From Segatella maculosa DSM 19339 = JCM 15638 (GTDB lineage: Bacteria > Bacteroidota > Bacteroidia > Bacteroidales > Bacteroidaceae), in the NCBI RefSeq assembly GCF_000382385.1, contig NZ_KB908322.1, positions 124,001-188,000 on the forward strand: a DNA stretch of 64,000 bases. Direction: 5' to 3'. A program made the translations under genes and the position numbers. Shown one piece after another: positions 1 to 64,000 of this stretch (position 1 is its first letter; each line of letters starts with the position of its first letter). A model generated the notes under the pieces. The model was not told the origin of the DNA. It searched no databases and saw nothing but the letters and a program-made list of their open reading frames with translations.

Positions 1-922
1 GAAGAACGAAAGAGGTGAGTGGGTGAACTGGAGTCACACGGCTTTGCCTTGGATGAGCATTGGATATGAAACACAGGTGCCGCCAATTTCGACGCTAACT
101 TTCTATAATGCGATTGCTAACAACGGTCGCATGATGCGGCCACGCTTTGTTAAACAGGTGGTCAAGAATGGAGAAGTGATTATGGATTTTCCACCCGAAG
201 TGATGCGGGCAAGCATTTGTAAGGAGAAGACATTGCGCGAAATACAAACCATTCTCGACCATGTGGTCAGTCAAGGACTTGGAAAGAAGGCCGGTTCTCT
301 CTCATTTCGAGTGGCTGGAAAGACTGGAACGGCACAGATGTCAAAGGGAGCTCAGGGGTATAAGAGCGGCGGAACTAATTATCTTTTGAGTTTTGCCGGT
401 TATTTTCCAGCTGATGCTCCGCGCTATAGTTGCATTGTTTGCATTCAGAAATCGGGGCTTCCGGCCAGCGGAGGTGGCATGAGTGGTGTCGTATTCCACA
501 ATATCGCAGAAGGTATTATGGCCCAAAGTCTGAAGTTAGATGTGGCAGATGCCCGCGATGCTTCATCGATATTGGTTCCCGATGTGAAAGCCGGTAACAT
601 TCTTGCTGCCGACTATGTGCTCAGTCATTTGGGCATTGTGACCAACAAGAACTGGAGTGGTAGCTATGCAGATGGTAATCCTGTCTGGGGAAAGGCAGAG
701 AGCAAGAACCATACTAACACGGTTTTCTTGGTGCGAGAACGCATACATCGCTCTAAATATGTCCCCGACGTAACCGGCATGGGGGCCCGCGATGCCGTCT
801 ATCTCTTGGAAAGTCGTGGCGTAAAGACAACTGTTTTAGGACGTGGAAAGGTGATTCAACAAAGTTTGGAACCGGGCCATTTCATCAAGAAAGGGGAAAA
901 AATAACCCTCGTTTTGGATTAA
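1..922 (+). CDS. ftsI: Septal peptidoglycan transpeptidase FtsI (PBP2/3), C-terminal part
   Basis: Penicillin-binding transpeptidase that cross-links septal peptidoglycan in the periplasm. The reading frame is open to the left edge of the window, so the N-terminal membrane anchor, the dimerisation domain and the SxxK active-site motif lie outside. Visible are the KTG triad motif (AGKTGTAQ, codons at 317-340), the end of the transpeptidase domain, and a C-terminal PASTA-type region with two VPDV segments (about 570-915). PASTA-bearing FtsI proteins are usual in Bacteroidetes. The gene is the first visible member of the dcw cluster, and murE starts 24 bases downstream, which fits one transcript. 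An internal GTG at 23 is only an apparent start. The identification is firm; the full length is unknown. Confidence 0.93.
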   Translation, partial: KNERGEWVNWSHTALPWMSIGYETQVPPISTLTFYNAIANNGRMMRPRFVKQVVKNGEVIMDFPPEVMRASICKEKTLREIQTILDHVVSQGLGKKAGSLSFRVAGKTGTAQMSKGAQGYKSGGTNYLLSFAGYFPADAPRYSCIVCIQKSGLPASGGGMSGVVFHNIAEGIMAQSLKLDVADARDASSILVPDVKAGNILAADYVLSHLGIVTNKNWSGSYADGNPVWGKAESKNHTNTVFLVRERIHRSKYVPDVTGMGARDAVYLLESRGVKTTVLGRGKVIQQSLEPGHFIKKGEKITLVLD

Positions 923-946
923 AAAGAAACAGCAACACATAAGAAT

Positions 947-2395
947 ATGAAACTAAACGAAGTCCTCAAGAACATCCATCCGATAAAGATTGTCGGTGAT
1001 GCCGAAGTAGAAATCACGGGTGTGAACATTGATTCGCGCAGGATTAAAGCCGGTCATCTGTTCATAGCCATGAAAGGTACGCAAGTAGACGGCCATCAAT
1101 TCATTGCCAAAGCTATAGAACTCGGGGCCAAATCCATTCTTTGCGAAGACCTTCCTGAGTCGGTTACGGGCGTAACCTATGTGCAGGTAGCCTCTACGGA
1201 AGATGCCGCCGGCAAGGTTGCAACGCTTTTTTACGGCGATCCTTCAAGGAAATTGAAGCTCGTCGGCGTGACAGGAACGAACGGAAAGACTACGATTGCC
1301 ACCTTATTATATAATATGTTCCGTAAGTTTGGCCATAAGGTCGGCTTGCTTTCTACGGTATGTAATTATGTAGATGACCAGCCTATACCGGCCGATCACA
1401 CGACTCCTGACCCCATAGAACTCAACGAATTGTTGGCCAAAATGGTCGAGGCCGGCTGCGAATATGCCTTTATGGAGTGCTCCAGTCATGCTATCCACCA
1501 GAAGCGTATCGGCGGACTGAAGTTCGCAGGTGGCTTGTTTACCAATCTCACCCGCGACCATTTGGACTATCATAAGACGTTCGAAAACTACCGTAATGCC
1601 AAGAAAGCCTTCTTCGATGGCCTGCCTAAAGACGCTTTTGCCATTACCAATGCCGACGATAAGAATGGAATGGTGATGGTACAGAACACCAAAGCAACCG
1701 TCAAGACCTATTCAACTCGCACGCTGGCCGACTTCCGCGCCCGCATATTGGAGTGTCATTTCGAAGGTATGTACCTTGAGATTGACGGCCGGGAAGTCGG
1801 TGTTCAGTTCATTGGCAAGTTTAATGTGAGCAATATTCTGGCCGTTTATGGCGCAGCAGTCATGCTAGGCAAGAAGCCCGAAGACATATTATTGGTGCTC
1901 AGTACGCTGCATAGTGTCAGCGGACGTCTTGAACCTATCCGGTCACCTGAGGGCTTTACGGCCATCGTTGACTATGCCCATACGCCCGATGCACTGGCAA
2001 ATGTGCTCAATGCCATACACGAAGTGCTCGATGGAAAGGGGCATGTCATCACCGTATGTGGCGCAGGTGGCAACCGTGATAAGGGCAAACGGCCCCTTAT
2101 GGCACAAGAAGCTGTGAGGCAAAGTGACAGGGTTATCATCACCAGTGACAATCCCCGTTTCGAGGAACCGCAGGCGATTATCAACGATATGCTGGCCGGA
2201 TTGAATGACCAACAGCTGCGGAAAGTCATCTCCATCGTCGACCGTAAGGAGGCCATTCGAACGGCTTGCATGATGGCAAAGCGTGGAGATGTGGTGCTTG
2301 TTGCAGGAAAAGGCCACGAAGACTATCAGGAAATCAAGGGCGTGAAGCATCATTTCGACGACAAGGAAGTGCTCCACGACATCTTCAAAGCATAA
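947..2395 (+). CDS. murE: UDP-MurNAc-L-Ala-D-Glu:meso-diaminopimelate ligase MurE
   Basis: Cytoplasmic ATP-dependent Mur ligase that adds the third residue of the peptidoglycan stem peptide. At 482 aa it has normal family length. The N-terminal UDP-binding domain is followed by the P-loop [10 protein letters not shown] (residues 107-116), the TTPDP segment and a C-terminal ligase domain carrying DNPR at residues 401-404. DNPR is the known signature of meso-diaminopimelate specificity, as opposed to lysine. The gene lies between ftsI (24 bases) and mraY (22 bases) with no promoter or terminator visible in the gaps, so it is probably co-transcribed with them. Confidence 0.97.
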
Positions 2396-2417
2396 ATCGG
2401 TTTCTAAAATCAATAAC

Positions 2418-3686
2418 ATGTTGTACTATCTTTTCAGGTTTCTTGAGCAATACGGCATCAGTGGTTCCCACATGTGGGGCTATATTTCGTTCCGTGCGCT
2501 GCTCGCTTTGATTCTTTCGCTGGCCATTTCAGCATGGTTTGGTGAGAAGTTTATCAAGTATTTGAAGGCGAAACAGATTACCGAAACCCAGCGCGATGCG
2601 TCCATAGATCCCTTTGGTGTGAAGAAAATCGGCGTGCCTTCGATGGGCGGAGTCATTATTATCATGTCCATACTTGTGCCGGTTTTGCTCTTAGGGCGAC
2701 TGCGTAACATCTATTTGATACTGATGATCATCACCACTGTTTGGCTGGGGTTCCTCGGTGGAATGGACGATTATATCAAGATATTCCGCCGCGATAAGGA
2801 GGGATTGAAAGGCAAATACAAAATCATTGGACAGGTTGGTATCGGCCTTATCGTGGGACTTGTGCTGTGGATGTCGCCCGATGTGAAGATGAACGAGAAT
2901 ATCGCCATCGAGCGACAGGGCCGGGAAATGGTCGTCAAGCACCGGGCCGAAGCCCACAAATCATTGAAGACAACCATTCCGTTTGTGAAAGGTCATAACC
3001 TCAGCTACAGCAATCTGATGAGTTTTTGCGGTCGTCATAAGGTTGCGGCAGGCTGGATTCTCTTCGTCATCATGACCATCTTGGTAGTGACGGCCGTCAG
3101 CAACGGAGCCAATCTCAACGATGGTATGGACGGAATGTGTGCCGGAAACTCGGCCATCATCGGCGTTGCGCTCGGTATTTTGGCCTATGTGAGCAGTCAT
3201 ATTCAGCTTGCTGCCTACCTCAATATCATGTATATACCCCAGAGCGAAGAGCTGGTTGTCTTCCTAAGTGCCTTTATTGGGGCGCTAATAGGCTTCCTTT
3301 GGTACAACGCTTACCCTGCACAAGTGTTCATGGGTGACACGGGATCGCTGACCATTGGCGGCGTTATTGCAGTGAGTGCTATTATCATTCACAAGGAATT
3401 ATTGCTGCCCATACTTTGCGGAATCTTCTTTGTTGAAAGCCTAAGTGTCATCATTCAGGTTTACTATTACAAAATAGGTAAGCATCGAGGCATCAAACAA
3501 CGCGTGTTCAAACGGACACCCATACACGACAATTTCCGCGTCACCGACGACCAACTCGACCCGGATTGCAAGTATCTTTTGACGCGTCCACACAGCGCAA
3601 AGCATGAATCAAAGATCACCATTCGCTTTTGGATCATCACGATTATCCTTGCTGCACTCACCATCATCACCCTAAAAGTCAGATAA
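2418..3686 (+). CDS. mraY: Phospho-MurNAc-pentapeptide transferase MraY
   Basis: Integral membrane enzyme that transfers phospho-MurNAc-pentapeptide from UDP to undecaprenyl phosphate, giving lipid I. Diagnostic segments are MGGVIII near residue 76, LNDGMDGMCAG, NAYPAQVFMGDTGSL with the catalytic aspartate, and the histidine-containing KRTPIHDNF near the C-terminus. At 422 aa it is about 60 residues longer than the E. coli enzyme. The extra length is a charged insertion around residues 155-205 between membrane helices, a feature of Bacteroidetes MraY. The stop codon is one base before the murD start, so the two are very probably translated from one message. Confidence 0.97.
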   Translation: MLYYLFRFLEQYGISGSHMWGYISFRALLALILSLAISAWFGEKFIKYLKAKQITETQRDASIDPFGVKKIGVPSMGGVIIIMSILVPVLLLGRLRNIYLILMIITTVWLGFLGGMDDYIKIFRRDKEGLKGKYKIIGQVGIGLIVGLVLWMSPDVKMNENIAIERQGREMVVKHRAEAHKSLKTTIPFVKGHNLSYSNLMSFCGRHKVAAGWILFVIMTILVVTAVSNGANLNDGMDGMCAGNSAIIGVALGILAYVSSHIQLAAYLNIMYIPQSEELVVFLSAFIGALIGFLWYNAYPAQVFMGDTGSLTIGGVIAVSAIIIHKELLLPILCGIFFVESLSVIIQVYYYKIGKHRGIKQRVFKRTPIHDNFRVTDDQLDPDCKYLLTRPHSAKHESKITIRFWIITIILAALTIITLKVR

Positions 3687-3687
3687 T

Positions 3688-5019
3688 ATGAGTAGAATCG
3701 TTATATTAGGTGCCGGTGAAAGCGGTGCCGGAGCAGCCGTTTTGGCTCGCAAAAAAGGTTTCGATGTGTTCGTTTCCGACATGTCGGAGATTAAGGATAA
3801 ATATAAGAAACTCCTCGACGACCACGGCATTGCGTGGGAAGAAGGGCAGCACACGGAAGCCAAAATCCTCAATGCCGACGAAGTAATCAAGAGTCCCGGT
3901 ATTCCGAAAGAGGCGCCGATGGTGCGCAAACTCATGGCTCAAGGCACGCATATCATCAGCGAAATAGAGTTCGCGGGACGCTATACGCGGTCCAAAATGG
4001 TGTGTATCACGGGCAGTAATGGCAAAACCACAACCACTTCTCTCATCTTTCATATCTTCAAATCTGCGGGATATGACGTTGGATTGGCAGGCAATATCGG
4101 TCGGAGTTTGGCCCTTCAAGTGGCCGAAGATCCGCATGATTACTACGTCATAGAGCTGAGTAGTTTCCAATTGGATAACATGTATGACTTCCATGCCAAC
4201 ATCGCTATACTCCTCAATATCACTCCCGATCATCTCGATCGTTACGAAAACAAGTTCGAGAACTACGCCGATGCGAAGATGCGTATCCTCCAAAATCAAA
4301 CCCCGAATGATAGCTTTATCTATTGGAACGACGACCCTGTGATTCGCAAAGAGCTTGAAAAGTTCGAGATAAAAGCCGTGGCTTGTCCGTTTTCAGAGCT
4401 GAAAGAGAAAGGCTCCATCGGCTATATCGAGAGCGGAGAATACCGACTTGAGTATCCCACTCCATTCAATATGGAGCAGGAAGAGCTGTCACTTACGGGC
4501 AAACATAACATCTATAACAGTCTTGCAGCAGGCCTTGCAGGAAACATTGCCGGCATAAAAAAGGAGATAATCCGCAAGAGTCTGGGCGACTTTCCGGGCG
4601 TGGAACACCGCTTGGAAAAGGTATGCAAGGTCGGAGGCGTGCAGTATATCAACGACTCGAAGGCCACGAATGTCGATGCATGTTGGTATGCTTTGGAGAG
4701 CATGACAACGCCGACAGTCCTCATTCTGGGTGGAAAAGACAAGGGAAACGACTATACTCCCATCAAAGAACTCGTGAAAAAGAAGTGTCGGGGCCTTGTT
4801 TATCTCGGTGCCGACAACCAAAAACTGCACGATAACTTCGACAGTTTGGGGCTCCCGGTCCGTGACACGCACAGTATGGAAGACTGCGTTCGGGCCTGTA
4901 ACGAAATGGCGCAGCCGGGCGACACTGTGCTCCTGAGTCCCTGTTGTGCCAGCTTCGACCTGTTCCACAACATGGAAGAGCGAGGCAATATGTTTAAGGA
5001 AATGGTGAGAGGGCTGTAG
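3688..5019 (+). CDS. murD: UDP-MurNAc-L-Ala:D-Glu ligase MurD
   Basis: Cytoplasmic Mur ligase that adds D-glutamate to UDP-MurNAc-L-alanine. The protein has 443 aa, with a Rossmann-like N-terminus (ILGAGESGAGAAVLA), the ATP-binding loop TGSNGKTTTT (about residues 109-118), the central NITPDHLDR segment and the C-terminal NDSKATN motif. It starts one base after mraY ends. Downstream the compact dcw arrangement is broken by 564 bases of repeats before ftsW, so murD may be the last gene of an upstream transcription unit, or transcription may run through the repeats. The sequence alone does not decide this. Confidence 0.97.
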   Translation: MSRIVILGAGESGAGAAVLARKKGFDVFVSDMSEIKDKYKKLLDDHGIAWEEGQHTEAKILNADEVIKSPGIPKEAPMVRKLMAQGTHIISEIEFAGRYTRSKMVCITGSNGKTTTTSLIFHIFKSAGYDVGLAGNIGRSLALQVAEDPHDYYVIELSSFQLDNMYDFHANIAILLNITPDHLDRYENKFENYADAKMRILQNQTPNDSFIYWNDDPVIRKELEKFEIKAVACPFSELKEKGSIGYIESGEYRLEYPTPFNMEQEELSLTGKHNIYNSLAAGLAGNIAGIKKEIIRKSLGDFPGVEHRLEKVCKVGGVQYINDSKATNVDACWYALESMTTPTVLILGGKDKGNDYTPIKELVKKKCRGLVYLGADNQKLHDNFDSLGLPVRDTHSMEDCVRACNEMAQPGDTVLLSPCCASFDLFHNMEERGNMFKEMVRGL

Positions 5020-5057
5020 AAAAGGAATATAAAGCCTCCTCCCAACACCCTCTCTAA

Positions 5058-5134
5058 TACCCACCCTAACCCTCCTAAAGGGAGGGAGAACGAGTAGAGG
5101 GAGCCTCCCCCAACCCCTCTAAAGGAGGGGAGAG
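5058..5134 (+). repeat. PPR repeat, left inverted copy
   Basis: Two adjacent imperfect palindromes, CCCTCCTAAAGGGAGGG and CCCCTCTAAAGGAGGGG, joined by a GAACGAGTAGAGGGAGCC linker. The same composite occurs in reverse complement at 5440-5523, so the two copies could pair over about 75 bases. Related copies occur near 36.4, 48.3, 49.9, 53.3 and 61.1 kb. Confidence 0.8.
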
Positions 5135-5205
5135 TGAGGTTGGGGCAATACTTTTGAGAAAGGGTTCCTAAGCAATTGGTTTGCAGTTATATAGAGACAA
5201 CGTTG

Positions 5206-5341
5206 CAATATAGGCCATATTAGCGTGCAATATGGGTGATATTGGGCGGTAAAATGGCTGATATCATCGCACAAAATGGGGCATATTGGAAGACGAAATG
5301 GCCCATATTAGACGACAAGGTGTAATATATTGATTATCAAT
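5206..5341. repeat. P22 array A: five 22-base units plus right tail
   Basis: Units run 5206-5227, 5228-5249, 5250-5271, 5272-5293 and 5294-5315, each built on a core like AATATGGGYGATATTG followed by a GC-rich linker. They end in the conserved tail 5316-5341, whose last bases are TTGATTATCAAT. A degenerate left tail precedes the first unit. There are no spacers, so this is not a CRISPR array. Confidence 0.85.
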
Positions 5342-5439
5342 CACCGCAGAATTTAATTCATAACTCACCGTATTTAATTTACAAGATATAATGTTTAATT
5401 CATAACTCACAATGTATCATTCATAATCAAAGCCCCGCA

Positions 5440-5523
5440 AACTCGCTTTCCCCTCCTTTGGAGGGGTTGGGGGAGGCTCCCTCTGTTCGCATTCCCTCCC
5501 TTTGGGAGGGTTGGGGTGGGTAT
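5440..5523 (-). repeat. PPR repeat, right inverted copy
   Basis: Reverse complement of the composite at 5058-5134: CCCCTCCTTTGGAGGGG, then CCCTCCCTTTGGGAGGG and GGGTGGG. It is followed by two further short GGCCAGAGTGGGTAT phrases up to about 5568. Confidence 0.8.
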
Positions 5524-5583
5524 CTGGAGGGGCCAGAGTGGGTATCTTCAAAGGCCAGAGTGGGTATTAATTTTTTATAACTG

Positions 5584-6852
5584 ATGAACAATAAAACGCT
5601 AAGTAATATCTTCAAGGGAGACAAGGTCATCTGGATGATCTTCTTCTTTCTGTGCATTATCAGCGTCGTAGAGGTGTTTTCGGCCTCTTCAGAGCTTACG
5701 TATAAGGGAGGAAGTTACTTCTCCCCGCTCATCAAACACATAGGAATTCTGTTCTTAGGTATATGCTGTATGATCGTAACATTGAACATTCAGTGCAAGT
5801 ATTTCAAGGCAGTTACCCCCTTTATGTTACCCATTTCGTTCATCAGTTTGATTTGGGTTCTCTTCGCAGGTCAGGCAACCAACGGCGCACAACGATGGGT
5901 TAGCTTCGTCGGAATCCAGTTCCAACCCTCGGAAATAGCCAAAGGTACGCTCATATTGGCAACGGCTCAGATCCTCAGTGCCATGCAAACTGACCACGGA
6001 GCCGACCGAAGAGCCTTCAAATTCATACTCATTGTGTGTGGCTTTATCATTCCTCTTATCGGCATGGAAAACCTTTCCACGGCCGCATTGTTGTGCGTTG
6101 TCATCTTCTTGTTGATGGTTATTGGGCGCGTACCCATGCGACAATTGGGCAAACTCGTGGGCATTACGGCGAGCTTCATGCTGGTTGTTTTCGCCGGAAT
6201 CATGCTGATAGGCAAGGACAACACGCAGGAAAACACCGACAAGAAACTGACGGAACAGGTGAAAGACGACCGTGAAGAGGGCGCATTGGGCAAGATATTC
6301 CACCGCGCCGACACGTGGAAATCGCGCATAGACAAGTTTGCTTCGCCCAAGGACCCCACGCCCGAAGAGGTCGATTTGGACAAGGATGCGCAGGTGGCCC
6401 ATGCAAATATCGCCATTGCTTCGGCCAATGTGGTGGGCAAAGGTCCGGGAAACAGTGTCGAACGCGACTTCCTTTCGCAGGCGTTCTCCGACTTCATCTA
6501 TGCCATCATCATTGAGGAATTGGGCATAGAAGGGGCGGTTGTCGTGGCTGTTCTCTACATTATGCTCCTCTTTCGCACGGGTCGTATCGCCAGCCGATGC
6601 GAGAATAATTTCCCAGCCTTGCTGGCCATGGGACTCGCTTTGCTGCTCGTGTCGCAGGCTTTGTTCAACATGTGCGTGGCTGTTGGGCTTGTTCCGGTCA
6701 CCGGGCAGCCTCTTCCGCTCATCAGTAAGGGTGGAACATCGTCAATGATCAACTGCATCTATGTGGGAGTTATCCTGAGTGTGAGCCGCTCGGCCAAGAA
6801 GAAAGGCGAGTCTTCGAAGCCAAAACCGCAGCCGGTTACAGCGCAGGCGTGA
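5584..6852 (+). CDS. ftsW: Lipid II polymerase FtsW (SEDS family)
   Basis: Septal SEDS-family glycosyltransferase that polymerises lipid II together with FtsI. The 422-aa protein is strongly hydrophobic with about ten membrane segments. It has the family segments QRWVSFVGIQFQPSEIAK and PLPLISKGGTSS near the C-terminus. A large hydrophilic loop (about residues 205-285) carries many charged residues before the SQAFSDFIYAIIIEELG segment, which is also typical of Bacteroidetes FtsW. The start is the ATG at 5584, just after the repeat island. A 96-base gap with a promoter-like element separates it from murG. Confidence 0.96.
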   Translation: MNNKTLSNIFKGDKVIWMIFFFLCIISVVEVFSASSELTYKGGSYFSPLIKHIGILFLGICCMIVTLNIQCKYFKAVTPFMLPISFISLIWVLFAGQATNGAQRWVSFVGIQFQPSEIAKGTLILATAQILSAMQTDHGADRRAFKFILIVCGFIIPLIGMENLSTAALLCVVIFLLMVIGRVPMRQLGKLVGITASFMLVVFAGIMLIGKDNTQENTDKKLTEQVKDDREEGALGKIFHRADTWKSRIDKFASPKDPTPEEVDLDKDAQVAHANIAIASANVVGKGPGNSVERDFLSQAFSDFIYAIIIEELGIEGAVVVAVLYIMLLFRTGRIASRCENNFPALLAMGLALLLVSQALFNMCVAVGLVPVTGQPLPLISKGGTSSMINCIYVGVILSVSRSAKKKGESSKPKPQPVTAQA

Positions 6853-6916
6853 TGCGCATTGGGCCGTCTTTAACAATAAATAGAATGCAAAATGAATATA
6901 AACTAAAAAAAATCAT

Positions 6917-6924
6917 TACTTTTG
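6917..6924 (+). promoter_or_regulatory. Bacteroidetes -7 element upstream of murG
   Basis: TACTTTTG matches TAnnTTTG and lies 24 bases before the murG ATG. No exact TTTG is seen at the -33 distance. The position fits an internal promoter that would drive murG to ftsZ independently of the upstream genes. Confidence 0.5.
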
Positions 6925-6948
6925 CACTATCATATTAAATCGTGAGAA

Positions 6949-8055
6949 ATGGATAATGAGTTGAGAATCATCATCAGTGGAGGCGGAACGGGAGGCCATA
7001 TCTTCCCGGCAATCTCCATTGCCAATGCCATCAAGGCTAAGCGACCGGATGCCAATATACTCTTTGTTGGAGCCTTGGGACGTATGGAAATGCAGCGTGT
7101 TCCGGCTGCCGGATACGAGATAAAGGGGCTTCCTATCTGCGGTTTCGACCGCAAACACCTGCTTAAAAACTTCATTGTGCTCTTCAAGATCTTGAGGAGC
7201 GAGTGCATGGCCCGCGGGATTGTACGCCGTTTCAAGCCGATGGCGGCCGTCGGAGTGGGCGGATATGCCAGCGGTCCCATGTTGAATGTGTGCGCAAAGC
7301 GGGGCATTCCGTGCCTGATTCAGGAGCAAAACTCCTACGCCGGCGTCACAAATAAACTCTTATCCAAGAAAGCCGAGAAGATATGTGTGGCCTATGAGGG
7401 AATGGAACGCTTCTTTCCTGCCGACAAAATCATATTGACCGGCAATCCTGTTCGGCAGAACGTGCTCGACTCAAAATACTCCGTTGCAGAGGCACGGCAG
7501 CTGTTCGGGCTTGCTCCCGACATGAAAACGATTCTCATCGTGGGCGGAAGTCTGGGTGCCCGTACCATCAATGAGAGCATATTGCAGCATCTTGACCTCG
7601 TCGGACAGAGCGATGTTCAGTTCATTTGGCAGACAGGTAAGGTGTATTATGAGGCCATTAAGGAACGGTTAGAGGGTGAGGAACTGCCCAATCTTCGGGC
7701 AGTCGACTTCATCAGTGACATGGGAGCAGCCTACAAAGCAGCCGACCTTGTCATCAGTCGTGCAGGGGCGAGCAGCATCAGTGAGTTCTGTTTGATAGGC
7801 AAGCCCGTTGTCCTTGTGCCTTCACCCAACGTGGCCGAAGACCATCAAACCAAGAATGCCATGGCCTTGGTCAATAAGAATGCGGCCCTATATGTAAAAG
7901 ACAGCGAGGCCGCCGACGTGCTTTTGCGGACGGCAATTCAGGCCGTCGGCGACGAAGCCAAGCTGAAAGCACTGAAAGGAAACATATTGAAACTCGGATT
8001 AAAGGACTCCGCCGACATTATTGCCGACGAAGTCATCAAGTTAGCAACAAGATAA
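6949..8055 (+). CDS. murG: UDP-GlcNAc:lipid I N-acetylglucosaminyltransferase MurG
   Basis: Peripheral membrane GT28 enzyme that converts lipid I to lipid II on the cytoplasmic face. The 368-aa protein has the N-terminal glycine-rich donor/lipid loop GGGTGGHIFPA, the GVGGYASGPML segment, the inter-domain LIVGGSLGARTIN and the C-terminal UDP-GlcNAc-binding region SRAGASSISEFCLIGKPV. The ATG at 6949 gives the expected N-terminus, only seven residues before the first beta strand. murC follows after 19 bases. Confidence 0.97.
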   Translation: MDNELRIIISGGGTGGHIFPAISIANAIKAKRPDANILFVGALGRMEMQRVPAAGYEIKGLPICGFDRKHLLKNFIVLFKILRSECMARGIVRRFKPMAAVGVGGYASGPMLNVCAKRGIPCLIQEQNSYAGVTNKLLSKKAEKICVAYEGMERFFPADKIILTGNPVRQNVLDSKYSVAEARQLFGLAPDMKTILIVGGSLGARTINESILQHLDLVGQSDVQFIWQTGKVYYEAIKERLEGEELPNLRAVDFISDMGAAYKAADLVISRAGASSISEFCLIGKPVVLVPSPNVAEDHQTKNAMALVNKNAALYVKDSEAADVLLRTAIQAVGDEAKLKALKGNILKLGLKDSADIIADEVIKLATR

Positions 8056-8074
8056 AGACAGCAAAAAGAGACAT

Positions 8075-9451
8075 ATGGAACTGAAAGATATAAAGGCCTT
8101 GTACTTCATCGGGGCCGGAGGAATTGGCATGAGTGCCCTTGCAAGATACTTCATCAAGCGGGGATTGGTGGTCGCGGGCTATGACAAGACACCGTCGGCC
8201 CTCACACATCAGCTTGAAAAAGAGGGCATGTTGCTTCACTATGAAGAGAACATCGACGAGATACCGCACGCCTGCAAGAACCCACAAACGACGTTGGTGG
8301 TCTATACTCCCGCCATTCCCGCGGAGCATCAAGAGCTGAAGTTCTTCCAAGAAAGAGGCTTTGTAATCCAGAAACGCGCACAGGTTTTGGGCACATTGAC
8401 CCGCAGTCACAAGGGATTATGCTTTGCCGGGACGCACGGAAAGACTACAACTTCGACGATGTGTGCGCATATCATGCACCAGAGTCACATCGGTTGCAAC
8501 GCTTTCCTTGGCGGAATATCGAAGAACTACGGCACGAATTACATTCTTTCAGACAGCGATTACGTCGTCATAGAGGCCGATGAGTTCGACAGAAGCTTTC
8601 ATTGGCTGCGCCCATGGATGAGTGTTATCACGGCAACCGACCCCGATCACCTCGACATCTACGGTACAAAAGCGGCCTATCTTGAAAGCTTTCGCCACTA
8701 TACGGAGCTTATTCAGCCCGGCGGAGCACTTGTTATTCACAAGGATTTAGAGATGAAACCGAACGTACAAGCAGGCGTTAAAGTGTATGAATACAGCCGT
8801 GAAGCAGGCGATTTCCATGCAGAAAACATCACAATAGAGAACGGAGAAATCAGCTTCGACTTTGTTTCTCCGATTGAAAACGTTGGGAATATCGTCCTTG
8901 GACAACCCATTCCGATTAACATCGAGAATGGAATTGCGGCCATGGCTATGGCACAATTGAACGGATGTACAGCCGAAGAGCTACGCTATGGCATGCGGAC
9001 TTACAATGGTGTTGAGCGTAGGTTCGACTTCAAAATCAAGAACAATAGGCACGTGTTCCTGTCAGATTACGGGCATCACCCCAAGGAAGTGTTGCAGAGT
9101 GCCAAGAGTTTGAGGGAACTTTTCAAGGGCCGTAAGCTCACAGCCATCTTCCAACCGCATCTCTATACACGTACGCGCGACTTCTATCATGAGTTTGCCG
9201 ACGCGCTGAGTTTGTTCGATGAGGTGGTTTTAACGGAGATTTATCCGGCGCGAGAAGAACCAATCGAGGGTGTGACAAGCAGGCTTATCTATGACAATCT
9301 CAAGCCCGGCGTGGAGAAATCTCTGATAAAAAAGGACGAAGTTCTCGATTATGTGAAGAGTCGCGACTTTGATGTGCTCGTGGTTCTTGGCGCAGGTAAC
9401 CTCGAAAACTACGTGCCGCAGATTGCCAAAATCATTGAAAGTAAAACATAA
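8075..9451 (+). CDS. murC: UDP-MurNAc:L-alanine ligase MurC
   Basis: First of the Mur ligases; adds L-alanine to UDP-MurNAc in the cytoplasm. The 458-aa protein has the UDP-MurNAc-binding loop FIGAGGIGMSALARYF, the P-loop GTHGKTTT, the EADEFDRSF segment, TATDPDHLDIYG and the C-terminal DYGHHPKEV. Order and spacing (19 bases after murG, 14 before ftsQ) match the usual murG-murC-ftsQ arrangement. Confidence 0.97.
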   Translation: MELKDIKALYFIGAGGIGMSALARYFIKRGLVVAGYDKTPSALTHQLEKEGMLLHYEENIDEIPHACKNPQTTLVVYTPAIPAEHQELKFFQERGFVIQKRAQVLGTLTRSHKGLCFAGTHGKTTTSTMCAHIMHQSHIGCNAFLGGISKNYGTNYILSDSDYVVIEADEFDRSFHWLRPWMSVITATDPDHLDIYGTKAAYLESFRHYTELIQPGGALVIHKDLEMKPNVQAGVKVYEYSREAGDFHAENITIENGEISFDFVSPIENVGNIVLGQPIPINIENGIAAMAMAQLNGCTAEELRYGMRTYNGVERRFDFKIKNNRHVFLSDYGHHPKEVLQSAKSLRELFKGRKLTAIFQPHLYTRTRDFYHEFADALSLFDEVVLTEIYPAREEPIEGVTSRLIYDNLKPGVEKSLIKKDEVLDYVKSRDFDVLVVLGAGNLENYVPQIAKIIESKT

Positions 9452-9465
9452 AAACGGCCAGACGA

Positions 9466-10536
9466 ATGCGCATAAACTGGAAAAAGACTTTCATCGTTGC
9501 GTCAGATATGCTCATTGGAACATATCTGATACTGGCCTTTACAGCCTTTAATAAGCCCGATGAGACAGTCCGTTTGTGCACAAAAGTAAACATCAACATT
9601 CAGGATGAGGCCACCAATGGCTTCATCAACACCCGGGAAATCAAGGAAAGACTGGAGAAAACGCATCTCTATCCGCTTGAAAAACCGATGAAGTATGTGG
9701 ACCTTCGCAAGATGGAAGAGACGCTAACGGCCAGTCCTTTCGTGAAAACGGCCCAGTGTTATAAGACGCAATGCGGCGAAGTGAACATTGCGTTGACCCA
9801 GCGAATGCCTGTCGTCAGAATCAAAGCCGCCAATGGCGACGACTATTATCTGGACGACAACGACTGCATCATGCCCAATTCGCATTACACTTCCGACCTG
9901 ATCATTGCTACAGGAAACATCAACAAGCGGTTTGCCACCGAATATATATCGCCTTTAAGCAAGGAGTTGATGTCTCAAGAACTGTGGCGTAACCAGATTG
10001 AACAAATCAATGTGCTGCCCGATTTAGGTGTCGAACTGGTGCCAAGAGTGGGAGATCACATTGTTTATTTGGGCCGACTTCCGTCTCTAAAGAGCAGGAC
10101 CAAGCGCATGGAAGCCGTGACTTCGTTTGTCGATAAGAAGATGAATCGCCTTGAAAAGTTCTATAAATATGGGCTTTCGCAAGCCGGTTGGAACCGCTAT
10201 AGCTACATCAATCTCGAGTTTGATAACCAGATTATCTGCAAACGAAAAGACGGAAAGCGTGACGAAACGGAGAGTGTTGCCGAGGCAGTTGCAGAGAGTG
10301 ACGCTGTAGGAGGGGTGATCGATGCCCATGACCTCGAACAAGAAGAGGCTCCAGTTGCGGCTCCCGGGACCGCAAAAACAAAGACCGAGCCGAAGAAAAA
10401 GGCTGCGGAGGACAAGCGAGATGAGGCCAAAACGTCTGCGAAAAAGGCTGAACCGAAGAAGAACAAAGCCTCGGAAAAGTCAGAAAACGGCCCAAAGAAG
10501 CCCGAAGAAAAGAAGAAACAGAAGTTGAATAGATAA
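9466..10536 (+). CDS. ftsQ: Cell division protein FtsQ with a long lysine-rich tail
   Basis: Bitopic divisome protein: a short cytoplasmic segment, one membrane helix (about residues 9-28), then a periplasmic POTRA/beta region that includes a TQRMPVVRI segment. Sequence similarity in FtsQ is low, and the assignment rests on topology plus its place between murC and ftsA. The protein is 356 aa because of a low-complexity extension (about residues 265-356) rich in Lys, Glu and Ala (for example EPKKKAAEDK). By topology this tail would be periplasmic. It runs in frame up to 10 bases before ftsA, and codon use shows no obvious frameshift. FtsQ from related bacteria usually ends near residue 250-260, so the tail is the unusual part. 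Confidence 0.9.
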   Translation: MRINWKKTFIVASDMLIGTYLILAFTAFNKPDETVRLCTKVNINIQDEATNGFINTREIKERLEKTHLYPLEKPMKYVDLRKMEETLTASPFVKTAQCYKTQCGEVNIALTQRMPVVRIKAANGDDYYLDDNDCIMPNSHYTSDLIIATGNINKRFATEYISPLSKELMSQELWRNQIEQINVLPDLGVELVPRVGDHIVYLGRLPSLKSRTKRMEAVTSFVDKKMNRLEKFYKYGLSQAGWNRYSYINLEFDNQIICKRKDGKRDETESVAEAVAESDAVGGVIDAHDLEQEEAPVAAPGTAKTKTEPKKKAAEDKRDEAKTSAKKAEPKKNKASEKSENGPKKPEEKKKQKLNR

Positions 10537-10546
10537 AGAAAAGAGC

Positions 10547-11998
10547 ATGGCAGAATTTATTGTTGCTATCGAACTGGGGTCAACCAAGATCACCGGTATA
10601 GCCGGAAAGAAGAACCTCGACGGCAGTATTACGGTGTTGGCTGTAGTCAGAGAAGACTCCACACAGTGCATTCGCAAGGGCGTTGTGTATAACATTGACA
10701 AGACCGTGCAGTGTCTTTCCAATATCATCACGAAGCTCAAGACTGCTCTGAGGACCGATATTGCCCATGTGTATGTGGGCGTTGGTGGGCAATCCATACG
10801 CAGTGTGCGCAACGTTATCGTGAAGGAAGTTCCCGAAGATACGGTGGTTTCGCAGGAAATGGTCAATCAATTGATGGACGCCAACCGCATGATGAGCTAT
10901 CCGGACCGCGAGATTTTGGAGGCAGCCACACAGGAATACAAACTCGACCAACAGTATCAACTCGACCCGGTCGGCATACAATGCAATCGTTTGGAGGGCA
11001 ATTTCCTCAACATTCTGTGGCATAAAACCTTCTATCGCAACCTCAACAAGTGTTTCGATCAGGCCGGTATAGCCATCGCCGAGATGTATCTTGCCCCGAT
11101 GGTGCTGGCAGATAGCGTGCTGAGCGAGGCCGAAAAGCGGTCCGGTTGCGTGCTGGTTGACCTCGGAGCAGAGAGCACTACGGTCTCCGTTTACTACAAA
11201 AACATTCTCCGTCACTTGGCCGTTATCCCGTTGGGTGGCAACAACATCACCAAAGACATCGCCTCTTTGCAGATGGAAGAGGCCGATGCCGAAAAGATGA
11301 AGCTCAAATATGCCAGTGCATATACAGACAACAACGACATCGATAACAGCCTGATGCTCTCCATAGATGCCGAACGTCAGGTTGAAAGTCGCAAGTTTAT
11401 AGAGGTCGTTGAGGCCCGTGTTGAGGAGATAATCGAGAATGTTTGGTTCCAAGTTCCAGCCGAATATGCCGACAATCTCTTGGGGGGTATCATTCTCACC
11501 GGAGGCGGATCGAACCTCAAAAACATTGAGATTGCGTTCCGAAATCACACACATATCGACAAAATTCGCATAGCTAAGTTTGTCACATTGACCATAAATT
11601 CAACGAATGATGCCATCAATGCGCATGACGGAACGATGAATACTGTGCTCGGAATTCTGGCAAAAGGCGACATGAACTGCGCCGGACCGGAAATCAACAG
11701 CGACCTTTTCACCGGCGCACCCGAGGCGAAAACCACCGCAACCACAGACGAACTGCACCAGAAAGCACGCACGTTGAACGAGACAACCGGTAGCGGAGTG
11801 GTGCGCACGGAGGCCGAAAAGCAAAAGGCCGAGGCCGAGGAACGCCGCAGAAAAGACGAAGAAATGGAGGCCGAACGCGAGGCTTTGCGTGCAGAAGAGG
11901 CCCGCTTGGCTAAGGAAAGAAGGGAGAACAGCACCTCTCATAAAATCTTCAGAGAGCTCAAGAACTTCTTTGGTAAGATGATTTCTGAAGATGAATAA
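10547..11998 (+). CDS. ftsA: Cell division protein FtsA
   Basis: Actin-like ATPase that anchors FtsZ filaments to the membrane. The 483-aa protein begins with the nucleotide-binding strand AIELGSTKITGIAGKK. The 1C (SHS2) region follows, then VDLGAESTTVSVY (phosphate 2 loop) and GGIILTGGGSNLKNI (adenosine motif). The C-terminus (about residues 400-460) is a charged, Glu/Arg/Lys-rich predicted coiled coil followed by IFRELKNFFGKM, an amphipathic membrane-targeting helix. ftsZ starts 38 bases downstream. Confidence 0.96.
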   Translation: MAEFIVAIELGSTKITGIAGKKNLDGSITVLAVVREDSTQCIRKGVVYNIDKTVQCLSNIITKLKTALRTDIAHVYVGVGGQSIRSVRNVIVKEVPEDTVVSQEMVNQLMDANRMMSYPDREILEAATQEYKLDQQYQLDPVGIQCNRLEGNFLNILWHKTFYRNLNKCFDQAGIAIAEMYLAPMVLADSVLSEAEKRSGCVLVDLGAESTTVSVYYKNILRHLAVIPLGGNNITKDIASLQMEEADAEKMKLKYASAYTDNNDIDNSLMLSIDAERQVESRKFIEVVEARVEEIIENVWFQVPAEYADNLLGGIILTGGGSNLKNIEIAFRNHTHIDKIRIAKFVTLTINSTNDAINAHDGTMNTVLGILAKGDMNCAGPEINSDLFTGAPEAKTTATTDELHQKARTLNETTGSGVVRTEAEKQKAEAEERRRKDEEMEAEREALRAEEARLAKERRENSTSHKIFRELKNFFGKMISEDE

Positions 11999-12036
11999 GC
12001 AGTAAAATAGTTTCGGATATATAATCATTTGACGTT

Positions 12037-13371
12037 ATGATTGACACAAACAACAAGCCGACGGAATTGGATTTCGTGGAACCTGAAAAGGAAAGCAGCA
12101 TCATCAAGGTGATAGGAGTAGGCGGTGGAGGCGGCAATGCCGTTAATCATATGTACCGAGAAGGCATACATGAAGTGTCATTCGTGCTCTGTAATACCGA
12201 CCGACAAGCCCTTAACAACTCGCCAGTTCCCGTGCACTTGCAACTTGGGAAAGAAGGCCTTGGTGCCGGAAACAGGCCCGAAAAAGCCCGTCAGGCAGCC
12301 GAAGAGACCATCGATGACATCAAGTATATGCTCGGAGACGGCACACGAATGGCCTTCATCACGGCTGGAATGGGGGGCGGAACGGGCACCGGTGCGGCGC
12401 CGGTTATTGCTCGTGTGTCCAAAGAATTAGACATCTTGACGGTCGGTATTGTTACGATTCCGTTCCGTTTCGAGGGCGATCGCAAGATTGATCAGGCGCT
12501 CGACGGGGTCGAAGAGATGGCAAAACACGTCGATGCCCTGCTGGTTGTCAACAATGAACGGCTGCGGGAGATTTATCCCGACCTTACGCTTCTCGACGCA
12601 TTCGGCAAAGCCGACGACACATTAAGCGTGGCTGCGAAGAGCATTGCAGAGATTATTACCTACGATGGGTATATGAATCTCGACTTCAACGATGTGAAAA
12701 CGGTCCTTAAAGACGGTGGTGTGGCCATCATGAGCACGGGATACGGCGAGGGAGAAAACCGTGTGAAGCATGCCATAGAAGATGCCCTTAACTCGCCGTT
12801 GCTCAACGACAACGACATCTTCAACGCCAAAAAGATACTCCTAAGCATTGGGTTTAGCAACGAAAAAAACGAGAAGTCGGGCCTGATGATGGAAGAAATG
12901 AACGACGTCAACGACTTCATGGCGAAGTTCGGCAGCGACTTTGAAATCAAATGGGGGCTGGCTATCGACCCTGAACTGGGCCAGAAAGTGAAGGTGACCC
13001 TCCTTGCCACCGGCTTCGGAATAGAAGATGTGGACGGCATGGACAGTCATCTGAAGAAGCATACGCAGGAAGAAGCCGACCGAATGGCACAGGAAGAGGA
13101 ACGCCGGGCAGAGCGCGATGAGCGCCGAGGTCACTACTATGGCAACATCGGAAAGAACAACCAATACAAGCGTCGCCCCCGTATTTTCCTCTTCAGGCCT
13201 GAAGATCTCGACAATGAAGACGTCATTCTCGCCGTCGAAAGCACTCCCACTTACAAGCGCACCAGCCAGATGTTGGAGGAAATACGCAATCAGGCAGCCG
13301 GCAATCAGGTAGCCAAGAACGACGAAAAAAGCGGAGGTGAGCCGACACAAACCGTTATCAGTTTCACATAA
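12037..13371 (+). CDS. ftsZ: Cell division GTPase FtsZ
   Basis: Tubulin-like GTPase that forms the Z-ring. The 444-aa protein has the GTP-binding GGGGNAVNHM loop (from about residue 29), the tubulin signature GMGGGTGTG (residues 111-119), the NNERL segment and the catalytic T7-loop region NLDFNDVKTVL. The C-terminal linker is Arg/Glu-rich. A STPTYKRTSQ segment near residue 408 resembles the conserved C-terminal tail that binds FtsA, but another 35 residues follow it. The gene ends the dcw cluster; the next 840 bases are non-coding. Confidence 0.97.
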   Translation: MIDTNNKPTELDFVEPEKESSIIKVIGVGGGGGNAVNHMYREGIHEVSFVLCNTDRQALNNSPVPVHLQLGKEGLGAGNRPEKARQAAEETIDDIKYMLGDGTRMAFITAGMGGGTGTGAAPVIARVSKELDILTVGIVTIPFRFEGDRKIDQALDGVEEMAKHVDALLVVNNERLREIYPDLTLLDAFGKADDTLSVAAKSIAEIITYDGYMNLDFNDVKTVLKDGGVAIMSTGYGEGENRVKHAIEDALNSPLLNDNDIFNAKKILLSIGFSNEKNEKSGLMMEEMNDVNDFMAKFGSDFEIKWGLAIDPELGQKVKVTLLATGFGIEDVDGMDSHLKKHTQEEADRMAQEEERRAERDERRGHYYGNIGKNNQYKRRPRIFLFRPEDLDNEDVILAVESTPTYKRTSQMLEEIRNQAAGNQVAKNDEKSGGEPTQTVISFT

Positions 13372-13384
13372 ACGGCTATCCGGA

Positions 13385-13525
13385 TTTACATGAACTGTAA
13401 TCCTGCTTTCCAATCTCACCCATATTGCACGATAAAATGGGTGAGATTGCACGGTAATATGGGCCATATTGTGCGGCAATATGGGCGAGATTGGGAAACA
13501 AGATATAAGTTGTTGATTTTCAATA
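13385..13525. repeat. P22 array B: four 22-base units with tails
   Basis: Units 13411-13432, 13433-13454, 13455-13476 and 13477-13498. The first reads AATCTCACCCATATTG, the reverse complement of the AATATGGGTGAGATT type of the later units, so the array is dyad-symmetric. The right tail 13499-13525 contains GTTGATTTTCAATA; a weaker left tail precedes the units. Confidence 0.85.
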
Positions 13526-13678
13526 GCCTTTGAATAGATTTCAAAGGTTGCCTGTTAACGGCCGATTCTACTGCCGCATATTTTTGGAAGAACCTGTCCC
13601 GGTTTCAAAAACGGCCTGTTTACGGTCGATTACTGCCCACTCGTCACCCCGTAAATTGGTCTACTTATTAACTATATT

Positions 13679-13784
13679 GAGCGGACGCACGAACCGTGCG
13701 TCCCTACATTCCCCTCACATACTGCCTGTTTTTGAGTGTAAAACGCTATAAGCATGTAGGGATGCACGGCTCGTGTATCCGCTC
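13679..13784. repeat. R95 palindromes, one right and one left copy
   Basis: GCGGACGCACGAACCGTGCG at 13681-13700 continues to TCCCTACAT (13709). The opposite half follows at 13754-13784 with several substitutions. The halves are in the reverse order to the standard R95 element. Confidence 0.75.
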
Positions 13785-13937
13785 GAGCAGCCTGTTAACA
13801 CTCTTTTGCTTTTTGATATTGACAGCATAAAACGCTTCAATGCGGTAGTTGAAACTTTTAATTCGTAACAAAAATGCAGGAAAAAGCAAGTGATTATGTT
13901 AAATTCAAGGTCTGAAACTAACTTTTTGCAGAAAAAG

Positions 13938-13969
13938 TTTGGCCATATTCTAAACATTATTTAATTTTG
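13938..13969 (+). promoter_or_regulatory. Promoter of the first susC operon
   Basis: TTTG at 13938-13941, a 20-base spacer, and TAATTTTG at 13962-13969: an exact match to the Bacteroidetes -33/-7 consensus. The start codon is 245 bases downstream, leaving a long leader that could carry post-transcriptional control. Confidence 0.7.
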
Positions 13970-14214
13970 TGACTGTTTAGCATAACGCGTTTAAGATATT
14001 TTTATTAATTGAATAGAGAACTAGCTCATTTCATTTTCGCATTCCAATATGCGTAGATAAAGTTGACTTCCGGCTGAAGTTCGTTCGTAAAACGGCTTCG
14101 CTTCCGTGCCGGATAAAAAGATGAGGCCTGCTGAAGATAGAGACGGGACGGCCCAAAAAGTTGAACAAAGAAAAGACAAACATTATAATTAAATTAAACA
14201 AAGAGAGAGATTTT

Positions 14215-17200
14215 ATGGAAAAAAGACTAATGCTGTTTTTGGCCGGCCTATTCTTGAGTTTTGGAGTGGCTTTGGCACAAACACAAATTTCCGGAACTGT
14301 TGTCTCAAGTGAAGATGGTGAGCCCGTTATTGGGGCTTCTATCCGGGTCGTAGGTACCAATACGGGTACGATGACCGATGCAAATGGACGGTTTACACTG
14401 TCTGCACCGGCCGGCTCGCGCTTGGAGATTTCTTATATCGGTATGCAAAATAAGACGGTCAAGGCAGCTTCGAAGATGAACATCACCTTGGATTCGAATG
14501 ACAAGACCTTGGACGAAGTGATGGTTGTTGCCTATGGAACGGCCAAGAAATCGTCGTTTACGGGTTCTGCTGCAGTCGTAAAGGCCGAAGATATCGCAAA
14601 GGTGCAGACCACGAACGCCGTAGAAGCCTTGCGTGGCAAGGTCTCGGGTGTGCAGATTACACAGGCTTCGGGTCAGCCGGGCACGGCTCCGACGGTTCGT
14701 ATCCGTGGTATCGGTTCGATTAATGCGGCCCGTTCTCCGCTTTATGTTGTTGACGGAATGCCTTATGATGGTGATATCAACATTATTGCTCCTACGGATA
14801 TTGAGAGTATGACTGTATTGAAAGAGGCCGCCGCCGCCGCCCTTTATGGTGCACGTGGTGCCAATGGCGTGGTCATCATTACAACGAAAAACGGTCGTTC
14901 TGGCAATGCAACCGTCACAGTTGATGCAAAATGGGGTGTGAACTCACGTCAGGTGCCCGACTATAATTATATAAACGACCCTGCAGGTTACTATGAAACA
15001 TGGTACAAAGGTCTTTATAATTATGCCCGTGATACCTATGGTTACAGTGCAGTACAGGCCAATGCGTTTGCCAATCAGCACTTGACAGCGAGCGACAGTT
15101 ACGGTCTTAACTACAATGTCTACACTGTTCCGACGGGTCAGAACATGATTGGTATGAACGGAAAGCTCAATCCTAATGCCACTTTAGGCCGCGTCATGAC
15201 GGGCACGGATGGTGGAAAATACCTCCTGACTCCAGACAATTGGCTCGACAATATCTATCGTCATGCGCTGCGTCAGGAGTACACTGTGACGGGTGCGGGC
15301 AGCACCCAGCGGTCTTCTTTCTATGCTTCGGCCAACTATCTGAACATGAAAGGTATCTCCATTGGCTCTGATTATGCGCGTTTCACATCGCGTTTGAAAG
15401 CCGACTATCAGTTCAAACCATGGCTGAAGTTTGGTGTCAACATGAACTATGCACACTACAATGCGAATCAATTAGGTTCTGATGGTGAAGCTAATGCCTC
15501 CGGTAATGTCTTCACTGCATCAAGAATAGCTCCTATCTATCCGCTATTCATTCGTGATGCCCAAGGCAACAAAATCCGCCATGAGGCTTCGGGTGGCTGG
15601 ACCTATGACTATGGCGAAAAGAAGAGCCTCCTTGGTTTGGAACGTCCTTATATGGGAGGTAGTAATGCGCTTTCCGATGCATTGGTGAACAAGAACTATA
15701 ACGAAGGTAACACGTTCAGTGCAACCGGTACGGTGGAAATTAATCTCCCCTTTGACTTCAAGTTCACTTCTACCAACAGCGTCTATGATGATGAATACCG
15801 TGCGCAATCAAGCAGGAATCCTTGGTTCGGCCAATATTCTTCTTCAAATGGTATGGCCGATGTAAGCCATGGACGTACTTGGACCTACAACTATCAGCAG
15901 TTGCTCAACTGGCATCGTCAGTTCGGCAAGCATGATGTTGAAGCAATGCTCGGGCATGAATACTATCATCGCCGCATAACGACGCTGGCCGGCCACAACA
16001 ACAACATGTTTACCAACAGCATTGTTGAGTTGAGCTCTGCCGTAACGACCAATGCCATTGCTACTTCGTCCACGTCTGAATACAACACGGAGGGTTTCTT
16101 CGGCCGTGCACAGTATAGCTATGACAACAAATATTTCTCTTCACTGTCTTATCGCCGTGATGCTTCGTCTTACTTCGACCCCGACCATCGCTGGGGTAAC
16201 TTCTGGTCTTTGGGTGGTGCATGGCTCATCTCAAAGGAAAAGTTCTTCCATGTAGGCTGGGTAGACGAACTGAAGCTGAAAGCTTCTTACGGCGAACAGG
16301 GAAATGACGACATCGGTTATTACAATTATGTTACTACTTACAGAATTCAGAACTCTAACGGAAAGCTTGCGCTTGCACCGCTTCAGTTGGGTAATGCGAA
16401 GATCTCTTGGGAGAAGAACGGCGAGTTCAATGTCGGTGTCGAGTTCTCTTTGCTGAAGAGCCGCCTAACAGGTTCTATCGAGTATTATAACCGCAAGACA
16501 ACCGATATGCTTTCTTGGTACACCTTGCCGGCATCATTTGGTTTCACGGGTTACTATGACAATATCGGAGACATGCGCAATACGGGTGTCGAATTCGAAT
16601 TGCAGGGCGACATCATCCGAACCAAGGACCTTACATGGTCGGCCCACCTGAATATGACGGCCAATAAGAACCGTATCATCAGATTGGCTGATGAAAAGAA
16701 AAACGCGGTAGTGGACGGAAAGCAAGGTTACCAGAGTGGCAATTACTTCTATGGTGAGAAGCTACCGATGTACACTTGGTATATATACAAGTATGCCGGC
16801 GTAGACCAAACTACTGGTGAGGCCCTCTATTATAAAAATGTATATGAGAAAGATGGGAATGGAAAGACCATTTACTACGACGCAAACGGCAATAAGGTCG
16901 ATCAGTCTACCCATGGTGCACGCCCAAAGGTTGTCGGTCAGGAAACTGTCAAGACAACAGGTGAAGCAGACCTGTATCTTTGTGGCGACCCCAACCCCGA
17001 TGCATTCGGCGGTTTCGGCACGAACCTTAGCTGGAAAGGCTTTGATTTTGCCGTAGACTTCACTTATCAATTAGGTGGAAAGGCTTACGATAATGGCTAT
17101 GCAAGTGGAATGAACCTGGACAGAGGCAGTGCGATCCATGCCGATATCCTTGATGCTTGGTCGCCGACCAACAGGAATTCAAGTATTCCCCGTTTGAACT

Positions 17201-17475
17201 TCAACGATAAATACATGGCTGCACAGAGCGACCGCTTCCTGACTTCGGCTTCTTATCTCAATTTGCAGAACATCACTTTGGGCTATACGTTGCCGAAACC
17301 TGTTGTCCGCAACCTCGGCTTGACCAATATCCGTGTCTATGTTACGGGTGATAATGTGTGGTTATTCTCCAAGCGTAAGGGCTTCGACCCACGGCAGAGC
17401 GAGAGTGGTTCCATCACGAATGCCTACTATTCGCCAATCCGTTCCATTTCAGGTGGCTTGACAGTAACATTTTAA
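14215..17475 (+). CDS. SusC/RagA-family TonB-dependent outer membrane transporter
   Basis: Outer membrane 22-strand barrel that imports a ligand captured by its SusD partner, energised by TonB. The ATG at 14215 gives a 1086-aa precursor with the signal peptide MEKRLMLFLAGLFLSFGVALAQ. A carboxypeptidase-regulatory-like domain follows (about residues 23-100), then the TonB box/plug (DEVMVVAYG, the RIRGIGSINAARSPLYVVDG segment) and a barrel ending in GGLTVTF with terminal Phe. An in-frame TTG 54 bases upstream was not chosen because it would bury the signal peptide. The leader AAGAGAGAGA just before the ATG is shared with the second susC gene. susD follows 23 bases downstream. The substrate is unknown; the nearby C10 protease hints at peptides rather than glycans. 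Confidence 0.95.
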   Translation: MEKRLMLFLAGLFLSFGVALAQTQISGTVVSSEDGEPVIGASIRVVGTNTGTMTDANGRFTLSAPAGSRLEISYIGMQNKTVKAASKMNITLDSNDKTLDEVMVVAYGTAKKSSFTGSAAVVKAEDIAKVQTTNAVEALRGKVSGVQITQASGQPGTAPTVRIRGIGSINAARSPLYVVDGMPYDGDINIIAPTDIESMTVLKEAAAAALYGARGANGVVIITTKNGRSGNATVTVDAKWGVNSRQVPDYNYINDPAGYYETWYKGLYNYARDTYGYSAVQANAFANQHLTASDSYGLNYNVYTVPTGQNMIGMNGKLNPNATLGRVMTGTDGGKYLLTPDNWLDNIYRHALRQEYTVTGAGSTQRSSFYASANYLNMKGISIGSDYARFTSRLKADYQFKPWLKFGVNMNYAHYNANQLGSDGEANASGNVFTASRIAPIYPLFIRDAQGNKIRHEASGGWTYDYGEKKSLLGLERPYMGGSNALSDALVNKNYNEGNTFSATGTVEINLPFDFKFTSTNSVYDDEYRAQSSRNPWFGQYSSSNGMADVSHGRTWTYNYQQLLNWHRQFGKHDVEAMLGHEYYHRRITTLAGHNNNMFTNSIVELSSAVTTNAIATSSTSEYNTEGFFGRAQYSYDNKYFSSLSYRRDASSYFDPDHRWGNFWSLGGAWLISKEKFFHVGWVDELKLKASYGEQGNDDIGYYNYVTTYRIQNSNGKLALAPLQLGNAKISWEKNGEFNVGVEFSLLKSRLTGSIEYYNRKTTDMLSWYTLPASFGFTGYYDNIGDMRNTGVEFELQGDIIRTKDLTWSAHLNMTANKNRIIRLADEKKNAVVDGKQGYQSGNYFYGEKLPMYTWYIYKYAGVDQTTGEALYYKNVYEKDGNGKTIYYDANGNKVDQSTHGARPKVVGQETVKTTGEADLYLCGDPNPDAFGGFGTNLSWKGFDFAVDFTYQLGGKAYDNGYASGMNLDRGSAIHADILDAWSPTNRNSSIPRLNFNDKYMAAQSDRFLTSASYLNLQNITLGYTLPKPVVRNLGLTNIRVYVTGDNVWLFSKRKGFDPRQSESGSITNAYYSPIRSISGGLTVTF

Positions 17476-17498
17476 TCATAATAGAAAAGGAAAAGAAT

Positions 17499-19115
17499 AT
17501 GAAAAAAATCAATCAATATATCTTGGGCTTGGGGCTGCTTGTTTTGTCTCTTTCTGCTTTCACCTCGTGTGAAGAAGAGACGGAGCCGGCTACTTCCTAC
17601 GCGACGACCAATCAGATGCAACGTTCCTCTGCAGCGACGGAAGCCCTATTGAGTGCTATCCCGTCATCATTGAATACGGTTTGGGATCGTGGTTACCATT
17701 ATAGCTGGGGCTATGGCTCTATCATGAAAATCAGAGACGTAATGACGGCCGACGAGGCGCTGTCGGAACGTGCTTATAACCAATATGCGCAGTGGATAGA
17801 ATGCTCTGGTATCGGAAGAGACTATGCCGTGACACAGTTTATTTGGAACTATTTCTACAAGATGGTGCTGACAACCAACAACCTTATCCTCGCCGTAGAC
17901 CCGGGAACGGCAACCACTCAACAGTTAGGTTATCTTGGGGCAGCCTATGCTTTCCGTGCGATGTTCTATCTGGATATGGCTCGTATGTATGAGTTTTTGC
18001 CGAACGAAAAGTTTCCTGACGGCAAGAACAGCGATGGTAACGTAGTTACAAACCTGACTTGTCCTATCGTAAAAGCCGGTATGAGCAAGGAAGATGCTCG
18101 CAAGAATCCTCGTGCTACACGTGAAGATATGAAGAAATTCATTGAAGGAGACTTGAATAATGCTGAGCAAAACATTGACAAGCTGACCGACACACGCGAT
18201 AAAACCCTACCCGACAAGGCCTGTGTCTATGGTTTGAAGGCCCGGCTCTATATGTGGGTCGGGGATTATGCCAAGGCTGAGGAGTATGCAAAGAAGGCCA
18301 TTGCTGCTGCAAAGGTGACTCCTGTGACTAAAGCTGTTGCCTTGAACCCGACAACAGGTTTCAATACGACCGCTCCTTGGATGTGGGGTTCTAACCAGAC
18401 TGCAGACGCTGCAACGGTGAAGACAGGTATTCTTAACTGGACCTCATGGATGTCAAACGAAACAACGTTCGGTTATAACGGTGCAGGCGCTGTGCATTGT
18501 ATGATAGGAAAGGAACTCTATGACCGCATCAGTGATACCGACTGGCGTAAACTTTATTGGAAAGCCCCGGCTTCCAGCCCTTTGGCCGGCCAAGTTCCCT
18601 ACTTAAAGGCTTCTTACAAGACAGCACTATCCACCTATGCTTCCATTAAGTTCCGTCCGGGTCAAGGTAATGACGGCGAGTCTTCCGTTGCTGCGGCCTG
18701 TGCCTATCCTTTGATGCGCGTCGAAGAGATGTATTTCATCGAAGCCGAGGCTGCGGCCCAGCAGAATAAGCTTGCCGATGCAAAGACGGTTTTGAACAAT
18801 ATCATGCAGACACGTGATGCAAACTACAATTGCCTACTCACGGACAAAGATGCTATTATTGAAGAGATCGTCTTCCAGAAGCGCGTAGAACTTTGGGGTG
18901 AAGGACAGAGTTTCTTCGATATCAAACGTCTGAACTACTCTGTCAAACGTGGTTACGCAGGCACAAACTTCTATGAACTCGGTCGTTACAACACCAACGG
19001 GCGGCCGGCTTGGATGAACCTCTGTATTGTTATAACCGAGGAAAACAATAACAGTGCGGTCAAAGGCTATAACAATCCTGACCCCTCGAGTCGTTATACT
19101 CCGGTAATTAAATAA
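17499..19115 (+). CDS. SusD/RagB-family nutrient-binding outer membrane lipoprotein
   Basis: Surface-exposed lipoprotein that lids the SusC barrel and binds the nutrient. The 538-aa precursor has a lipobox ending at Cys24 (SAFTSC), followed by acidic residues (EEETE) that fit the Bacteroidetes lipoprotein surface-export signal. The TPR-like helical SusD fold is indicated by YLGAAYAFRAMFYLDMARMY, the ALEPT-like stretch near GLKARLYMWVGDYAKAEEYA and the C-terminal RVELWGEGQSFFDIKRLN motif typical of RagB/SusD. It is paired with the upstream susC and followed after 22 bases by a small lipoprotein gene. Confidence 0.94.
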   Translation: MKKINQYILGLGLLVLSLSAFTSCEEETEPATSYATTNQMQRSSAATEALLSAIPSSLNTVWDRGYHYSWGYGSIMKIRDVMTADEALSERAYNQYAQWIECSGIGRDYAVTQFIWNYFYKMVLTTNNLILAVDPGTATTQQLGYLGAAYAFRAMFYLDMARMYEFLPNEKFPDGKNSDGNVVTNLTCPIVKAGMSKEDARKNPRATREDMKKFIEGDLNNAEQNIDKLTDTRDKTLPDKACVYGLKARLYMWVGDYAKAEEYAKKAIAAAKVTPVTKAVALNPTTGFNTTAPWMWGSNQTADAATVKTGILNWTSWMSNETTFGYNGAGAVHCMIGKELYDRISDTDWRKLYWKAPASSPLAGQVPYLKASYKTALSTYASIKFRPGQGNDGESSVAAACAYPLMRVEEMYFIEAEAAAQQNKLADAKTVLNNIMQTRDANYNCLLTDKDAIIEEIVFQKRVELWGEGQSFFDIKRLNYSVKRGYAGTNFYELGRYNTNGRPAWMNLCIVITEENNNSAVKGYNNPDPSSRYTPVIK

Positions 19116-19137
19116 GTATTTCATAAAGGAAAAGGAA

Positions 19138-19929
19138 ATGAAAAAGATGCTGAAATATTCATTCGCAGTATTGCTCGGCTTGTGTATTGCAAGCTTAAGC
19201 GCCTGCTCAGACGATTATAAGTATGAACCGGCACCATCTGATACAGGTGGCAACGCATACTTGGTTGCACCAAAGTCTGATACTGTTAAGTTTACTGAAG
19301 ATGAGGCTCAAAAGCTCATTGTGCGCGTGGCTCGTGCCAACTCAGCCGGGACACAGACGATTGCCTTGTCAAGTGATAATAAACTCTTCAATGCACCGAC
19401 CGATGTGAAATTTGCTGCCGGAGAAAAGGCCAAGGACGTTGAAGTAACTTTCAATATGCCCGCAGGAAAATCAGAAAAGGTAAATATTGCCGTGGCCTCA
19501 AAAGACGCCTTTATCTATGGTCTGCCGGAGATAACCTATAATATTATCCGCTACAAGACCCATAAAGTAACGGTTGCTTTGGGTATGTTTGGTAAACAGC
19601 CAAACCTGATTGTGCACTCATACAGTACCAACTATGTACTGTTGGCTGACGCGAAAAACGGTTACGACTACGACATCAAGTTTACGATTGACGAGAAAGG
19701 CGTGGTGACCGTTCCGGCTCAATCCGCTTGGGAGCATTCAAAATATGGAAAGGTTTGGGTGTGTGGCAATGAAAAAGACGATGCGAAGGTCACTGCAGAC
19801 GGTGTCAATGGCTCCGGTATTGCTGGAACCTACGATAAGAGTACAAAGATGGCCACGCTGAAGTTGATACATGCCGTGCCCAATTTGGGAGCGTTCGGCA
19901 CCAAGACCGACTATATCTTATTCCCGTAG
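19138..19929 (+). CDS. Lipoprotein of a SusCD locus, unknown ligand
   Basis: A 263-aa predicted lipoprotein with the lipobox LSAC (Cys23) followed by SDDYKYE, which fits surface export. After the anchor comes a predicted beta-sandwich with the Calx-beta/immunoglobulin-like phrase VKFAAGEKAKDVEVTFNMP, then a region of aromatic and Gly-rich strands. The third gene of susC-susD operons often encodes an accessory surface binding protein (SusE/F-like in position), and that is the likely role here. I do not recognise a specific family. A strong terminator 28 bases after the stop closes the operon. Confidence 0.85.
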   Translation: MKKMLKYSFAVLLGLCIASLSACSDDYKYEPAPSDTGGNAYLVAPKSDTVKFTEDEAQKLIVRVARANSAGTQTIALSSDNKLFNAPTDVKFAAGEKAKDVEVTFNMPAGKSEKVNIAVASKDAFIYGLPEITYNIIRYKTHKVTVALGMFGKQPNLIVHSYSTNYVLLADAKNGYDYDIKFTIDEKGVVTVPAQSAWEHSKYGKVWVCGNEKDDAKVTADGVNGSGIAGTYDKSTKMATLKLIHAVPNLGAFGTKTDYILFP

Positions 19930-19956
19930 ATGCAAAATCCTCTGATATAACGAAAG

Positions 19957-19989
19957 ACCGGACAGGCTTGTCTTGTCCGGTTCTTTTTT
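19957..19989 (+). terminator. Rho-independent terminator of the first susCD operon
   Basis: Stem ACCGGACA (19957-19964) pairs with TGTCCGGT (19974-19981) across a nine-base loop and is followed by TCTTTTTT. Confidence 0.85.
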
Positions 19990-20038
19990 ATATGTAAAAA
20001 GTTTTATTTCGTTTCTATCAAACAACACACCAATTCTA

Positions 20039-21721
20039 ATGAGAAAGTTTTTACTCTTATCTTCTCTTTTCTTGCTGTCGGTGGGGATTCAGGCTGCCGA
20101 CCGCAGTTTGTTACAGAAGCGTCAGGCCGCATTGCAGGCACTGCGTGGTCCTGAATCCCCGGCGCAGACACGTACAACCTGTCTGACTGCCGACCTGAAA
20201 GTCCTATCCGAGAACAAGGTGCTGACCGTCATGGGATCAGAGGCAGGCTTTGCCATCATTGCCAACGATGATGTTTTCCCTGCAGTCATCGGATATTCCA
20301 AGGACTCCTATAATGCAGAGAACAATACATCTTTGCGTTGGTTCGTCAATGCGGCGACCGCTTCGATGAGCAATTACCTTGCAGAAGGGAAGAAATATGC
20401 CCCAGTCATTCCTACCGGAACATTCAAAACAGCGGTGAGTCCGATTGTGAAGACCGTGTGGAGCCAGTCGAAGCCCTATAACAACGACTGCCCACATTTG
20501 TCGGGAACGACACCTTATCCCACGGGTTGCGTGGCAACGGCATTGTCACAGATTATGAAGCACTACAATTATCCGGCCAAAGGTATCGGTAAAGGCACGT
20601 TGAGCGTCGTGGTCAACGGTAGCAGTACGATTATCTCGGCCGACTTTGGCAACACCACCTACGATTGGAAGAACATGCTCAATGACTATGACGCGGTAAC
20701 TTATAATTCCGTGCAGGCCAAAGCTGTCTCAACGCTGATGGTGCAATGTGGCATTGCCGTCAGTATGGAATATACGCCGAGCGGATCGGGAGCCTATTCC
20801 AACGAGGCCCGCCATGGTCTGATCAAGAACTTCGGCTATAATGCCGGTATCAATCTGCTTTATCGCAATTATTATTCCACATTGCAGTGGATGACCATCA
20901 TCTATAAGGAACTGAACGCCGGTCGACCGTTGTATTATACGGGTTCGGACAAGACCGAAGGTGGGCATGCCTTTGTGATTGACGGTTATAACGAACAGGG
21001 CTTCGTCCATGTGAACTGGGGTTGGGGTGCCAAAGGAGGCAACGGCTATTACGACATTGCGCTGTTGAATCCACAGGGTTATTCCTTCAAAGAGGGGCAG
21101 GACATGCTCGTGGGCGTCTCCCCAGACAAGGTAATGGACTATCATTCACATATTATTAGCGATGAGAGATTCTCTGCGATGAAGTTCGGACCGATGTTGA
21201 ACGTCAATGCCGGAACCATGTACAACTTGACCGGCGAGAGCTTCACGGGCGAGGTTGCCATCGTGCTTCAGAACAACACGACGACAAAGGTGTTGAAGAA
21301 AAACTTTGTCGCAAGAGTTGCCAATCTCCACTCCGTAGGCGAGCTCAGTGATATGATTACGTTGCCGACGGGACTTGCTGACGGAACCTACCGACTGTTT
21401 GTCGGTACGAAGTCCGCCGAGTATCATGAGACGGAATGGCAACTCGTGCGCCGGGCGAAAGGAGCTGCCAATAGCTACAAGGTTGTCATTGCAGGCGGTG
21501 CTCTCCAAAGTATCGATGGCGGTACAGGCGACGATGGTTGGACGACTACAGGCATTAATGCGGTCAAGGTAGCCGATGCTTCTGCGCCCGTCACCGTCTA
21601 CGACCTGCAAGGGCACCGGCTACTCAGCGTTCCCGCAGCTCAATTCAACGCGGACGCACTCCCGGTGCATGGCGTGTTCATCGTTAAGCAAGGTGACAAA
21701 AGTCATAAGATTGTGAGATAA
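20039..21721 (+). CDS. Secreted C10 (streptopain-like) cysteine protease with type IX sorting domain
   Basis: Papain-like protease of peptidase family C10, related to streptopain and to interpain of oral Prevotella. From the ATG at 20039 the precursor is 560 aa: a signal peptide (residues 1-20), a propeptide to about residue 130, then the catalytic domain with nucleophile Cys164 (PTGCVATALSQ) and His310 (GGHAFVIDGY), followed by VNWGWGAKGGNGYY. The last 70 residues resemble a type IX secretion C-terminal domain, with VYDLQGHRL, a GVFIVKQGDKS strand and terminal KIVR. The protein is therefore probably exported through T9SS to the surface or medium. It follows the susCD terminator, so it needs its own promoter; none with a good consensus is visible in the 50-base gap. 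Its neighbourhood suggests it supplies peptides to the transporter. Confidence 0.92.
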   Translation: MRKFLLLSSLFLLSVGIQAADRSLLQKRQAALQALRGPESPAQTRTTCLTADLKVLSENKVLTVMGSEAGFAIIANDDVFPAVIGYSKDSYNAENNTSLRWFVNAATASMSNYLAEGKKYAPVIPTGTFKTAVSPIVKTVWSQSKPYNNDCPHLSGTTPYPTGCVATALSQIMKHYNYPAKGIGKGTLSVVVNGSSTIISADFGNTTYDWKNMLNDYDAVTYNSVQAKAVSTLMVQCGIAVSMEYTPSGSGAYSNEARHGLIKNFGYNAGINLLYRNYYSTLQWMTIIYKELNAGRPLYYTGSDKTEGGHAFVIDGYNEQGFVHVNWGWGAKGGNGYYDIALLNPQGYSFKEGQDMLVGVSPDKVMDYHSHIISDERFSAMKFGPMLNVNAGTMYNLTGESFTGEVAIVLQNNTTTKVLKKNFVARVANLHSVGELSDMITLPTGLADGTYRLFVGTKSAEYHETEWQLVRRAKGAANSYKVVIAGGALQSIDGGTGDDGWTTTGINAVKVADASAPVTVYDLQGHRLLSVPAAQFNADALPVHGVFIVKQGDKSHKIVR

Positions 21722-21751
21722 GCACCTGAAAGAAGCATTTTCAAACACAAG

Positions 21752-21779
21752 CCCTCGTTACACTGCAACGGGGGTTTTT
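21752..21779 (+). terminator. Terminator of the C10 protease gene
   Basis: CCCTCGTT (21752-21759) pairs with AACGGGGG (21767-21774), with one wobble, across a seven-base loop. TTTTT follows. Confidence 0.8.
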
Positions 21780-21887
21780 CATTTCTGTGGCTACCAATAG
21801 ATGTGCTTTTCAACAAGAATAAAGATTTTTTATAATCGTGAATTTCCAACGAATTTGCAGGAAATTGGAATTTCTTCCTTTGTAATT

Positions 21888-22090
21888 CGTTGATAATTAC
21901 GTATGTAAGCGTTTCAATATCGCTTATATCATAATTTTATTTCATTGCTATTTCTCTGCCGTTCCGGTTAATGGAACTCCCTGGAACCTCGCCTTGGAAT
22001 CATAAACTTGCCACTTTTGCATCGCAAACTTGTGGTTTACGACCGGTTAACTTATGGTTTTCCGATTGCAGTGCCACAGTTTTGTCTCCA
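21888..22090. repeat. Divergent P22-like array
   Basis: A left-tail-like segment at 21888-21923 (GTTGATAATTAC, then GCGTTTCAATATCGC) resembles the left tail of array E. After about 80 bases come four 22-base units, 22003-22024, 22025-22046, 22047-22068 and 22069-22090, with cores such as AAACTTGTGGTTTAC and TGCCAC instead of ATGGCCAT. Period and linker match P22, but the core differs. Confidence 0.5.
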
Positions 22091-22185
22091 AAAGATAAAA
22101 AGAGAGCGTTAGGAATGGAAGCAAGAAAGTAAGTTTGTGGCACCTTTTCCTTGCATTATTGTTGTATAAATCCGCAATTTTCGTG

Positions 22186-22212
22186 TTATTTGAAATAAAT
22201 ACCACGGTATTT
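22186..22212. promoter_or_regulatory. Operator-like overlapping palindromes upstream of susC
   Basis: TTATTT-G-AAATAA (22186-22198) overlaps AAATACC-AC-GGTATTT (22197-22212). Both are perfect. They lie about 33 bases upstream of the -33 element, a usual place for an activator site. The binding protein is unknown. Confidence 0.4.
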
Positions 22213-22244
22213 GCATTAAAATGAAAGTTTTTTACCCAAAAAAG

Positions 22245-22276
22245 CTTGCATATCAATTATACATTTCTTAACTTTG
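22245..22276 (+). promoter_or_regulatory. Promoter of the second susC operon
   Basis: CTTG at 22245-22248 (one mismatch to TTTG), a 20-base spacer and TAACTTTG at 22269-22276. The start codon is 93 bases downstream of the -7 element. Confidence 0.65.
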
Positions 22277-22368
22277 CATTCGATATTTTCAATCATAAGC
22301 AAGTCGTATCGGTGCTTGGTGGCAGTCGGACGGCTGATGTAATTTACAAATTTTAAAGAGAGAGATTT

Positions 22369-25300
22369 ATGGAGAAGAGACTTTTGATGTTTCTTGCCGG
22401 TCTGTTCCTAAGCGTCGGAGCAGCCGTTGCACAGATGCAAGTGACGGGAACCGTGGTTTCGAGCGAAGATGGCGAGCCCATTGTCGGTGCTTCGGTCATG
22501 GTGGCCGGAACAAAGACGGGCACGTCGACCGATGTCGATGGTAAGTTCGGCTTAAGTGTACAAGCAGGCAGCAAGCTCGTGGTGACTTATCTGGGCATGC
22601 GACCGAAGACGGTCACGGCATTGGGTAACATGAAAATCAAATTAGACCCAGACAACCGTGTGCTCGACGAGGTAGTCGTTACGGCTATGGGCATCACACG
22701 CGAGAAGAAGGCCCTCGGTTATGCCTCGCAAGTGCTCGATGCCAAGGACTTGAACACGTCGGGAACATCGTCATTGGCCAGTGCCATGCAGGGAAAGCTG
22801 ACGGGTGTTGACATTCGTACCTCTTCAGGAGCACCGGGTGCGTCGGCCCAAATCGTCATTCGCGGGGCGCGTTCCTTCGATGGTAACAACACACCGCTCT
22901 ACGTTGTTGATGGCATGCCGATTTCTTCTACGCCCGATTTTGACACGGAAGACTCTGTCAAGGGGGCCGATAACGCCAGCCGAACGATTGACTTGAACCC
23001 CGATGACATTGCAAGTATCAACGTGTTAAAGGGACAGGCGGCATCAGCTCTCTATGGTATTCGTGCTTCGAACGGCGTGATTTTGATTACTACGAAGCGG
23101 GGTAGCAAGGCATCGGCCAAGCCCATCATCACGTTTTCGACCGATTTGAGCGCGCAAACTGTCAGCCGCAAGTTCGAACGGCAGACAGTTTACGCCCAAG
23201 GTGCAGACGGAACGAACTACAATCCGAATAACTCCATGTCGTGGGGTCCGAAGATAGCCGACCTACCCAACGACCCTAAATACGGCGGAAACGTCAACAA
23301 CACATACACCAACGGCGACCTCACATCACATGCCGGCATGTATTACAACCCGAAGTATGCAGCGGCCGGTCTGAGTGGCTGGGCCAAGCCCGAGACCCAT
23401 GATAACGTGGGCGACTTCTTCAGGACAGGTTTCACCCAAAACTCCACTTTCAACATCTCGCAACGCAAGAACGATGTGAGCTATTCGTTCAGCATCAGCG
23501 ATACATATCAGAACGGTATCATCCCTTCGACGGGCATGACGCGGACCGGTGCACGCGGTGCTGTGGATTGGAAAGTGGACGATAGGTGGAAGGCTGGCTT
23601 TTCTGCCAACTATAGCTCCGTGAAAGTGAAGGCTGCACCGGGTGCCAACAGCGGCATCATCAATGTGGTTTATTCCGCTCCGGCCGAATACGACCTCAAA
23701 GGCACGCCCTATCACGCGCTGGGAAAGCCCACTTCGCAAATCCTCTTCCGCAACACGAGCTTCAATAATCCCTATTGGTGGGCGGCCAACGACGAATTCT
23801 CGCAGCACACGAACCGCGTCTTTGGCAATGCCTATGCGGAATTTACCCCGAAACTGAACTGGGGCGACCGCTACCACCTTGTTTTTCGCGAGCAAGCCGG
23901 GCTCGACACATACACCAGTAACAATGCCACTGTTGCCGAACTTGGCTCTGCTTACAACACAAAAGGCGAGGTGGAGAACTACGGAAAACAGAACAACATC
24001 TTCAATAACCTGCTCACTGCCAACTTCACGGCTAAGTGGGGAGCCGACAGGGAGTGGGATTTTGGGTTGGTACTTGGCAACGAGTTCAATCACGAATACC
24101 GTCGCATTTGGGACTACGACGGCTCCGGTCTGGCCTTTTATGGGCAACCCACCATCGCCAACACGGCCTCGGTAGACGCTCATGAGGAGTATCATGAGCA
24201 GGAACGCACTGTGGGTTTCTTCGGTCAGGCGTCGCTCTCGTGGCAAGATATGCTCTATCTGACCGTCACGGGCCGCAACGACATGATCTCATCCATGCCG
24301 CGTGGCAACCGTTCGTTCTTCTATCCGTCGGTCTCTTTGGGCTGGATATTCACCGAACTTCCACCGCTAAAAGAGCATCCGCTGCTTTCTTACGGTAAAC
24401 TCCGCCTGTCTTATGCACAAGTGGGCCAGGCCGGTCGGTTCTATAACAACTATATGTATGTCCCGGCCTATGGTAGTGGCATGTATATCTACACGCCGAT
24501 AAGCTATCCTCTTGGTGGTGCAAGGGGCTATGCGCCCTATTATGTGAAGTTCGATGAGAACCTCAAGCCACAGAACACGTCGAACTGGGAGACAGGTATC
24601 GACCTTGCACTCTTCAAAAGCCGTGTGAAACTGGAATATACGCTGAGCTATCAAGACGTGAAGGACCAGATTTTCGACGTCCCGACCGCAGGCTCAAGCG
24701 GCTATCAGGCTCTCCGTACCAATGCCGGCCGCATGACGACATGGTCACATGAGTTCACTTTGAACGCAACACTCCTCGACCATGCCGACTACAGCCTTGA
24801 CTTCGGTCTCAACTTCACGAAGGTGACCAACAAAGTGAAGGAACTTGCCCACGGTGTTGAGAGCATCATGCTCGGTGGTTTCGTTGAACCGCAGATTCGT
24901 GCACAGGCGGGTTACACCTATCCCAACATTTATGGCAAGGCTTTCAAGCGCACGAAAGACGGCAGTCTGCTGCTCCGTAATGGTCTTCCGCAGGCCACTT
25001 CCGCCAGTGTCAACCTTGGTGAGTGTGCGCCCGACTTCAACATGGGCTTCAATCTCCATGCCCGCTACAAGCGATTGTCGCTCGCTGCCACGCTTGATTG
25101 GCAGAAAGGCGGTTGCATGTACAATGGAACACTGCTCACGATGAACTTCTTCGGCGTGACGAAAGCATCGCTCGACTATCACGAAGGCACGATGGTTGCC
25201 GAGGGAATCGACGAAGCCACGGGAAAGAAGAACACCGTTAAGGTGAGCAAACAGGATTATTATCAGGCCTATAATGACGTGACCGAGGCCGGAATCTACG

Positions 25301-25530
25301 ACACCAGCTATCTCAAGTTGCGCGATGTCACCTTGACGTATCAGCTGCCTAAGTTCGCAGGCATCGACCTTTCGGTCTACGGTTTCGCCCGCAATGTGCT
25401 CGTATGGGCCAAGATGCCCGACCTCGATCCCGAGAGTTCACAAGGCAACGGCAACATGAGCGGCTACTTCGAACGCTACTCTGTGCCCAGCACTTCAAGC
25501 TTCGGCGGTGGCTTTAAGCTCACTTTCTAA
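22369..25530 (+). CDS. SusC/RagA-family TonB-dependent outer membrane transporter (second locus)
   Basis: The 1053-aa precursor has a signal peptide (MEKRLLMFLAGLFLSVGAAV...) nearly identical to that of the first susC, and the same AAAGAGAGAGA leader before the ATG. The carboxypeptidase-regulatory-like domain (residues 24-100) is followed by the TonB-box/plug region (DEVVVTAMGI, then NNTPLYVVDGMPI) and a barrel ending in GGGFKLTF with terminal Phe. The TAMGI and EKKALGYA segments place it in the SusC subgroup that pairs with SusD-like_2 proteins, as here. It should work with the lipoprotein encoded 37 bases downstream. No hydrolase gene is in the same transcription unit, so the ligand cannot be inferred. 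Confidence 0.95.
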   Translation: MEKRLLMFLAGLFLSVGAAVAQMQVTGTVVSSEDGEPIVGASVMVAGTKTGTSTDVDGKFGLSVQAGSKLVVTYLGMRPKTVTALGNMKIKLDPDNRVLDEVVVTAMGITREKKALGYASQVLDAKDLNTSGTSSLASAMQGKLTGVDIRTSSGAPGASAQIVIRGARSFDGNNTPLYVVDGMPISSTPDFDTEDSVKGADNASRTIDLNPDDIASINVLKGQAASALYGIRASNGVILITTKRGSKASAKPIITFSTDLSAQTVSRKFERQTVYAQGADGTNYNPNNSMSWGPKIADLPNDPKYGGNVNNTYTNGDLTSHAGMYYNPKYAAAGLSGWAKPETHDNVGDFFRTGFTQNSTFNISQRKNDVSYSFSISDTYQNGIIPSTGMTRTGARGAVDWKVDDRWKAGFSANYSSVKVKAAPGANSGIINVVYSAPAEYDLKGTPYHALGKPTSQILFRNTSFNNPYWWAANDEFSQHTNRVFGNAYAEFTPKLNWGDRYHLVFREQAGLDTYTSNNATVAELGSAYNTKGEVENYGKQNNIFNNLLTANFTAKWGADREWDFGLVLGNEFNHEYRRIWDYDGSGLAFYGQPTIANTASVDAHEEYHEQERTVGFFGQASLSWQDMLYLTVTGRNDMISSMPRGNRSFFYPSVSLGWIFTELPPLKEHPLLSYGKLRLSYAQVGQAGRFYNNYMYVPAYGSGMYIYTPISYPLGGARGYAPYYVKFDENLKPQNTSNWETGIDLALFKSRVKLEYTLSYQDVKDQIFDVPTAGSSGYQALRTNAGRMTTWSHEFTLNATLLDHADYSLDFGLNFTKVTNKVKELAHGVESIMLGGFVEPQIRAQAGYTYPNIYGKAFKRTKDGSLLLRNGLPQATSASVNLGECAPDFNMGFNLHARYKRLSLAATLDWQKGGCMYNGTLLTMNFFGVTKASLDYHEGTMVAEGIDEATGKKNTVKVSKQDYYQAYNDVTEAGIYDTSYLKLRDVTLTYQLPKFAGIDLSVYGFARNVLVWAKMPDLDPESSQGNGNMSGYFERYSVPSTSSFGGGFKLTF

Positions 25531-25567
25531 ACGTATATCAACAGTTATCAACGCAAAGCGTACAATT

Positions 25568-27055
25568 ATGAAAACAAAATATCTATTCGGTGCCATCGCA
25601 TTCTCATTGGCTTTCGCCTCTTGTTCAGAGGATATGATGGACCGTATCAACAGGGATGAGGCCCACCCCGGCATCAATCTTAACGCCCGACTTCAGCTGA
25701 CCGAGACCGAAGTCTCAACGGTCTACTCCACGCTCTGTGGCAATTATGCGTGGTATGTGTCCTCTTTTACCGAGCAACTCTTTGGCACCGGAAACAACCA
25801 ACTGCGCCAAGTTGAGGCCCGGAACACCTCGGAAGTGGCCGGAAGTCCGGTCTTTGAGAACGACTGGAACAGCACTTATCTCAACCTTCATAACCTCTCT
25901 CTGCTTCGAAACAAGTGTCAGGAAGGCGGTGTCAACGCAGGGGAATACGCCCTTTTAGGCATGGCTCAGACGCTTGAAGCCTTGAACTGGGCCACGCTGA
26001 CCGACCTCCATGGCGACATTCCCTATAAGGAATGCTTCGTAAAGTCGGCTCCGAAGATCGACAAGCAAAAGGAAATCTATGCGCGTGTGTTTGAACTTTT
26101 GGATAGTGCTCAAATCAATTTGGCCCGCGGGACCGATGATGTCAGCGACAATGATATTCTTTATAAAGGTAAAACTGACCAATGGTTGGCCTTCGTCCAC
26201 GCCCTGAAAGCCCGCTATTTGCTGCGCACCTATGGCACGAACAAGACCAATGCGCAACTCCAGAAAGTCATCACTGAGGCACAGGCTGCCCTCGATGGCG
26301 GCTTCACGGGCTGCGAACTGGCTGTGTTCAACGGTCAAACGGCCGACAATTCTTGGTATGCCTACGCGCAAAGCCGTGAGTACACGGGTTGCTCTTCGAC
26401 CGTAGAGAAGCTGCTAAGCGACCGCAACGACCCGCGCGAACCCATCTATAACTACAACAAATGGGGCAACAACGTTGTGGCAAATCCCGGAGATGACGCG
26501 ATGGCCTCCGAAACGGAGTACGTCAATTGGCCTGCCTATTTGGAAAATGGTGCCGCACCTTTGCATGTGCTCAGCCTTTCCGAGCTCCACTTTGTCCTTG
26601 CCGAAGCCAAGGCACGCTTGGGACTTGACGCTACGACAAACTTCGAATCAGGGGTCAAAGCGTCTGTCAAAGACTTCTATCAGACTGGCGGAAGCGTCAT
26701 CGACAAGACAATATCCGACAGCGAAATCGCTGCCTATCTCGCGGCAATCGGCCCACGTTACACCGCAAACCCACTGAAAGAAATCCTCATTCAGAAGTAT
26801 ATTGCGCAGTCACGTGACGAACAATTGGAGACCTATAACGATATTCGTCGCTGCCGTTTCATCGATGGTAGCTATCCCGTAAGCCTGACTAACCCCAACA
26901 ATACTGCTGGAAGTGCCAACCGTTGGCCGCTTTGTTTGCCCTATGGTAACAGCGATGTGGTTTCCAATCCCAATGTCGCCAAAGCGTTCGGTTCGGGCAA
27001 TGACGCCGGAATGTACGTCTATACGCAACCCGTTTGGTGGGCCGGTGGCAACTAA
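25568..27055 (+). CDS. SusD-like (SusD_like_2 / RagB type) outer membrane lipoprotein
   Basis: Partner lipoprotein of the preceding SusC. The ATG at 25568 gives 495 aa with lipobox FASC (Cys19) followed by SEDMMD; an upstream in-frame start at 25508 overlaps the susC end and would mask the signal peptide. TPR-like helices include LLGMAQTLEALNWATLTDLHGDIPY, a hallmark of the SusD_like_2 branch, and WLAFVHALKARYLLRTYG. The C-terminal ILIQKYIAQSRDEQLETYNDIRR is the equivalent of the SusD ligand-side motif. No terminator is seen after the stop; the following 880 bases are repeats. Confidence 0.92.
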   Translation: MKTKYLFGAIAFSLAFASCSEDMMDRINRDEAHPGINLNARLQLTETEVSTVYSTLCGNYAWYVSSFTEQLFGTGNNQLRQVEARNTSEVAGSPVFENDWNSTYLNLHNLSLLRNKCQEGGVNAGEYALLGMAQTLEALNWATLTDLHGDIPYKECFVKSAPKIDKQKEIYARVFELLDSAQINLARGTDDVSDNDILYKGKTDQWLAFVHALKARYLLRTYGTNKTNAQLQKVITEAQAALDGGFTGCELAVFNGQTADNSWYAYAQSREYTGCSSTVEKLLSDRNDPREPIYNYNKWGNNVVANPGDDAMASETEYVNWPAYLENGAAPLHVLSLSELHFVLAEAKARLGLDATTNFESGVKASVKDFYQTGGSVIDKTISDSEIAAYLAAIGPRYTANPLKEILIQKYIAQSRDEQLETYNDIRRCRFIDGSYPVSLTNPNNTAGSANRWPLCLPYGNSDVVSNPNVAKAFGSGNDAGMYVYTQPVWWAGGN

Positions 27056-27148
27056 TAGGCTGCCAATGCAGTATAAGTATGGCACCCCTTTTTCATGTTT
27101 TAGTTGACAGTTGACGAGTAAACGGGTGAACAAGTGGTTGTTGCGTGG

Positions 27149-27288
27149 CATATAGGGACGCACGGCTCGTGCGTCCGCTTAAATGGGCTTGTTTATAGTC
27201 CGATTACTACCCACTTGTCAACTTGTTTACTTGTCCACTTATCCACTTACTCTGCTTGAGCGGACGCACGAACCGTGCGTCCCTACAT
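27149..27288. repeat. R95 pair with a longer centre
   Basis: Left palindrome 27149-27180 (ATAGGGACGCACGGCTCGTG...) and right palindrome 27258-27288 (GCGGACGCACGAACCGTGCG...). The centre contains GATTACTACCCACTTGTCAA and runs of CTTGT/CCACTT. Confidence 0.8.
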
Positions 27289-27312
27289 TCCCATCGTAAT
27301 CACATCACATTT

Positions 27313-27427
27313 TAAAATGGGCCATTTCACCGTGCAACATCAGCCATTTTACACGATGAAATGGCCCATTTTGCACGCTAAAATGGCTGATATTGAAACG
27401 CAAGTCATAAGCTGTTGATTATCAATA
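27313..27427. repeat. P22 array C: four units plus right tail
   Basis: Units 27313-27334, 27335-27356, 27357-27378 and 27379-27400; right tail 27401-27427 with CTGTTGATTATCAATA. Exactly 27 bases separate the tail from the R95 palindrome at 27455. Confidence 0.85.
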
Positions 27428-27454
27428 TCGCCGATACTCCGAACCGCTCGAATG

Positions 27455-27575
27455 CATGTAGGGACGCACGGTCCGTGCGTCCGCTCCGTTTCTCAGTTGA
27501 CAGTTAGCGAGTAAACGGGTGAACAAGGTGATTGTTGCGTGTTGAACGGACGCACGAGCCGTGCGTCCCTACATG
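27455..27575. repeat. R95 pair
   Basis: Left palindrome 27455-27486 and right palindrome 27544-27575. The centre carries a copy of the GTAAACGGGTGAACAAG phrase. Confidence 0.8.
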
Positions 27576-27630
27576 CCTATCATGGCTGGATTGATGCGTA
27601 AATTGAGTGATGGGGTGAGCTGCTTGAATG

Positions 27631-27728
27631 TATGTAGGGACGCACGGCTCGTGCGTCCGCCCCGATAGTCTTGCCTATTTCGCTTTTAATCAGCTTGAGT
27701 GGACGCACGAATCGTACGTCCCGGCATG
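27631..27728. repeat. R95 element of standard length
   Basis: Left palindrome 27631-27662, centre with GATAGTCTTGCCTATTTCGC, right palindrome 27697-27728 with several substitutions. Confidence 0.8.
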
Positions 27729-27751
27729 CCCATTTCGGCAATATTATGCCA

Positions 27752-27817
27752 AAAAATGGGCCATTTCATCGTATAATTGGGGTGATGTCCGGTTACAAAA
27801 TGGGCTGGAACAAATTG
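27752..27817. repeat. Degenerate P22 remnant
   Basis: Three 22-base steps: 27752-27773 (AAAAATGGGCCATTTCATCG), 27774-27795 (TAATTGGGGTGATGTCCGG) and 27796-27817 (CAAAATGGGCTGG). It lacks clear tails. Confidence 0.5.
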
Positions 27818-27934
27818 TGAAAGCAAAAGGTCAGGCGAGGCTTCTCCTCTACCTGACCTGCCGATAACTTGTTGCCAAGGCACAAGTAATCATAAAGTTC
27901 AATGTTCAATCTTCAAACTTCAAAGGCCCAAACA

Positions 27935-30013
27935 TCAAAGTTCAACGTCGAACCTTGCCCCTGCTACGATCCAAACGCCGGGTTGTTTCACGTTGCCCAC
28001 GTCCACATAATCGCGGTCGAGCAGGTTGTTTCCGGCAAGATAAACGTTCCATTTCGGCGCATTCCACGACAGTTTGGCGTCCAATATGCCGTAGGAGCCG
28101 TAGCGATGCAGCTTGCCCGCGGGGTCTTTGTAGCTGCCCATGCGATGCTGAAAACGGTAGTCCACGCCCAAATCAAGCCGCTTCCAAAGGTTCAATTGCA
28201 GGTTTCCAACGACCTTATTCTTGAGATATTCCAGTGCATAAAGGCTGTGAATGCCGGCAAATTCCTTGTGATGTTGCTGAATGAAACAATAGCTGATGCC
28301 CAACGTTTTCAACAGTTTTTGCGTGGGAAGAAGCTGCCGGAAGTCAGCATTCAAGGCCATTTCCGTGCCCCAAGCATCAATTGTTCCGAAGTTAACCGAC
28401 TTCCACACCACGGCTCCTCCAGCGTCTTTCTCGCCGTCGTCAATCCAATCTATCAGGTTGGTGTAGTGATTATAGAAGCCACTAAGGCTACCCGAAAGTC
28501 CATGTTTGGCATATTTCATGCCCAATTCCACGGCAGAAAGCTCTTCTGGTTTCAGGTTTGGGTCGGCCTTATGCCCCCCGACAGAGTAGAAAAGTTCGGT
28601 GATTGACGGCATACGCAACGACGTATTGTAACTTGCATAGAGCTTCCATGCGTCGCCAAAGCGGTAACTTGCGTTCACACTCGGATAGACTTTCATGTGC
28701 ATTTCGGCCCAACTGTTCTTCACAGCCACCAAACCTGCCGACATTGTAAGGCCACCAATGAGCAGGTTATGCTCTAAGATGAACTGCAAGTTCGTGCGGT
28801 TCACTCCCACTTTATACATGACATTATCGGTGCCGCTCACGTGTTTCGGGTGCGAAAGCGGGGTGCCGAGGTTCGTACTCACAAGGTCTTCGTTGCGCAA
28901 TTCGGCCCCGAATGCGGTGCGACCCAAGGTCCAATCGAAGTACGAATTGAGGTTTATTCCATAGCAATCTGTGCGATGATAGTTGAAAGGATAGCTGCCC
29001 GGGCGACCCCTAAACAGCTCAAAACGGTCGTAATTATGGTTCCAATAAACGGCCGGTTTCCACTTAATTACACCGCGTTTTGTCTCACCTTGCACGGCCG
29101 TATAGGTCTTAAAGGTATGCTCAAACTGGTCATCATACTTGGCACTATAGTTGGTACTCGACCCGAAATCCTTGTTACTTAGCCCCGCATGCCAGCTGAC
29201 AAGCACGTCGTCATCAGTGTAATTGCCTTGATAAAAAGCCTTTTCAGCACGGAAATCTGTGTTCAGTCCGCCCGCTTTATTGCGGTTATAGCCGTCGCTT
29301 CTGGTGAAAGAAGCCGACAATTGATGGTTCCATTTGCCACTAACGGCATTGATTCTGCCTCCCGAACGCACATAACCGAAGCTTCCTGTTTCAGCGTAAA
29401 CGGAGAGGCTCGGCAGCCGTTTCGGTCGCGTAACGATGTTGATTGCACCCAGCATCGAGGCTGTTCCATAGACCGATCCGGCTGGTCCTTCGAGCACTTC
29501 TATGCGTTCTATCTCGCTGATGTCAACAGGGAAGTCAGCCACGTTGTGTGCCGTTTGCGGGTCACCGATGTTGATTCCGTTCAGCAAAAAGGTGATTTGC
29601 TCGTGGTTTCCGCCCCGGATTGTCACGTCGGTCTGCGCACCTATCGGGCCACGTTGGCGCACATCGACTCCCACAATCCGCTTCAGCAGGTCGTTAACAC
29701 TTTGTACCGGCGCCGCTTGAATGTCCTCACGGCTCAGTACAGTAACCATTCTCGCTTGCTGACGTTGCGTCAGCGGCGCCCTCGACCCGGTGACATTGAC
29801 CTCGTCGAGCACATACTCTTTCTCGTTAAAATGTGCAGAGTCGAGCTTAGTAACGTCGGTACTGATGCCTTCGGCCTTCGCATAAGTGAGCGAAGCCACG
29901 CTCAATGTACCGACAATCACTTCCTTTCCCAAGCACGAAAAGAGTGCGTAGCCCTTGTTTACGAACTGCGTAAACCGGATACTACGGCGCTTGTTGAAAA
30001 TTGTTTTGTACAT
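27935..30013 (-). CDS. BtuB-like TonB-dependent receptor
   Basis: Outer membrane TonB-dependent receptor of the smaller BtuB/siderophore type, 692 aa, without the SusC N-terminal extension. A long signal region ends near residue 47 and contains YALFSCLGKEVIVGTLSVAS, a phrase I associate with Bacteroidetes BtuB-like receptors. The TonB box is near VLDEVNVTGSRAP. The plug has QSVNDLLKRIVGVDVRQRG and IERIEVLEGPAGSVYGT, and the barrel ends in a short aromatic strand. In related genomes such receptors often import cobalamin or similar chelates, but I found no cobalamin riboswitch upstream, so the ligand stays open. The gene is transcribed divergently from the GH97 gene. Its 3' end overlaps an AT-rich repeat block. 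Confidence 0.92.
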   Translation of the reverse strand: MYKTIFNKRRSIRFTQFVNKGYALFSCLGKEVIVGTLSVASLTYAKAEGISTDVTKLDSAHFNEKEYVLDEVNVTGSRAPLTQRQQARMVTVLSREDIQAAPVQSVNDLLKRIVGVDVRQRGPIGAQTDVTIRGGNHEQITFLLNGINIGDPQTAHNVADFPVDISEIERIEVLEGPAGSVYGTASMLGAINIVTRPKRLPSLSVYAETGSFGYVRSGGRINAVSGKWNHQLSASFTRSDGYNRNKAGGLNTDFRAEKAFYQGNYTDDDVLVSWHAGLSNKDFGSSTNYSAKYDDQFEHTFKTYTAVQGETKRGVIKWKPAVYWNHNYDRFELFRGRPGSYPFNYHRTDCYGINLNSYFDWTLGRTAFGAELRNEDLVSTNLGTPLSHPKHVSGTDNVMYKVGVNRTNLQFILEHNLLIGGLTMSAGLVAVKNSWAEMHMKVYPSVNASYRFGDAWKLYASYNTSLRMPSITELFYSVGGHKADPNLKPEELSAVELGMKYAKHGLSGSLSGFYNHYTNLIDWIDDGEKDAGGAVVWKSVNFGTIDAWGTEMALNADFRQLLPTQKLLKTLGISYCFIQQHHKEFAGIHSLYALEYLKNKVVGNLQLNLWKRLDLGVDYRFQHRMGSYKDPAGKLHRYGSYGILDAKLSWNAPKWNVYLAGNNLLDRDYVDVGNVKQPGVWIVAGARFDVEL

Positions 30014-30056
30014 AAATAATTATAATTTCAGCGTTTGCAAAAGTGCAAAACGATTG

Positions 30057-30064
30057 CAAAGATA
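30057..30064 (-). promoter_or_regulatory. -7 element of the TonB receptor gene
   Basis: TATCTTTG on the minus strand, 43 bases before the start codon. A TTTC is found at the -33 distance, one mismatch to TTTG. Confidence 0.55.
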
Positions 30065-30284
30065 GGGAAAAAATGGGAAATGAGAAATGAGAAGTGTGGA
30101 ATTTAGGGAATGAAAAAAGAGAGATGAGGAGGGAAACCCGTGTGGAATGAAGTGCGAGAACCGGAGATTTGCCAAAGCTTATAAGTAATATTACAAATCA
30201 ATTAATAAAAGAAATGTTTTGTGTTAATATGTTAAAGTTCTTGTGTTTCAGGTATTTTTTTCGTTGCATGTTGCCGAAATTAAG

Positions 30285-30292
30285 TAATATTG
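30285..30292 (+). promoter_or_regulatory. Weak -7 element upstream of the GH97 gene
   Basis: TAATATTG differs by one base from TAnnTTTG. A GTTG lies about 18 bases upstream. It would give a leader of roughly 190 bases. Confidence 0.35.
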
Positions 30293-30488
30293 CACGAATA
30301 TGAAAAGACAACCGATAGCATGAAGGTTAACCAACTTCATTGAAAAACATACAGGGACACGGATTTTCGTTCGCAAACAGCACCATCAACTGATGGACAG
30401 TGGGCCGAATAGGAAGTCAAGAAAAGCCGACGGGCAACCCGAAATACACGATCATACATCATATAAACCATAAACAAAACTCAAAACC

Positions 30489-32477
30489 ATGAACAAGAAA
30501 TTGATTTTGCTGGCCCTTTTGGCAGTTTGTTCGATTGGAAGTGCCGTGGGAAAATCCTACAGATTGAACTCTCCGGACAAGAACATTACCGTCGAGGTTG
30601 ACGTCGATGGAAAAATACATTACGCTGTAAGCTATAAGAACCAGCCGTTGATCAACAGCTCTCAGATAGCCATGACAAACCGAATGACCAAGGACTTCGG
30701 CAATGGAGAGCGCATCAAGAACGTTAAAAAGGCGTTTCATGATGGCACTGTCAATGCGGTATTTTACAAAAAGGCCACCATCGAAGACAAGTATTGGGAA
30801 CTTACCCTCGGATTCGACAACTATAACCTTGTTTTCAGGGCTTATAACCAAGGCGTTGCCTATCGTTTCGAGGCCAAATGCAAGAATACTTTCCAAGTAG
30901 TCAATGAGATTGCGACCTTTAATTTTGCAAAAGACCTGCCATCTTACGTTCCTTATGTCCGTGAAAAGGGAACCTTTGCCGAGCAATTCGCCAATTCGTT
31001 CGAGAACACCTATACGCATGGACCGCTTTCCGGCCTGAATAAGGACCGACTTATCTTTCTTCCGATTCTGGTAGAGGCCGAAAACGGAGTCAAAGTGGCC
31101 ATCACGGAATCCGACCTGAACGATTATCCGGGCATGTATCTCAATCCTGAAGCCCCCAAGTCAACGACATTGAAAGGCATTTTTGCCCCTTATCCCAAGG
31201 AAACCGTACAAGGCGGCACCTTCAACTTGGAGATGTTGGTGCGCTCTACCGAGGACTATATCGCCCAATCTGCCAAAGATGCCACGTTTCCATGGCGGAT
31301 TATCTCCATCGCAGAAAACGAGAATGAGTTGCTGAATGACGATTTGGTCTATCTGTTGGCTGCGCCTTCGCGCATCAAAGACACTGCTTGGATCAAGCCA
31401 GGAAAGGTAGCTTGGGACTGGTGGAACGATTGGGGACTTTACAATGTGGGCTTCAAAGCGGGCATAAACACCCAAACTTACAAGGCATATATTGATTTTG
31501 CGAGCAAGTATGGTTTGGAGTATGTCATCATGGACGCTGGTTGGGCTGTGAAGAATAAGGCAGATTTGTTCCAGATAGTGCCCGAAATCGATTTGAAAGC
31601 AATTGTGAACTACGCCGAACAAAAGCATGTCGGCATCATCTTATGGGCCGGTTACTATGCCTTCGAGCGGGATATGGAGAAGGCATGTCGCTATTTCTCT
31701 GAGCTTGGTGTGAAAGGATTCAAGATTGATTACCTGAACCGTGACGACCAACAGATGGTGAATTTCGCATATAGGGCAGCGGAAATGACGGCCAAGTATC
31801 ATTTGTTAGTAGACTTCCATGGCATTTATAAGCCCACCGGATTGAACAGAACGTTCCCCAATGTGGTTAATTTCGAGGGCGTGGCCGGGCAGGAACAGAC
31901 CAAATGGTCGCCCATTTCGAAATACGACCAAGTGAACTATGATGTCACGGTGCCCTATATCAGAATGCTGGCAGGCCAAATGGACTACACGCAAGGAGCC
32001 ATGTTGAACGGAACAAAGAAGACCTATTATCCCTCAAACAGCAATCCGATGAGCCAAGGTACGCGTGCTCATCAGCTGGGCATGTATGTTGTCTTCTTCT
32101 CGCCATTGAACATGCTCTGCGATAGCCCTACCCATTATGAGCAAGAAGCTGAATGTACTCGCTTTATTTCGAGTATTCCGACAGTCTGGGACGAGACGTT
32201 GCCACTCGAAGGTAAGGTCGGTGAATATGTCATCATGGCCCGACGGAAAGGCAATTCATGGTATGTCGGCGGACTGAACAACTGGAAAGAGCGCACTGTC
32301 AGGCTGCAACTCGGTCGGCTTCATGCTGCCGGTAGGAAAGCAGAAATCTATTATGACGGTCCGAACGCAGAGAAAATGGCGCAAGATTACGCCAAAAAGA
32401 CCATCTCCATACCTGAAGATGGAACCGTTGAATTGCAGATGGCACCTGGCGGAGGCTTTGCAATAGCCATCTTATAA
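30489..32477 (+). CDS. GH97 glycoside hydrolase, probable retaining alpha-galactosidase
   Basis: Secreted calcium-dependent glycoside hydrolase of family 97, 662 aa, with a signal peptide (residues 1-22), an N-terminal beta-super-sandwich, a TIM barrel (about residues 270-550) and a C-terminal beta domain. The barrel shows EYVIMDAGW, IILWAGYY, GVKGFKIDYLNRDDQQ and NFEGVAGQEQTKW. GH97 splits into inverting alpha-glucosidases (SusB type) and retaining alpha-galactosidases, whose nucleophile is an Asp at residue 415 and acid/base a Glu at 470 in the B. thetaiotaomicron enzyme BT1871. Here Asp414 and Glu469 fall one residue away in a protein of equal length, which supports the retaining alpha-galactosidase branch. 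It stands alone, divergent from a TonB receptor and followed by a strong terminator. Confidence 0.92.
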   Translation: MNKKLILLALLAVCSIGSAVGKSYRLNSPDKNITVEVDVDGKIHYAVSYKNQPLINSSQIAMTNRMTKDFGNGERIKNVKKAFHDGTVNAVFYKKATIEDKYWELTLGFDNYNLVFRAYNQGVAYRFEAKCKNTFQVVNEIATFNFAKDLPSYVPYVREKGTFAEQFANSFENTYTHGPLSGLNKDRLIFLPILVEAENGVKVAITESDLNDYPGMYLNPEAPKSTTLKGIFAPYPKETVQGGTFNLEMLVRSTEDYIAQSAKDATFPWRIISIAENENELLNDDLVYLLAAPSRIKDTAWIKPGKVAWDWWNDWGLYNVGFKAGINTQTYKAYIDFASKYGLEYVIMDAGWAVKNKADLFQIVPEIDLKAIVNYAEQKHVGIILWAGYYAFERDMEKACRYFSELGVKGFKIDYLNRDDQQMVNFAYRAAEMTAKYHLLVDFHGIYKPTGLNRTFPNVVNFEGVAGQEQTKWSPISKYDQVNYDVTVPYIRMLAGQMDYTQGAMLNGTKKTYYPSNSNPMSQGTRAHQLGMYVVFFSPLNMLCDSPTHYEQEAECTRFISSIPTVWDETLPLEGKVGEYVIMARRKGNSWYVGGLNNWKERTVRLQLGRLHAAGRKAEIYYDGPNAEKMAQDYAKKTISIPEDGTVELQMAPGGGFAIAIL

Positions 32478-32491
32478 CACTCGTTTTGCAT

Positions 32492-32541
32492 GTCTTTACC
32501 GTCTGTTTTTCAATTACCAGACGGTAAAGACGGGCTTTTTT
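32492..32541. terminator. Strong terminator after GH97, possibly bidirectional
   Basis: A perfect 14-base stem, GTCTTTACCGTCTG (32492-32505) with CAGACGGTAAAGAC (32518-32531), is followed by GGGC and TTTTTT. It lies between convergent genes. Confidence 0.85.
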
Positions 32542-32593
32542 CCGGCCTTGATGATTACCTTACCACGATGAAAAAACGGCCTAATCCATCGGT

Positions 32594-33244
32594 TTAACGC
32601 CTCACGCACAGCCTGATTTCCTCGAAATGATCAATGATATAATCGGCTCGGGCGGCCTGCAATTCCTCCCTGTTGCCGTTACCATAGGTGACGCCACAGG
32701 TCATTGTACCTGCATTGCGCCCCATGAGTATGTCGAATTTCGTGTCACCCACGACCAAAGCCTCAGCCGGTTGCAAACCAAACCGACGCAAGGTTTTCAG
32801 CACAGGTTCAGCATCGGGCTTCGCTTTCTCCACGTCGTCGGCCCCCAAGACGAGGCTGATGAACGGCTCGAGATGCAGCTCTTCGACGAAAGCTGCCAGC
32901 GAATGGTGCCCCCGACTGCTGGCGATTGTCACCGTGAGGCCGTCATCATGCAGGGCCTTGATGGTCTCCTTGACACCCGGAAAGGCCGCAACGGCCCCAC
33001 GAATATTATTGCGGTCGAAGATTACACGATAGGAATTAGCACACAATTCGGCCATTTCATCGCTCATTGGTTGCAGCATTTTGAAACACGCTTTCAGTGG
33101 AAGTCCGATGGTACGTGCGCATTCTTCCGTCGTTTTATCGGGCAGATGGCATTGCCGGAGTGTCTCTCTCATCGTGCGAACGATGAGGTCTTGCGAGTCG
33201 CCGATGGTGCCGTCGAAATCCAATATCACGATTTTTGTTTTCAT
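32594..33244 (-). CDS. HAD-family phosphatase (phosphoglycolate phosphatase-like)
   Basis: A 216-aa subfamily IA HAD hydrolase: motif I DFDGT with nucleophile Asp9 and Asp11, a helical cap (about residues 15-85), motif II VTIASSRGH, motif III Lys in AKPDAEP and motif IV VVGDTKFDI. It resembles phosphoglycolate phosphatase and beta-phosphoglucomutase-like enzymes. The true substrate cannot be read from sequence. It is convergent with GH97 and lies downstream of the M16 peptidase gene on the same strand, with 118 bases between them. Confidence 0.9.
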   Translation of the reverse strand: MKTKIVILDFDGTIGDSQDLIVRTMRETLRQCHLPDKTTEECARTIGLPLKACFKMLQPMSDEMAELCANSYRVIFDRNNIRGAVAAFPGVKETIKALHDDGLTVTIASSRGHHSLAAFVEELHLEPFISLVLGADDVEKAKPDAEPVLKTLRRFGLQPAEALVVGDTKFDILMGRNAGTMTCGVTYGNGNREELQAARADYIIDHFEEIRLCVRR

Positions 33245-33263
33245 CTTTCGTCTGTTTTGCCTG

Positions 33264-33271
33264 CGAAGATA
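33264..33271 (-). promoter_or_regulatory. Possible -7 element of the HAD phosphatase gene
   Basis: TATCTTCG on the minus strand, one mismatch to TAnnTTTG, 19 bases before the start codon. Confidence 0.35.
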
Positions 33272-33362
33272 CGCAGAAAAATGCAGAAAAGGTCCACCTT
33301 GCAGTCATAAAATGGCCAAATTACCCCGGCAATGAAAGCCGCGCATGCAAGGAATATCGCTT

Positions 33363-34592
33363 TTAAGTGAAAATGAGGGTAGTCAGACGGTCTTCGCTCA
33401 TCAGCTCCGTTGCCACTTGTTGCAGGCTTTCTGCCGTCACATTTTCAATGTGTCGGAAGAGCGAAGTGATGTCGCGTTCCCAACCATAATGCAGGAAACT
33501 CTTGCCAAAATCAAGGGCGAAGTTCTCCCGATTGTCGCAGGCTACGCCGATTTGTCCCTTGATTTGCTTCTTGGCTGCCCGCAATTGCCCCGCCGTGAGG
33601 GGCTGCCCGATGACCCGATCAAGCTCTTTGCGCACCAAACGCAGGCACTTTTTCACGTCTTTTGGGTCGCAACCGAAATACGTTCCCCACACTCCTGTGT
33701 CGCCATAACTCACCATTGAGCTCTCAACCGTGTAGACCAAGCCATGCCGTTCGCGCAAGGCAAGGTTCAAACGTGCGTTCATTCCCGGTCCACCGAGAAT
33801 GTTATTGAGCAGGTAAAGCACCAATCTTCGCTCGTCATGTACCCCATATCCGCGATTACCTATCATGACATGAGCTTGATGGGTGCCATGTTTTTTTTCG
33901 ATGAAATGGGGGAAATATGAAGGTAAAGGCTGCCGGAGCGTGGGCGAAATGCAGGGCTTTGCCGATGGGGAATCACTCGTTGCACGCTCCAAGAGCCGTA
34001 CAAGTCGGTTGAAATTCACGTCGCCATAGAGAAAGAAAATACAGTTTTCGGGGCGGTAAAAAGCCTGCACAAAGCCGCAAGCATCGGCTGTTTTAAAGCT
34101 CCTGACACGCTCGGCTGTTCCCAAAATGTTATGCCCCAAGGGGTGACCTTCAAAGAGAATATTCTCGAATTCATCGTAGATAAGTTCGGCAGGTGAGTCA
34201 TTATAACTCTCGATTTCATCGCAAATGACTTCTACTTCCTTGTCAATTTCGGTCTGAGGATAGGTACTGTGGAACACGATATCGGTCAATAAATCAACCG
34301 CCCGGGGCGTATGTTCCTTCAAAATAGCGGCATAATAAACCGTGTCTTCCTTGTTGGTAAAGGCATTCAAGTCGCCACCCACGCTCTCAAGAGCATTGCT
34401 GATGTGCCACGACCTGCGCCGCTTGGTCCCCTTGAACGCCATGTGTTCGCAGAAATGAGCCATGCCTTCGCGGCCCGGTTGCTCGTTACGTGTGCCCGCA
34501 TTGACCTCATATCCGCAATAAACCACGCTCGAATCAGTGCTTTGATGAATGATGCGGAGCCCGTTGGCAAGCGTTGCTGTATTGTATTTCAT
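33363..34592 (-). CDS. M16-family zinc metallopeptidase (processing-peptidase-like)
   Basis: Single-chain insulinase/processing-peptidase homologue, 409 aa from the ATG at 34592. The zinc motif HFCEH (residues 46-50) and the downstream glutamate in EVEVICDEIESYND are both present, so it should be catalytically active. The inactive-partner-like C-terminal half is also visible (GGPGMNARLNLALRERHGLVY). An in-frame extension to 34664 exists, but it runs through the divergent promoter region, and a -7 element lies at 34598-34605, so 34592 is preferred. Such cytoplasmic or periplasmic M16 enzymes degrade peptides; no signal peptide is seen from this start. Confidence 0.92.
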   Translation of the reverse strand: MKYNTATLANGLRIIHQSTDSSVVYCGYEVNAGTRNEQPGREGMAHFCEHMAFKGTKRRRSWHISNALESVGGDLNAFTNKEDTVYYAAILKEHTPRAVDLLTDIVFHSTYPQTEIDKEVEVICDEIESYNDSPAELIYDEFENILFEGHPLGHNILGTAERVRSFKTADACGFVQAFYRPENCIFFLYGDVNFNRLVRLLERATSDSPSAKPCISPTLRQPLPSYFPHFIEKKHGTHQAHVMIGNRGYGVHDERRLVLYLLNNILGGPGMNARLNLALRERHGLVYTVESSMVSYGDTGVWGTYFGCDPKDVKKCLRLVRKELDRVIGQPLTAGQLRAAKKQIKGQIGVACDNRENFALDFGKSFLHYGWERDITSLFRHIENVTAESLQQVATELMSEDRLTTLIFT

Positions 34593-34597
34593 GCGTG

Positions 34598-34605
34598 CAA
34601 AGTTA
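34598..34605 (-). promoter_or_regulatory. -7 element of the M16 gene, leaderless spacing
   Basis: TAACTTTG on the minus strand ends five bases before the start codon, so the transcript would begin at or next to the ATG. No good -33 match is seen. Confidence 0.5.
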
Positions 34606-34613
34606 CTGAAAAA

Positions 34614-34645
34614 TTTGTATTTGCCGTTGATTTCGCGTATATTTG
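34614..34645 (+). promoter_or_regulatory. Promoter of the PfkB kinase gene
   Basis: TTTG (34614-34617), a 20-base spacer and TATATTTG (34638-34645): an exact consensus, 28 bases before the start codon. It overlaps the divergent M16 promoter region. Confidence 0.75.
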
Positions 34646-34673
34646 CAAGAGAAATCAAAGACAACCCATCATT

Positions 34674-35603
34674 ATGCGCAAAGTAATAGGTCTCGGAGAG
34701 ACCGTTCTCGACATCATTTTCAAAGGCTTCAAACCCGTCAATGCCCTTCCGGGCGGTTCTGCATTCAATGCCATTATCTCGTTGGGACGCTCAGGCATCG
34801 CCACAACCTTCATCGGTGAGGCCGGCAACGACCGCATCGGCGACTACGTGACCGACTTCCTTCGCGACAATGGAGTGGCTACCGACGGCATCAATGTCTT
34901 TCCCGACAGCAAGTCACCTTTGTCACTTGCCTTCCTTGATGCTGACAACAACGCCGACTATCTCTTCTATAAAGACCACCCGCATGACCGACTCGAGTTC
35001 ACTTATCCCGAGATAAACCGCGATGATATCGTGCTTTTTGGGTCGTTCTTTGCCATCAATCCCGCCGTCAGACCGCAGGTTTCAGACTTCCTTACTTATG
35101 CCCATAAATGCGGGGCCATTCTTTATTACGACGTAAACTACAGGGCTTCGCATCGCAACGAAGTGATGAAAATCACGCCAAACCTGATAGAAAACCTCGA
35201 ATTGGCAGACATTGTGCGCGGCAGTCACGAGGACTTTGAAATCCTTTACAGGCAGAATGACGCCGCAAAAGTATATCATTCAGAAATCAGCTTTTATTGT
35301 AAAAAGTTCATTTGCACGCGTGGAAAGGAACCCATTTCGGTGTATGCAGAGAACGATTTCCACAAGGATTACGAAGTCAAAAACACGAAAACGGTGAGTA
35401 CTATCGGTGCGGGTGACAACTTCAATGCGGGTTTTCTCTATGGTATTATCCGCCAAAACATCACGCGAGACGACATCGATCGCGGCCTTTCCGAGGCGCA
35501 ATGGGATGCCTTGACAGCCTCGGGACAGGCCTTTTCTGCTGAATGTTGCAAGGATATATATAATTATGTGAGCAAGGAGTTCGGCTTGTCTATGCAACGT
35601 TGA
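34674..35603 (+). CDS. PfkB/ribokinase-family carbohydrate kinase (fructokinase-like)
   Basis: Cytoplasmic sugar kinase, 309 aa from the ATG at 34674, which follows a consensus promoter by 28 bases; a longer frame starting at 34311 would run through the divergent M16 gene and is rejected. Visible are the N-terminal sugar-binding GGSAFNAIISLGRSG motif, the lid strands and the C-terminal PfkB signature GAGDNFNAGFLYGI with catalytic base Asp248. Fructokinase is the usual annotation for this Bacteroidetes subgroup; the substrate is inferred. Confidence 0.92.
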   Translation: MRKVIGLGETVLDIIFKGFKPVNALPGGSAFNAIISLGRSGIATTFIGEAGNDRIGDYVTDFLRDNGVATDGINVFPDSKSPLSLAFLDADNNADYLFYKDHPHDRLEFTYPEINRDDIVLFGSFFAINPAVRPQVSDFLTYAHKCGAILYYDVNYRASHRNEVMKITPNLIENLELADIVRGSHEDFEILYRQNDAAKVYHSEISFYCKKFICTRGKEPISVYAENDFHKDYEVKNTKTVSTIGAGDNFNAGFLYGIIRQNITRDDIDRGLSEAQWDALTASGQAFSAECCKDIYNYVSKEFGLSMQR

Positions 35604-35749
35604 CAGACCTTTTGGAAAGCAATCTACATGTACCTGCCGCGAAAAACAGCGATTTCATCGATGTTTTATGGCAACACGCATGATATGTTTCCGGGGCTGT
35701 CGACCTTGAAAAGGGCCTCAACTCCGAAAATAGGGCACTTTTTTCATTT

Positions 35750-35870
35750 CCTAACCGCAAGCGGTTTATCAAAAAATATTGGAGCATAGATAAACGAAAA
35801 CAGGCCCTGTTGATTTATAAAATATTCTTGGATATTCTACGATTTCGTGGATATACCACTTGCGGTTAGG
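35750..35870. repeat. 121-base MITE-like element, copy 1
   Basis: Bounded by inverted repeats CCTAACCGCAAGCGG (35750-35764) and CCACTTGCGGTTAGG (35856-35870), which differ at one position. The interior contains TTGATTTATAAAATATTCTT and GGATATTCTACGATTT, also found in copy 2. It has no coding capacity and no clear target-site duplication. Confidence 0.75.
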
Positions 35871-35895
35871 CCACTAAAGACGCGATGCTTCTCAT

Positions 35896-36041
35896 ATTGG
35901 AAATCAACAGCTTATATCCTGTATTCTAATGTCAGCCATTTTACCGCGCAATCTCACCCATTTTACACGATGAAATGGCTCATTTTGTACACCAAAATAG
36001 CTGAGATTGGAACGCAAGCTGTAAGTTATTGATTATCAAAA
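35896..36041. repeat. P22 array D: four units with both tails
   Basis: Left tail 35896-35926 (GGAAATCAACAGCTTATATC), units 35927-35948, 35949-35970, 35971-35992 and 35993-36014, and right tail 36015-36041 (GTAAGTTATTGATTATCAAA). The two left units are in CACCCAT/CAGCCAT orientation and the two right units are inverted. Confidence 0.88.
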
Positions 36042-36068
36042 TGAATGGAACCGAGAATGCTTTGAGCG

Positions 36069-36199
36069 CATGTAGGGACTTTGATTTTGAAGTTTGAACA
36101 TTGAACTTTAACCTTTAGGATTTGCAGACTTTGAATATTGAAGTTTGAATATTGAACTTTAGGATTAGCAGAATGATAAGATGAATTGTTGACAAGAGG
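36069..36199. repeat. TTGA-rich block inserted in an R95 left end
   Basis: CATGTAGGGAC at 36069-36079 is followed by repeated TTTGAATATTGAAGTTTGAA-like phrases and GATAAGATGAATTGTTGACA. The R95 palindrome then starts again at 36200. A shorter version is at 54178-54265. Confidence 0.7.
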
Positions 36200-36297
36200 C
36201 ATATAGCGACGCACGGTCCGTGCGTCAGCTCCAATAATCTTATGTTTTCGTTTACCATTTCGCTTGAACGGGCGCACGGACCGTGCGTCCCTACATG
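36200..36297. repeat. R95 element
   Basis: Left palindrome 36200-36231, centre AATAATCTTATGTTTTCG, right palindrome 36266-36297. Confidence 0.8.
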
Positions 36298-36397
36298 TCT
36301 GTTATGGCCGTATTACGATGTAATATTTGGCCATTTCATCGTGAAAAAGGCTGCCATTGAACGACAAAAGGCCCATTCTTGGCCCGCGAACTGCTTC

Positions 36398-36452
36398 TCC
36401 CTCCCTTTGGGAGGGCCGGGGTGGGTGTTCCGAATGGCTGGAGTGGGTGTCC
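36398..36452 (-). repeat. PPR repeat
   Basis: CTCCCTTTGGGAGGG palindrome followed by CCGGGGTGGGTGT and a second GGAGTGGGTGT phrase, the same layout as 5440-5568. Confidence 0.75.
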
Positions 36453-36459
36453 TTTTTTA

Positions 36460-36491
36460 TTTGCATTTCTGCACTTTTTTATGTAAGTTTG
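36460..36491 (+). promoter_or_regulatory. Promoter of the MgtC-like gene
   Basis: TTTG (36460-36463), a 20-base spacer and TAAGTTTG (36484-36491): an exact consensus, 22 bases before the start codon. Confidence 0.75.
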
Positions 36492-36513
36492 CAGGCAAAA
36501 TCATTTATTGCTT

Positions 36514-37008
36514 ATGATGACTATCGAATTCATTGCCCGCATCTTTGTGGCAGCCGTCTTGGGTGGCCTGATTGGACTCGAAAGAGAGTATAGGGAAAAG
36601 GCGGCAGGTCTGCGAACTCACTTCCTTGTTGCACTGGGTTCGGCGCTCTTTATGATTATTTCTGCATACGGATTTGAGGGCGTTTTGAAAGATGAAAACA
36701 TGCGTCTTGATGTCTCACGCATAGCAGCTCAGGTGGTATCTGGCATTGGTTTCATCGGTGCAGGCACTATTATTTTCCAGAAAAATGCCGTACATGGGCT
36801 GACAACGGCAGCCGGAGTGTGGGTCACAGCGGCTATTGGTCTGGCCTGTGGTGCCGGACTTTACGTGCTATCAGTAGTTGCCACGGTGCTCGTTTTGGTT
36901 GGTATGGAGGCCTTCAACTACGTGCTTCGTCGGCTCGACCGGAGCAAAGAGGGCGGTACGGAGCATGGAAACGAGGTCGAAGATGGAAGTGAAGACGGGG
37001 CAGTTTGA
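36514..37008 (+). CDS. MgtC/SapB-family inner membrane protein
   Basis: A 164-aa membrane protein starting at the ATG at 36514 (a second ATG follows directly). The MgtC signature is clear: GGLIGLEREYREKAAGLRTH, then AAQVVSGIGFIGAGTI and GLTTAAGVWVTAAIGLACG. Four to five membrane helices are followed by a short acidic C-terminus. MgtC-like proteins modulate ATP synthase or magnesium homeostasis in other bacteria; most members lack a tested role. It begins a co-directional group with the VanX-like gene 12 bases downstream. Confidence 0.92.
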   Translation: MMTIEFIARIFVAAVLGGLIGLEREYREKAAGLRTHFLVALGSALFMIISAYGFEGVLKDENMRLDVSRIAAQVVSGIGFIGAGTIIFQKNAVHGLTTAAGVWVTAAIGLACGAGLYVLSVVATVLVLVGMEAFNYVLRRLDRSKEGGTEHGNEVEDGSEDGAV

Positions 37009-37020
37009 CATGGATAACGA

Positions 37021-37764
37021 ATGAAACGAATGAGAATAATGAGACGAAAAGGGGGATGTCGTGATGCGCAAGGCATGTTGCGGCACACTTATGGCAAGGC
37101 ATTAGCCGCTTTATGGCTGCTTTGTTCCGTCGCCATCCCGGCCTTTTCAGCCGACAAGGGAGAGACAGCACGCCGGTTGACCCGCCAAGGTTATGTCAAT
37201 ATTCGGCAGGAAGACCCCACGATTCATGTGAGCCTGATGTACAGCAGGGCCGATAACTTCTGCGGCGTCGTGCTCTATGACGACCTGAAAGAGGCCTTTT
37301 TGCACCCTGAAGCCATGGCGGCTCTGAAGAAAGCGCAGGCCTATCTGCAACAACTGCGCCCCGATTTGAGTCTCAAGGTCTATGATGCGGCCCGTCCGAA
37401 GAGCATTCAACAGAAGATGTGGGACAAGGTGAAGCACACGCGAAAGGCCATTTATGTGTCGAATCCTGGCCATGGTGGCGGCATGCACAACTATGGAATG
37501 GCCGTCGATATCACGCTCTGTACGCTCAAAGGCGACACGCTCGACATGGGAACCAAGATTGATTACATGGGTAAGGCGGCCCATATTGACCACGAAGATC
37601 TGCTGGTGAAGGAGAAGAAAATCAGTCGAAAGGCACGCGAAAACCGCCAATTGCTGCGCCGGGTGATGCGCCATGGCGGTTTCATGCCATTGAGAACGGA
37701 GTGGTGGCACTTCAATAAATGCTCGCGAGCCACGGCAAAACGCTATTATAAAGTAATACCGTAA
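37021..37764 (+). CDS. D-Ala-D-Ala dipeptidase, VanX/DdpX-like (M15D)
   Basis: Secreted zinc dipeptidase of family M15D that cleaves D-alanyl-D-alanine. The metal-site motifs GMHNYGMAVDITL (SxHxxGxAxD type) and EWWHF are present, as is the DAARP segment containing the substrate-binding arginine. Several in-frame starts exist. From 37021 the protein is 247 aa; the ATG at 37075 gives a cleaner signal peptide (MLRHTYGKALAALWLLCSVA, cleavage near AFSA). An exported VanX homologue recycles peptidoglycan dipeptide rather than giving vancomycin resistance, and there is no vanH/vanA nearby. Confidence 0.92.
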   Translation: MKRMRIMRRKGGCRDAQGMLRHTYGKALAALWLLCSVAIPAFSADKGETARRLTRQGYVNIRQEDPTIHVSLMYSRADNFCGVVLYDDLKEAFLHPEAMAALKKAQAYLQQLRPDLSLKVYDAARPKSIQQKMWDKVKHTRKAIYVSNPGHGGGMHNYGMAVDITLCTLKGDTLDMGTKIDYMGKAAHIDHEDLLVKEKKISRKARENRQLLRRVMRHGGFMPLRTEWWHFNKCSRATAKRYYKVIP

Positions 37765-37770
37765 TTCATA

Positions 37771-38991
37771 ATGGCTTATTCTGCAAACGTCGACTTAGAG
37801 GCTTTGCGCATAAAGAACATTGCGTTTATCAAGCAGCATCGCACGGACAACGTGCGTACATTGGCCCTTCAGGCTTCGAAATACCCGGAGGTTGACATGC
37901 CGTTTGTGCTCGAACAGATACAAGGGTGGCAGACGGCACGACGCAAACTGCCCGGTTGGGCGATGGAATGTGTGCTGTTTCCGCCGCATCTGGCCATGGA
38001 ACAGTGTTCGAGTGAGGCTACAGCACGCTATAAATGTGGCATTGTCGAGCGGTTGATTTCGGCAGAGGAACGGCGGAAAGGCATGATGGCAGACCTTACG
38101 GGTGGCTTTGGTGTGGACTTTTCTTATATGGCACAGGGATTTGGAAAGGCCGTTTATGTAGAACGACAAGAGCGACTTTGCGCCGTGGCACGCCATAATT
38201 TCGACTGCTTGGGCGTGAAGAATGCCGAGGTGGTTCACGGAGATGGCATCGCCTATCTACATGGATTGCAGGAAAAAGTGACATTGCTTTATCTCGATCC
38301 GGCCCGCCGCGATGCTCATGGGAGCAAGACCTATGCCATTGAAGACTGCTCTCCTGACGTGGCAGCGCTGTCAGATAGGCTCATTGAACGGGCCAACCTC
38401 GTGTTGATAAAACTGTCTCCGATGCTCGATTGGCATGCGGCTGTGGAGCGAATGAAGCACGTTTACGAAGTACATATCGTGAGTGTCGAGGGCGAATGTA
38501 AGGAACTGCTACTCGTGATGCAGCAGAACGGAGACGAGTTACGCCTTTTTTGCGCGAACGACGACACTGTTTTTGCCTGTAATCCAAGTGAAGAAAGCGG
38601 CCGAATGCCCATGATAAACGATGTGAAAGCCGGACTTTGGCTCTACGAACCGAATGCTTCGGTGATGAAAGGTGGCTGCTTCGGAGTGCTTGCCGAGCGT
38701 TTCAAGGTGAAAGGAGTGGGCCGGAATTCTCATCTATTTGTGGCAGATGGGCCAGTAAAAGGGTTCCCGGGGCGGGGCTTCGAAATAGTGGCTGTGTCGT
38801 CAATGAACCGAAAGGAGCTGAAAGAAAAGCTTGGTGGGTTGGAGAAAGCCAACGTGACTGTGAGGAATTTCCCACTGAACGTGGCTGAATTACGCAAGCG
38901 ATTGCGACTGAAAGAAGGCGGCGACGGGTATTTGTTTGCCACGATTGTGGGCGGAAACCATACCTTAATATTCTGCAAAAAACAGGGGTAA
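37771..38991 (+). CDS. THUMP-like / PG1098-type class I SAM-dependent methyltransferase
   Basis: A 406-aa cytoplasmic protein of the Bacteroidetes PG1098 family. A helical N-terminal region is followed by a Rossmann methyltransferase core with motif I DLTGGFGVDFSYMA, the acidic strand AVYVERQ, motif IV YLDPARRDAHG and a C-terminal THUMP-like/ferredoxin-like part. The DPARR motif resembles N2-guanine or related RNA methyltransferases, so an rRNA or tRNA target is likely but unproven. It starts six bases after the VanX-like stop and is probably co-transcribed. Confidence 0.88.
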   Translation: MAYSANVDLEALRIKNIAFIKQHRTDNVRTLALQASKYPEVDMPFVLEQIQGWQTARRKLPGWAMECVLFPPHLAMEQCSSEATARYKCGIVERLISAEERRKGMMADLTGGFGVDFSYMAQGFGKAVYVERQERLCAVARHNFDCLGVKNAEVVHGDGIAYLHGLQEKVTLLYLDPARRDAHGSKTYAIEDCSPDVAALSDRLIERANLVLIKLSPMLDWHAAVERMKHVYEVHIVSVEGECKELLLVMQQNGDELRLFCANDDTVFACNPSEESGRMPMINDVKAGLWLYEPNASVMKGGCFGVLAERFKVKGVGRNSHLFVADGPVKGFPGRGFEIVAVSSMNRKELKEKLGGLEKANVTVRNFPLNVAELRKRLRLKEGGDGYLFATIVGGNHTLIFCKKQG

Positions 38992-38992
38992 A

Positions 38993-39024
38993 TTTGGCTT
39001 TCTGCCTGAAATTGGCTAAATTTG
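38993..39024 (+). promoter_or_regulatory. Promoter of the GNAT-like gene
   Basis: TTTG (38993-38996), a 20-base spacer and TAAATTTG (39017-39024): an exact consensus that begins two bases after the upstream stop codon. Confidence 0.75.
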
Positions 39025-39051
39025 CAGGTTCAGAAGTAAAACGAACATACG

Positions 39052-40200
39052 ATGTCATCAGTTGAGATAAGGAAAGTAGAGACCAAGAAAGACTTGAAAA
39101 CCTTTATAGAATTCCATTACGACCTTTACAAAGGAAACGAATTCGATGCCCCCGTGCTTTATAGTGATGATGCACATGTGCTGAATCCAAAGAAGAATGC
39201 GGCCTTTGATTTCTGCGAAGCCGAATACTATCTTGCCTTTAAAAAGGGAAAACTGGTGGGTCGTGTGGCTGCCATCATCAACCATAAAGCTAACGAGAAA
39301 TGGAAAACGAAGGCCGTTCGGTTCGGTTGGATTGACTTTGTTGACGACCTCGAAGTGAGCCGTGCACTCCTTGCTGCAGTCGAATTGTATGGTAAAAAGA
39401 AGGGAATGGACAAGGTGATCGGGCCACTTGGCTTCACGGATTTAGACCCGGAAGGCATGCTGGTTGAGGGCTTTGACCAGCTTGGAACAATGGCTACGAT
39501 TTATAATTATCCCTATTATCCACGCCACATGGAGCAACTTGGTGGTTGGGAAAAGGACAATGACTACGTGGAATACAAGCTTATTGTGCCGAAAGAAACA
39601 CCGGAAAAGTATATGAAAGTGGCGGAGATGATAGAGAAACGCTATAATCTTCACGTGCGTCCGATGACGAAAAAGGAGATATACAAGGACGGTTATGGTT
39701 ACAAGGTGTTTGAAATCATCAACGAAACCTTTAAAGATCTCTATGGGTTTTCGGAACTTTCGGAAAGGCAGATTTATCAATATATCAATATGTATCTGCC
39801 GTTTAGCGACTTGAAATGGATACCGATTATCGAAGATTGGAGCGTTGAGCCCCACAAGGTCGTGGGCGTTGGCATTACGTTTCCGTCACTTTCGCGTGTA
39901 TTACAAAAGCTTCATAAAGGTAGGTTGTGGCCTTTTGGTTGGTGGGATGTGCTACGTGTGTTGAAATTCCACAAGACCAAGATCGTCGATTTATTGCTAA
40001 TTGGTGTTCTTCCTGAATATCGTGTGAAGGGAGCCAATGCGTTATTGTTCTCCTATCTCATTCCTATTTATCAGAAATATGGTATAGAGTGGGGGGAAAC
40101 TCATGTGGAAATGGAGACCAATGACAAGGTGCAGTCGCAGTGGCAATACTTGGAAACCATCCGACATAAATACCGTCGTTGCTATCGAAAGTTGATATAA
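39052..40200 (+). CDS. GNAT-fold protein, Bacteroidetes-conserved, unknown substrate
   Basis: A 382-aa cytoplasmic protein with two GNAT-like halves. The N-terminal half has AFKKGKLVGRVAAIINH and the phrase KVIGPLGFTDLDPEGMLVEGF; the C-terminal half has VVGVGITFPSLSRVLQ and LLIGVLPEYRVKGANALLF, an acetyl-CoA-loop-like segment. The VETNDKVQSQW-type ending (METNDKVQSQWQYLE) is typical of this family. No characterised member is known to me. It has its own consensus promoter and is followed after 35 bases by parE. Confidence 0.82.
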   Translation: MSSVEIRKVETKKDLKTFIEFHYDLYKGNEFDAPVLYSDDAHVLNPKKNAAFDFCEAEYYLAFKKGKLVGRVAAIINHKANEKWKTKAVRFGWIDFVDDLEVSRALLAAVELYGKKKGMDKVIGPLGFTDLDPEGMLVEGFDQLGTMATIYNYPYYPRHMEQLGGWEKDNDYVEYKLIVPKETPEKYMKVAEMIEKRYNLHVRPMTKKEIYKDGYGYKVFEIINETFKDLYGFSELSERQIYQYINMYLPFSDLKWIPIIEDWSVEPHKVVGVGITFPSLSRVLQKLHKGRLWPFGWWDVLRVLKFHKTKIVDLLLIGVLPEYRVKGANALLFSYLIPIYQKYGIEWGETHVEMETNDKVQSQWQYLETIRHKYRRCYRKLI

Positions 40201-40235
40201 GTAGGCCCATAAGCTGATAATATACCGGAAAAGGA

Positions 40236-42227
40236 ATGAATATGCCAGAAAAAGAAACGATAAACGAAGAAGAAAACAAGCAACAAGGACAGCCTGTTGC
40301 CTATACTGACGAAAACATCCGCCACTTGTCGGATATGGAACATGTGCGTACACGCCCCGGAATGTACATTGGTCGGTTGGGAGATGGCAATCTTCCGGAA
40401 GACGGAATCTATGTATTATTGAAGGAAGTCATTGATAATTCCATCGATGAATTCAAGATGAAGGCTGGCGACCGCATTGAGATTGAGATTGAAGATAACC
40501 TCCGTGTGAGTGTCAGAGACTATGGACGAGGCATTCCACAGGGTAAACTTGTCGAGGCAGTGAGCATGCTTAACACCGGTGGAAAATATGATTCGAAAGC
40601 CTTCAAGAAGAGTGTTGGGTTGAATGGTGTGGGCGTTAAGGCTGTCAATGCTTTGAGTTCGAGGTTTGAAGTCAAGTCGTTTCGTAATGGAAAAGTGCGT
40701 GAACTGACGTTTGAAAAAGGCGTTAAGAAGTCTGATAGCACGAAAGATACGACCGACAATGAGAATGGAACGTATATATATTTCGAACCTGACAACACAC
40801 TCTTCAAGGATTACAGCTTCCATGACGATATTGTTGAGACGATGCTCCGTAATTATACATACCTCAACAGCGGTCTTACAATCATGTATAACGGTCGTCG
40901 CATCAAAAGTCGCAATGGATTGGAGGACTTATTGAATGATAATATGACGAACGATGGGCTCTATCCCATTATACATATCGTGGGAGAAGACATAGAAATT
41001 GCCTTCACGCACGCCAATCAATATGGCGAAGAGTATCATAGTTTTGTCAATGGTCAGCATACCACGCAGGGTGGCACGCATCAAAGCGCATTCAAGGAGC
41101 ATATCGCCAAGACAATAAAAGAGTTTTTCAACAAGAATTATGAGTATACCGATGTGCGTAACGGTATTGTTGCAGCCATTGCGCTGAATGTTGAGGAGCC
41201 GGTGTTCGAGAGTCAGACGAAGATAAAGCTCGGTTCCACCCAAATGGCGCCCGACGGTGAGAGTATCAACAAGTACGTAGGGGATTTTATCAAGCAAAAT
41301 GTCGACAACTACCTCCATATCCATGCCGATGTGGCGGAAGTGATGGAGAATAAAATCAAAGAAAGTGAGCGTGAACGCAAGGCAATGGCAGGCGTTACGA
41401 AGTTGGCTCGCGAGAGAGCAAAGAAGGCAAACCTGCATAATAGGAAGCTACGTGACTGTCGTATCCACTTCTGTGACGTCAAAAACGACCGCAAGGAAGA
41501 GAGTGCTATCTTCATTACTGAGGGAGATTCGGCCAGTGGAAGCATCACCAAGAGTCGCGATGTGAACACGCAAGCGGTCTTCTCCCTACGTGGAAAGCCC
41601 CTCAACTCATTCGGATTGACGAAGAAAGTGGTTTATGAAAACGAGGAATTCAACCTGCTTCAAGCTGCCTTGGATATTGAAGATGGCCTCGATAGTCTGC
41701 GATATAATAAGGTGATTGTAGCCACTGATGCCGACGTTGACGGCATGCATATCCGCTTATTAATCATTACTTTCTTCCTACAGTTCTTCCCCGAACTAAT
41801 CAAGAAAGGGCATGTTTATGTATTGCAGACCCCACTTTTCCGCGTAAGGAACAAGCGGACGAAAATCAAGAACAAGCAAGTGATTGCCGAGGCTGATGCT
41901 CGTTTGGACAAAAAGGAAAAGCGTTCGGACTTTATTACCCGCTATTGTTATACCGAAGAAGAGCGTATCAATGCGATTAAGGAATTGGGCCCCGACCCCG
42001 AAATCACCCGATTCAAAGGATTGGGTGAAATCAGTCCGGAGGAATTCGTGCACTTTATAGGGCCTGATATGCGTCTCGAACAAGTGACACTTCATAAGAA
42101 TGATCAAGTTGGAAAGCTCTTGGAGTATTACATGGGCAAGAATACCATGGAGCGACAGAACTTTATTATCGACAATCTTGTCATCGAAGAAGACCTCCCG
42201 GACGCTGATTCCGAACCCTTAGATTAA
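40236..42227 (+). CDS. parE: DNA topoisomerase IV subunit B (ParE)
   Basis: ATPase subunit of a type IIA topoisomerase that decatenates daughter chromosomes. The 663-aa protein has the GHKL ATPase domain ([17 protein letters not shown], then [14 protein letters not shown]), the transducer domain, and the TOPRIM domain with EGDSASG (from residue 429) and DADVDG (residues 498-503). The length and the short [17 protein letters not shown] link, without the GyrB insertion, point to ParE rather than GyrB. A second in-frame ATG at 40242 is possible. parC is not adjacent in the window. Confidence 0.93.
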
Positions 42228-42270
42228 CGGTTACAGACGGCAGAAAGCCATTGAAACCGTCGAAACAAAA

Positions 42271-43917
42271 ATGAATATGAAATCAAATCCTAACCCGATG
42301 AGATGCCTATATGCCTTCCGCCAAGGGATGGTATGGGTTGTTTTCTCGTTTGCCATGTTGCCTTTGTCGCTGAAAGCACAGCGAATGAACCTTGGGAGCG
42401 ATGCTCCAATCCGTAAATTGCAGATTGCCGAGATGGCCATCTCCAATCTTTACGTCGATACAGTCGATGAAAATAAACTCGTGGAAGACGGCATTCGTGG
42501 CATGATAGAGAAGCTCGACCCTCACTCTTCCTATGCAACTGCCAAGGAAACCAAGGAGATGAACGAGCCATTGCAGGGCTCATTCGAAGGCATCGGCGTG
42601 CAATTCAATATGGTACAAGACACGCTGTTGGTCATTCAACCCATTGTAAATGGCCCGTCAGAACGTGTAGGTATCCTTGCTGGCGACCGCATCGTGAGTG
42701 TCAACGACACAGCCATTGCAGGCGTAAAGATGTCGAAAGAAGAGATTATGAAGCGGCTCCGAGGGGCCAAAGGCTCTAAGGTAAGACTCGGAATCGTGCG
42801 CCGTGGCATTGCCGGTATGCTCTATTTCACGGTCACGCGCGACAAGATTCCCGTGAAGACCCTTGATGCTGCCTACATGATTCGGCCGAAAGTAGGTTAT
42901 ATCCGCATTGGAAGTTTCGGCCTAACCACCTATAATGAGTTCATGGAAGCGGTCAATATGCTGAAGAATAACGGCATGAAAGACCTCATACTCGACCTTG
43001 AAGAGAACGGCGGAGGCTATCTTTTGGCGGCCGTGCAGATAGCAAATGAGTTCCTAAAACGCAACGATTTGATTGTCTATACGCAAGGAAGAAGAGCTCC
43101 AAGGCAGGAACATCGTGCCGATGGAACAGGCAAATTACTCGACGGAAAGGTTGTCGTTCTCATCAATGAATACACGGCTTCGGCTGCCGAAATCGTTACC
43201 GGTTCCATTCAAGATCAGGACCGTGGTGAGGTCGTTGGGCGTCGTTCGTTCGGCAAGGGCCTTGTGCAACGCCCTATAGACTTTGCAGACGGCAGCATGA
43301 TCCGCCTCACAATAGCCCATTATTATACACCTTCGGGCCGCTGTATCCAGAAACCTTATAAGAAAGGTGAGGCCCTTGACTATGCCATGGACATTGAGAA
43401 ACGCTTCGAACATGGCGAACTTTACAGTGCCGACAGCATTCATTTTGCCGATTCTTTGAAGTATAAAACCTTGCGAAAGCAGCGTGTTGTCTACGGAGGA
43501 GGGGGCATTATGCCCGATTATTTCGTTCCTCTTGACACCGCACAATACACGCGGTTCCATCGCCAACTGGCTGCCCGAAGCTACATCATCAATGCAAATC
43601 TGAAGTATATCGACGTCAACCGGAAGCAACTCCGCAACCGTTTTGCCACCTTTACCGACTTCAATGCCCGCTATGAAGTGCCCGAATCGTTTGTCAATGA
43701 CGTGCTCGAAGCAGCCGCAAAAGACAACATCAAGCCCAAAGATGAGCAGGAATTGCAGCAGACGTTGCCCCGTTTAAGATTGCAACTCAAAGCACTTGTG
43801 GCACGCGACCTGTGGGACATGAGTGAATATTTTCAGGTAATCAACGAAGAGAATCCCATTGTTCGGAAGGCTGTGGAGCTGTTTGAGCAAGCTGAAAGTA
43901 ACCATCAAAACGCATAG
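42271..43917 (+). CDS. S41-family C-terminal processing protease (CtpA-like) with PDZ domain
   Basis: Exported serine protease of 548 aa: signal peptide to about residue 36 (SLKAQR), N-terminal helices, a PDZ domain (about residues 95-180, GIGVQFNMVQD to LGIVRRG) and the S41 core with the Ser304-Lys329 dyad (EYTASAAEI and FGKGLVQ). The 25-residue spacing between them matches characterised Tsp/CtpA enzymes. It acts in the periplasm on C-terminal tails of target proteins. It lies 43 bases after parE and 16 before an AraC-type regulator gene. The long C-terminal helical part (after about residue 400) is usual in Bacteroidetes members. Confidence 0.93.
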   Translation: MNMKSNPNPMRCLYAFRQGMVWVVFSFAMLPLSLKAQRMNLGSDAPIRKLQIAEMAISNLYVDTVDENKLVEDGIRGMIEKLDPHSSYATAKETKEMNEPLQGSFEGIGVQFNMVQDTLLVIQPIVNGPSERVGILAGDRIVSVNDTAIAGVKMSKEEIMKRLRGAKGSKVRLGIVRRGIAGMLYFTVTRDKIPVKTLDAAYMIRPKVGYIRIGSFGLTTYNEFMEAVNMLKNNGMKDLILDLEENGGGYLLAAVQIANEFLKRNDLIVYTQGRRAPRQEHRADGTGKLLDGKVVVLINEYTASAAEIVTGSIQDQDRGEVVGRRSFGKGLVQRPIDFADGSMIRLTIAHYYTPSGRCIQKPYKKGEALDYAMDIEKRFEHGELYSADSIHFADSLKYKTLRKQRVVYGGGGIMPDYFVPLDTAQYTRFHRQLAARSYIINANLKYIDVNRKQLRNRFATFTDFNARYEVPESFVNDVLEAAAKDNIKPKDEQELQQTLPRLRLQLKALVARDLWDMSEYFQVINEENPIVRKAVELFEQAESNHQNA

Positions 43918-43933
43918 TTAAAGGAGATAAAGC

Positions 43934-45205
43934 ATGAAACATAAGGTGTTATATGCACTAATCGGTGCATTATTGGCGACAATGACGCTCTTTTCCTGCC
44001 ACTCAGGTCAGCAGAATGCGCGTCAGGTTTCAGCTGCCATCGAAGACACGGCCTCGAGTAGTGAGGCCTATTTTCGCACGATTACGAAGATAGCCTACGC
44101 CAAATACCTCAAGGGAGAGACCCTTTCGAGCCTCGAATATGCCTACATTGCGCTCGGTCGTTCCATCGAAGAGCAGTCCAAAAGCTATGAAGCTATCCTG
44201 TCATTCCTTATTGGTATCAACAAAGCCAACATTGGAAAATACGACGAAGCCATGCCTTATTTCCATCGAACCATCAACATTTACAACTCCATGCCGACTG
44301 CAGCAAGTCCGTGGAATGGGCTTTATCAGAAGGTATATGCACTGCTCAACGTCGAATTGGTAATGCAGAACGCGGGTAAATATGACGAAGCTATGCGCCT
44401 ATTACCCGACCTTAACCGCTCGTTCCGCCTGTTGGCTGAGTGTCCGGACACGGCATCCATGAAGGCAGGAGCCAACAGTACGTTCGGCTTTATGCCCCGT
44501 TCAGCCTTCAAATTGGCCAAATCCAGCGAGACAACCATCTTGGAATTGCAACAGAAACAACAGGAAGCTGAACTCCGAACCATGCGTATGGCGCTCATCA
44601 TGGGTGGCGTTATCTTTCTCTTGTTGTGCTTTATCATCTTCCGAATCGCGCGGTATAACCGCATCATCACACGCAAGAACGCATCGGCAGTTGATACCAT
44701 CAACCGACTGTTGCAGTATCGTGAGGCGTTGATGAACGAACGTAAGCAACATGAAACGGCCGAAACGCAGGCCAAAACAGCCGCCATGACCTCGGAAGAA
44801 GCCTCCCAGCAGGCTGAACAGCCGAAAGATGATGCCGACAAGCTATTGTTCCGCCGCGTCTCGGCCACCATCATGAGCAAGAAGATGTTCCTTCAACCGA
44901 AGCTGAGTCGCGAAGATGTCATCAATGAAGTGTATGTTCCGCACAACAAGTTCGCCCAACTCTTCACGCGATATGCAGGCATGAGCTTCACGAAATTCGT
45001 CAACGAACTACGTTTGGAGTATGCCGCTCAGTTGCTTCTCGACCGTCCCGACTACACCATCGAGGCCATCGGAGAAGCGTGCGGCATGCCGATTGCACAA
45101 ACTTTTTATCGTAACTTCTCGGATAAATTCGGCGTTACACCCTCCGATTTCCGCATTCTTTCACAGAAAAATGCAGAAAAAAGTGCGCAAAATGAAGAAA
45201 TGTGA
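43934..45205 (+). CDS. Membrane-tethered AraC-type transcriptional regulator with periplasmic TPR region
   Basis: A 423-aa one-component regulator. It starts with a lipobox-like signal (LFSC, Cys22), then a TPR-like helical domain (about residues 45-165), a coiled segment rich in Gln/Glu, one membrane helix (about residues 217-238) and a basic juxtamembrane segment. A Glu/Gln/Ala-rich linker leads to an AraC-type double helix-turn-helix domain (about residues 320-405, with ending FSDKFGVTPSDFR). The layout implies a periplasmic sensor controlling a cytoplasmic DNA-binding domain. Its target is unknown. It follows the S41 protease gene by 16 bases, so the two are probably co-expressed, and the protease could process the sensor. 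Confidence 0.85.
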   Translation: MKHKVLYALIGALLATMTLFSCHSGQQNARQVSAAIEDTASSSEAYFRTITKIAYAKYLKGETLSSLEYAYIALGRSIEEQSKSYEAILSFLIGINKANIGKYDEAMPYFHRTINIYNSMPTAASPWNGLYQKVYALLNVELVMQNAGKYDEAMRLLPDLNRSFRLLAECPDTASMKAGANSTFGFMPRSAFKLAKSSETTILELQQKQQEAELRTMRMALIMGGVIFLLLCFIIFRIARYNRIITRKNASAVDTINRLLQYREALMNERKQHETAETQAKTAAMTSEEASQQAEQPKDDADKLLFRRVSATIMSKKMFLQPKLSREDVINEVYVPHNKFAQLFTRYAGMSFTKFVNELRLEYAAQLLLDRPDYTIEAIGEACGMPIAQTFYRNFSDKFGVTPSDFRILSQKNAEKSAQNEEM

Positions 45206-45248
45206 GAACATGTGAACATTTGTGATAGCTTCTATTCTCAATGATGTT

Positions 45249-45256
45249 TATCTTTG
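45249..45256 (+). promoter_or_regulatory. -7 element of the candidate small RNA
   Basis: TATCTTTG matches TAnnTTTG. The nearest TTTG is 26 bases upstream (45219-45222), wider than usual. Confidence 0.45.
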
Positions 45257-45261
45257 CATCG

Positions 45262-45480
45262 AAGGTTTAAGTTTAGACTATTAAGTACTCAACTTTGTAA
45301 ATTACATGAACCCGTGAGGGCAAGCGTTATTTCATTTTTCGCATTTTAATTTATTTAGAGAGTTATAAAAATCATGTTCATCTTGCTGAAGATTAGCAAT
45401 TGAACTGATTTTCCTCTGCGGAGGACAGCAAAATGAACAATACGAACATGCGGCCTGATGAAGGTCGCATGTTTATTTTT
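45262..45480 (+). ncRNA. Candidate structured small RNA, family not recognised
   Basis: A promoter-like TATCTTTG precedes a stretch of about 220 bases that ends in a strong terminator and lies between two genes without serving either. Internal structure includes CCC-GTGA-GGG (45311-45320, a GNRA-type loop) and TCCTC-TGCG-GAGGA (45412-45425, a UNCG-type loop). A longer stem joins GTTCATCTTGCTG (45375-45387) to CAGCAAAATGAAC (45426-45438) with one mismatch. A nine-codon frame begins at the ATG at 45374, so a leader peptide is an alternative. It does not match what I know of tmRNA, RNase P or SRP RNA. Confidence 0.42.
45445..45480 (+). terminator. Terminator of the candidate small RNA
   Basis: AACATGCGGCC (45445-45455) pairs with GGTCGCATGTT (45463-45473) with one wobble across a seven-base loop. 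TATTTTT follows. Confidence 0.8.
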
Positions 45481-45527
45481 GGTATTTCCCAGTCCTATAC
45501 CATTCTAACGGATTGTGGTGTTAGCGC

Positions 45528-45647
45528 TATTGATAATCAACGACTTAACGGTCGCGTTTCAATATCAGCCATTTTGGCGTGTAAAGTGGGCCATATTGCA
45601 TGCTAAAATGGGTGAGATTGCGCGGCAAAATGGGTGAGATTGCATTA
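45528..45647. repeat. P22 array E: left tail plus four units
   Basis: Left tail 45528-45559 (TATTGATAATCAACGACTTA), units 45560-45581, 45582-45603, 45604-45625 and 45626-45647. The right tail is eroded. An R95 left half starts 34 bases further on. Confidence 0.85.
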
Positions 45648-45680
45648 CCATACGGTTGATGTGAAAAACCGCTTCAAGTG

Positions 45681-45711
45681 ATGTAGGGACGCACGGCTCG
45701 TGCGTCCGCCC
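45681..45711. repeat. R95 left half
   Basis: GGGACGCACGGCTCGTGCGT palindrome followed by part of the R95 centre (AAACAATCATGTATATATAC). The right palindrome is missing. Confidence 0.75.
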
Positions 45712-45803
45712 AAACAATCATGTATATATACCTTCAATTCAACTCAAATGGTTGTTTTAAGGTAGAGGAACAAGTTGCCTTCAATGGACAAACCGTATCG
45801 CGA

Positions 45804-45952
45804 TTTCGTTATCGAAAGGGCTGTGTTGGCATATAACGCCAACGCTGTCATGGGACAAGTAATGTGAAAGCAACGCCGATGGCGTTGAACTCTTGCTCGT
45901 CATTTGGCAACAGCGTTGACATTGCATGCCAACTGCCCTCTAAATAACGAAA
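45804..45952. repeat. 149-base element with TTTCGTTAT inverted ends
   Basis: It begins TTTCGTTATCGAAAGGGC and ends GCCCTCTAAATAACGAAA. The two halves are imperfect inverted copies, with inner GTTGGC/GCCAAC stems. A one-sided homologue lies at 53769-53854. Confidence 0.65.
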
Positions 45953-46066
45953 CCCCTATGGGGTTTATCCGTTAAGTTCTGTTTATTTGCTTATTATTCT
46001 CCGATATTCTTTGAAAACTGCTTCCAGTTAGGCAATGAAAATTGCGAGAATTTCAGGCTTGGAGCC

Positions 46067-46190
46067 CCCTCCCTTCAATGGTCTTTAGCTCCCCTTAGCT
46101 TCTCTCGTGGGGGAAAGAAATCTCAAAAGGAGGGGGATTTCTATCTCATTGCAAGCGCATTCACCCCCTCTTTGAGAGGGTTTGGCTGGG
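46067..46190. repeat. Degenerate PPR-like repeats
   Basis: CCCCCTCCCTTCAATGG at the left and CCCCCTCTTTGAGAGGGTTT at 46164-46183. They abut the 3' end of the S46 peptidase gene. Confidence 0.5.
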
Positions 46191-46199
46191 CTTTACCTC

Positions 46200-48305
46200 T
46201 TATTGTGCATTGATTTCTCGCAGCAAATGGTCGGCATGCCCCCATTTATCAATCATGTAGAGCATGTAACGAATGTCTACACCGATGCATCTTGCCAGTC
46301 GTTTGTCGAAGTTGATGTCGCTACTGAGGCTGTCCCAGTTGCCGTCAAAGGCCAATCCGATGAGCTGACCTTTGCCGTTGAAGATCGGAGAACCGGAGTT
46401 TCCGCCCGTGATATCGTTGTTGGTGAGGAAGCAAAGTTGCAGCTTTCCGGTCGTTTTATCAGCGTATGGACCGAATGAAGTGGCGTCCATCAGGCGATGC
46501 ATCACGGGCTCTGCCTTGTAATCAAACACGCCGTTGTCGCCCCGTTTCATCTTTTCGACGAGGCTTTCTGCCGTGGTGTAATAGGTAGAATGGCCACCGA
46601 GGGTGATTCCTTCCACCTGTCCATAGGACAAACGCATCGTGAAATTGGCGTCACTATAGTGGGGCATGTCTTCTTCCATGCGCAGTTTTGCGGCGCAAAG
46701 CAGGCGTTCTTGCTCGTCGATGCTGTCGCGTGTGGCATTTAACATGCGGTTGAATTGCTCGCGCATGGCGTTGAGTTGCTCGCCATATTGCAGTCCGGCA
46801 TCTTTCTTGATGGTCTGTTTGGTGACGTAAACCCGTTTGCCGTTGGTCATCAGGGCAGATGTTTCCCAAAGGTGATCAACGTATCTTTCGTAGTCACCGT
46901 GGCACTTTTTATCAATCGTTTGATAGAAAGCGGGCAGGTATTTGGCTTCAACATGCGCGCGATAGTTCTTCAACAGCGCCACTTGCACCTCCTTGTCAAG
47001 GGCTGCATCCCATTGTTTTCGGTTGTCATCAAACTTGATGTAACGCCCTTTCTTGTCCTTGATCGTCGTCTTAATGGCCTTCAACGCTCGGTCAGTCAGC
47101 TCGTTCGTGCGCAAGAAAGTCTCGTTGAAGTACATCAAAGCCTTGCGAGCTTCGAAGCGATCAGCGTAGAAACGGGCCATTTCCCCAAAGTCGAGCTGGC
47201 CTTTCAAGTAGCCCGTAGAGTCTTGCCAAGCCCGGATGAGGGTTTCATAGTGCTGCTTTTGAGCAATAAGACCAATGGAATCGATACACTTGTTCATACC
47301 GATTGAGTTCTTCCAATAGTTGGAACTTTGTGCGAATTTGGAGTCGTATTTGATGCGAACTGCCTCATCTGCGCGCATATGTTGGGCCATTATGCGTTGC
47401 TTAACTCCCCGAACTTGGGCGCGAGGTGCGTTGAGTGCGTCGCGACGTTCACGGATTCCGTAGCTCGAAAGATAGCGGCTTGTACTGCCGGGATAGCCCA
47501 TTGTCATGGCAAAGTCGCCCTCTTTGTAGCCTTGAAGACTCACGGGTGCCCAGTGTTTCGGGCGATAAGGCACGTTGTCCTTGCTATATGGGGCAGGTCG
47601 ATTGTCCTTGTTGGCATATATTCTGAACACACTGAAGTCGCAAGTCTGGCGCGGCCACATCCAGTTATCGGTATCTCCGCCGAACTTCCCCATTGATTTT
47701 GGCACGGCAAAAACCAGTCTCAAGTCCGTGAAGTCCTGATAGGTTGTGGCGTAATATCGGTTACCTTCGTAGAAAGCATCAATGTCTACGTGGTACGAAC
47801 TGTCTTGTTTCTTGGCCTCAGATGTGTAGGCATTCTGCAAAGAATCAAGCAAAGCGTTCTGCTTTTTGCGGCTCATGGCCTCGAAACCAAGGCGCATCAC
47901 GTCGGCCGTTATGTCTTTTTGGTTGATCATAAAGCTCACGAACATGTCTTTGTTTGGCAGTTCCTCCGCATAGTTTTTAGCCACAAAGCCGTTCAACATA
48001 TAGTCGTGTTCAACGGTGGAGTGGCTTCTGATGGCCTCAAAACCGCAGTGGTGGTTGGTGAAAACGAGTCCGTCGGGACTGACAACCACGCCCGAACAGT
48101 AGCCTGAAAAGCTGACAACGCTGTTCTTGATGGCGTCATTATTGTTGTAAAGTGCGCCATAGGGCAACGCAAAACCCTCGCTTTTCATTTGATTAAAGAC
48201 GGCTTGTGGCAGGTTATAAAGCGTCCACATGCCCTCATCGGCACGTAAAGATGAAAAGGAGAAAAGGAGAAAGGGAATGAGAACCCAAAAGAGTTTTTTC
48301 TTCAT
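46200..48305 (-). CDS. S46-family dipeptidyl-peptidase, DPP7-like
   Basis: Periplasmic serine dipeptidyl-peptidase of family S46 (DPP7/DPP11), 701 aa from the ATG at 48305. The signal peptide ends near LRADEG. The chymotrypsin-like halves carry His86 (FTNHHCGFEA) and Ser637 (TGGNSGSP). The residue 18 positions after the serine is Gly655 (AFDGNWD); DPP11 enzymes have an arginine there that selects Asp/Glu, so this protein looks like DPP7 with preference for hydrophobic P1 residues. A longer frame to 48386 translates a PPR repeat and is rejected. With the C10 protease it supports growth on peptides. Confidence 0.93.
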   Translation of the reverse strand: MKKKLFWVLIPFLLFSFSSLRADEGMWTLYNLPQAVFNQMKSEGFALPYGALYNNNDAIKNSVVSFSGYCSGVVVSPDGLVFTNHHCGFEAIRSHSTVEHDYMLNGFVAKNYAEELPNKDMFVSFMINQKDITADVMRLGFEAMSRKKQNALLDSLQNAYTSEAKKQDSSYHVDIDAFYEGNRYYATTYQDFTDLRLVFAVPKSMGKFGGDTDNWMWPRQTCDFSVFRIYANKDNRPAPYSKDNVPYRPKHWAPVSLQGYKEGDFAMTMGYPGSTSRYLSSYGIRERRDALNAPRAQVRGVKQRIMAQHMRADEAVRIKYDSKFAQSSNYWKNSIGMNKCIDSIGLIAQKQHYETLIRAWQDSTGYLKGQLDFGEMARFYADRFEARKALMYFNETFLRTNELTDRALKAIKTTIKDKKGRYIKFDDNRKQWDAALDKEVQVALLKNYRAHVEAKYLPAFYQTIDKKCHGDYERYVDHLWETSALMTNGKRVYVTKQTIKKDAGLQYGEQLNAMREQFNRMLNATRDSIDEQERLLCAAKLRMEEDMPHYSDANFTMRLSYGQVEGITLGGHSTYYTTAESLVEKMKRGDNGVFDYKAEPVMHRLMDATSFGPYADKTTGKLQLCFLTNNDITGGNSGSPIFNGKGQLIGLAFDGNWDSLSSDINFDKRLARCIGVDIRYMLYMIDKWGHADHLLREINAQ

Positions 48306-48326
48306 AAGAATGATTTTAGTAAATGT

Positions 48327-48366
48327 GGGAGCCTCCCCCAACCCCTCCAAAGGAGGGGAGAACGAC
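48327..48366 (+). repeat. PPR repeat upstream of the S46 gene
   Basis: GGGAGCCTCCCCCAACCCCT followed by CCAAAGGAGGGGAG, nearly the same as 5101-5132. Confidence 0.75.
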
Positions 48367-48412
48367 TTGAATGTGACTTCTTTCATTTGTAGGGCAAGGC
48401 AGTTTGTGATGT

Positions 48413-49906
48413 TTATTTCTTGAATTTATCTTTTATTTTGGCTAAAGTCGATGGGCTTAAATCGCGTTTCGCAATCACAAGGGCAAAGCAAATGATGAGT
48501 AATGTGTTGGCTCCGAGGGCCGCAACCATGGGGAGTCGGGCATTGGAAACCGAGATAAAGACAAACAACAGTGCAGCAATCAGCGTGTAAACAGCAATGT
48601 CTTTGAGTGGATAACGAATGGGATAGTACTTCTGTCCGAATGCATAACTGAGCACCATGCTAACAGCATACGAAGCAAAACCAGCCCAAGCGCAGGCCCA
48701 ATAGCTGAACCTTGGAATGAGAAGCAAGTCTACTCCGATCAAGATTACAGCGCCGATGCCACTGAAGTAGGCCCCCCAAATGGTCTTATCGATAAGCTTA
48801 TACCAGAAACTTAGGTTGAAGAAGATACCAAACATGATTTCCGCGGCCATCACAATCGGTATGATTTGCAGTCCTTCCCAATAGCTTTTGCCCAGCAAGT
48901 AGCGTAGAATGTCCATGTAACCCATGACACAAAGGAAGGCAAGTAGCGTGAAGATGATATAGAACTTCATGGCCTTGGCGTAGGTTTCTTTGTTGTCTTG
49001 GTCCTTTGTTTTGCCGAAAACGAAAGGCTCATAGGCGTATCTGAAGGCCTGAGTTATAAAGACCATGATCATTGCTATCTTGATACAAGCACCGTAAATG
49101 CCCAATTGTGTGCGGGCTTCATGGGCCGTTCCGTCATACAACCAAGGGAAGATTATCTGCGAAACTGTTTGGTTCAGCTGGCCCACCAAGCCCATCACAA
49201 GCAACGGCCACGTGTATTTCAGCATGCGTTTACAGGTAGCTTTGTCAAAAGGATTGCGGAAACCGCGAAGCTCTTTGCCTAAAAAGAAGAGCGTAATCAG
49301 GCTGCCAGCGAGTTCTATCCAGAACACCCAAACGACGTTCAAGTTGAAGTTTGCGTCGTAAATGCTAAAGGGATTGAGGCGGAAATGCGGCAGAATGACG
49401 AGGTAAAGCAGCACACCCACGATGTTGACCACAATGCTTATCATGCGCAACGACACGAATTTTATGGGCCGATGTGCATAGCGCAAGTAGGCCATTGGAA
49501 TGTTTATGAAAGCATCAACGGCCACACATGCCCCCATAATCATAATGAATTCGGGGTGATCTTGATAGCCTATGGCATTCGAAACGGGCCTTAAAAAGAG
49601 GGCAATCAAGCCAATGAAGAGCACAGAAGTGGCCGAAACCGTTCGCAAGGCTGTTGCATAAACCTTGTCGGGTTGCTCGCCCGGGCGGTTCATAAAGCGG
49701 AAAAAGGTGGTTTCCATGCCGTAGGTAAGCAGGATAATCAGCAAGGCCACGTAGGCATAGAGGTTGGTAATGATGCCGAATTGCCCGCCACTGGCATTGA
49801 ACTTCGCCGTTTCTATCGGCACCAAAAGGTAGCCGACGAAGCGAGCAACGATGGAACTGAGTCCGTAAATGGCCGTATCTTTGGCCAAAGATTTTAAGTT
49901 TGACAT
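48413..49906 (-). CDS. Polysaccharide flippase (Wzx/MATE-like, oligosaccharide exporter)
   Basis: A 497-aa inner membrane protein with about 14 predicted helices, starting MSNLKSLAKDTAIYGLSSIV, a typical N-terminus of the RfbX/Wzx group in the MOP superfamily. The conserved FVGYLLVPIET and FRYAYEPFVFG segments support flipping of undecaprenyl-linked oligosaccharide. It is not in a glycosyltransferase cluster here, so the glycan handled is unknown. The stop lies close to the S46 gene (107 bases upstream of its start) and the two are co-directional. Confidence 0.9.
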   Translation of the reverse strand: MSNLKSLAKDTAIYGLSSIVARFVGYLLVPIETAKFNASGGQFGIITNLYAYVALLIILLTYGMETTFFRFMNRPGEQPDKVYATALRTVSATSVLFIGLIALFLRPVSNAIGYQDHPEFIMIMGACVAVDAFINIPMAYLRYAHRPIKFVSLRMISIVVNIVGVLLYLVILPHFRLNPFSIYDANFNLNVVWVFWIELAGSLITLFFLGKELRGFRNPFDKATCKRMLKYTWPLLVMGLVGQLNQTVSQIIFPWLYDGTAHEARTQLGIYGACIKIAMIMVFITQAFRYAYEPFVFGKTKDQDNKETYAKAMKFYIIFTLLAFLCVMGYMDILRYLLGKSYWEGLQIIPIVMAAEIMFGIFFNLSFWYKLIDKTIWGAYFSGIGAVILIGVDLLLIPRFSYWACAWAGFASYAVSMVLSYAFGQKYYPIRYPLKDIAVYTLIAALLFVFISVSNARLPMVAALGANTLLIICFALVIAKRDLSPSTLAKIKDKFKK

Positions 49907-49922
49907 GTTTTAAAAAGTAATA

Positions 49923-49966
49923 TCCACCTCCAACCTCTCCCTTTTGGAGGGCCGGGGTGGGGCTTT
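49923..49966 (-). repeat. PPR repeat between flippase and SpmAB genes
   Basis: CCTCTCCCTTTTGGAGGG followed by CCGGGGTGGGG, a shortened copy of the family. Confidence 0.65.
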
Positions 49967-49972
49967 AAGCAC

Positions 49973-51202
49973 TTATTCAAAGAAAAGATTTGCCAGAAAG
50001 ATGGCTGCAATCACGCCTGCAAGGTCAGCCAATAGGCCGCAAGCAACAGCATGACGCGTGTATTTAATATTCACACTGCCGAAATAAACGGCAAGAATGT
50101 AGAACGTTGTGTCTGTACTTCCTTGGAACATACAGCTCAATCGACCGACAAAGCTGTCGGGACCGTAGGTCTTCATGGCCTCCAACATCAGGCCACGTGC
50201 CCCACTTCCGCTCAAAGGTTTCATGAAAGCAGTGGGCAAAGCACCTACGAAATCGGTGTTAAGTCCGCATTTCTCCACGCACCATGCGATGCCATTGATC
50301 AGCATATCCATAGCTCCTGAGGCGCGAAATACGCCAATTCCCACGAGAATGGCCACGAGATAAGGAATGATTTTCACGGCCGTGGTGAAACCTTCCTTGG
50401 CACCTTCGATGAAAGCATCATAGACATTGATTTTCTTGATGAAGCCCGCAACGATGAAACTCACGATGATTGAGAAGAGAATCATGCTGCCGCTGAGGTT
50501 GGCAACGGTCTCCATCGTCTTTTGATCCAACTGTCCGAAGCCCCAAATCACCACGCCTACGAATGCCAAAAGGGCCCCGATGAACGCCAAAAGTGCAGGC
50601 TGTAGCAAGTTAATTCGCTGCCAAAGAGCTGTCAAAATGATGCCAACAAGCGTGGCAACTGTGGTGGCTAAGAGAATAGGAACAAATACATCGGTGGGAA
50701 CGGCAGCTCCGTATGCGGCCCGAAAGGCAAGGATGGTGGTCGGAATGATGGTTAGTCCGCTTGTATTGAGCACAAGAAACATGATCATTGGGTTGGTTGC
50801 GGTGTCTTTCTTCGTGTTAAGTTCCTGCATTTGCTGCATGGCTTTCAGTCCAGTTGGGGTAGCTGCGTTGTCAAGCCCCAGCATGTTGGAAGCAATATTC
50901 ATGAAGATACTTCCCATCACGGGGTGGTTCTTCGGTATATCGGGGAAGAGTTTAGTGAAGATTGGGCTCAATGCCTTTGCCAATACATTCACTACACCGG
51001 CCTTCTCGCCTATCTTCATCATGCCAAGCCAAAGCGATAAGACGCCAGTTAGCCCCAATGAGATCTCAAAAGCATTCTTTGAAGCGTCGAAAGTCGACTG
51101 TACAATCTGTTGAAAGACTGTCGTGTCTCCCAAACACAGTGCAATCAATGCGAAAAGGAAGGCAATTGCAAAGAAAGCCACCCAAATATAATTCAGAACC
51201 AT
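49973..51202 (-). CDS. SpmA-SpmB fusion, nucleoside-recognition-domain membrane protein
   Basis: A 409-aa inner membrane protein in which the two spore-maturation proteins SpmA and SpmB are fused. The N-terminal half has SMLGLDNAATPTGLKAMQQM and SGLTIIPTTILAFRAAYG (SpmA). The C-terminal half has KIIPYLVAILVGIGVFRASG, KPLSGSGARG and FQGSTDTTFYILAVYFGSV (SpmB). Bacteroidetes do not sporulate, so the role must be different; the Gate domains suggest transport of a nucleoside-like or peptidoglycan-related molecule. The ATG at 51202 sits eight bases downstream of a -7 element, suggesting a near-leaderless message. Confidence 0.9.
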   Translation of the reverse strand: MVLNYIWVAFFAIAFLFALIALCLGDTTVFQQIVQSTFDASKNAFEISLGLTGVLSLWLGMMKIGEKAGVVNVLAKALSPIFTKLFPDIPKNHPVMGSIFMNIASNMLGLDNAATPTGLKAMQQMQELNTKKDTATNPMIMFLVLNTSGLTIIPTTILAFRAAYGAAVPTDVFVPILLATTVATLVGIILTALWQRINLLQPALLAFIGALLAFVGVVIWGFGQLDQKTMETVANLSGSMILFSIIVSFIVAGFIKKINVYDAFIEGAKEGFTTAVKIIPYLVAILVGIGVFRASGAMDMLINGIAWCVEKCGLNTDFVGALPTAFMKPLSGSGARGLMLEAMKTYGPDSFVGRLSCMFQGSTDTTFYILAVYFGSVNIKYTRHAVACGLLADLAGVIAAIFLANLFFE

Positions 51203-51209
51203 ACGAGTG

Positions 51210-51217
51210 CAAAGTTA
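51210..51217 (-). promoter_or_regulatory. -7 element of the SpmAB gene, leaderless spacing
   Basis: TAACTTTG on the minus strand, seven bases from the start codon. The first six bases after it (CACTCG) resemble those after the M16 -7 element (CACGC). Confidence 0.5.
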
Positions 51218-51380
51218 AAGGAAATACGTTATATATAAAAGAAAAACGTGAAAAAACATGGCAAAAAGACCTTTCCTGCTACGCATGAATGGCTACATCT
51301 CGGTACTGTTTGACTTGTTCAGCGGCATATAAATCTTGATTTTACAGTGCGAAACAGGCGTTGTTTCAAGAATAAATGTC

Positions 51381-51388
51381 TAATTTTG
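51381..51388 (+). promoter_or_regulatory. -7 element of the YejM-like gene
   Basis: TAATTTTG, 30 bases before the start codon. Only a GTTG is found upstream, at 17 bases. Confidence 0.5.
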
Positions 51389-51418
51389 CAAGCAGAAATT
51401 TAGAAATAATTTTATATC

Positions 51419-53257
51419 ATGGTTCAGACAGACACTTTACAATATCAGTGCAAGGGCGTCATCTACTACTTCTTGTCCACCTTGCTACTGGCACTTACTT
51501 TCTTTTGTTACATCATCGGCAGCACTATTTTGCCCGTCATGGATGTCATGGGTTGGTTGTTCTTCGTGCTTTCCTGCCTCTCTCATGCCGCCATCATCAT
51601 GCTCTTGCCCCTTGCCGGCTATGCACTGCTGGCCCGATTACGGCAACCTTGGGTGGCCGGAGTCTGGTTTGTGACGTCGGTTTCCCTGTTGTTGGTGTTG
51701 ACAATGCTCAATCTTCAGGTCTATCAACTGTATCGGTTCCACATCAACGGCATTATTCTTAACATGGTATTCGGTAGCGGTGCGAGCGAAATATTCAATT
51801 TCGATGCGGCCGTTTTGGCCAAGGAAGGGGGCATACTCCTGCTGTTTGTGGTGGCAGCCTTAGGGCTATGGCGACTCGTTCCCACGTTGGTAAGGCATAC
51901 GAGTCGGGGCAAATTGTGGTCGATGGCGGCCTTTTTGATGCTGTCAATCCTTGCATCTAACGTCATACATGTATATGGAGCGTTCTTCCAAAAGCCCTCC
52001 GTGATGAAGTCAAGAGCCCTACTTCCCTACTATTTTCCACTCACTGCGACGAGCGCTTTGAGGGATTTGGGCTATCAAGCTCCTGTGAATCCCATTGCAG
52101 ACATGCCCAGTTCGACCGACATTATCTATCCTTTACACCCCCTAAAAGTGAAGGATTCAAAGCGTCCGAACATCATTTTCATCTTCATCGACTCGTGGAA
52201 CAAGCGCACACTTACGCCCGAAACGATGCCCAACGTCTATCGTGTGGCCACCGAGAGTCAGTGGTATGACAATCATTTCAGCAGCAGCAACGGCACCCGG
52301 TATTCGATCTTCGGACTCTTCTTCAGCGTTCCTTGCTTCTATTGGAACAGCTTTGAGTCGAGTCACATCAGTCCGTTGTTCATTGACGAAATGATTCGGC
52401 AAGGTTATAACTTCAGTATTCACGGCAGTGCCAACTTGGTTAACCCGCCATTCTCACGTGTGGTGTTCCAAAGGGTGCCCAAATTGCAGGTGAACACACC
52501 CGGTGCAACGACTTACGACCGCGACCAACGCATCACACATGACTTCATCAGTGCGCTGCCACGGCTGAAACAACAGGGAAAACCATTCTTCTCGTTCCTC
52601 TTCTACGACCTTGCACACAGCTATGAATACCCCAAAAGCCTGCCTAAAAGGTTCAAACCGTCGTGGGACTACGCCGATTACACCCGCTTGAACAACGACA
52701 TGGACCCCACACCTTACTTTAACCTCTACCGAAACTGCTGTTGGTTGATCGACAAAATGATAGGCGAGGTGATCGAACAGCTGAAGAAAGAGGGCTTATA
52801 TGACCATTCTGTCATCGTTATCTCTGGAGATCACGCCCAAGAGTTCAATGAAAACAAAAAGAACTACTGGGGACACGGCGCCAACTTCACCAAGTGGCAG
52901 ATTGGTGTACCTTTGTTGTATCGCATTCCGGGCGAGAAGCCTCGGAAAATCAGCTATCGCACGACGCATTATGACCTTGTTCCGACCCTGATGCACGATT
53001 GGTTGGGCGTAACGAACCCCATCGAAGACTACAGTATCGGCCATTTGCTCACCGATAAAAGGCCACGTCGCTGGCAAATGGTAGGCTCTGACATCGAGTA
53101 TGCCTTTATTATTGGGGGCGATACTATCGTGAACAAGGAAGGCGACGGGGCCATGGATGTGACCGATAGTCGGCTAAATCCCGTGACTAACTACCGCATT
53201 AATCCACGTGAGTTCAATGCCGCTATTCAGCAAGTCAACCGGTTTTTCAAGAAATAA
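51419..53257 (+). CDS. YejM/PbgA-like membrane protein with sulfatase-fold domain
   Basis: A 612-aa inner membrane protein. The N-terminal half has five predicted helices (to about residue 185) similar to the DUF3413 region of YejM/PbgA. A periplasmic alkaline-phosphatase/sulfatase-fold domain follows, with metal-site segments IIFIFIDSWN, SSSNGTRYSIFGLFF (Thr at the nucleophile position), and GDHAQEFNE ahead of YWGHGANFT. In E. coli YejM regulates lipopolysaccharide synthesis; other family members transfer phosphoethanolamine or release glycerol phosphate. Here the metal-ligand residues look intact, so catalysis is possible. The last codons and stop (FFKK) are the first copy of a tandem repeat that continues downstream. 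Confidence 0.88.
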   Translation: MVQTDTLQYQCKGVIYYFLSTLLLALTFFCYIIGSTILPVMDVMGWLFFVLSCLSHAAIIMLLPLAGYALLARLRQPWVAGVWFVTSVSLLLVLTMLNLQVYQLYRFHINGIILNMVFGSGASEIFNFDAAVLAKEGGILLLFVVAALGLWRLVPTLVRHTSRGKLWSMAAFLMLSILASNVIHVYGAFFQKPSVMKSRALLPYYFPLTATSALRDLGYQAPVNPIADMPSSTDIIYPLHPLKVKDSKRPNIIFIFIDSWNKRTLTPETMPNVYRVATESQWYDNHFSSSNGTRYSIFGLFFSVPCFYWNSFESSHISPLFIDEMIRQGYNFSIHGSANLVNPPFSRVVFQRVPKLQVNTPGATTYDRDQRITHDFISALPRLKQQGKPFFSFLFYDLAHSYEYPKSLPKRFKPSWDYADYTRLNNDMDPTPYFNLYRNCCWLIDKMIGEVIEQLKKEGLYDHSVIVISGDHAQEFNENKKNYWGHGANFTKWQIGVPLLYRIPGEKPRKISYRTTHYDLVPTLMHDWLGVTNPIEDYSIGHLLTDKRPRRWQMVGSDIEYAFIIGGDTIVNKEGDGAMDVTDSRLNPVTNYRINPREFNAAIQQVNRFFKK

Positions 53258-53402
53258 CGGCCTCAGTCGCAGGCAAACCTCCCCCAATCCTTCCAGAGAA
53301 GGGGAGTGCTTTTCAAAGAATAATGGCCTTTGTCGCACCCAGCCTCCCCCAACCCCTCCAAAGGAGGGGAGTGTTTTTCAAGAGATAACGGCCTTTGTTA
53401 CG
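53243..53402 (+). repeat. Tandem 65-base repeat that begins inside the YejM-like 3' end
   Basis: Units about 53243-53309, 53310-53374 and a partial 53375-53402. Each starts TTTTCAAGARATAACGGCCT and the first two contain a PPR palindrome. The first unit includes the gene's last codons and stop. Confidence 0.7.
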
Positions 53403-53492
53403 TCCTTTTTTCAAGGAGAAAGGAAGCCGTTGAGGGTCAAACCGTGATTTAAGTGCAATATTTTCGCCCACCGTCAAGTAGCGCTCACGGGC

Positions 53493-53691
53493 CATGTAGG
53501 GACGCACGGCCCGTGCGTCCGCTCAAATGGCCATGCACCTGTATTCACTTCTCAAAACCATTCGCCAGCTGCTGATTTGTAATCTCGCCTTGCCTGATCG
53601 TTGATCGGGCTGGGACTATTGCATAACCACTTTGCTTTTGTTGTTTCATTCGGTTGTTTGAGCGGACGCACGAGCCGTGCGTCCCTACATG
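53493..53691. repeat. R95 pair with a 136-base centre
   Basis: Left palindrome 53493-53524 and right palindrome 53660-53691. The centre includes CGTTGATCGGGCTGGG and is unlike the standard one. Confidence 0.7.
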
Positions 53692-53768
53692 CTTATAGCG
53701 TTTTCCGATGTAAAGGCGAGGGAAGTGCGGGGGAAATATGGGTGCGCAACCAACAAACCGCATGGCAG

Positions 53769-53854
53769 TTTCGTTATTTATAGGGCAGGGTTGACGTTGC
53801 ACGTCAACCCTGTCACCGAGCGACGAGCAAGAGATCAACGCCAAGGGTGTTGCG
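53769..53854 (-). repeat. Half copy of the TTTCGTTAT element with an 11-base-pair hairpin
   Basis: Reverse complement of the right part of 45804-45952. It contains AGGGTTGACGT (53787-53797), loop TGC, and ACGTCAACCCT (53801-53811), a perfect stem. Confidence 0.65.
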
Positions 53855-53904
53855 TTTTCTTCCAATGAAAGGTTTTCCTAATTCCCGATAAAAGGTTTTT
53901 ATCG

Positions 53905-54025
53905 CCTAACCGTAAGCGGCATATAAAAAATACCAGAGAATATATAAAAGAAAATAAGCCCTATTGATTTATAAAATATTCTTGGATATTCTACGATTTT
54001 TATCAATATACCGCTTGCGGTTAGG
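53905..54025. repeat. 121-base MITE-like element, copy 2
   Basis: Bounded by CCTAACCGTAAGCGG (53905-53919) and CCGCTTGCGGTTAGG (54011-54025). It has exactly the same length as copy 1 and the same interior phrase TTGATTTATAAAATATTCTT. Confidence 0.75.
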
Positions 54026-54049
54026 AGAACAAAATCCAAGGTCTTTGAC

Positions 54050-54168
54050 ATTGGAAATCAACAACTTATATCCTGCGTTTCAATCTCAGCCATTTTACCG
54101 CGCAATGTCAGCCATATTACACGCTAAAATGGCTGAGATTACCACGCAATATGGCTGAGATTGCAAAT
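54050..54168. repeat. P22 array F: left tail plus four units
   Basis: Left tail 54050-54080 (GGAAATCAACAACTTATATC), units 54081-54102, 54103-54124, 54125-54146 and 54147-54168. The right tail is missing. Confidence 0.87.
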
Positions 54169-54177
54169 CGTTCGAAT

Positions 54178-54265
54178 GCATGTAGGGACCTTGACTTTGA
54201 ATATTGAACTTTGAACTTTGACCTTTAGGATTAGCAAAAAGATAAGATGAACTGTTGACAAAAGG
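54178..54265. repeat. TTGA-rich block, second copy
   Basis: GCATGTAGGGACCTTGACTT, TTGAACTTTGACCTTTAGGA and GATAAGATGAACTGTTGACA follow in order. The block is parallel to 36069-36199 but shorter. Confidence 0.7.
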
Positions 54266-54361
54266 CATGTAGGGACGCACGGCCCGTGCGTCCGTCCTAA
54301 CACTCGTGCAGTTGTGTTTCATTCTCCTTGCGCGGACGCACGGGCCGTGCGTCCCTACATA
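54266..54361. repeat. R95 element
   Basis: Left palindrome 54266-54297, centre AACACTCGTGCAGTTGTG, right palindrome 54330-54360. Confidence 0.8.
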
Positions 54362-54417
54362 CCTCAAAGCATGTAACTCACCAACTTACCAACTTATTTA
54401 ATTTGTCAACTCCACTT

Positions 54418-54449
54418 GCGCGGACGCACAGACCGTGCGTCCCTATATG
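54418..54449. repeat. R95 right half
   Basis: GCGCGGACGCACAGACCGTG followed by CGTCCCTATATG, without a left partner. Confidence 0.7.
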
Positions 54450-54571
54450 CGATTTCACCCATACTATGACGCGAAATGGTTGAAACAAAAAACCGGAAAA
54501 AGGTTGGTTGGAATTCAAAATGAAAACGCATGCTGAAAACCACAGCCATTTCTCCGGTTTATCCTGCTGTT

Positions 54572-57022
54572 TCAGCCGGCTTTCAGCTTCAAAGTGGCGT
54601 GCTTACCGAGGCTTTTGTCCGTCACGGTCAGCGTGATATCGCCCCGCTGCCTGTTGCTCTGAACGATGACAACCAGCTTTCCGTTGAAGAGTTTCATGCG
54701 GGGTTCGGTGAACGGTTCGAGGCTTGTGGCATCGCCATTGCAGGCAGCTTTGAACGTTGCCGCGCCGCTTACGTCGAACGACAACGCATTATCGGCCGTC
54801 GGAATGAGCGTCCCTTTCGCGTCAACCAGCGAAACAGTGACGAAACAAAGGTCATCGCCGTCGGCATGAATGCTGTTTCGGTCGGCTTCCAACACGAGAT
54901 GGTCGGGCAAGCCGGCCGTCGTTATCTGCTGCGTAGCCACGGCTTTTCCGCTGGCATCGTAGGCTATCACTTTCAATTCGCCCGGTTCGTATTTCACATC
55001 GTCCCACATCAGGCGGTAACGTTGTAGCAACTCCCTGGTTTCCAAGCGCCGTTTCTCCTCGTTTGGCCTTCCCGGTGCGACAGTATAGGTCTGTTTGCAC
55101 TTCCGTCCAAGGCTTTTTCCGTTCAAGAACAGCTCGGCACACGGATAATCCGTGTAGACGAACACGGGTGTTTCCATGCCTTCGCGCCCGTTCCACGTCC
55201 AATGGGGCAGGAGGTGCAGCGTGTGTGCCTGCTTGTTCCATTGACTTCGGTAGAGATAGTAGCGGTCTTTCGGTATTCCCGCAAGGTCGCAGATGCCGAA
55301 ATAGCTGCTCCTGCTCGGCCAAAACTCATCATATGGCGTGGGTTCTCCAAGATAATCGAAGCCCGTCCACACGAATTGGCCGATTGTCCACGGCCGATCT
55401 TCCTGCATAAGGAAGTCAGCTTCGGGCAGATTACTCCAGCCGCAGTATTCCGTGTCATAGCTTGAGCACTGCCCATCACTGTAGGTAGCCTTGTCGGTGA
55501 TACGTGCGGGGATTTTATACACGCCACGTGACGAGACTGTTGAGGCCGTTTCGGCCCCCAAGAGAAAGCCCGCGGGAAGTTGGGTAATGTTCGTATCATA
55601 TTTATATACCCTGTAATTGAAGCCCGGAACGTCCATTTCCTGCGCGAAACCGCTCTTCAGGGCTGCCTCGGCACGGTCCATGCCCTGCGTAACGGGCCGT
55701 GTAGGGTCCAATCTGTGGCAAATGGCCTGCAAGTTGTGGGCTATCTCGCGCCCTTCTGCGCTGCCTTGCTCGGGAATCTCGTTGCCGATGGACCACATGA
55801 TGATGGAAGGATGGTTGCGATGGCAGCGTACAAGGTTCTCAATGTCGCGCTCGCTCCACGCCTGAAAGAAGCGGGCATAACCGTTCTTGCACTTGGGATA
55901 GCGCCACATATCGAAGCTTTCGGCCATCACCATCATGCCCATGGAGTCGCAAACCTCCATCTGTAGCGTCGAAGGTATGTTGTGACTGGTGCGAATGGCA
56001 TCGCATCCCATGTCTTTCAAAAGGCGTATCTGGCGGATAAGGGCAGCCTTGTTGACGGCTGCACCCAGCGGTCCGAGGTCGTGATGCAGGCAGACGCCCT
56101 TGAATTTCCGGGCCACTCCGTTGAGTTGGAAGCCTGCTTTCGACACGCTGACCGTGCGGATGCCGAAGCGTTGTTGCTGACGGTCGTCGACAAGCATGGG
56201 GACTTTGCTGCCACGTTCGCGACATATCGCGAGGTCGAGTGTGTAAAGTCGAGGCGTCTCGGGGCTCCAACAATGCGGCTTTTTCACCGTAACGGTCAGT
56301 TCGTTCAAGCCGGTCGGGGCGGCTGGTCGGCTGAATGAGGCCACAAGGTTGCCCCGGTCGTCGACGATCCGACCGCGAACCAATCGCCCTTTCATGGGTC
56401 CGACGGTCTGAAAGTCTACTTTCAAGATGGCTTTTCCGGCTTCGATGCGCTCCGTTCTGACGAAAGTCGCCCACGAATCGAAGTGAGTTTCGCCCGTTGT
56501 TACGAGTTTCACGGGCCGATACAGCCCGGCTCCGGGATACCATCGGCTGCTTTCCTCGACGTTATTCAGTGTTACGGTGATGAGATTGCGGCCTTTCTTC
56601 AGCCATCTCGTGGCATCTATCCGGAAAGGCGTGTAGCCATATTTCCATTCTCCTGCAAAATGACCGTTGACATAGACCTTTGGCTCGGCCATTGCACCGT
56701 CGAAGGCGAGCCAAGCATGTGAGGGAAGCGTCTCGAAAGTCAATTCTGTTTGGTAAAATCCCTTGCCTATCCACGGAAGCGCGCCCGAACGACCGCTCTT
56801 CTCGGTGGCTTTCTGCTCGCCGTTCTGCGTGATGGCCACACATTGCAGGTCCCATTTCTTGTCGAAAGGGCCGCTGATGGCCCAGTCGTGCGGCACGGTT
56901 ACCGGCTGCCAATGCACACTATCGCGGCTGAACTGCCATGTTCGCAGGTCTGTTTCTTGCCGGTTTTGTGCCTGAACCACGCAAGATAAAACGCTCAATA
57001 ACAGGATAAAAGGTCTCTTCAT
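54572..57022 (-). CDS. GH2 beta-galactosidase-type glycoside hydrolase
   Basis: Secreted family 2 glycoside hydrolase, 816 aa. Signal peptide (residues 1-18), a sugar-binding jelly-roll (WQPVTVPHDWAISGPFD), an Ig-like domain, and the TIM barrel with acid/base Glu415 (SIGNEIPEQ) and nucleophile Glu491 (LGAETAST), 76 residues apart as usual. Beta-sandwich domains follow (DUF4982-like, then an Ig-like domain with DDLCFVTVSLVDAKG). This layout is common in Bacteroidetes exo-beta-galactosidases that trim host or plant glycans. No SusCD is adjacent. It has its own -7 element 28 bases upstream. Confidence 0.93.
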   Translation of the reverse strand: MKRPFILLLSVLSCVVQAQNRQETDLRTWQFSRDSVHWQPVTVPHDWAISGPFDKKWDLQCVAITQNGEQKATEKSGRSGALPWIGKGFYQTELTFETLPSHAWLAFDGAMAEPKVYVNGHFAGEWKYGYTPFRIDATRWLKKGRNLITVTLNNVEESSRWYPGAGLYRPVKLVTTGETHFDSWATFVRTERIEAGKAILKVDFQTVGPMKGRLVRGRIVDDRGNLVASFSRPAAPTGLNELTVTVKKPHCWSPETPRLYTLDLAICRERGSKVPMLVDDRQQQRFGIRTVSVSKAGFQLNGVARKFKGVCLHHDLGPLGAAVNKAALIRQIRLLKDMGCDAIRTSHNIPSTLQMEVCDSMGMMVMAESFDMWRYPKCKNGYARFFQAWSERDIENLVRCHRNHPSIIMWSIGNEIPEQGSAEGREIAHNLQAICHRLDPTRPVTQGMDRAEAALKSGFAQEMDVPGFNYRVYKYDTNITQLPAGFLLGAETASTVSSRGVYKIPARITDKATYSDGQCSSYDTEYCGWSNLPEADFLMQEDRPWTIGQFVWTGFDYLGEPTPYDEFWPSRSSYFGICDLAGIPKDRYYLYRSQWNKQAHTLHLLPHWTWNGREGMETPVFVYTDYPCAELFLNGKSLGRKCKQTYTVAPGRPNEEKRRLETRELLQRYRLMWDDVKYEPGELKVIAYDASGKAVATQQITTAGLPDHLVLEADRNSIHADGDDLCFVTVSLVDAKGTLIPTADNALSFDVSGAATFKAACNGDATSLEPFTEPRMKLFNGKLVVIVQSNRQRGDITLTVTDKSLGKHATLKLKAG

Positions 57023-57050
57023 GTCGTATCTTATTTTGGTTAACTGCCCA

Positions 57051-57058
57051 CAAAGATA
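57051..57058 (-). promoter_or_regulatory. -7 element of the GH2 gene
   Basis: TATCTTTG on the minus strand, 28 bases before the start codon. No exact -33 match is visible. Confidence 0.5.
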
Positions 57059-57113
57059 CGAAAAAAAATGATTATCGGGAATTTGTTTCCGTCATTTTGT
57101 GAACTGCCTGATG

Positions 57114-57212
57114 CATGTAGGGACGCACGGCTCGTGCGTCCGCCTCCGATAATCATGTATATTTGTTTGTCATTTGCCTTGAGCGGACGCACGAACCGTG
57201 CGTCCCTACATG
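57114..57212. repeat. R95 element, the cleanest copy
   Basis: Left palindrome 57114-57145, centre GATAATCATGTATATTTG then TTTGTCATTTGCC, right palindrome 57181-57212. Its ends are near-perfect inverted repeats of about 30 bases. Confidence 0.85.
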
Positions 57213-57385
57213 CCTGTCCCAACCATATGGTGGGGCAAACCGATAAGGTTTGGATGGCTATATGGCCTCGGGGTGACGGTTTCAACCTGTATTTTGTGAT
57301 CGAAAAATAGGAAAACAGGGCCGATTGTTTCGTATTTTACAAAAAGAGTGCAGGATTTTGTAAATATGGTTTGCCTTTTTTTGCC

Positions 57386-57393
57386 TATTTTTG
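57386..57393 (+). promoter_or_regulatory. Possible -7 element of dcuB
   Basis: TATTTTTG, 54 bases before the preferred start codon. TTTG motifs lie 12 and 25 bases upstream, neither at the usual distance. Confidence 0.4.
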
Positions 57394-57447
57394 TCCATAG
57401 AATTTAATATTCAACGAGCCTATCTTTCTATAAACCTACTATCATTT

Positions 57448-58794
57448 ATGGTGACCTTTTTGATTATCTTGCAACTCTTTATCGTCTTGGCACTCATCTT
57501 TATCGGTGCACGTGTGGGTGGCATCGGGCTGGGAATCTATGGCATGGTGGGCGTTTTTATCCTCGTGTTCATCTTTGGTTTGAAGCCCGGGAAGCTGCCG
57601 ATAGACGTGATGTTGATTATTGTTTCGGTCATCACTGCGGCAGCTTTGGTGCAAGCTGCAGGCGGATTGGACTACTTGGTGGGCCTTGCTGCGAAGTTTC
57701 TGCGCCGACATCCCGAACACATTACTTATTATGGACCACTCGTAACGTGGCTTTTTTGCCTCGTAGCCGGCACAGCTCACACGTCTTATTCACTGCTTCC
57801 GATTATCTCAGAGATAGCAACTAACTCGAAGATAAGGCCCGAACGGCCGATGAGTGTGGCTACAATTGCAGCCTCATTGGGCATTACTGGCAGTCCGGTT
57901 TCAGCAGCTACGGCGGCTATTATCTCCACCGATTTGCTCGGTTACAGGGGAATTGAACTGAAAGATGTGCTGATTATCTGCATTCCGGCATCGCTCATTG
58001 CTATCTTGGTGGCCTCTTTCGTACAGAACCATGTAGGGAAAGAGCTGGTTGATGCCCCCGAATACCAACGCAGGGTCAAGGAAGGTGTCATCAATCCCGA
58101 GCAGGATAGTAAGCAAATGGAGCAGATAGAAGCGCACCCGAACCCTCATGCCAAGTATGCAGTGATGGCATTTTTGATGGCTGTTCTGCTGGTTGTGGTC
58201 TTCGGTTCGGTTCCTTCTCTGCGCCCATCTTTCGTGGTTGACGGTGAAACCGTGCGCATGGGAATGCCCGAAATCATTGAAGTTGTTATGATGGCTATGT
58301 CGGCATTGATCCTCTTAGTGGGCAAAGCAAAGGTGCAAGATGCCGTGAAAGGCAACGTATTTGCAGCCGGAATGAATGCCATGGTCAGCATTTTTGGCAT
58401 CGCATGGATGGGCGATACGTTCTTCAACGGCAACCTTTCTTTCTTCAAAAGTCACATCGCTGGCATCGTAACTCAGTATCCTTTCCTCTTCGCAGTGGCG
58501 TTGTTCTTCATGTCGATCATGCTGTTTTCGCAGGCTGCAACAGTGAGGACACTCTATCCATTGGGCATAGGTTTGGGCATAACTCCACTGGCTTTGGTGG
58601 CTATGTTCCCTGCCGTTAACGGTTATTTCTTCATTCCCAACTACCCAACAGAGGTGGCGGCAATCAACTTCGACCGCACGGGAACGACGCGAATTGGGCG
58701 ATATGTGTTGAACCATAGCTTTCAATTAGCCGGCTTCATCACGACATTTGTGAGCATTGGTGTGGGCTATTTAGTCATCACCTTTCTATATTAA
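57448..58794 (+). CDS. dcuB: Anaerobic C4-dicarboxylate antiporter DcuA/DcuB
   Basis: Inner membrane exchanger of aspartate, fumarate or malate for succinate. The ATG at 57448 gives 448 aa, close to E. coli DcuB. The frame extends upstream to a TTG at 57391, but that codon overlaps the -7 element. Typical segments are GGIGLGIYGMVGVF, AGTAHTSYSLLPII, GITGSPVSAATAAI and NYPTEVAAINFDRTGTTRIG. The neighbours are asparaginase, a porin and aspartase, so the physiological substrate is probably aspartate in, succinate out. asparaginase starts 30 bases downstream. Confidence 0.94.
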   Translation: MVTFLIILQLFIVLALIFIGARVGGIGLGIYGMVGVFILVFIFGLKPGKLPIDVMLIIVSVITAAALVQAAGGLDYLVGLAAKFLRRHPEHITYYGPLVTWLFCLVAGTAHTSYSLLPIISEIATNSKIRPERPMSVATIAASLGITGSPVSAATAAIISTDLLGYRGIELKDVLIICIPASLIAILVASFVQNHVGKELVDAPEYQRRVKEGVINPEQDSKQMEQIEAHPNPHAKYAVMAFLMAVLLVVVFGSVPSLRPSFVVDGETVRMGMPEIIEVVMMAMSALILLVGKAKVQDAVKGNVFAAGMNAMVSIFGIAWMGDTFFNGNLSFFKSHIAGIVTQYPFLFAVALFFMSIMLFSQAATVRTLYPLGIGLGITPLALVAMFPAVNGYFFIPNYPTEVAAINFDRTGTTRIGRYVLNHSFQLAGFITTFVSIGVGYLVITFLY

Positions 58795-58824
58795 CACCTA
58801 TCTTTAACCTATAAAACAAACAGT

Positions 58825-59871
58825 ATGAGAACAACTAAGATTTCAATGCTGATGCTATTGGCATTGGTATTCACGCTGACACTGAGTGCAAAACCCAAGA
58901 TTCGCATCATCGCAACGGGCGGAACGATTGCCGGAGTGAGTGCAAGTGCTACCTCATCTGCCTACGGTGCGGGGCAAGTAGGCATTCAAACGCTGATTGA
59001 TGCCGTTCCTCAAATCAAGGAATTAGCTGATGTTAGCGGTGAACAATTGGTCAATATCGGCAGTCAGGACATGAATGATGCAGTATGGTTGAAGCTGGCT
59101 AAGCGCATCAATCAGCTGCTTAGCGGAGACTATGACGGCGTTCTCGTGACGCATGGTACAGATACGATGGAGGAAACGGCCTATTTCTTGAGCCTCACAG
59201 TCCACAGCGATAAGCCCGTAATCCTTGTAGGTAGCATGCGACCTTCAACCGCAATCAGTGCCGATGGGCCTGCAAATCTCTACAATGGTGTGGCAGCTTT
59301 GGTCGATCCTTCGTCCAAAGGGCATGGCGTTATGGCCTGTATGAACAACCAACTTATCGATGCTAAGAGCCTTATCAAGACGCATACGACCGACTGTGCC
59401 ACGTTCAAAGGCACCTATGGAGAGATGGGATACGTCTACAACGGCAAGCCTTATTACATCTTCGAGCCTACATATAAGCACACAACTCGAAGCATTTTCA
59501 ATGTCGATAACCTTGAGAAACTGCCGAAAGTCGGCATCATTTACGGTTATGCCAACTGCTCAACGCTACCCATAGAGGCCTTTTTTAAGGCCGATTTCGA
59601 TGGCATTGTGCTGGCCGGAGTGGGTGATGGTAACTTCTATAAAGATGTGTTTGACGTTGCAGTTCAGATGCAAGAGAGTGGCACACAGATTGTGCGTGCG
59701 AGCCGAGTTCCCACAGGTCCGACTTGTTTGAACGGAGAAGTAGACGACAGTAAGTATCATTTTGTGGCCGCATTGAACCTTAATCCGCAGAAAGCACGCG
59801 TGCTCTTGCAACTCGCTTTGACCAAGACACGCGACTGGCAACAGATACAAAAGTATTTCCAAGAGTATTAA
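58825..59871 (+). CDS. ansB: Periplasmic L-asparaginase (type II)
   Basis: Hydrolyses asparagine to aspartate and ammonia. The 348-aa precursor has a signal peptide (to about residue 22) and both catalytic triads: ATGGTIAG with Thr34 and VTHGTDTMEETAYFL with Thr112-Asp113. The Tyr-containing flexible loop near residues 45-50 (ATSSAYGAGQ) is also present. Export and the type II layout predict a high-affinity periplasmic enzyme. It sits between dcuB (30 bases) and a porin gene (2 bases), which ties its product to DcuB uptake. Confidence 0.95.
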   Translation: MRTTKISMLMLLALVFTLTLSAKPKIRIIATGGTIAGVSASATSSAYGAGQVGIQTLIDAVPQIKELADVSGEQLVNIGSQDMNDAVWLKLAKRINQLLSGDYDGVLVTHGTDTMEETAYFLSLTVHSDKPVILVGSMRPSTAISADGPANLYNGVAALVDPSSKGHGVMACMNNQLIDAKSLIKTHTTDCATFKGTYGEMGYVYNGKPYYIFEPTYKHTTRSIFNVDNLEKLPKVGIIYGYANCSTLPIEAFFKADFDGIVLAGVGDGNFYKDVFDVAVQMQESGTQIVRASRVPTGPTCLNGEVDDSKYHFVAALNLNPQKARVLLQLALTKTRDWQQIQKYFQEY

Positions 59872-59873
59872 CC

Positions 59874-61067
59874 ATGAACAAGACAATGTTAATTTGCGCC
59901 TTACTTGCCGCAAGTTTGACGGCAGGCGCACAGAACGGAGCCAACACCGGCATGGGCGGAAGCGACGGAAACTATGCTTCTTTGGCCGAGAAAGTGGCGA
60001 ATTTGGAAAAGAAGAACGATGCGTTCAACGTGTATTTCAACTATGCTGCGAGCTTCCGGGCAGAGCAGAACGGCGATAAAGAATGGTCTGCGGCCTTTAC
60101 CAACAAGCAATTGCGCCTTGAAATCAAGGGAAACATCGGCGACCACCTCTATTATCGCTTCCGTCATCGCCTGAACAAGGGCACAGATGCACGCGGAGAC
60201 AACTTTGCCAAGGCTACGGATATCATGATGGCTGGCTGGAAATTCAACGACAAGTTGAGCATTCAGGCTGGTAAGATGTGCCAGATTTGGGGCGGATTTG
60301 AGTTTGATGAGAACCCCATGTACATCTATCAATACAGCGATATGGTAGACTATATGGACAATTTCATGGCCGGTTTGGTCGTTTCCTACAAGCCTATACC
60401 GAGCCAAGAGCTGGCTTTTGAGGTGTCAGATGCCAACAATGACAACCTCAATATGGTCTATGGTGTGGGGTCAAATGCATGGGAACAGGGTGGAACTCGG
60501 CCCTTAGAGCAATTCAAAAACCCGTTGACTTACATCGCAAACTGGAATGGAAGCTTTGCCAACGGCATGATTAATACGCGATGGTCTTGGGGACTTCAGA
60601 CGCAAGCTCGGCACAAATACAGTCGCATGCTCGTGCTTGGTCAGCAGCTAAATCTCGCGAAGTTCCAATGGTATGTGGACTACATGGGCGCATGGGATGG
60701 GCTCGATCGGCTCGGAATAGCAACCGGTGACATGGGTCATGTGCTTGGAGCCAACGTCTATGCCAGCGATGTTCACTACAATAGTTTCATCTCTAAGGTC
60801 AATTGGCAGTTCGCTCCGCAATGGAACCTCATGCTGAAAGGCATGTATGAGACGGCAAGTATCAGCAAAATGGAGCAAGGAAAGAACTACAGAAAGAGCT
60901 TCGGCTACATCGGAAGTGTGGAGTATTACCCCATCAAAGACCAGGACTTCCGTGTCTTCTTGGCTTATGTGGGCCGCAAATATGACTTCAGTGAGAAGTC
61001 GGGGCTGAAGGATTACAACACGAACCGCATCGAATTGGGGTTCATGTATAGGATAAAGGCGTTCTAA
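59874..61067 (+). CDS. Porin (OprP/phosphoporin-like superfamily)
   Basis: A 397-aa predicted outer membrane beta-barrel with a signal peptide (cleavage near TAGAQ). After a short Gly/Ser segment and a coiled stretch (SLAEKVANLEKKNDAF) come alternating aromatic strands such as YYRFRHRLNKG, FNDKLSIQAGKM and FRVFLAYVGRKYDF, ending in FMYRIKAF with terminal Phe. It starts two bases after the asparaginase stop, so translation is probably coupled. A role as entry porin for asparagine or dicarboxylates is inferred from position. Confidence 0.88.
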   Translation: MNKTMLICALLAASLTAGAQNGANTGMGGSDGNYASLAEKVANLEKKNDAFNVYFNYAASFRAEQNGDKEWSAAFTNKQLRLEIKGNIGDHLYYRFRHRLNKGTDARGDNFAKATDIMMAGWKFNDKLSIQAGKMCQIWGGFEFDENPMYIYQYSDMVDYMDNFMAGLVVSYKPIPSQELAFEVSDANNDNLNMVYGVGSNAWEQGGTRPLEQFKNPLTYIANWNGSFANGMINTRWSWGLQTQARHKYSRMLVLGQQLNLAKFQWYVDYMGAWDGLDRLGIATGDMGHVLGANVYASDVHYNSFISKVNWQFAPQWNLMLKGMYETASISKMEQGKNYRKSFGYIGSVEYYPIKDQDFRVFLAYVGRKYDFSEKSGLKDYNTNRIELGFMYRIKAF

Positions 61068-61107
61068 ATACCCACCTTCGGCCTCTAACACCCACTTCTC
61101 TCCGCTC

Positions 61108-61149
61108 TAACACCCACCCCCAGCCCCTCCCGAAGGGAGGGGAGAGGGT
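61108..61149 (+). repeat. PPR repeat between porin and aspA
   Basis: CCCCTCCCGAAGGGAGGGG palindrome preceded by CTCTAACACCCAC phrases (three in tandem from 61068). Its eight-base-pair stem has no T-run, so it is not a clear terminator. The whole gap 61068-61359 has no gene. Confidence 0.7.
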
Positions 61150-61239
61150 GCTTGCAGAGGGTGTCTTGAGAACTAAGGAGCATGAGGAAAGTAATGATTC
61201 TTTGGGGAATTGAGGAATTCTTCATGAAAGATAATTCCT

Positions 61240-61344
61240 CATTTCCCATTAAACATTCCCCATTAATCATTGACATTGGAAATCATTCCACACTCCCCAT
61301 TCGCCATTCAACATTAAAATAACTTTTCATTTCCCATTAAACAT
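61240..61344. repeat. 17-base direct repeat in the aspA leader
   Basis: CATTTCCCATTAAACAT at 61240-61256 and again at 61328-61344, with similar CCCCATT phrases between. The second copy ends 15 bases before the aspA start codon. Confidence 0.6.
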
Positions 61345-61359
61345 CAACATTCAACACCT

Positions 61360-62772
61360 ATGTCAGAAGAAAAATTCAGAGTAGAGTCCGACCTTTTAGG
61401 CGAACTCAAAGTACCAATCGATGCCTATTACGGCGTACAGACCCAGCGTGGCATCAACAACTACCACATATCGCGCAAGAAGATGCGTGACTATCCCGAC
61501 TATATCGTGGCCATTGCCTACGTAAAACTGGCTGCCGTGCAGACCAATCACAGCCTCGGTGTCATCAATGATGAGATTTCCGGCGCCATCAGTCAGGCCT
61601 GTCAGGAAATCATCGACGGCAAGATGCACGAGAACTTCCCCATCGATATGATGCAAGGAGGAGCCGGAACGTCGGTCAATATGAACGCCAATGAGGTGAT
61701 AGCCAACCGTGCTCTCGAGATAATGGGACACAAAAAGGGAGACTATCAATACTGTTATCCCAACGATCATGTGAACTGTGGGCAGAGTACCAACGATGTT
61801 TACCCCACTTCCATCCGCCTTGCTCTCATTCGAATGAACAAAAGTCTCGTGTCAAGTCTGACGGGATTGATCAGCGCTTTGCGCTATAAAGGCGAAGAGT
61901 TCAAGGACGTTTTGAAGATGGGACGCACGCAGTTGCAGGACGCAGTGCCCATGACAGCGGGCCAAGAGTTCAATGCCTATGCCAATAACTTAGAGGAGGA
62001 AGTCCTCAATTTGGAGCGTAATATCAAGCTGTTGCACGAAATTAACATGGGCGGAACAGCCATCGGGACAGGCTTAAACGCTGTTCCGGGCTTCGCAAAG
62101 CTGTGTGCGGCCAACCTAAGTAAGCTCACCGGAGAGCCTTTTGTCTCTGCAACCGACCTCGTAGAAGCCACACCCGACACCGGAGCCTACGTCAGTTACA
62201 GCGGCGCTTTGAAGCGTTTGGCCGTGAAACTCTCCAAGATTTGCAACGACTTCCGACTCATGGCATCAGGTCCGCGCTGCGGTTTGAACGAGATAAACCT
62301 GCCACCCAAGGCCCCCGGTTCGTCCATTATGCCGGGCAAAGTGAACCCCGTTATCCCCGAAGTTACCAATCAAGTGTGCTTCAAAGTCATCGGAAACGAC
62401 GTCACGGTCACCTTTGCTGCTGAGGCAGGTCAGCTTGAATTGAACGTCATGGAGCCCGTTATCACTGAGTGTCTCTTTGAAAGTCTGTGGTGGTTACACA
62501 ATGCCATCGACACGCTTACAGAGGAATGCGTACTCGGAATCACCGTCAATAAGGAGCGTTGTTACGAGATGGTGAAGAATTCCATCGGCATTGTGACGGC
62601 CTTGAACCCCTACATTGGATACAAAAACAGCACAAAAGTGGCCAAAGAAGCCCTTGAAACCAATCGCTCGGTCTATGACATTGTGCTCGAAAAGGAGCTG
62701 ATGACGAAGGATAAACTCGATGAAGCGCTCGACCCGAAGAACATGCTCGTGTCGCATAAGTTCATCAAGTAG
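61360..62772 (+). CDS. aspA: Aspartate ammonia-lyase (aspartase)
   Basis: Cytoplasmic enzyme that converts aspartate to fumarate and ammonia. The 470-aa protein matches the aspartase/fumarase superfamily. It has YYGVQTQRGINNY near the N-terminus, GGAGTSVNMNANEVIANRA and GQSTNDVYPTSIRLA. GGTAIGTGLNAVPGF and the flexible catalytic loop GSSIMPGKVNPVIPE (from residue 320) follow. YYGVQTQRG and the neighbourhood favour aspartase over fumarase. Fumarate produced here can feed fumarate respiration, with succinate leaving through DcuB. Confidence 0.94.
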   Translation: MSEEKFRVESDLLGELKVPIDAYYGVQTQRGINNYHISRKKMRDYPDYIVAIAYVKLAAVQTNHSLGVINDEISGAISQACQEIIDGKMHENFPIDMMQGGAGTSVNMNANEVIANRALEIMGHKKGDYQYCYPNDHVNCGQSTNDVYPTSIRLALIRMNKSLVSSLTGLISALRYKGEEFKDVLKMGRTQLQDAVPMTAGQEFNAYANNLEEEVLNLERNIKLLHEINMGGTAIGTGLNAVPGFAKLCAANLSKLTGEPFVSATDLVEATPDTGAYVSYSGALKRLAVKLSKICNDFRLMASGPRCGLNEINLPPKAPGSSIMPGKVNPVIPEVTNQVCFKVIGNDVTVTFAAEAGQLELNVMEPVITECLFESLWWLHNAIDTLTEECVLGITVNKERCYEMVKNSIGIVTALNPYIGYKNSTKVAKEALETNRSVYDIVLEKELMTKDKLDEALDPKNMLVSHKFIK

Positions 62773-62793
62773 GTCCTTTCATTGTTGCTATCG

Positions 62794-62811
62794 GGCAGCC
62801 ACATGGCTGCC
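62794..62811 (+). terminator. Hairpin after aspA, possible terminator
   Basis: GGCAGCC-ACAT-GGCTGCC is a perfect seven-base-pair stem 21 bases after the stop codon. No T-run follows, so it may instead stabilise the 3' end. Confidence 0.4.
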
Positions 62812-62824
62812 ATCACGCGCTGTT

Positions 62825-62911
62825 TGAGCGGACTACGGGGCCGTATGTTCCTATTTTCAATGAGCATTTGCCATGGAAATATATAGGGACATACGGCTTG
62901 TGCGTCCACTC
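62825..62911. repeat. Degenerate R95 pair in tail-to-tail order
   Basis: GAGCGGACTACGGGGCCGTA (62825-62844) and, at 62881-62911, TAGGGACATACGGCTTGTGC. The order matches 13679-13784. Confidence 0.6.
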
Positions 62912-63008
62912 AAACAGCAATGCACACACATAAGTACCAAGGCATTCGCATGCCCCGGCTTTCATTCTGCACGCCCATCAGCCCCATTTGAAGACCAAGC
63001 GCATGCAC

Positions 63009-63154
63009 ATTGAAAATCAACCACATACTTCCTGCATTCCAATCTCACCCATTTTACCGTGTAATATGACCCATATCGCCGTGCAATCTCAGCTATATTG
63101 CGCGGTAAAATGGGTGAGATTGAAAAGCAAGGTGTAAGTCGTTGGTTATCAATA
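63009..63154. repeat. P22 array G: four units with both tails
   Basis: Left tail 63009-63039 (ATTGAAAATCAACCACATAC), units 63040-63061, 63062-63083, 63084-63105 and 63106-63127, right tail 63128-63154 (GTAAGTCGTTGGTTATCAAT). R95 begins 27 bases after the tail. Confidence 0.88.
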
Positions 63155-63181
63155 GAACTTATGTTCCGTTCTGCTTGAACG

Positions 63182-63276
63182 ATGTAGGGACGCACGGCTC
63201 GTGCGTCCGCTCTAACAATCGTGCATTTGTGTTTCATCCTCCTTGAACGGACACACGAACCGTACGTCCCTATATG
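63182..63276. repeat. R95 element
   Basis: Left palindrome 63182-63212, centre AACAATCGTGCATTTGTG, right palindrome about 63245-63276 with substitutions. Confidence 0.8.
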
Positions 63277-63454
63277 GGCATCGCAGCCATTTGGTGTTCA
63301 AAACCGGGCACATGATGACACGATAGGGTTGAAACCAAGTTGCAACAGGGCCGATGTGGCTGCAAAAAAAGGCCCATCGACGATATGAAACCGGCGGTGG
63401 GCGCTTGCGTTCGCTACTTATTAGGAACGCGATGGTTGAAGATTCGGAGCCGCT

Positions 63455-64000
63455 CTATTTGAGCGTTTCAAGATATTGACGGTAGGTTTGGCGGAGCTTT
63501 CCGGCCGTTTTGCCGCCCGGACCGGTGGGACACATGTCGTTATAGTATTGGAACGAAACGGCCTTCGTGACTTTCTCGACGGCCAGTTCGGTCGTGAGTT
63601 GCTGCTTGATGCGGGCGAACGGCGCGGGAATACTGCCGGATGAGAAGGTCTCAAGGTCGGTCCAGAAGGCTCCTTTGTATGATGTATTCTCCTTGAAAAG
63701 GCCCTTTGCCGCACTTTGATAATAGCCGGCGAGTCGCTCAAGCGTCACGTGTCCCACGCCAACTCCGTCTTGCAGCATGATGACTTGCAGGTTAGCCTTG
63801 GCCAATTCGGCCATGAAATGTTGCAATTGTTCGGGCGTTGAGAGGTCGCTGTTCCAGAAAGCGGCAATCGAAACGGGCTTGCCGTTCAGCTTGTGGAGCC
63901 TGTCTGAGATGCGGTTCACAAAGTTATTCCTGAACAAAGCCACCTTTGCATCGCTGTTATAAGCATAAGGTTCGGGTTCATGGGGAATGTACCAGCCCTT
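63455..64000 (-). CDS. DUF4434-like protein, 5' end beyond the window
   Basis: The frame is open to the right edge of the window, so at least 182 residues are visible and the start is outside; a GTG at 63943 is only an internal codon. The visible N-terminal part reads KGWYIPHEPEPYAYNSDAK, then RLHKLNGKPVSIAAFWNSD and LQVIMLQDGVGVGHV, a TIM-barrel-like pattern seen in DUF4434 proteins related to glycoside hydrolases. ETFSSGSIPAPFARIKQQL and VSFQYYNDMCPTG also fit such a fold. The enzymatic role is unknown. It is convergent with aspA. Confidence 0.75.
   Translation of the reverse strand, partial: KGWYIPHEPEPYAYNSDAKVALFRNNFVNRISDRLHKLNGKPVSIAAFWNSDLSTPEQLQHFMAELAKANLQVIMLQDGVGVGHVTLERLAGYYQSAAKGLFKENTSYKGAFWTDLETFSSGSIPAPFARIKQQLTTELAVEKVTKAVSFQYYNDMCPTGPGGKTAGKLRQTYRQYLETLK

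Follow-up and report, generated by a model that had tools for sequence, protein, structure and literature searches.

Intergenic repeat mosaics in Segatella maculosa and a possible 22-base register among their modules

Intergenic regions of Segatella maculosa contain composites in which several repeat families stand side by side, and we regard these composites, with high confidence, as mosaics of interspersed repeats of the REP/BIME type. Blocks of several modules have very likely been copied together. One module, P22, consists of short words spaced by exact multiples of 22 bases, and the distances from these arrays to the REPs that face them fall almost entirely into two phases modulo 22; this register is probably under constraint. 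The best overall explanation that we can offer is a mosaic of the BIME kind, spread as copied blocks and kept in register by a DNA-binding protein, a combined reading that we hold with slightly less than even confidence. If the register is real and selected, a structure of protein and DNA in phase could be recognized across whole genomes of a bacterial genus by a signature that is easy to test. The criterion, that phase is kept and sequence is free, would be one that escapes sequence-similarity searches.

Results

Architecture of the composites

The window, i.e., the stretch of 64,000 nucleotides that was analyzed, contains two composites in which a MITE-like unit is followed by P22 (a 22-nt array), a TTGA block and R95. 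This order, reported in a first-pass annotation, was confirmed at 35750-36297 and 53905-54361 (Table 1). The two composites align over their whole length (545 columns, 67%, E 3e-58), and their MITE-like units are 84% identical. The constant gap between P22 and R95 is also real, as TTGATTATCAA and ATGTAGGGAC are separated by 30 bases at both 27.4 and 36.0 kb; the gap at 63.1 kb is one base shorter. The second composite lacks the right tail of P22, so its gap belongs to another class, yet its phase modulo 22 is equal.

Weaker copies of the left module of the MITE composites (AACCGCATNGCGGTTTCGTTGTTTATAGGGCAGGGTTGACG...) were seen at window positions 45867-45965, C11:67.3k and C4:118.2k, and a stretch that resembles this module by eye comes after the composite in a related genome, G016 (L123). 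A further G-rich intergenic repeat, CCTCCCCCAACCCCTCCAAAGGAGGGGAG, occurs near mosaics at window positions 5055-5133, 5440-5523, 36398-36451, 48327-48368 and 53273-53372.

Table 1. Repeat features of the window (RNA fold z, relative to shuffled sequences)
Feature	Position	Strand	RNA fold z
MITE-like unit, 121 nt, terminal inverted repeats CCTAACCGCAAG..CTTGCGGTTAGG	35750..35870	+	-5.7
P22 element: four 22-nt units, right tail ending TTGATTATCAA, related left tail	35897..36045	+	
29-nt spacer, P22 tail to CATGTAGGGAC	36040..36068	+	
TTGA block: starts with REP stub CATGTAGGGAC, runs into R95; stub to REP ~131 nt	36069..36198	+	
R95: head-to-head GTAG REP pair, REPIN type	36199..36297	+	-7.0
Extra left module of second composite; copies at C4:49.36k and C8:4.85k, weaker ones elsewhere	53756..53863	+	
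MITE-like unit, second copy	53905..54025	+	-7.1
P22 element without right tail	54051..54170	+	
TTGA block, stub to REP ~88 nt	54179..54266	+	
R95 REP pair, second composite	54265..54361	+	-12.1
Further single REP	54403..54450	-	
Two REPs head to head, centre to centre 168 nt, off register	53493..53691	.	
REP pair, centre distance 110	27148..27288	.	
P22 element and tail; next REP after 30-base gap	27301..27423	+	
REP pair, centre distance 90	27454..27575	.	
R95 REP pair	27630..27728	.	
P22 element; REP at 45681 in register, 61 nt centre to centre	45530..45662	+	
P22 element, both tails present	63010..63152	+	-9.8
R95 REP pair	63182..63276	+	
Lone R95 REP pair, no P22	57113..57212	+	
P22 element; tail without spacer or REP at usual distance	13394..13523	+	
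P22 element alone	5192..5340	.	

Census of modules and junctions

Profiles built from the window copies were used to annotate 605 kb of the 3.31-Mb genome, made up of 29 stretches and the window; this sample was selected around hits, except for contig C4, which was covered but for 4 kb. Genes were called with a home-made hexamer scorer. The sample held 78 clusters, in which the modules were combined as P22+TTGA+R95 (24), P22+R95 (23), P22 alone (11), R95 alone (8), TTGA alone (4), all four modules (4), TTGA+R95 (3) and MITE+P22+R95 (1). On C4, where stretches were not chosen by hits, the 28 clusters (one of them split at a stretch edge at 60.0 kb and thus counted twice) were P22+R95 (10), P22 (7), R95 (4), all four modules (3), P22+TTGA+R95 (3) and TTGA+R95 (1). 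P22 itself gave 62 hits in the 605 kb, and 34 of 42 TTGA blocks ran into R95 on the same side, within 10 nt.

The spacing at the junctions was narrowly restricted. The exact pattern TTGATTATCAA N{4,34} ATGTAGGGAC was found 24 times genome-wide, with gaps of 30 (14 times), 31 (3), 9 (4) and 8 (3) only, and the reversed-pattern control was absent from the whole genome. Among 39 P22 tail ends in the 605 kb (up to 3 mismatches), CATGTAGGGAC followed at 28-30 nt in 19, at 7-8 nt in nine and at 51 nt in two; the other nine had no CATGTAGGGAC inside 90 nt. The whole genome contains four full MITE copies and two fragments; all four full copies lie 25-26 nt from a P22 element in full module order, and the fragments, by eye, are also near a P22 element.

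The modules thus follow a regular order, yet each forms a separate family that takes part in several combinations. The earlier statement that the modules are not independent repeats was not supported, as P22, R95 and TTGA were each also found alone and in other combinations among the 78 sampled clusters.

Copying of blocks and occurrence in relatives

Three composites, at C4:49.3-50.0 kb, C4:177.75-178.36 kb (in the window) and C8:4.8-5.5 kb, align with one another in three pairwise matches of 605 nt (83%), 657 nt (93%) and 673 nt (84%). Their homology includes the spacers as well as one more module on the left, and therefore points to copied blocks; to this extent, the view that the modules are copied as one unit was upheld. 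The 29-nt spacer is alike between copies by eye. In two of the three composites homology stops together at the right end of R95, and it starts at different positions on the left. These different left ends would fit recombination between dispersed repeats rather than an element with fixed ends.

The 121-nt unit has the features of a MITE, being short, present in multiple copies and bounded by the terminal inverted repeats CCTAACCGCAAG/CTTGCGGTTAGG; the sequences that flank its full copies belong to the mosaic themselves. The composite might accordingly be a single non-autonomous transposon, mobilized as a whole in trans by a transposase, as the homology across 605-673 nt and the constant order and spacing would lead one to expect. 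We consider this very unlikely. The modules also occur singly and in other combinations, and the left boundary is not fixed. All nine matches to the MITE ends fall in the six MITE loci (18/18 candidates scored), and because the ends have no other copy in the genome, no matching IS was found there. An own transposon for the whole composite was thus disfavored. A relative of the MITE-like unit was seen in G016 (L121:14983-15707) as five tandem copies with a period of ~154 (7 x 22) and no P22.

Matches to the composite were present in 31 of 100 genomes of the genus, own genome included; among the best candidates (at most six per genome), nearly all involved the TTGA part only. The match in G289 (L253) proved to be part of a 2.5-kb gene stretch with a composite, 97% identical to C11, 12.0-14.6 kb (L051), of S. 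maculosa. Its genes, named by eye, are SusC-, FecR- and sigma-factor-like. Horizontal spread of the composite by itself into G289 was rejected, and because the composite is embedded in these nearly identical genes, it travelled passively with them, a point that also speaks against mobilization of the composite as one transposon. The stretch common to the two species was probably a recent transfer of a utilization locus together with its composite.

R95, REPs and RAYT transposases

R95 is a head-to-head pair of REPs of the sequence GTAGGGACGCACGGNNCGTGCGTCC. Exact copies of this REP number 261 in the genome (132 + 129), and the reversed pattern does not occur. GTAG at the 5' foot of the palindrome and the high copy number identify it as a GTAG REP of the BIME kind. 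It was present in seven of 398 genomes of the genus, own genome included, and at 80 loci or more in other Bacteroidales; it was not found in viral contigs. P22, MITE and TTGA profiles had no hit in the 80 listed Bacteroidales loci carrying the exact REP.

Most REPs (158/171) lie outside called genes, the other 13 being inside genes or at sequence edges. Neighboring REPs are arranged head to head in 64 of 99 pairs. Spacings are mostly 90-93 nt for the +- arrangement and 110-111 nt in 13/19 pairs of the -+ arrangement; in the 80-110 nt class of head-to-head pairs, the shortest has 86 nt and the longest 110 nt, with 39/43 at 90-93 nt. The mean number of mismatches was slightly lower in doublets (0.68, 98 REPs) than in singlets (0.84, 19 REPs). 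REP clusters at C1:71k (L084) and C1:307k (L041) have alternating centre distances of ~67 and ~86, with a period of ~153 nt over several units.

Two RAYT genes in G053 and one in each of G273 and G028 adjoin GTAG REPs with stems of their own, and the exact REP is located inside or beside a RAYT gene in a Coprobacter contig and a Muribaculaceae contig (L178 and L203, which alone among the 80 listed loci had a RAYT). In S. maculosa, the best PF01797 score was 19.9 bits, below the cut-off of 23 and inside a 513-aa frame, and the G053 RAYT protein had no match at E<=1. The REPs look orphaned, because no RAYT was detected over the Pfam cut-off or by similarity to the G053 protein. From this absence in an assembly of 60 contigs that is 99.88% complete, we infer that a RAYT may once have been present and its gene since lost. 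The first-pass annotation had also stated that a trans-acting enzyme is needed, which holds at most for the REP part, given that RAYTs adjoin GTAG REPs in some relatives and none was found here. In G016, repeats flanking the Y1_Tnp genes differ from GTAG REPs; around the three genes (L120, L121 and L122) stand repeats 66-68 nt long together with 22-nt arrays, and in two cases the arrays lie on either side of the gene.

The 22-base spacing of P22 words

P22 strings together 15-base words with 7-base linkers between them; the words follow AAWATGGSTGAKWTT or the reverse complement of it, or mix the halves. Allowing up to 2 mismatches, 275 words were detected in the 605-kb sample and 17 in the reversed control. 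All 170 intervals between neighboring words at most 70 nt apart were 22 (163), 44 (4) or 66 (3) bases; the control words had no neighbors within 70 nt. With up to 3 mismatches, when many words arise by chance (529 versus 171 in the control), 189 of 195 intervals were still multiples of 22. Recent copying can hardly account for this exact spacing, because 76 distinct words were counted among the 163 that open a 22-base step, and agreement between linkers is no higher than 64% even with the better orientation taken.

The spacing extends to the nearest relative by PfkB protein, G016 (75% identity; 396 genomes compared). Its words differ (AANYTGMRTCA type), and all 97 of its intervals, detected with up to 1 mismatch, were 22 (78), 44 (16) or 66 (3). 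The 267 word intervals of the two species contain no single-base indels, though the words differ.

A scan of repeat periods of 12-45 nt gave lag 22 at 49 loci in the own genome, with at most three at any other lag apart from 44. G016 had 32 loci at lag 22, and 2-4 at other lags apart from 44. The excess was likewise clear in G132, where 100 kb gave 16 loci and no lag besides 44 exceeded three; by eye this genome has at least three kinds of words. It was also clear in G117, with four loci at lag 22 and none at any other lag save 44, and was present in G053, with 11 loci in 167 kb, several being seven-base repeats by eye. G250, G024, G345 and G266 had one lag-22 locus each, which in the last three did not exceed the counts at other lags; G045 had none. 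Beyond the genus, the count at lag 22 in the 80 listed Bacteroidales loci (570 kb) was two, a number that nearly every other lag gave too. Phased 22-nt arrays thus occur in several, not all, of the sampled genomes of the genus, and their words differ between genomes.

The register between arrays and REPs

The GTAG end of the REP faces the array in 67 of 74 neighboring word-REP pairs. For these 67 cases we measured the distance from the centre of the nearest P22 word to the centre of the REP. In 48 cases it was 39+22k +/-1 (39, 61-62, 82-84, 105, 126, 171, 193, 214 and 259), and in 18 it was 25+22k +/-1 (24, 46-47, 112-113 and 134), the sole exception being 51. Two phases modulo 22 therefore hold 66 of the 67 distances, with the qualification that the words and both phases were taken from the data in which they were tested and that copies are related; by our estimate the 67 cases go back to some ten changes of length that were independent, perhaps. 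With two three-base windows placed for the best fit, 98.5% of distances are covered at period 22, versus 81% at 21 and 70% at 23, and period 22 outscored 19-21 and 23-25. The same procedure applied to 124 word-to-gene-end distances gave 35%. The seven REPs facing away from the array had phases 4, 4, 12, 18, 19, 20 and 21.

Phase is kept across seemingly unrelated spacer sequences, TTGA blocks of three sizes, and spacers shorter by 22 or 44 bases, with these losses falling, by eye, in sequence without 22-nt repeats. Outside the 605-kb sample, all eight exact junctions had gaps of 8, 9, 30 or 31, and the same phases were observed in the own genome (L084), in G016 (L123, two distances) and in G289 (L253, one distance); the last is not independent, because it is the transferred copy.

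A test by spacer family did not favor 22. For 16 word-REP families concentration was 0.39 at 22 versus 0.56 at 11 and 0.60 at 33, and for eight head-to-head families 0.40 at 22 versus 0.57 at 20, in a grouping that linked nearly all cases in one family. The presence of two phases lowers the value at 22. Distances between REPs are only roughly quantized. They lie within 2 of a multiple of 22 in 60/64 head-to-head pairs (outliers 61, 76, 85 and 168), 14/20 tail-to-tail pairs and 17/17 same-strand pairs; for head-to-head pairs, concentration was 0.88 at 22, 0.85 at 21 and 0.84 at 23.

The register can also be read without any function. The 22-base quantum might be the footprint of copying, left either by an enzyme with a 22-base ruler or by phased units between which slippage or template switching took place, in a mosaic that is selfish or neutral and sits at the ends of transcription units, where it is harmless. 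Words in both orientations and with mixed halves are what template switching would give, and the TTGA size classes are ~44 apart, which is the period of the TTGA internal duplication. The position of the elements in long intergenic regions, at gene-order differences from G016, agrees with this reading as well. On the other hand, the losses of 22 and 44 bases in spacers without such repeats, the retention of phase by unrelated-looking spacers, and the lack of single-base indels in word intervals while R95 pairs vary in length all count against a copying footprint, which we rate as somewhat unlikely.

Genomic position and gene order

Among intergenic regions of at least 30 nt, P22 was present in 24/39 convergent, 28/168 same-strand and 6/36 divergent regions. 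Along C4, P22 elements are spaced with a CV of 0.53, which is more even than expected from all intergenic regions (p 0.0035); the evenness is weak when compared with non-divergent intergenic regions of at least 200 nt (p 0.08).

The gene neighbor on the 3' side, in regions of at least 100 nt, was kept in G016 in none of 34 cases with elements versus 15 of 39 without; one region below 100 nt with an element kept its G016 neighbor. Among 14 adjacencies broken relative to G016, elements were present at both ends in four, at one end in three and at neither in seven. We do not claim the composites as a cause of rearrangement, as convergent regions without elements also kept the G016 neighbor in 0/12 cases, and two of the four both-end cases rest on a gene that is only 62% identical to its G016 match, a doubtful ortholog. 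The loss of neighbors fits either recombination at the repeats or exclusion of the repeats from operons. Conservation of arrays at orthologous gene ends in G016 was not clear (7/15 versus 5/30 cases, Fisher p 0.07). Of 64 conserved neighbor pairs scored on both sides, none had arrays in both species, three had them here only and one in G016 only.

RNA structure

The preference for convergent gene ends would also be expected if arrays and REP pairs were transcribed and acted as hairpins at mRNA 3' ends, in termination or stabilization. Single copies do fold far better than shuffled sequences, as three P22 and two R95 sequences gave z values between -5.2 and -12.1, and nested P22 pairing held in 77.9% of cells versus 32-43% when slid by 1-3 columns. 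Comparison between copies speaks against this role. In an alignment (A1) of 38 of 46 candidate P22 copies (eight were left out before the count), 497 of 500 partner shuffles paired at least as well as the nested arrangement. Inner P22 units were complementary below expectation (0.24 versus 0.38), the consensus fold of the copies had no pairs, and Rfam gave no match in the window at gathering scores. A conserved RNA hairpin was rejected, as pairing and covariation between copies were no better than shuffled. The lack of covariation of the hairpin pairing between copies makes RNA structure a poor candidate for what is conserved, and we regard a role as mRNA hairpins as quite improbable. The feature that is kept is distance.

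Discussion

A possible origin and maintenance of the register

The preferred reading, a mosaic of copied blocks kept in register by a DNA-binding protein, would involve the following steps. REP pairs may have spread while a RAYT transposase was present, the gene being lost later. Copies recombining with one another could then have carried larger blocks to new sites, chiefly at the ends of transcription units. A putative DNA-binding protein would cover the array, with two helical turns per unit, and make contacts across to the REP. Changes that break the phase would be removed, and the register thereby kept. The protein platform as the reason for the register is the most tentative of these elements and is held at clearly less than even confidence; turns of 10.5 bp do not divide 22 bp evenly, which counts against a helical platform. 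Overall, we infer that a phased protein array has a minority chance of being correct, and that a copying mechanism with a 22-base quantum is about as likely.

A broader proposal, which we consider unlikely as it stands, is that several genomes of the genus possess chromosome-wide intergenic arrays of species-specific words, often imperfect palindromes, exactly 22 bp apart, in which REPs and TTGA blocks are tolerated only in register and with which a putative fast-evolving DNA-binding protein organizes the ends of transcription units. The register, if real and selected, would make BIME function testable. Even with no function, length changes in a quantum of 22 bases would indicate a copying mechanism that is so far undescribed.

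Relationship to known repeat systems

The first-pass annotation knew of no described family with this architecture. The same architecture was indeed not found in the literature, and the sources consulted (mostly non-subscription) held no report of 22-bp phased intergenic arrays in the genus or of a 22-base register. Its kind, that of BIMEs, REPINs and minisatellite MITEs, is already described. The comparisons below refer to the available parts of the cited sources.

GTAG REPs and BIMEs have GTAG before a GC-rich hairpin, are intergenic, and form head-to-head pairs with conserved spacers (PMC3733652, PMC2817692). BIMEs are clusters of regularly spaced, alternating REPs, and a few REP families reportedly lie inside other palindromes (PMC3733652). 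The REPs of R95 resemble them in having GTAG, head-to-head pairing, regular spacing and an intergenic location (PMC3733652). In contrast to the BIMEs of that source, the mosaics described here join REPs to a 22-nt array and a TTGA block with set spacings that differ by multiples of 22, and the genome yielded no RAYT.

R95 is also similar to REPINs, as described in PMC3116915, in that its two REPs form an inverted doublet able to fold as a single long hairpin, RAYTs are located beside GTAG doublets in some relatives, and tandem clusters with a period of ~153 occur. It differs from those REPINs in that no RAYT was found here and conservation of doublets over singlets is weak (PMC3116915). In the Bacteroidetes RAYT subclasses 2.4 and 2.6, REPs are inserted within RAYT genes, as at L178, and the flanking structures are atypical, perhaps as at the Y1_Tnp genes of G016 (PMC6006769).

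P22 is reminiscent of BrickBuilt, a MITE of Porphyromonas gingivalis, as both are intergenic minisatellites of near-equal units with a leader and a tail (PMC4596501). BrickBuilt has 23-nt direct repeats, IS5-like ends GAGACCTTTGCA and 19 copies (PMC4596501); P22, unlike it, has a period of 22, units in both orientations, ends TTGATTATCAA and, as counted above, 62 hits in the 605-kb sample. By eye, the P22 ends differ from the TIR table given for BrickBuilt, which places P22 outside that family (PMC4596501). PINSR of the Prevotella intermedia group, a 188-bp repeat with 177-184 copies and without terminal inverted repeats (PMC4755523), is, by description alone, likewise high-copy, intergenic, lineage-specific and without coding capacity. 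The same description sets PINSR apart as one single repeat, unlike the mosaic reported here (PMC4755523). Among the repeats found in related genera, BrickBuilt (PMC4596501) and PINSR (PMC4755523) are the nearest to the mosaics of S. maculosa.
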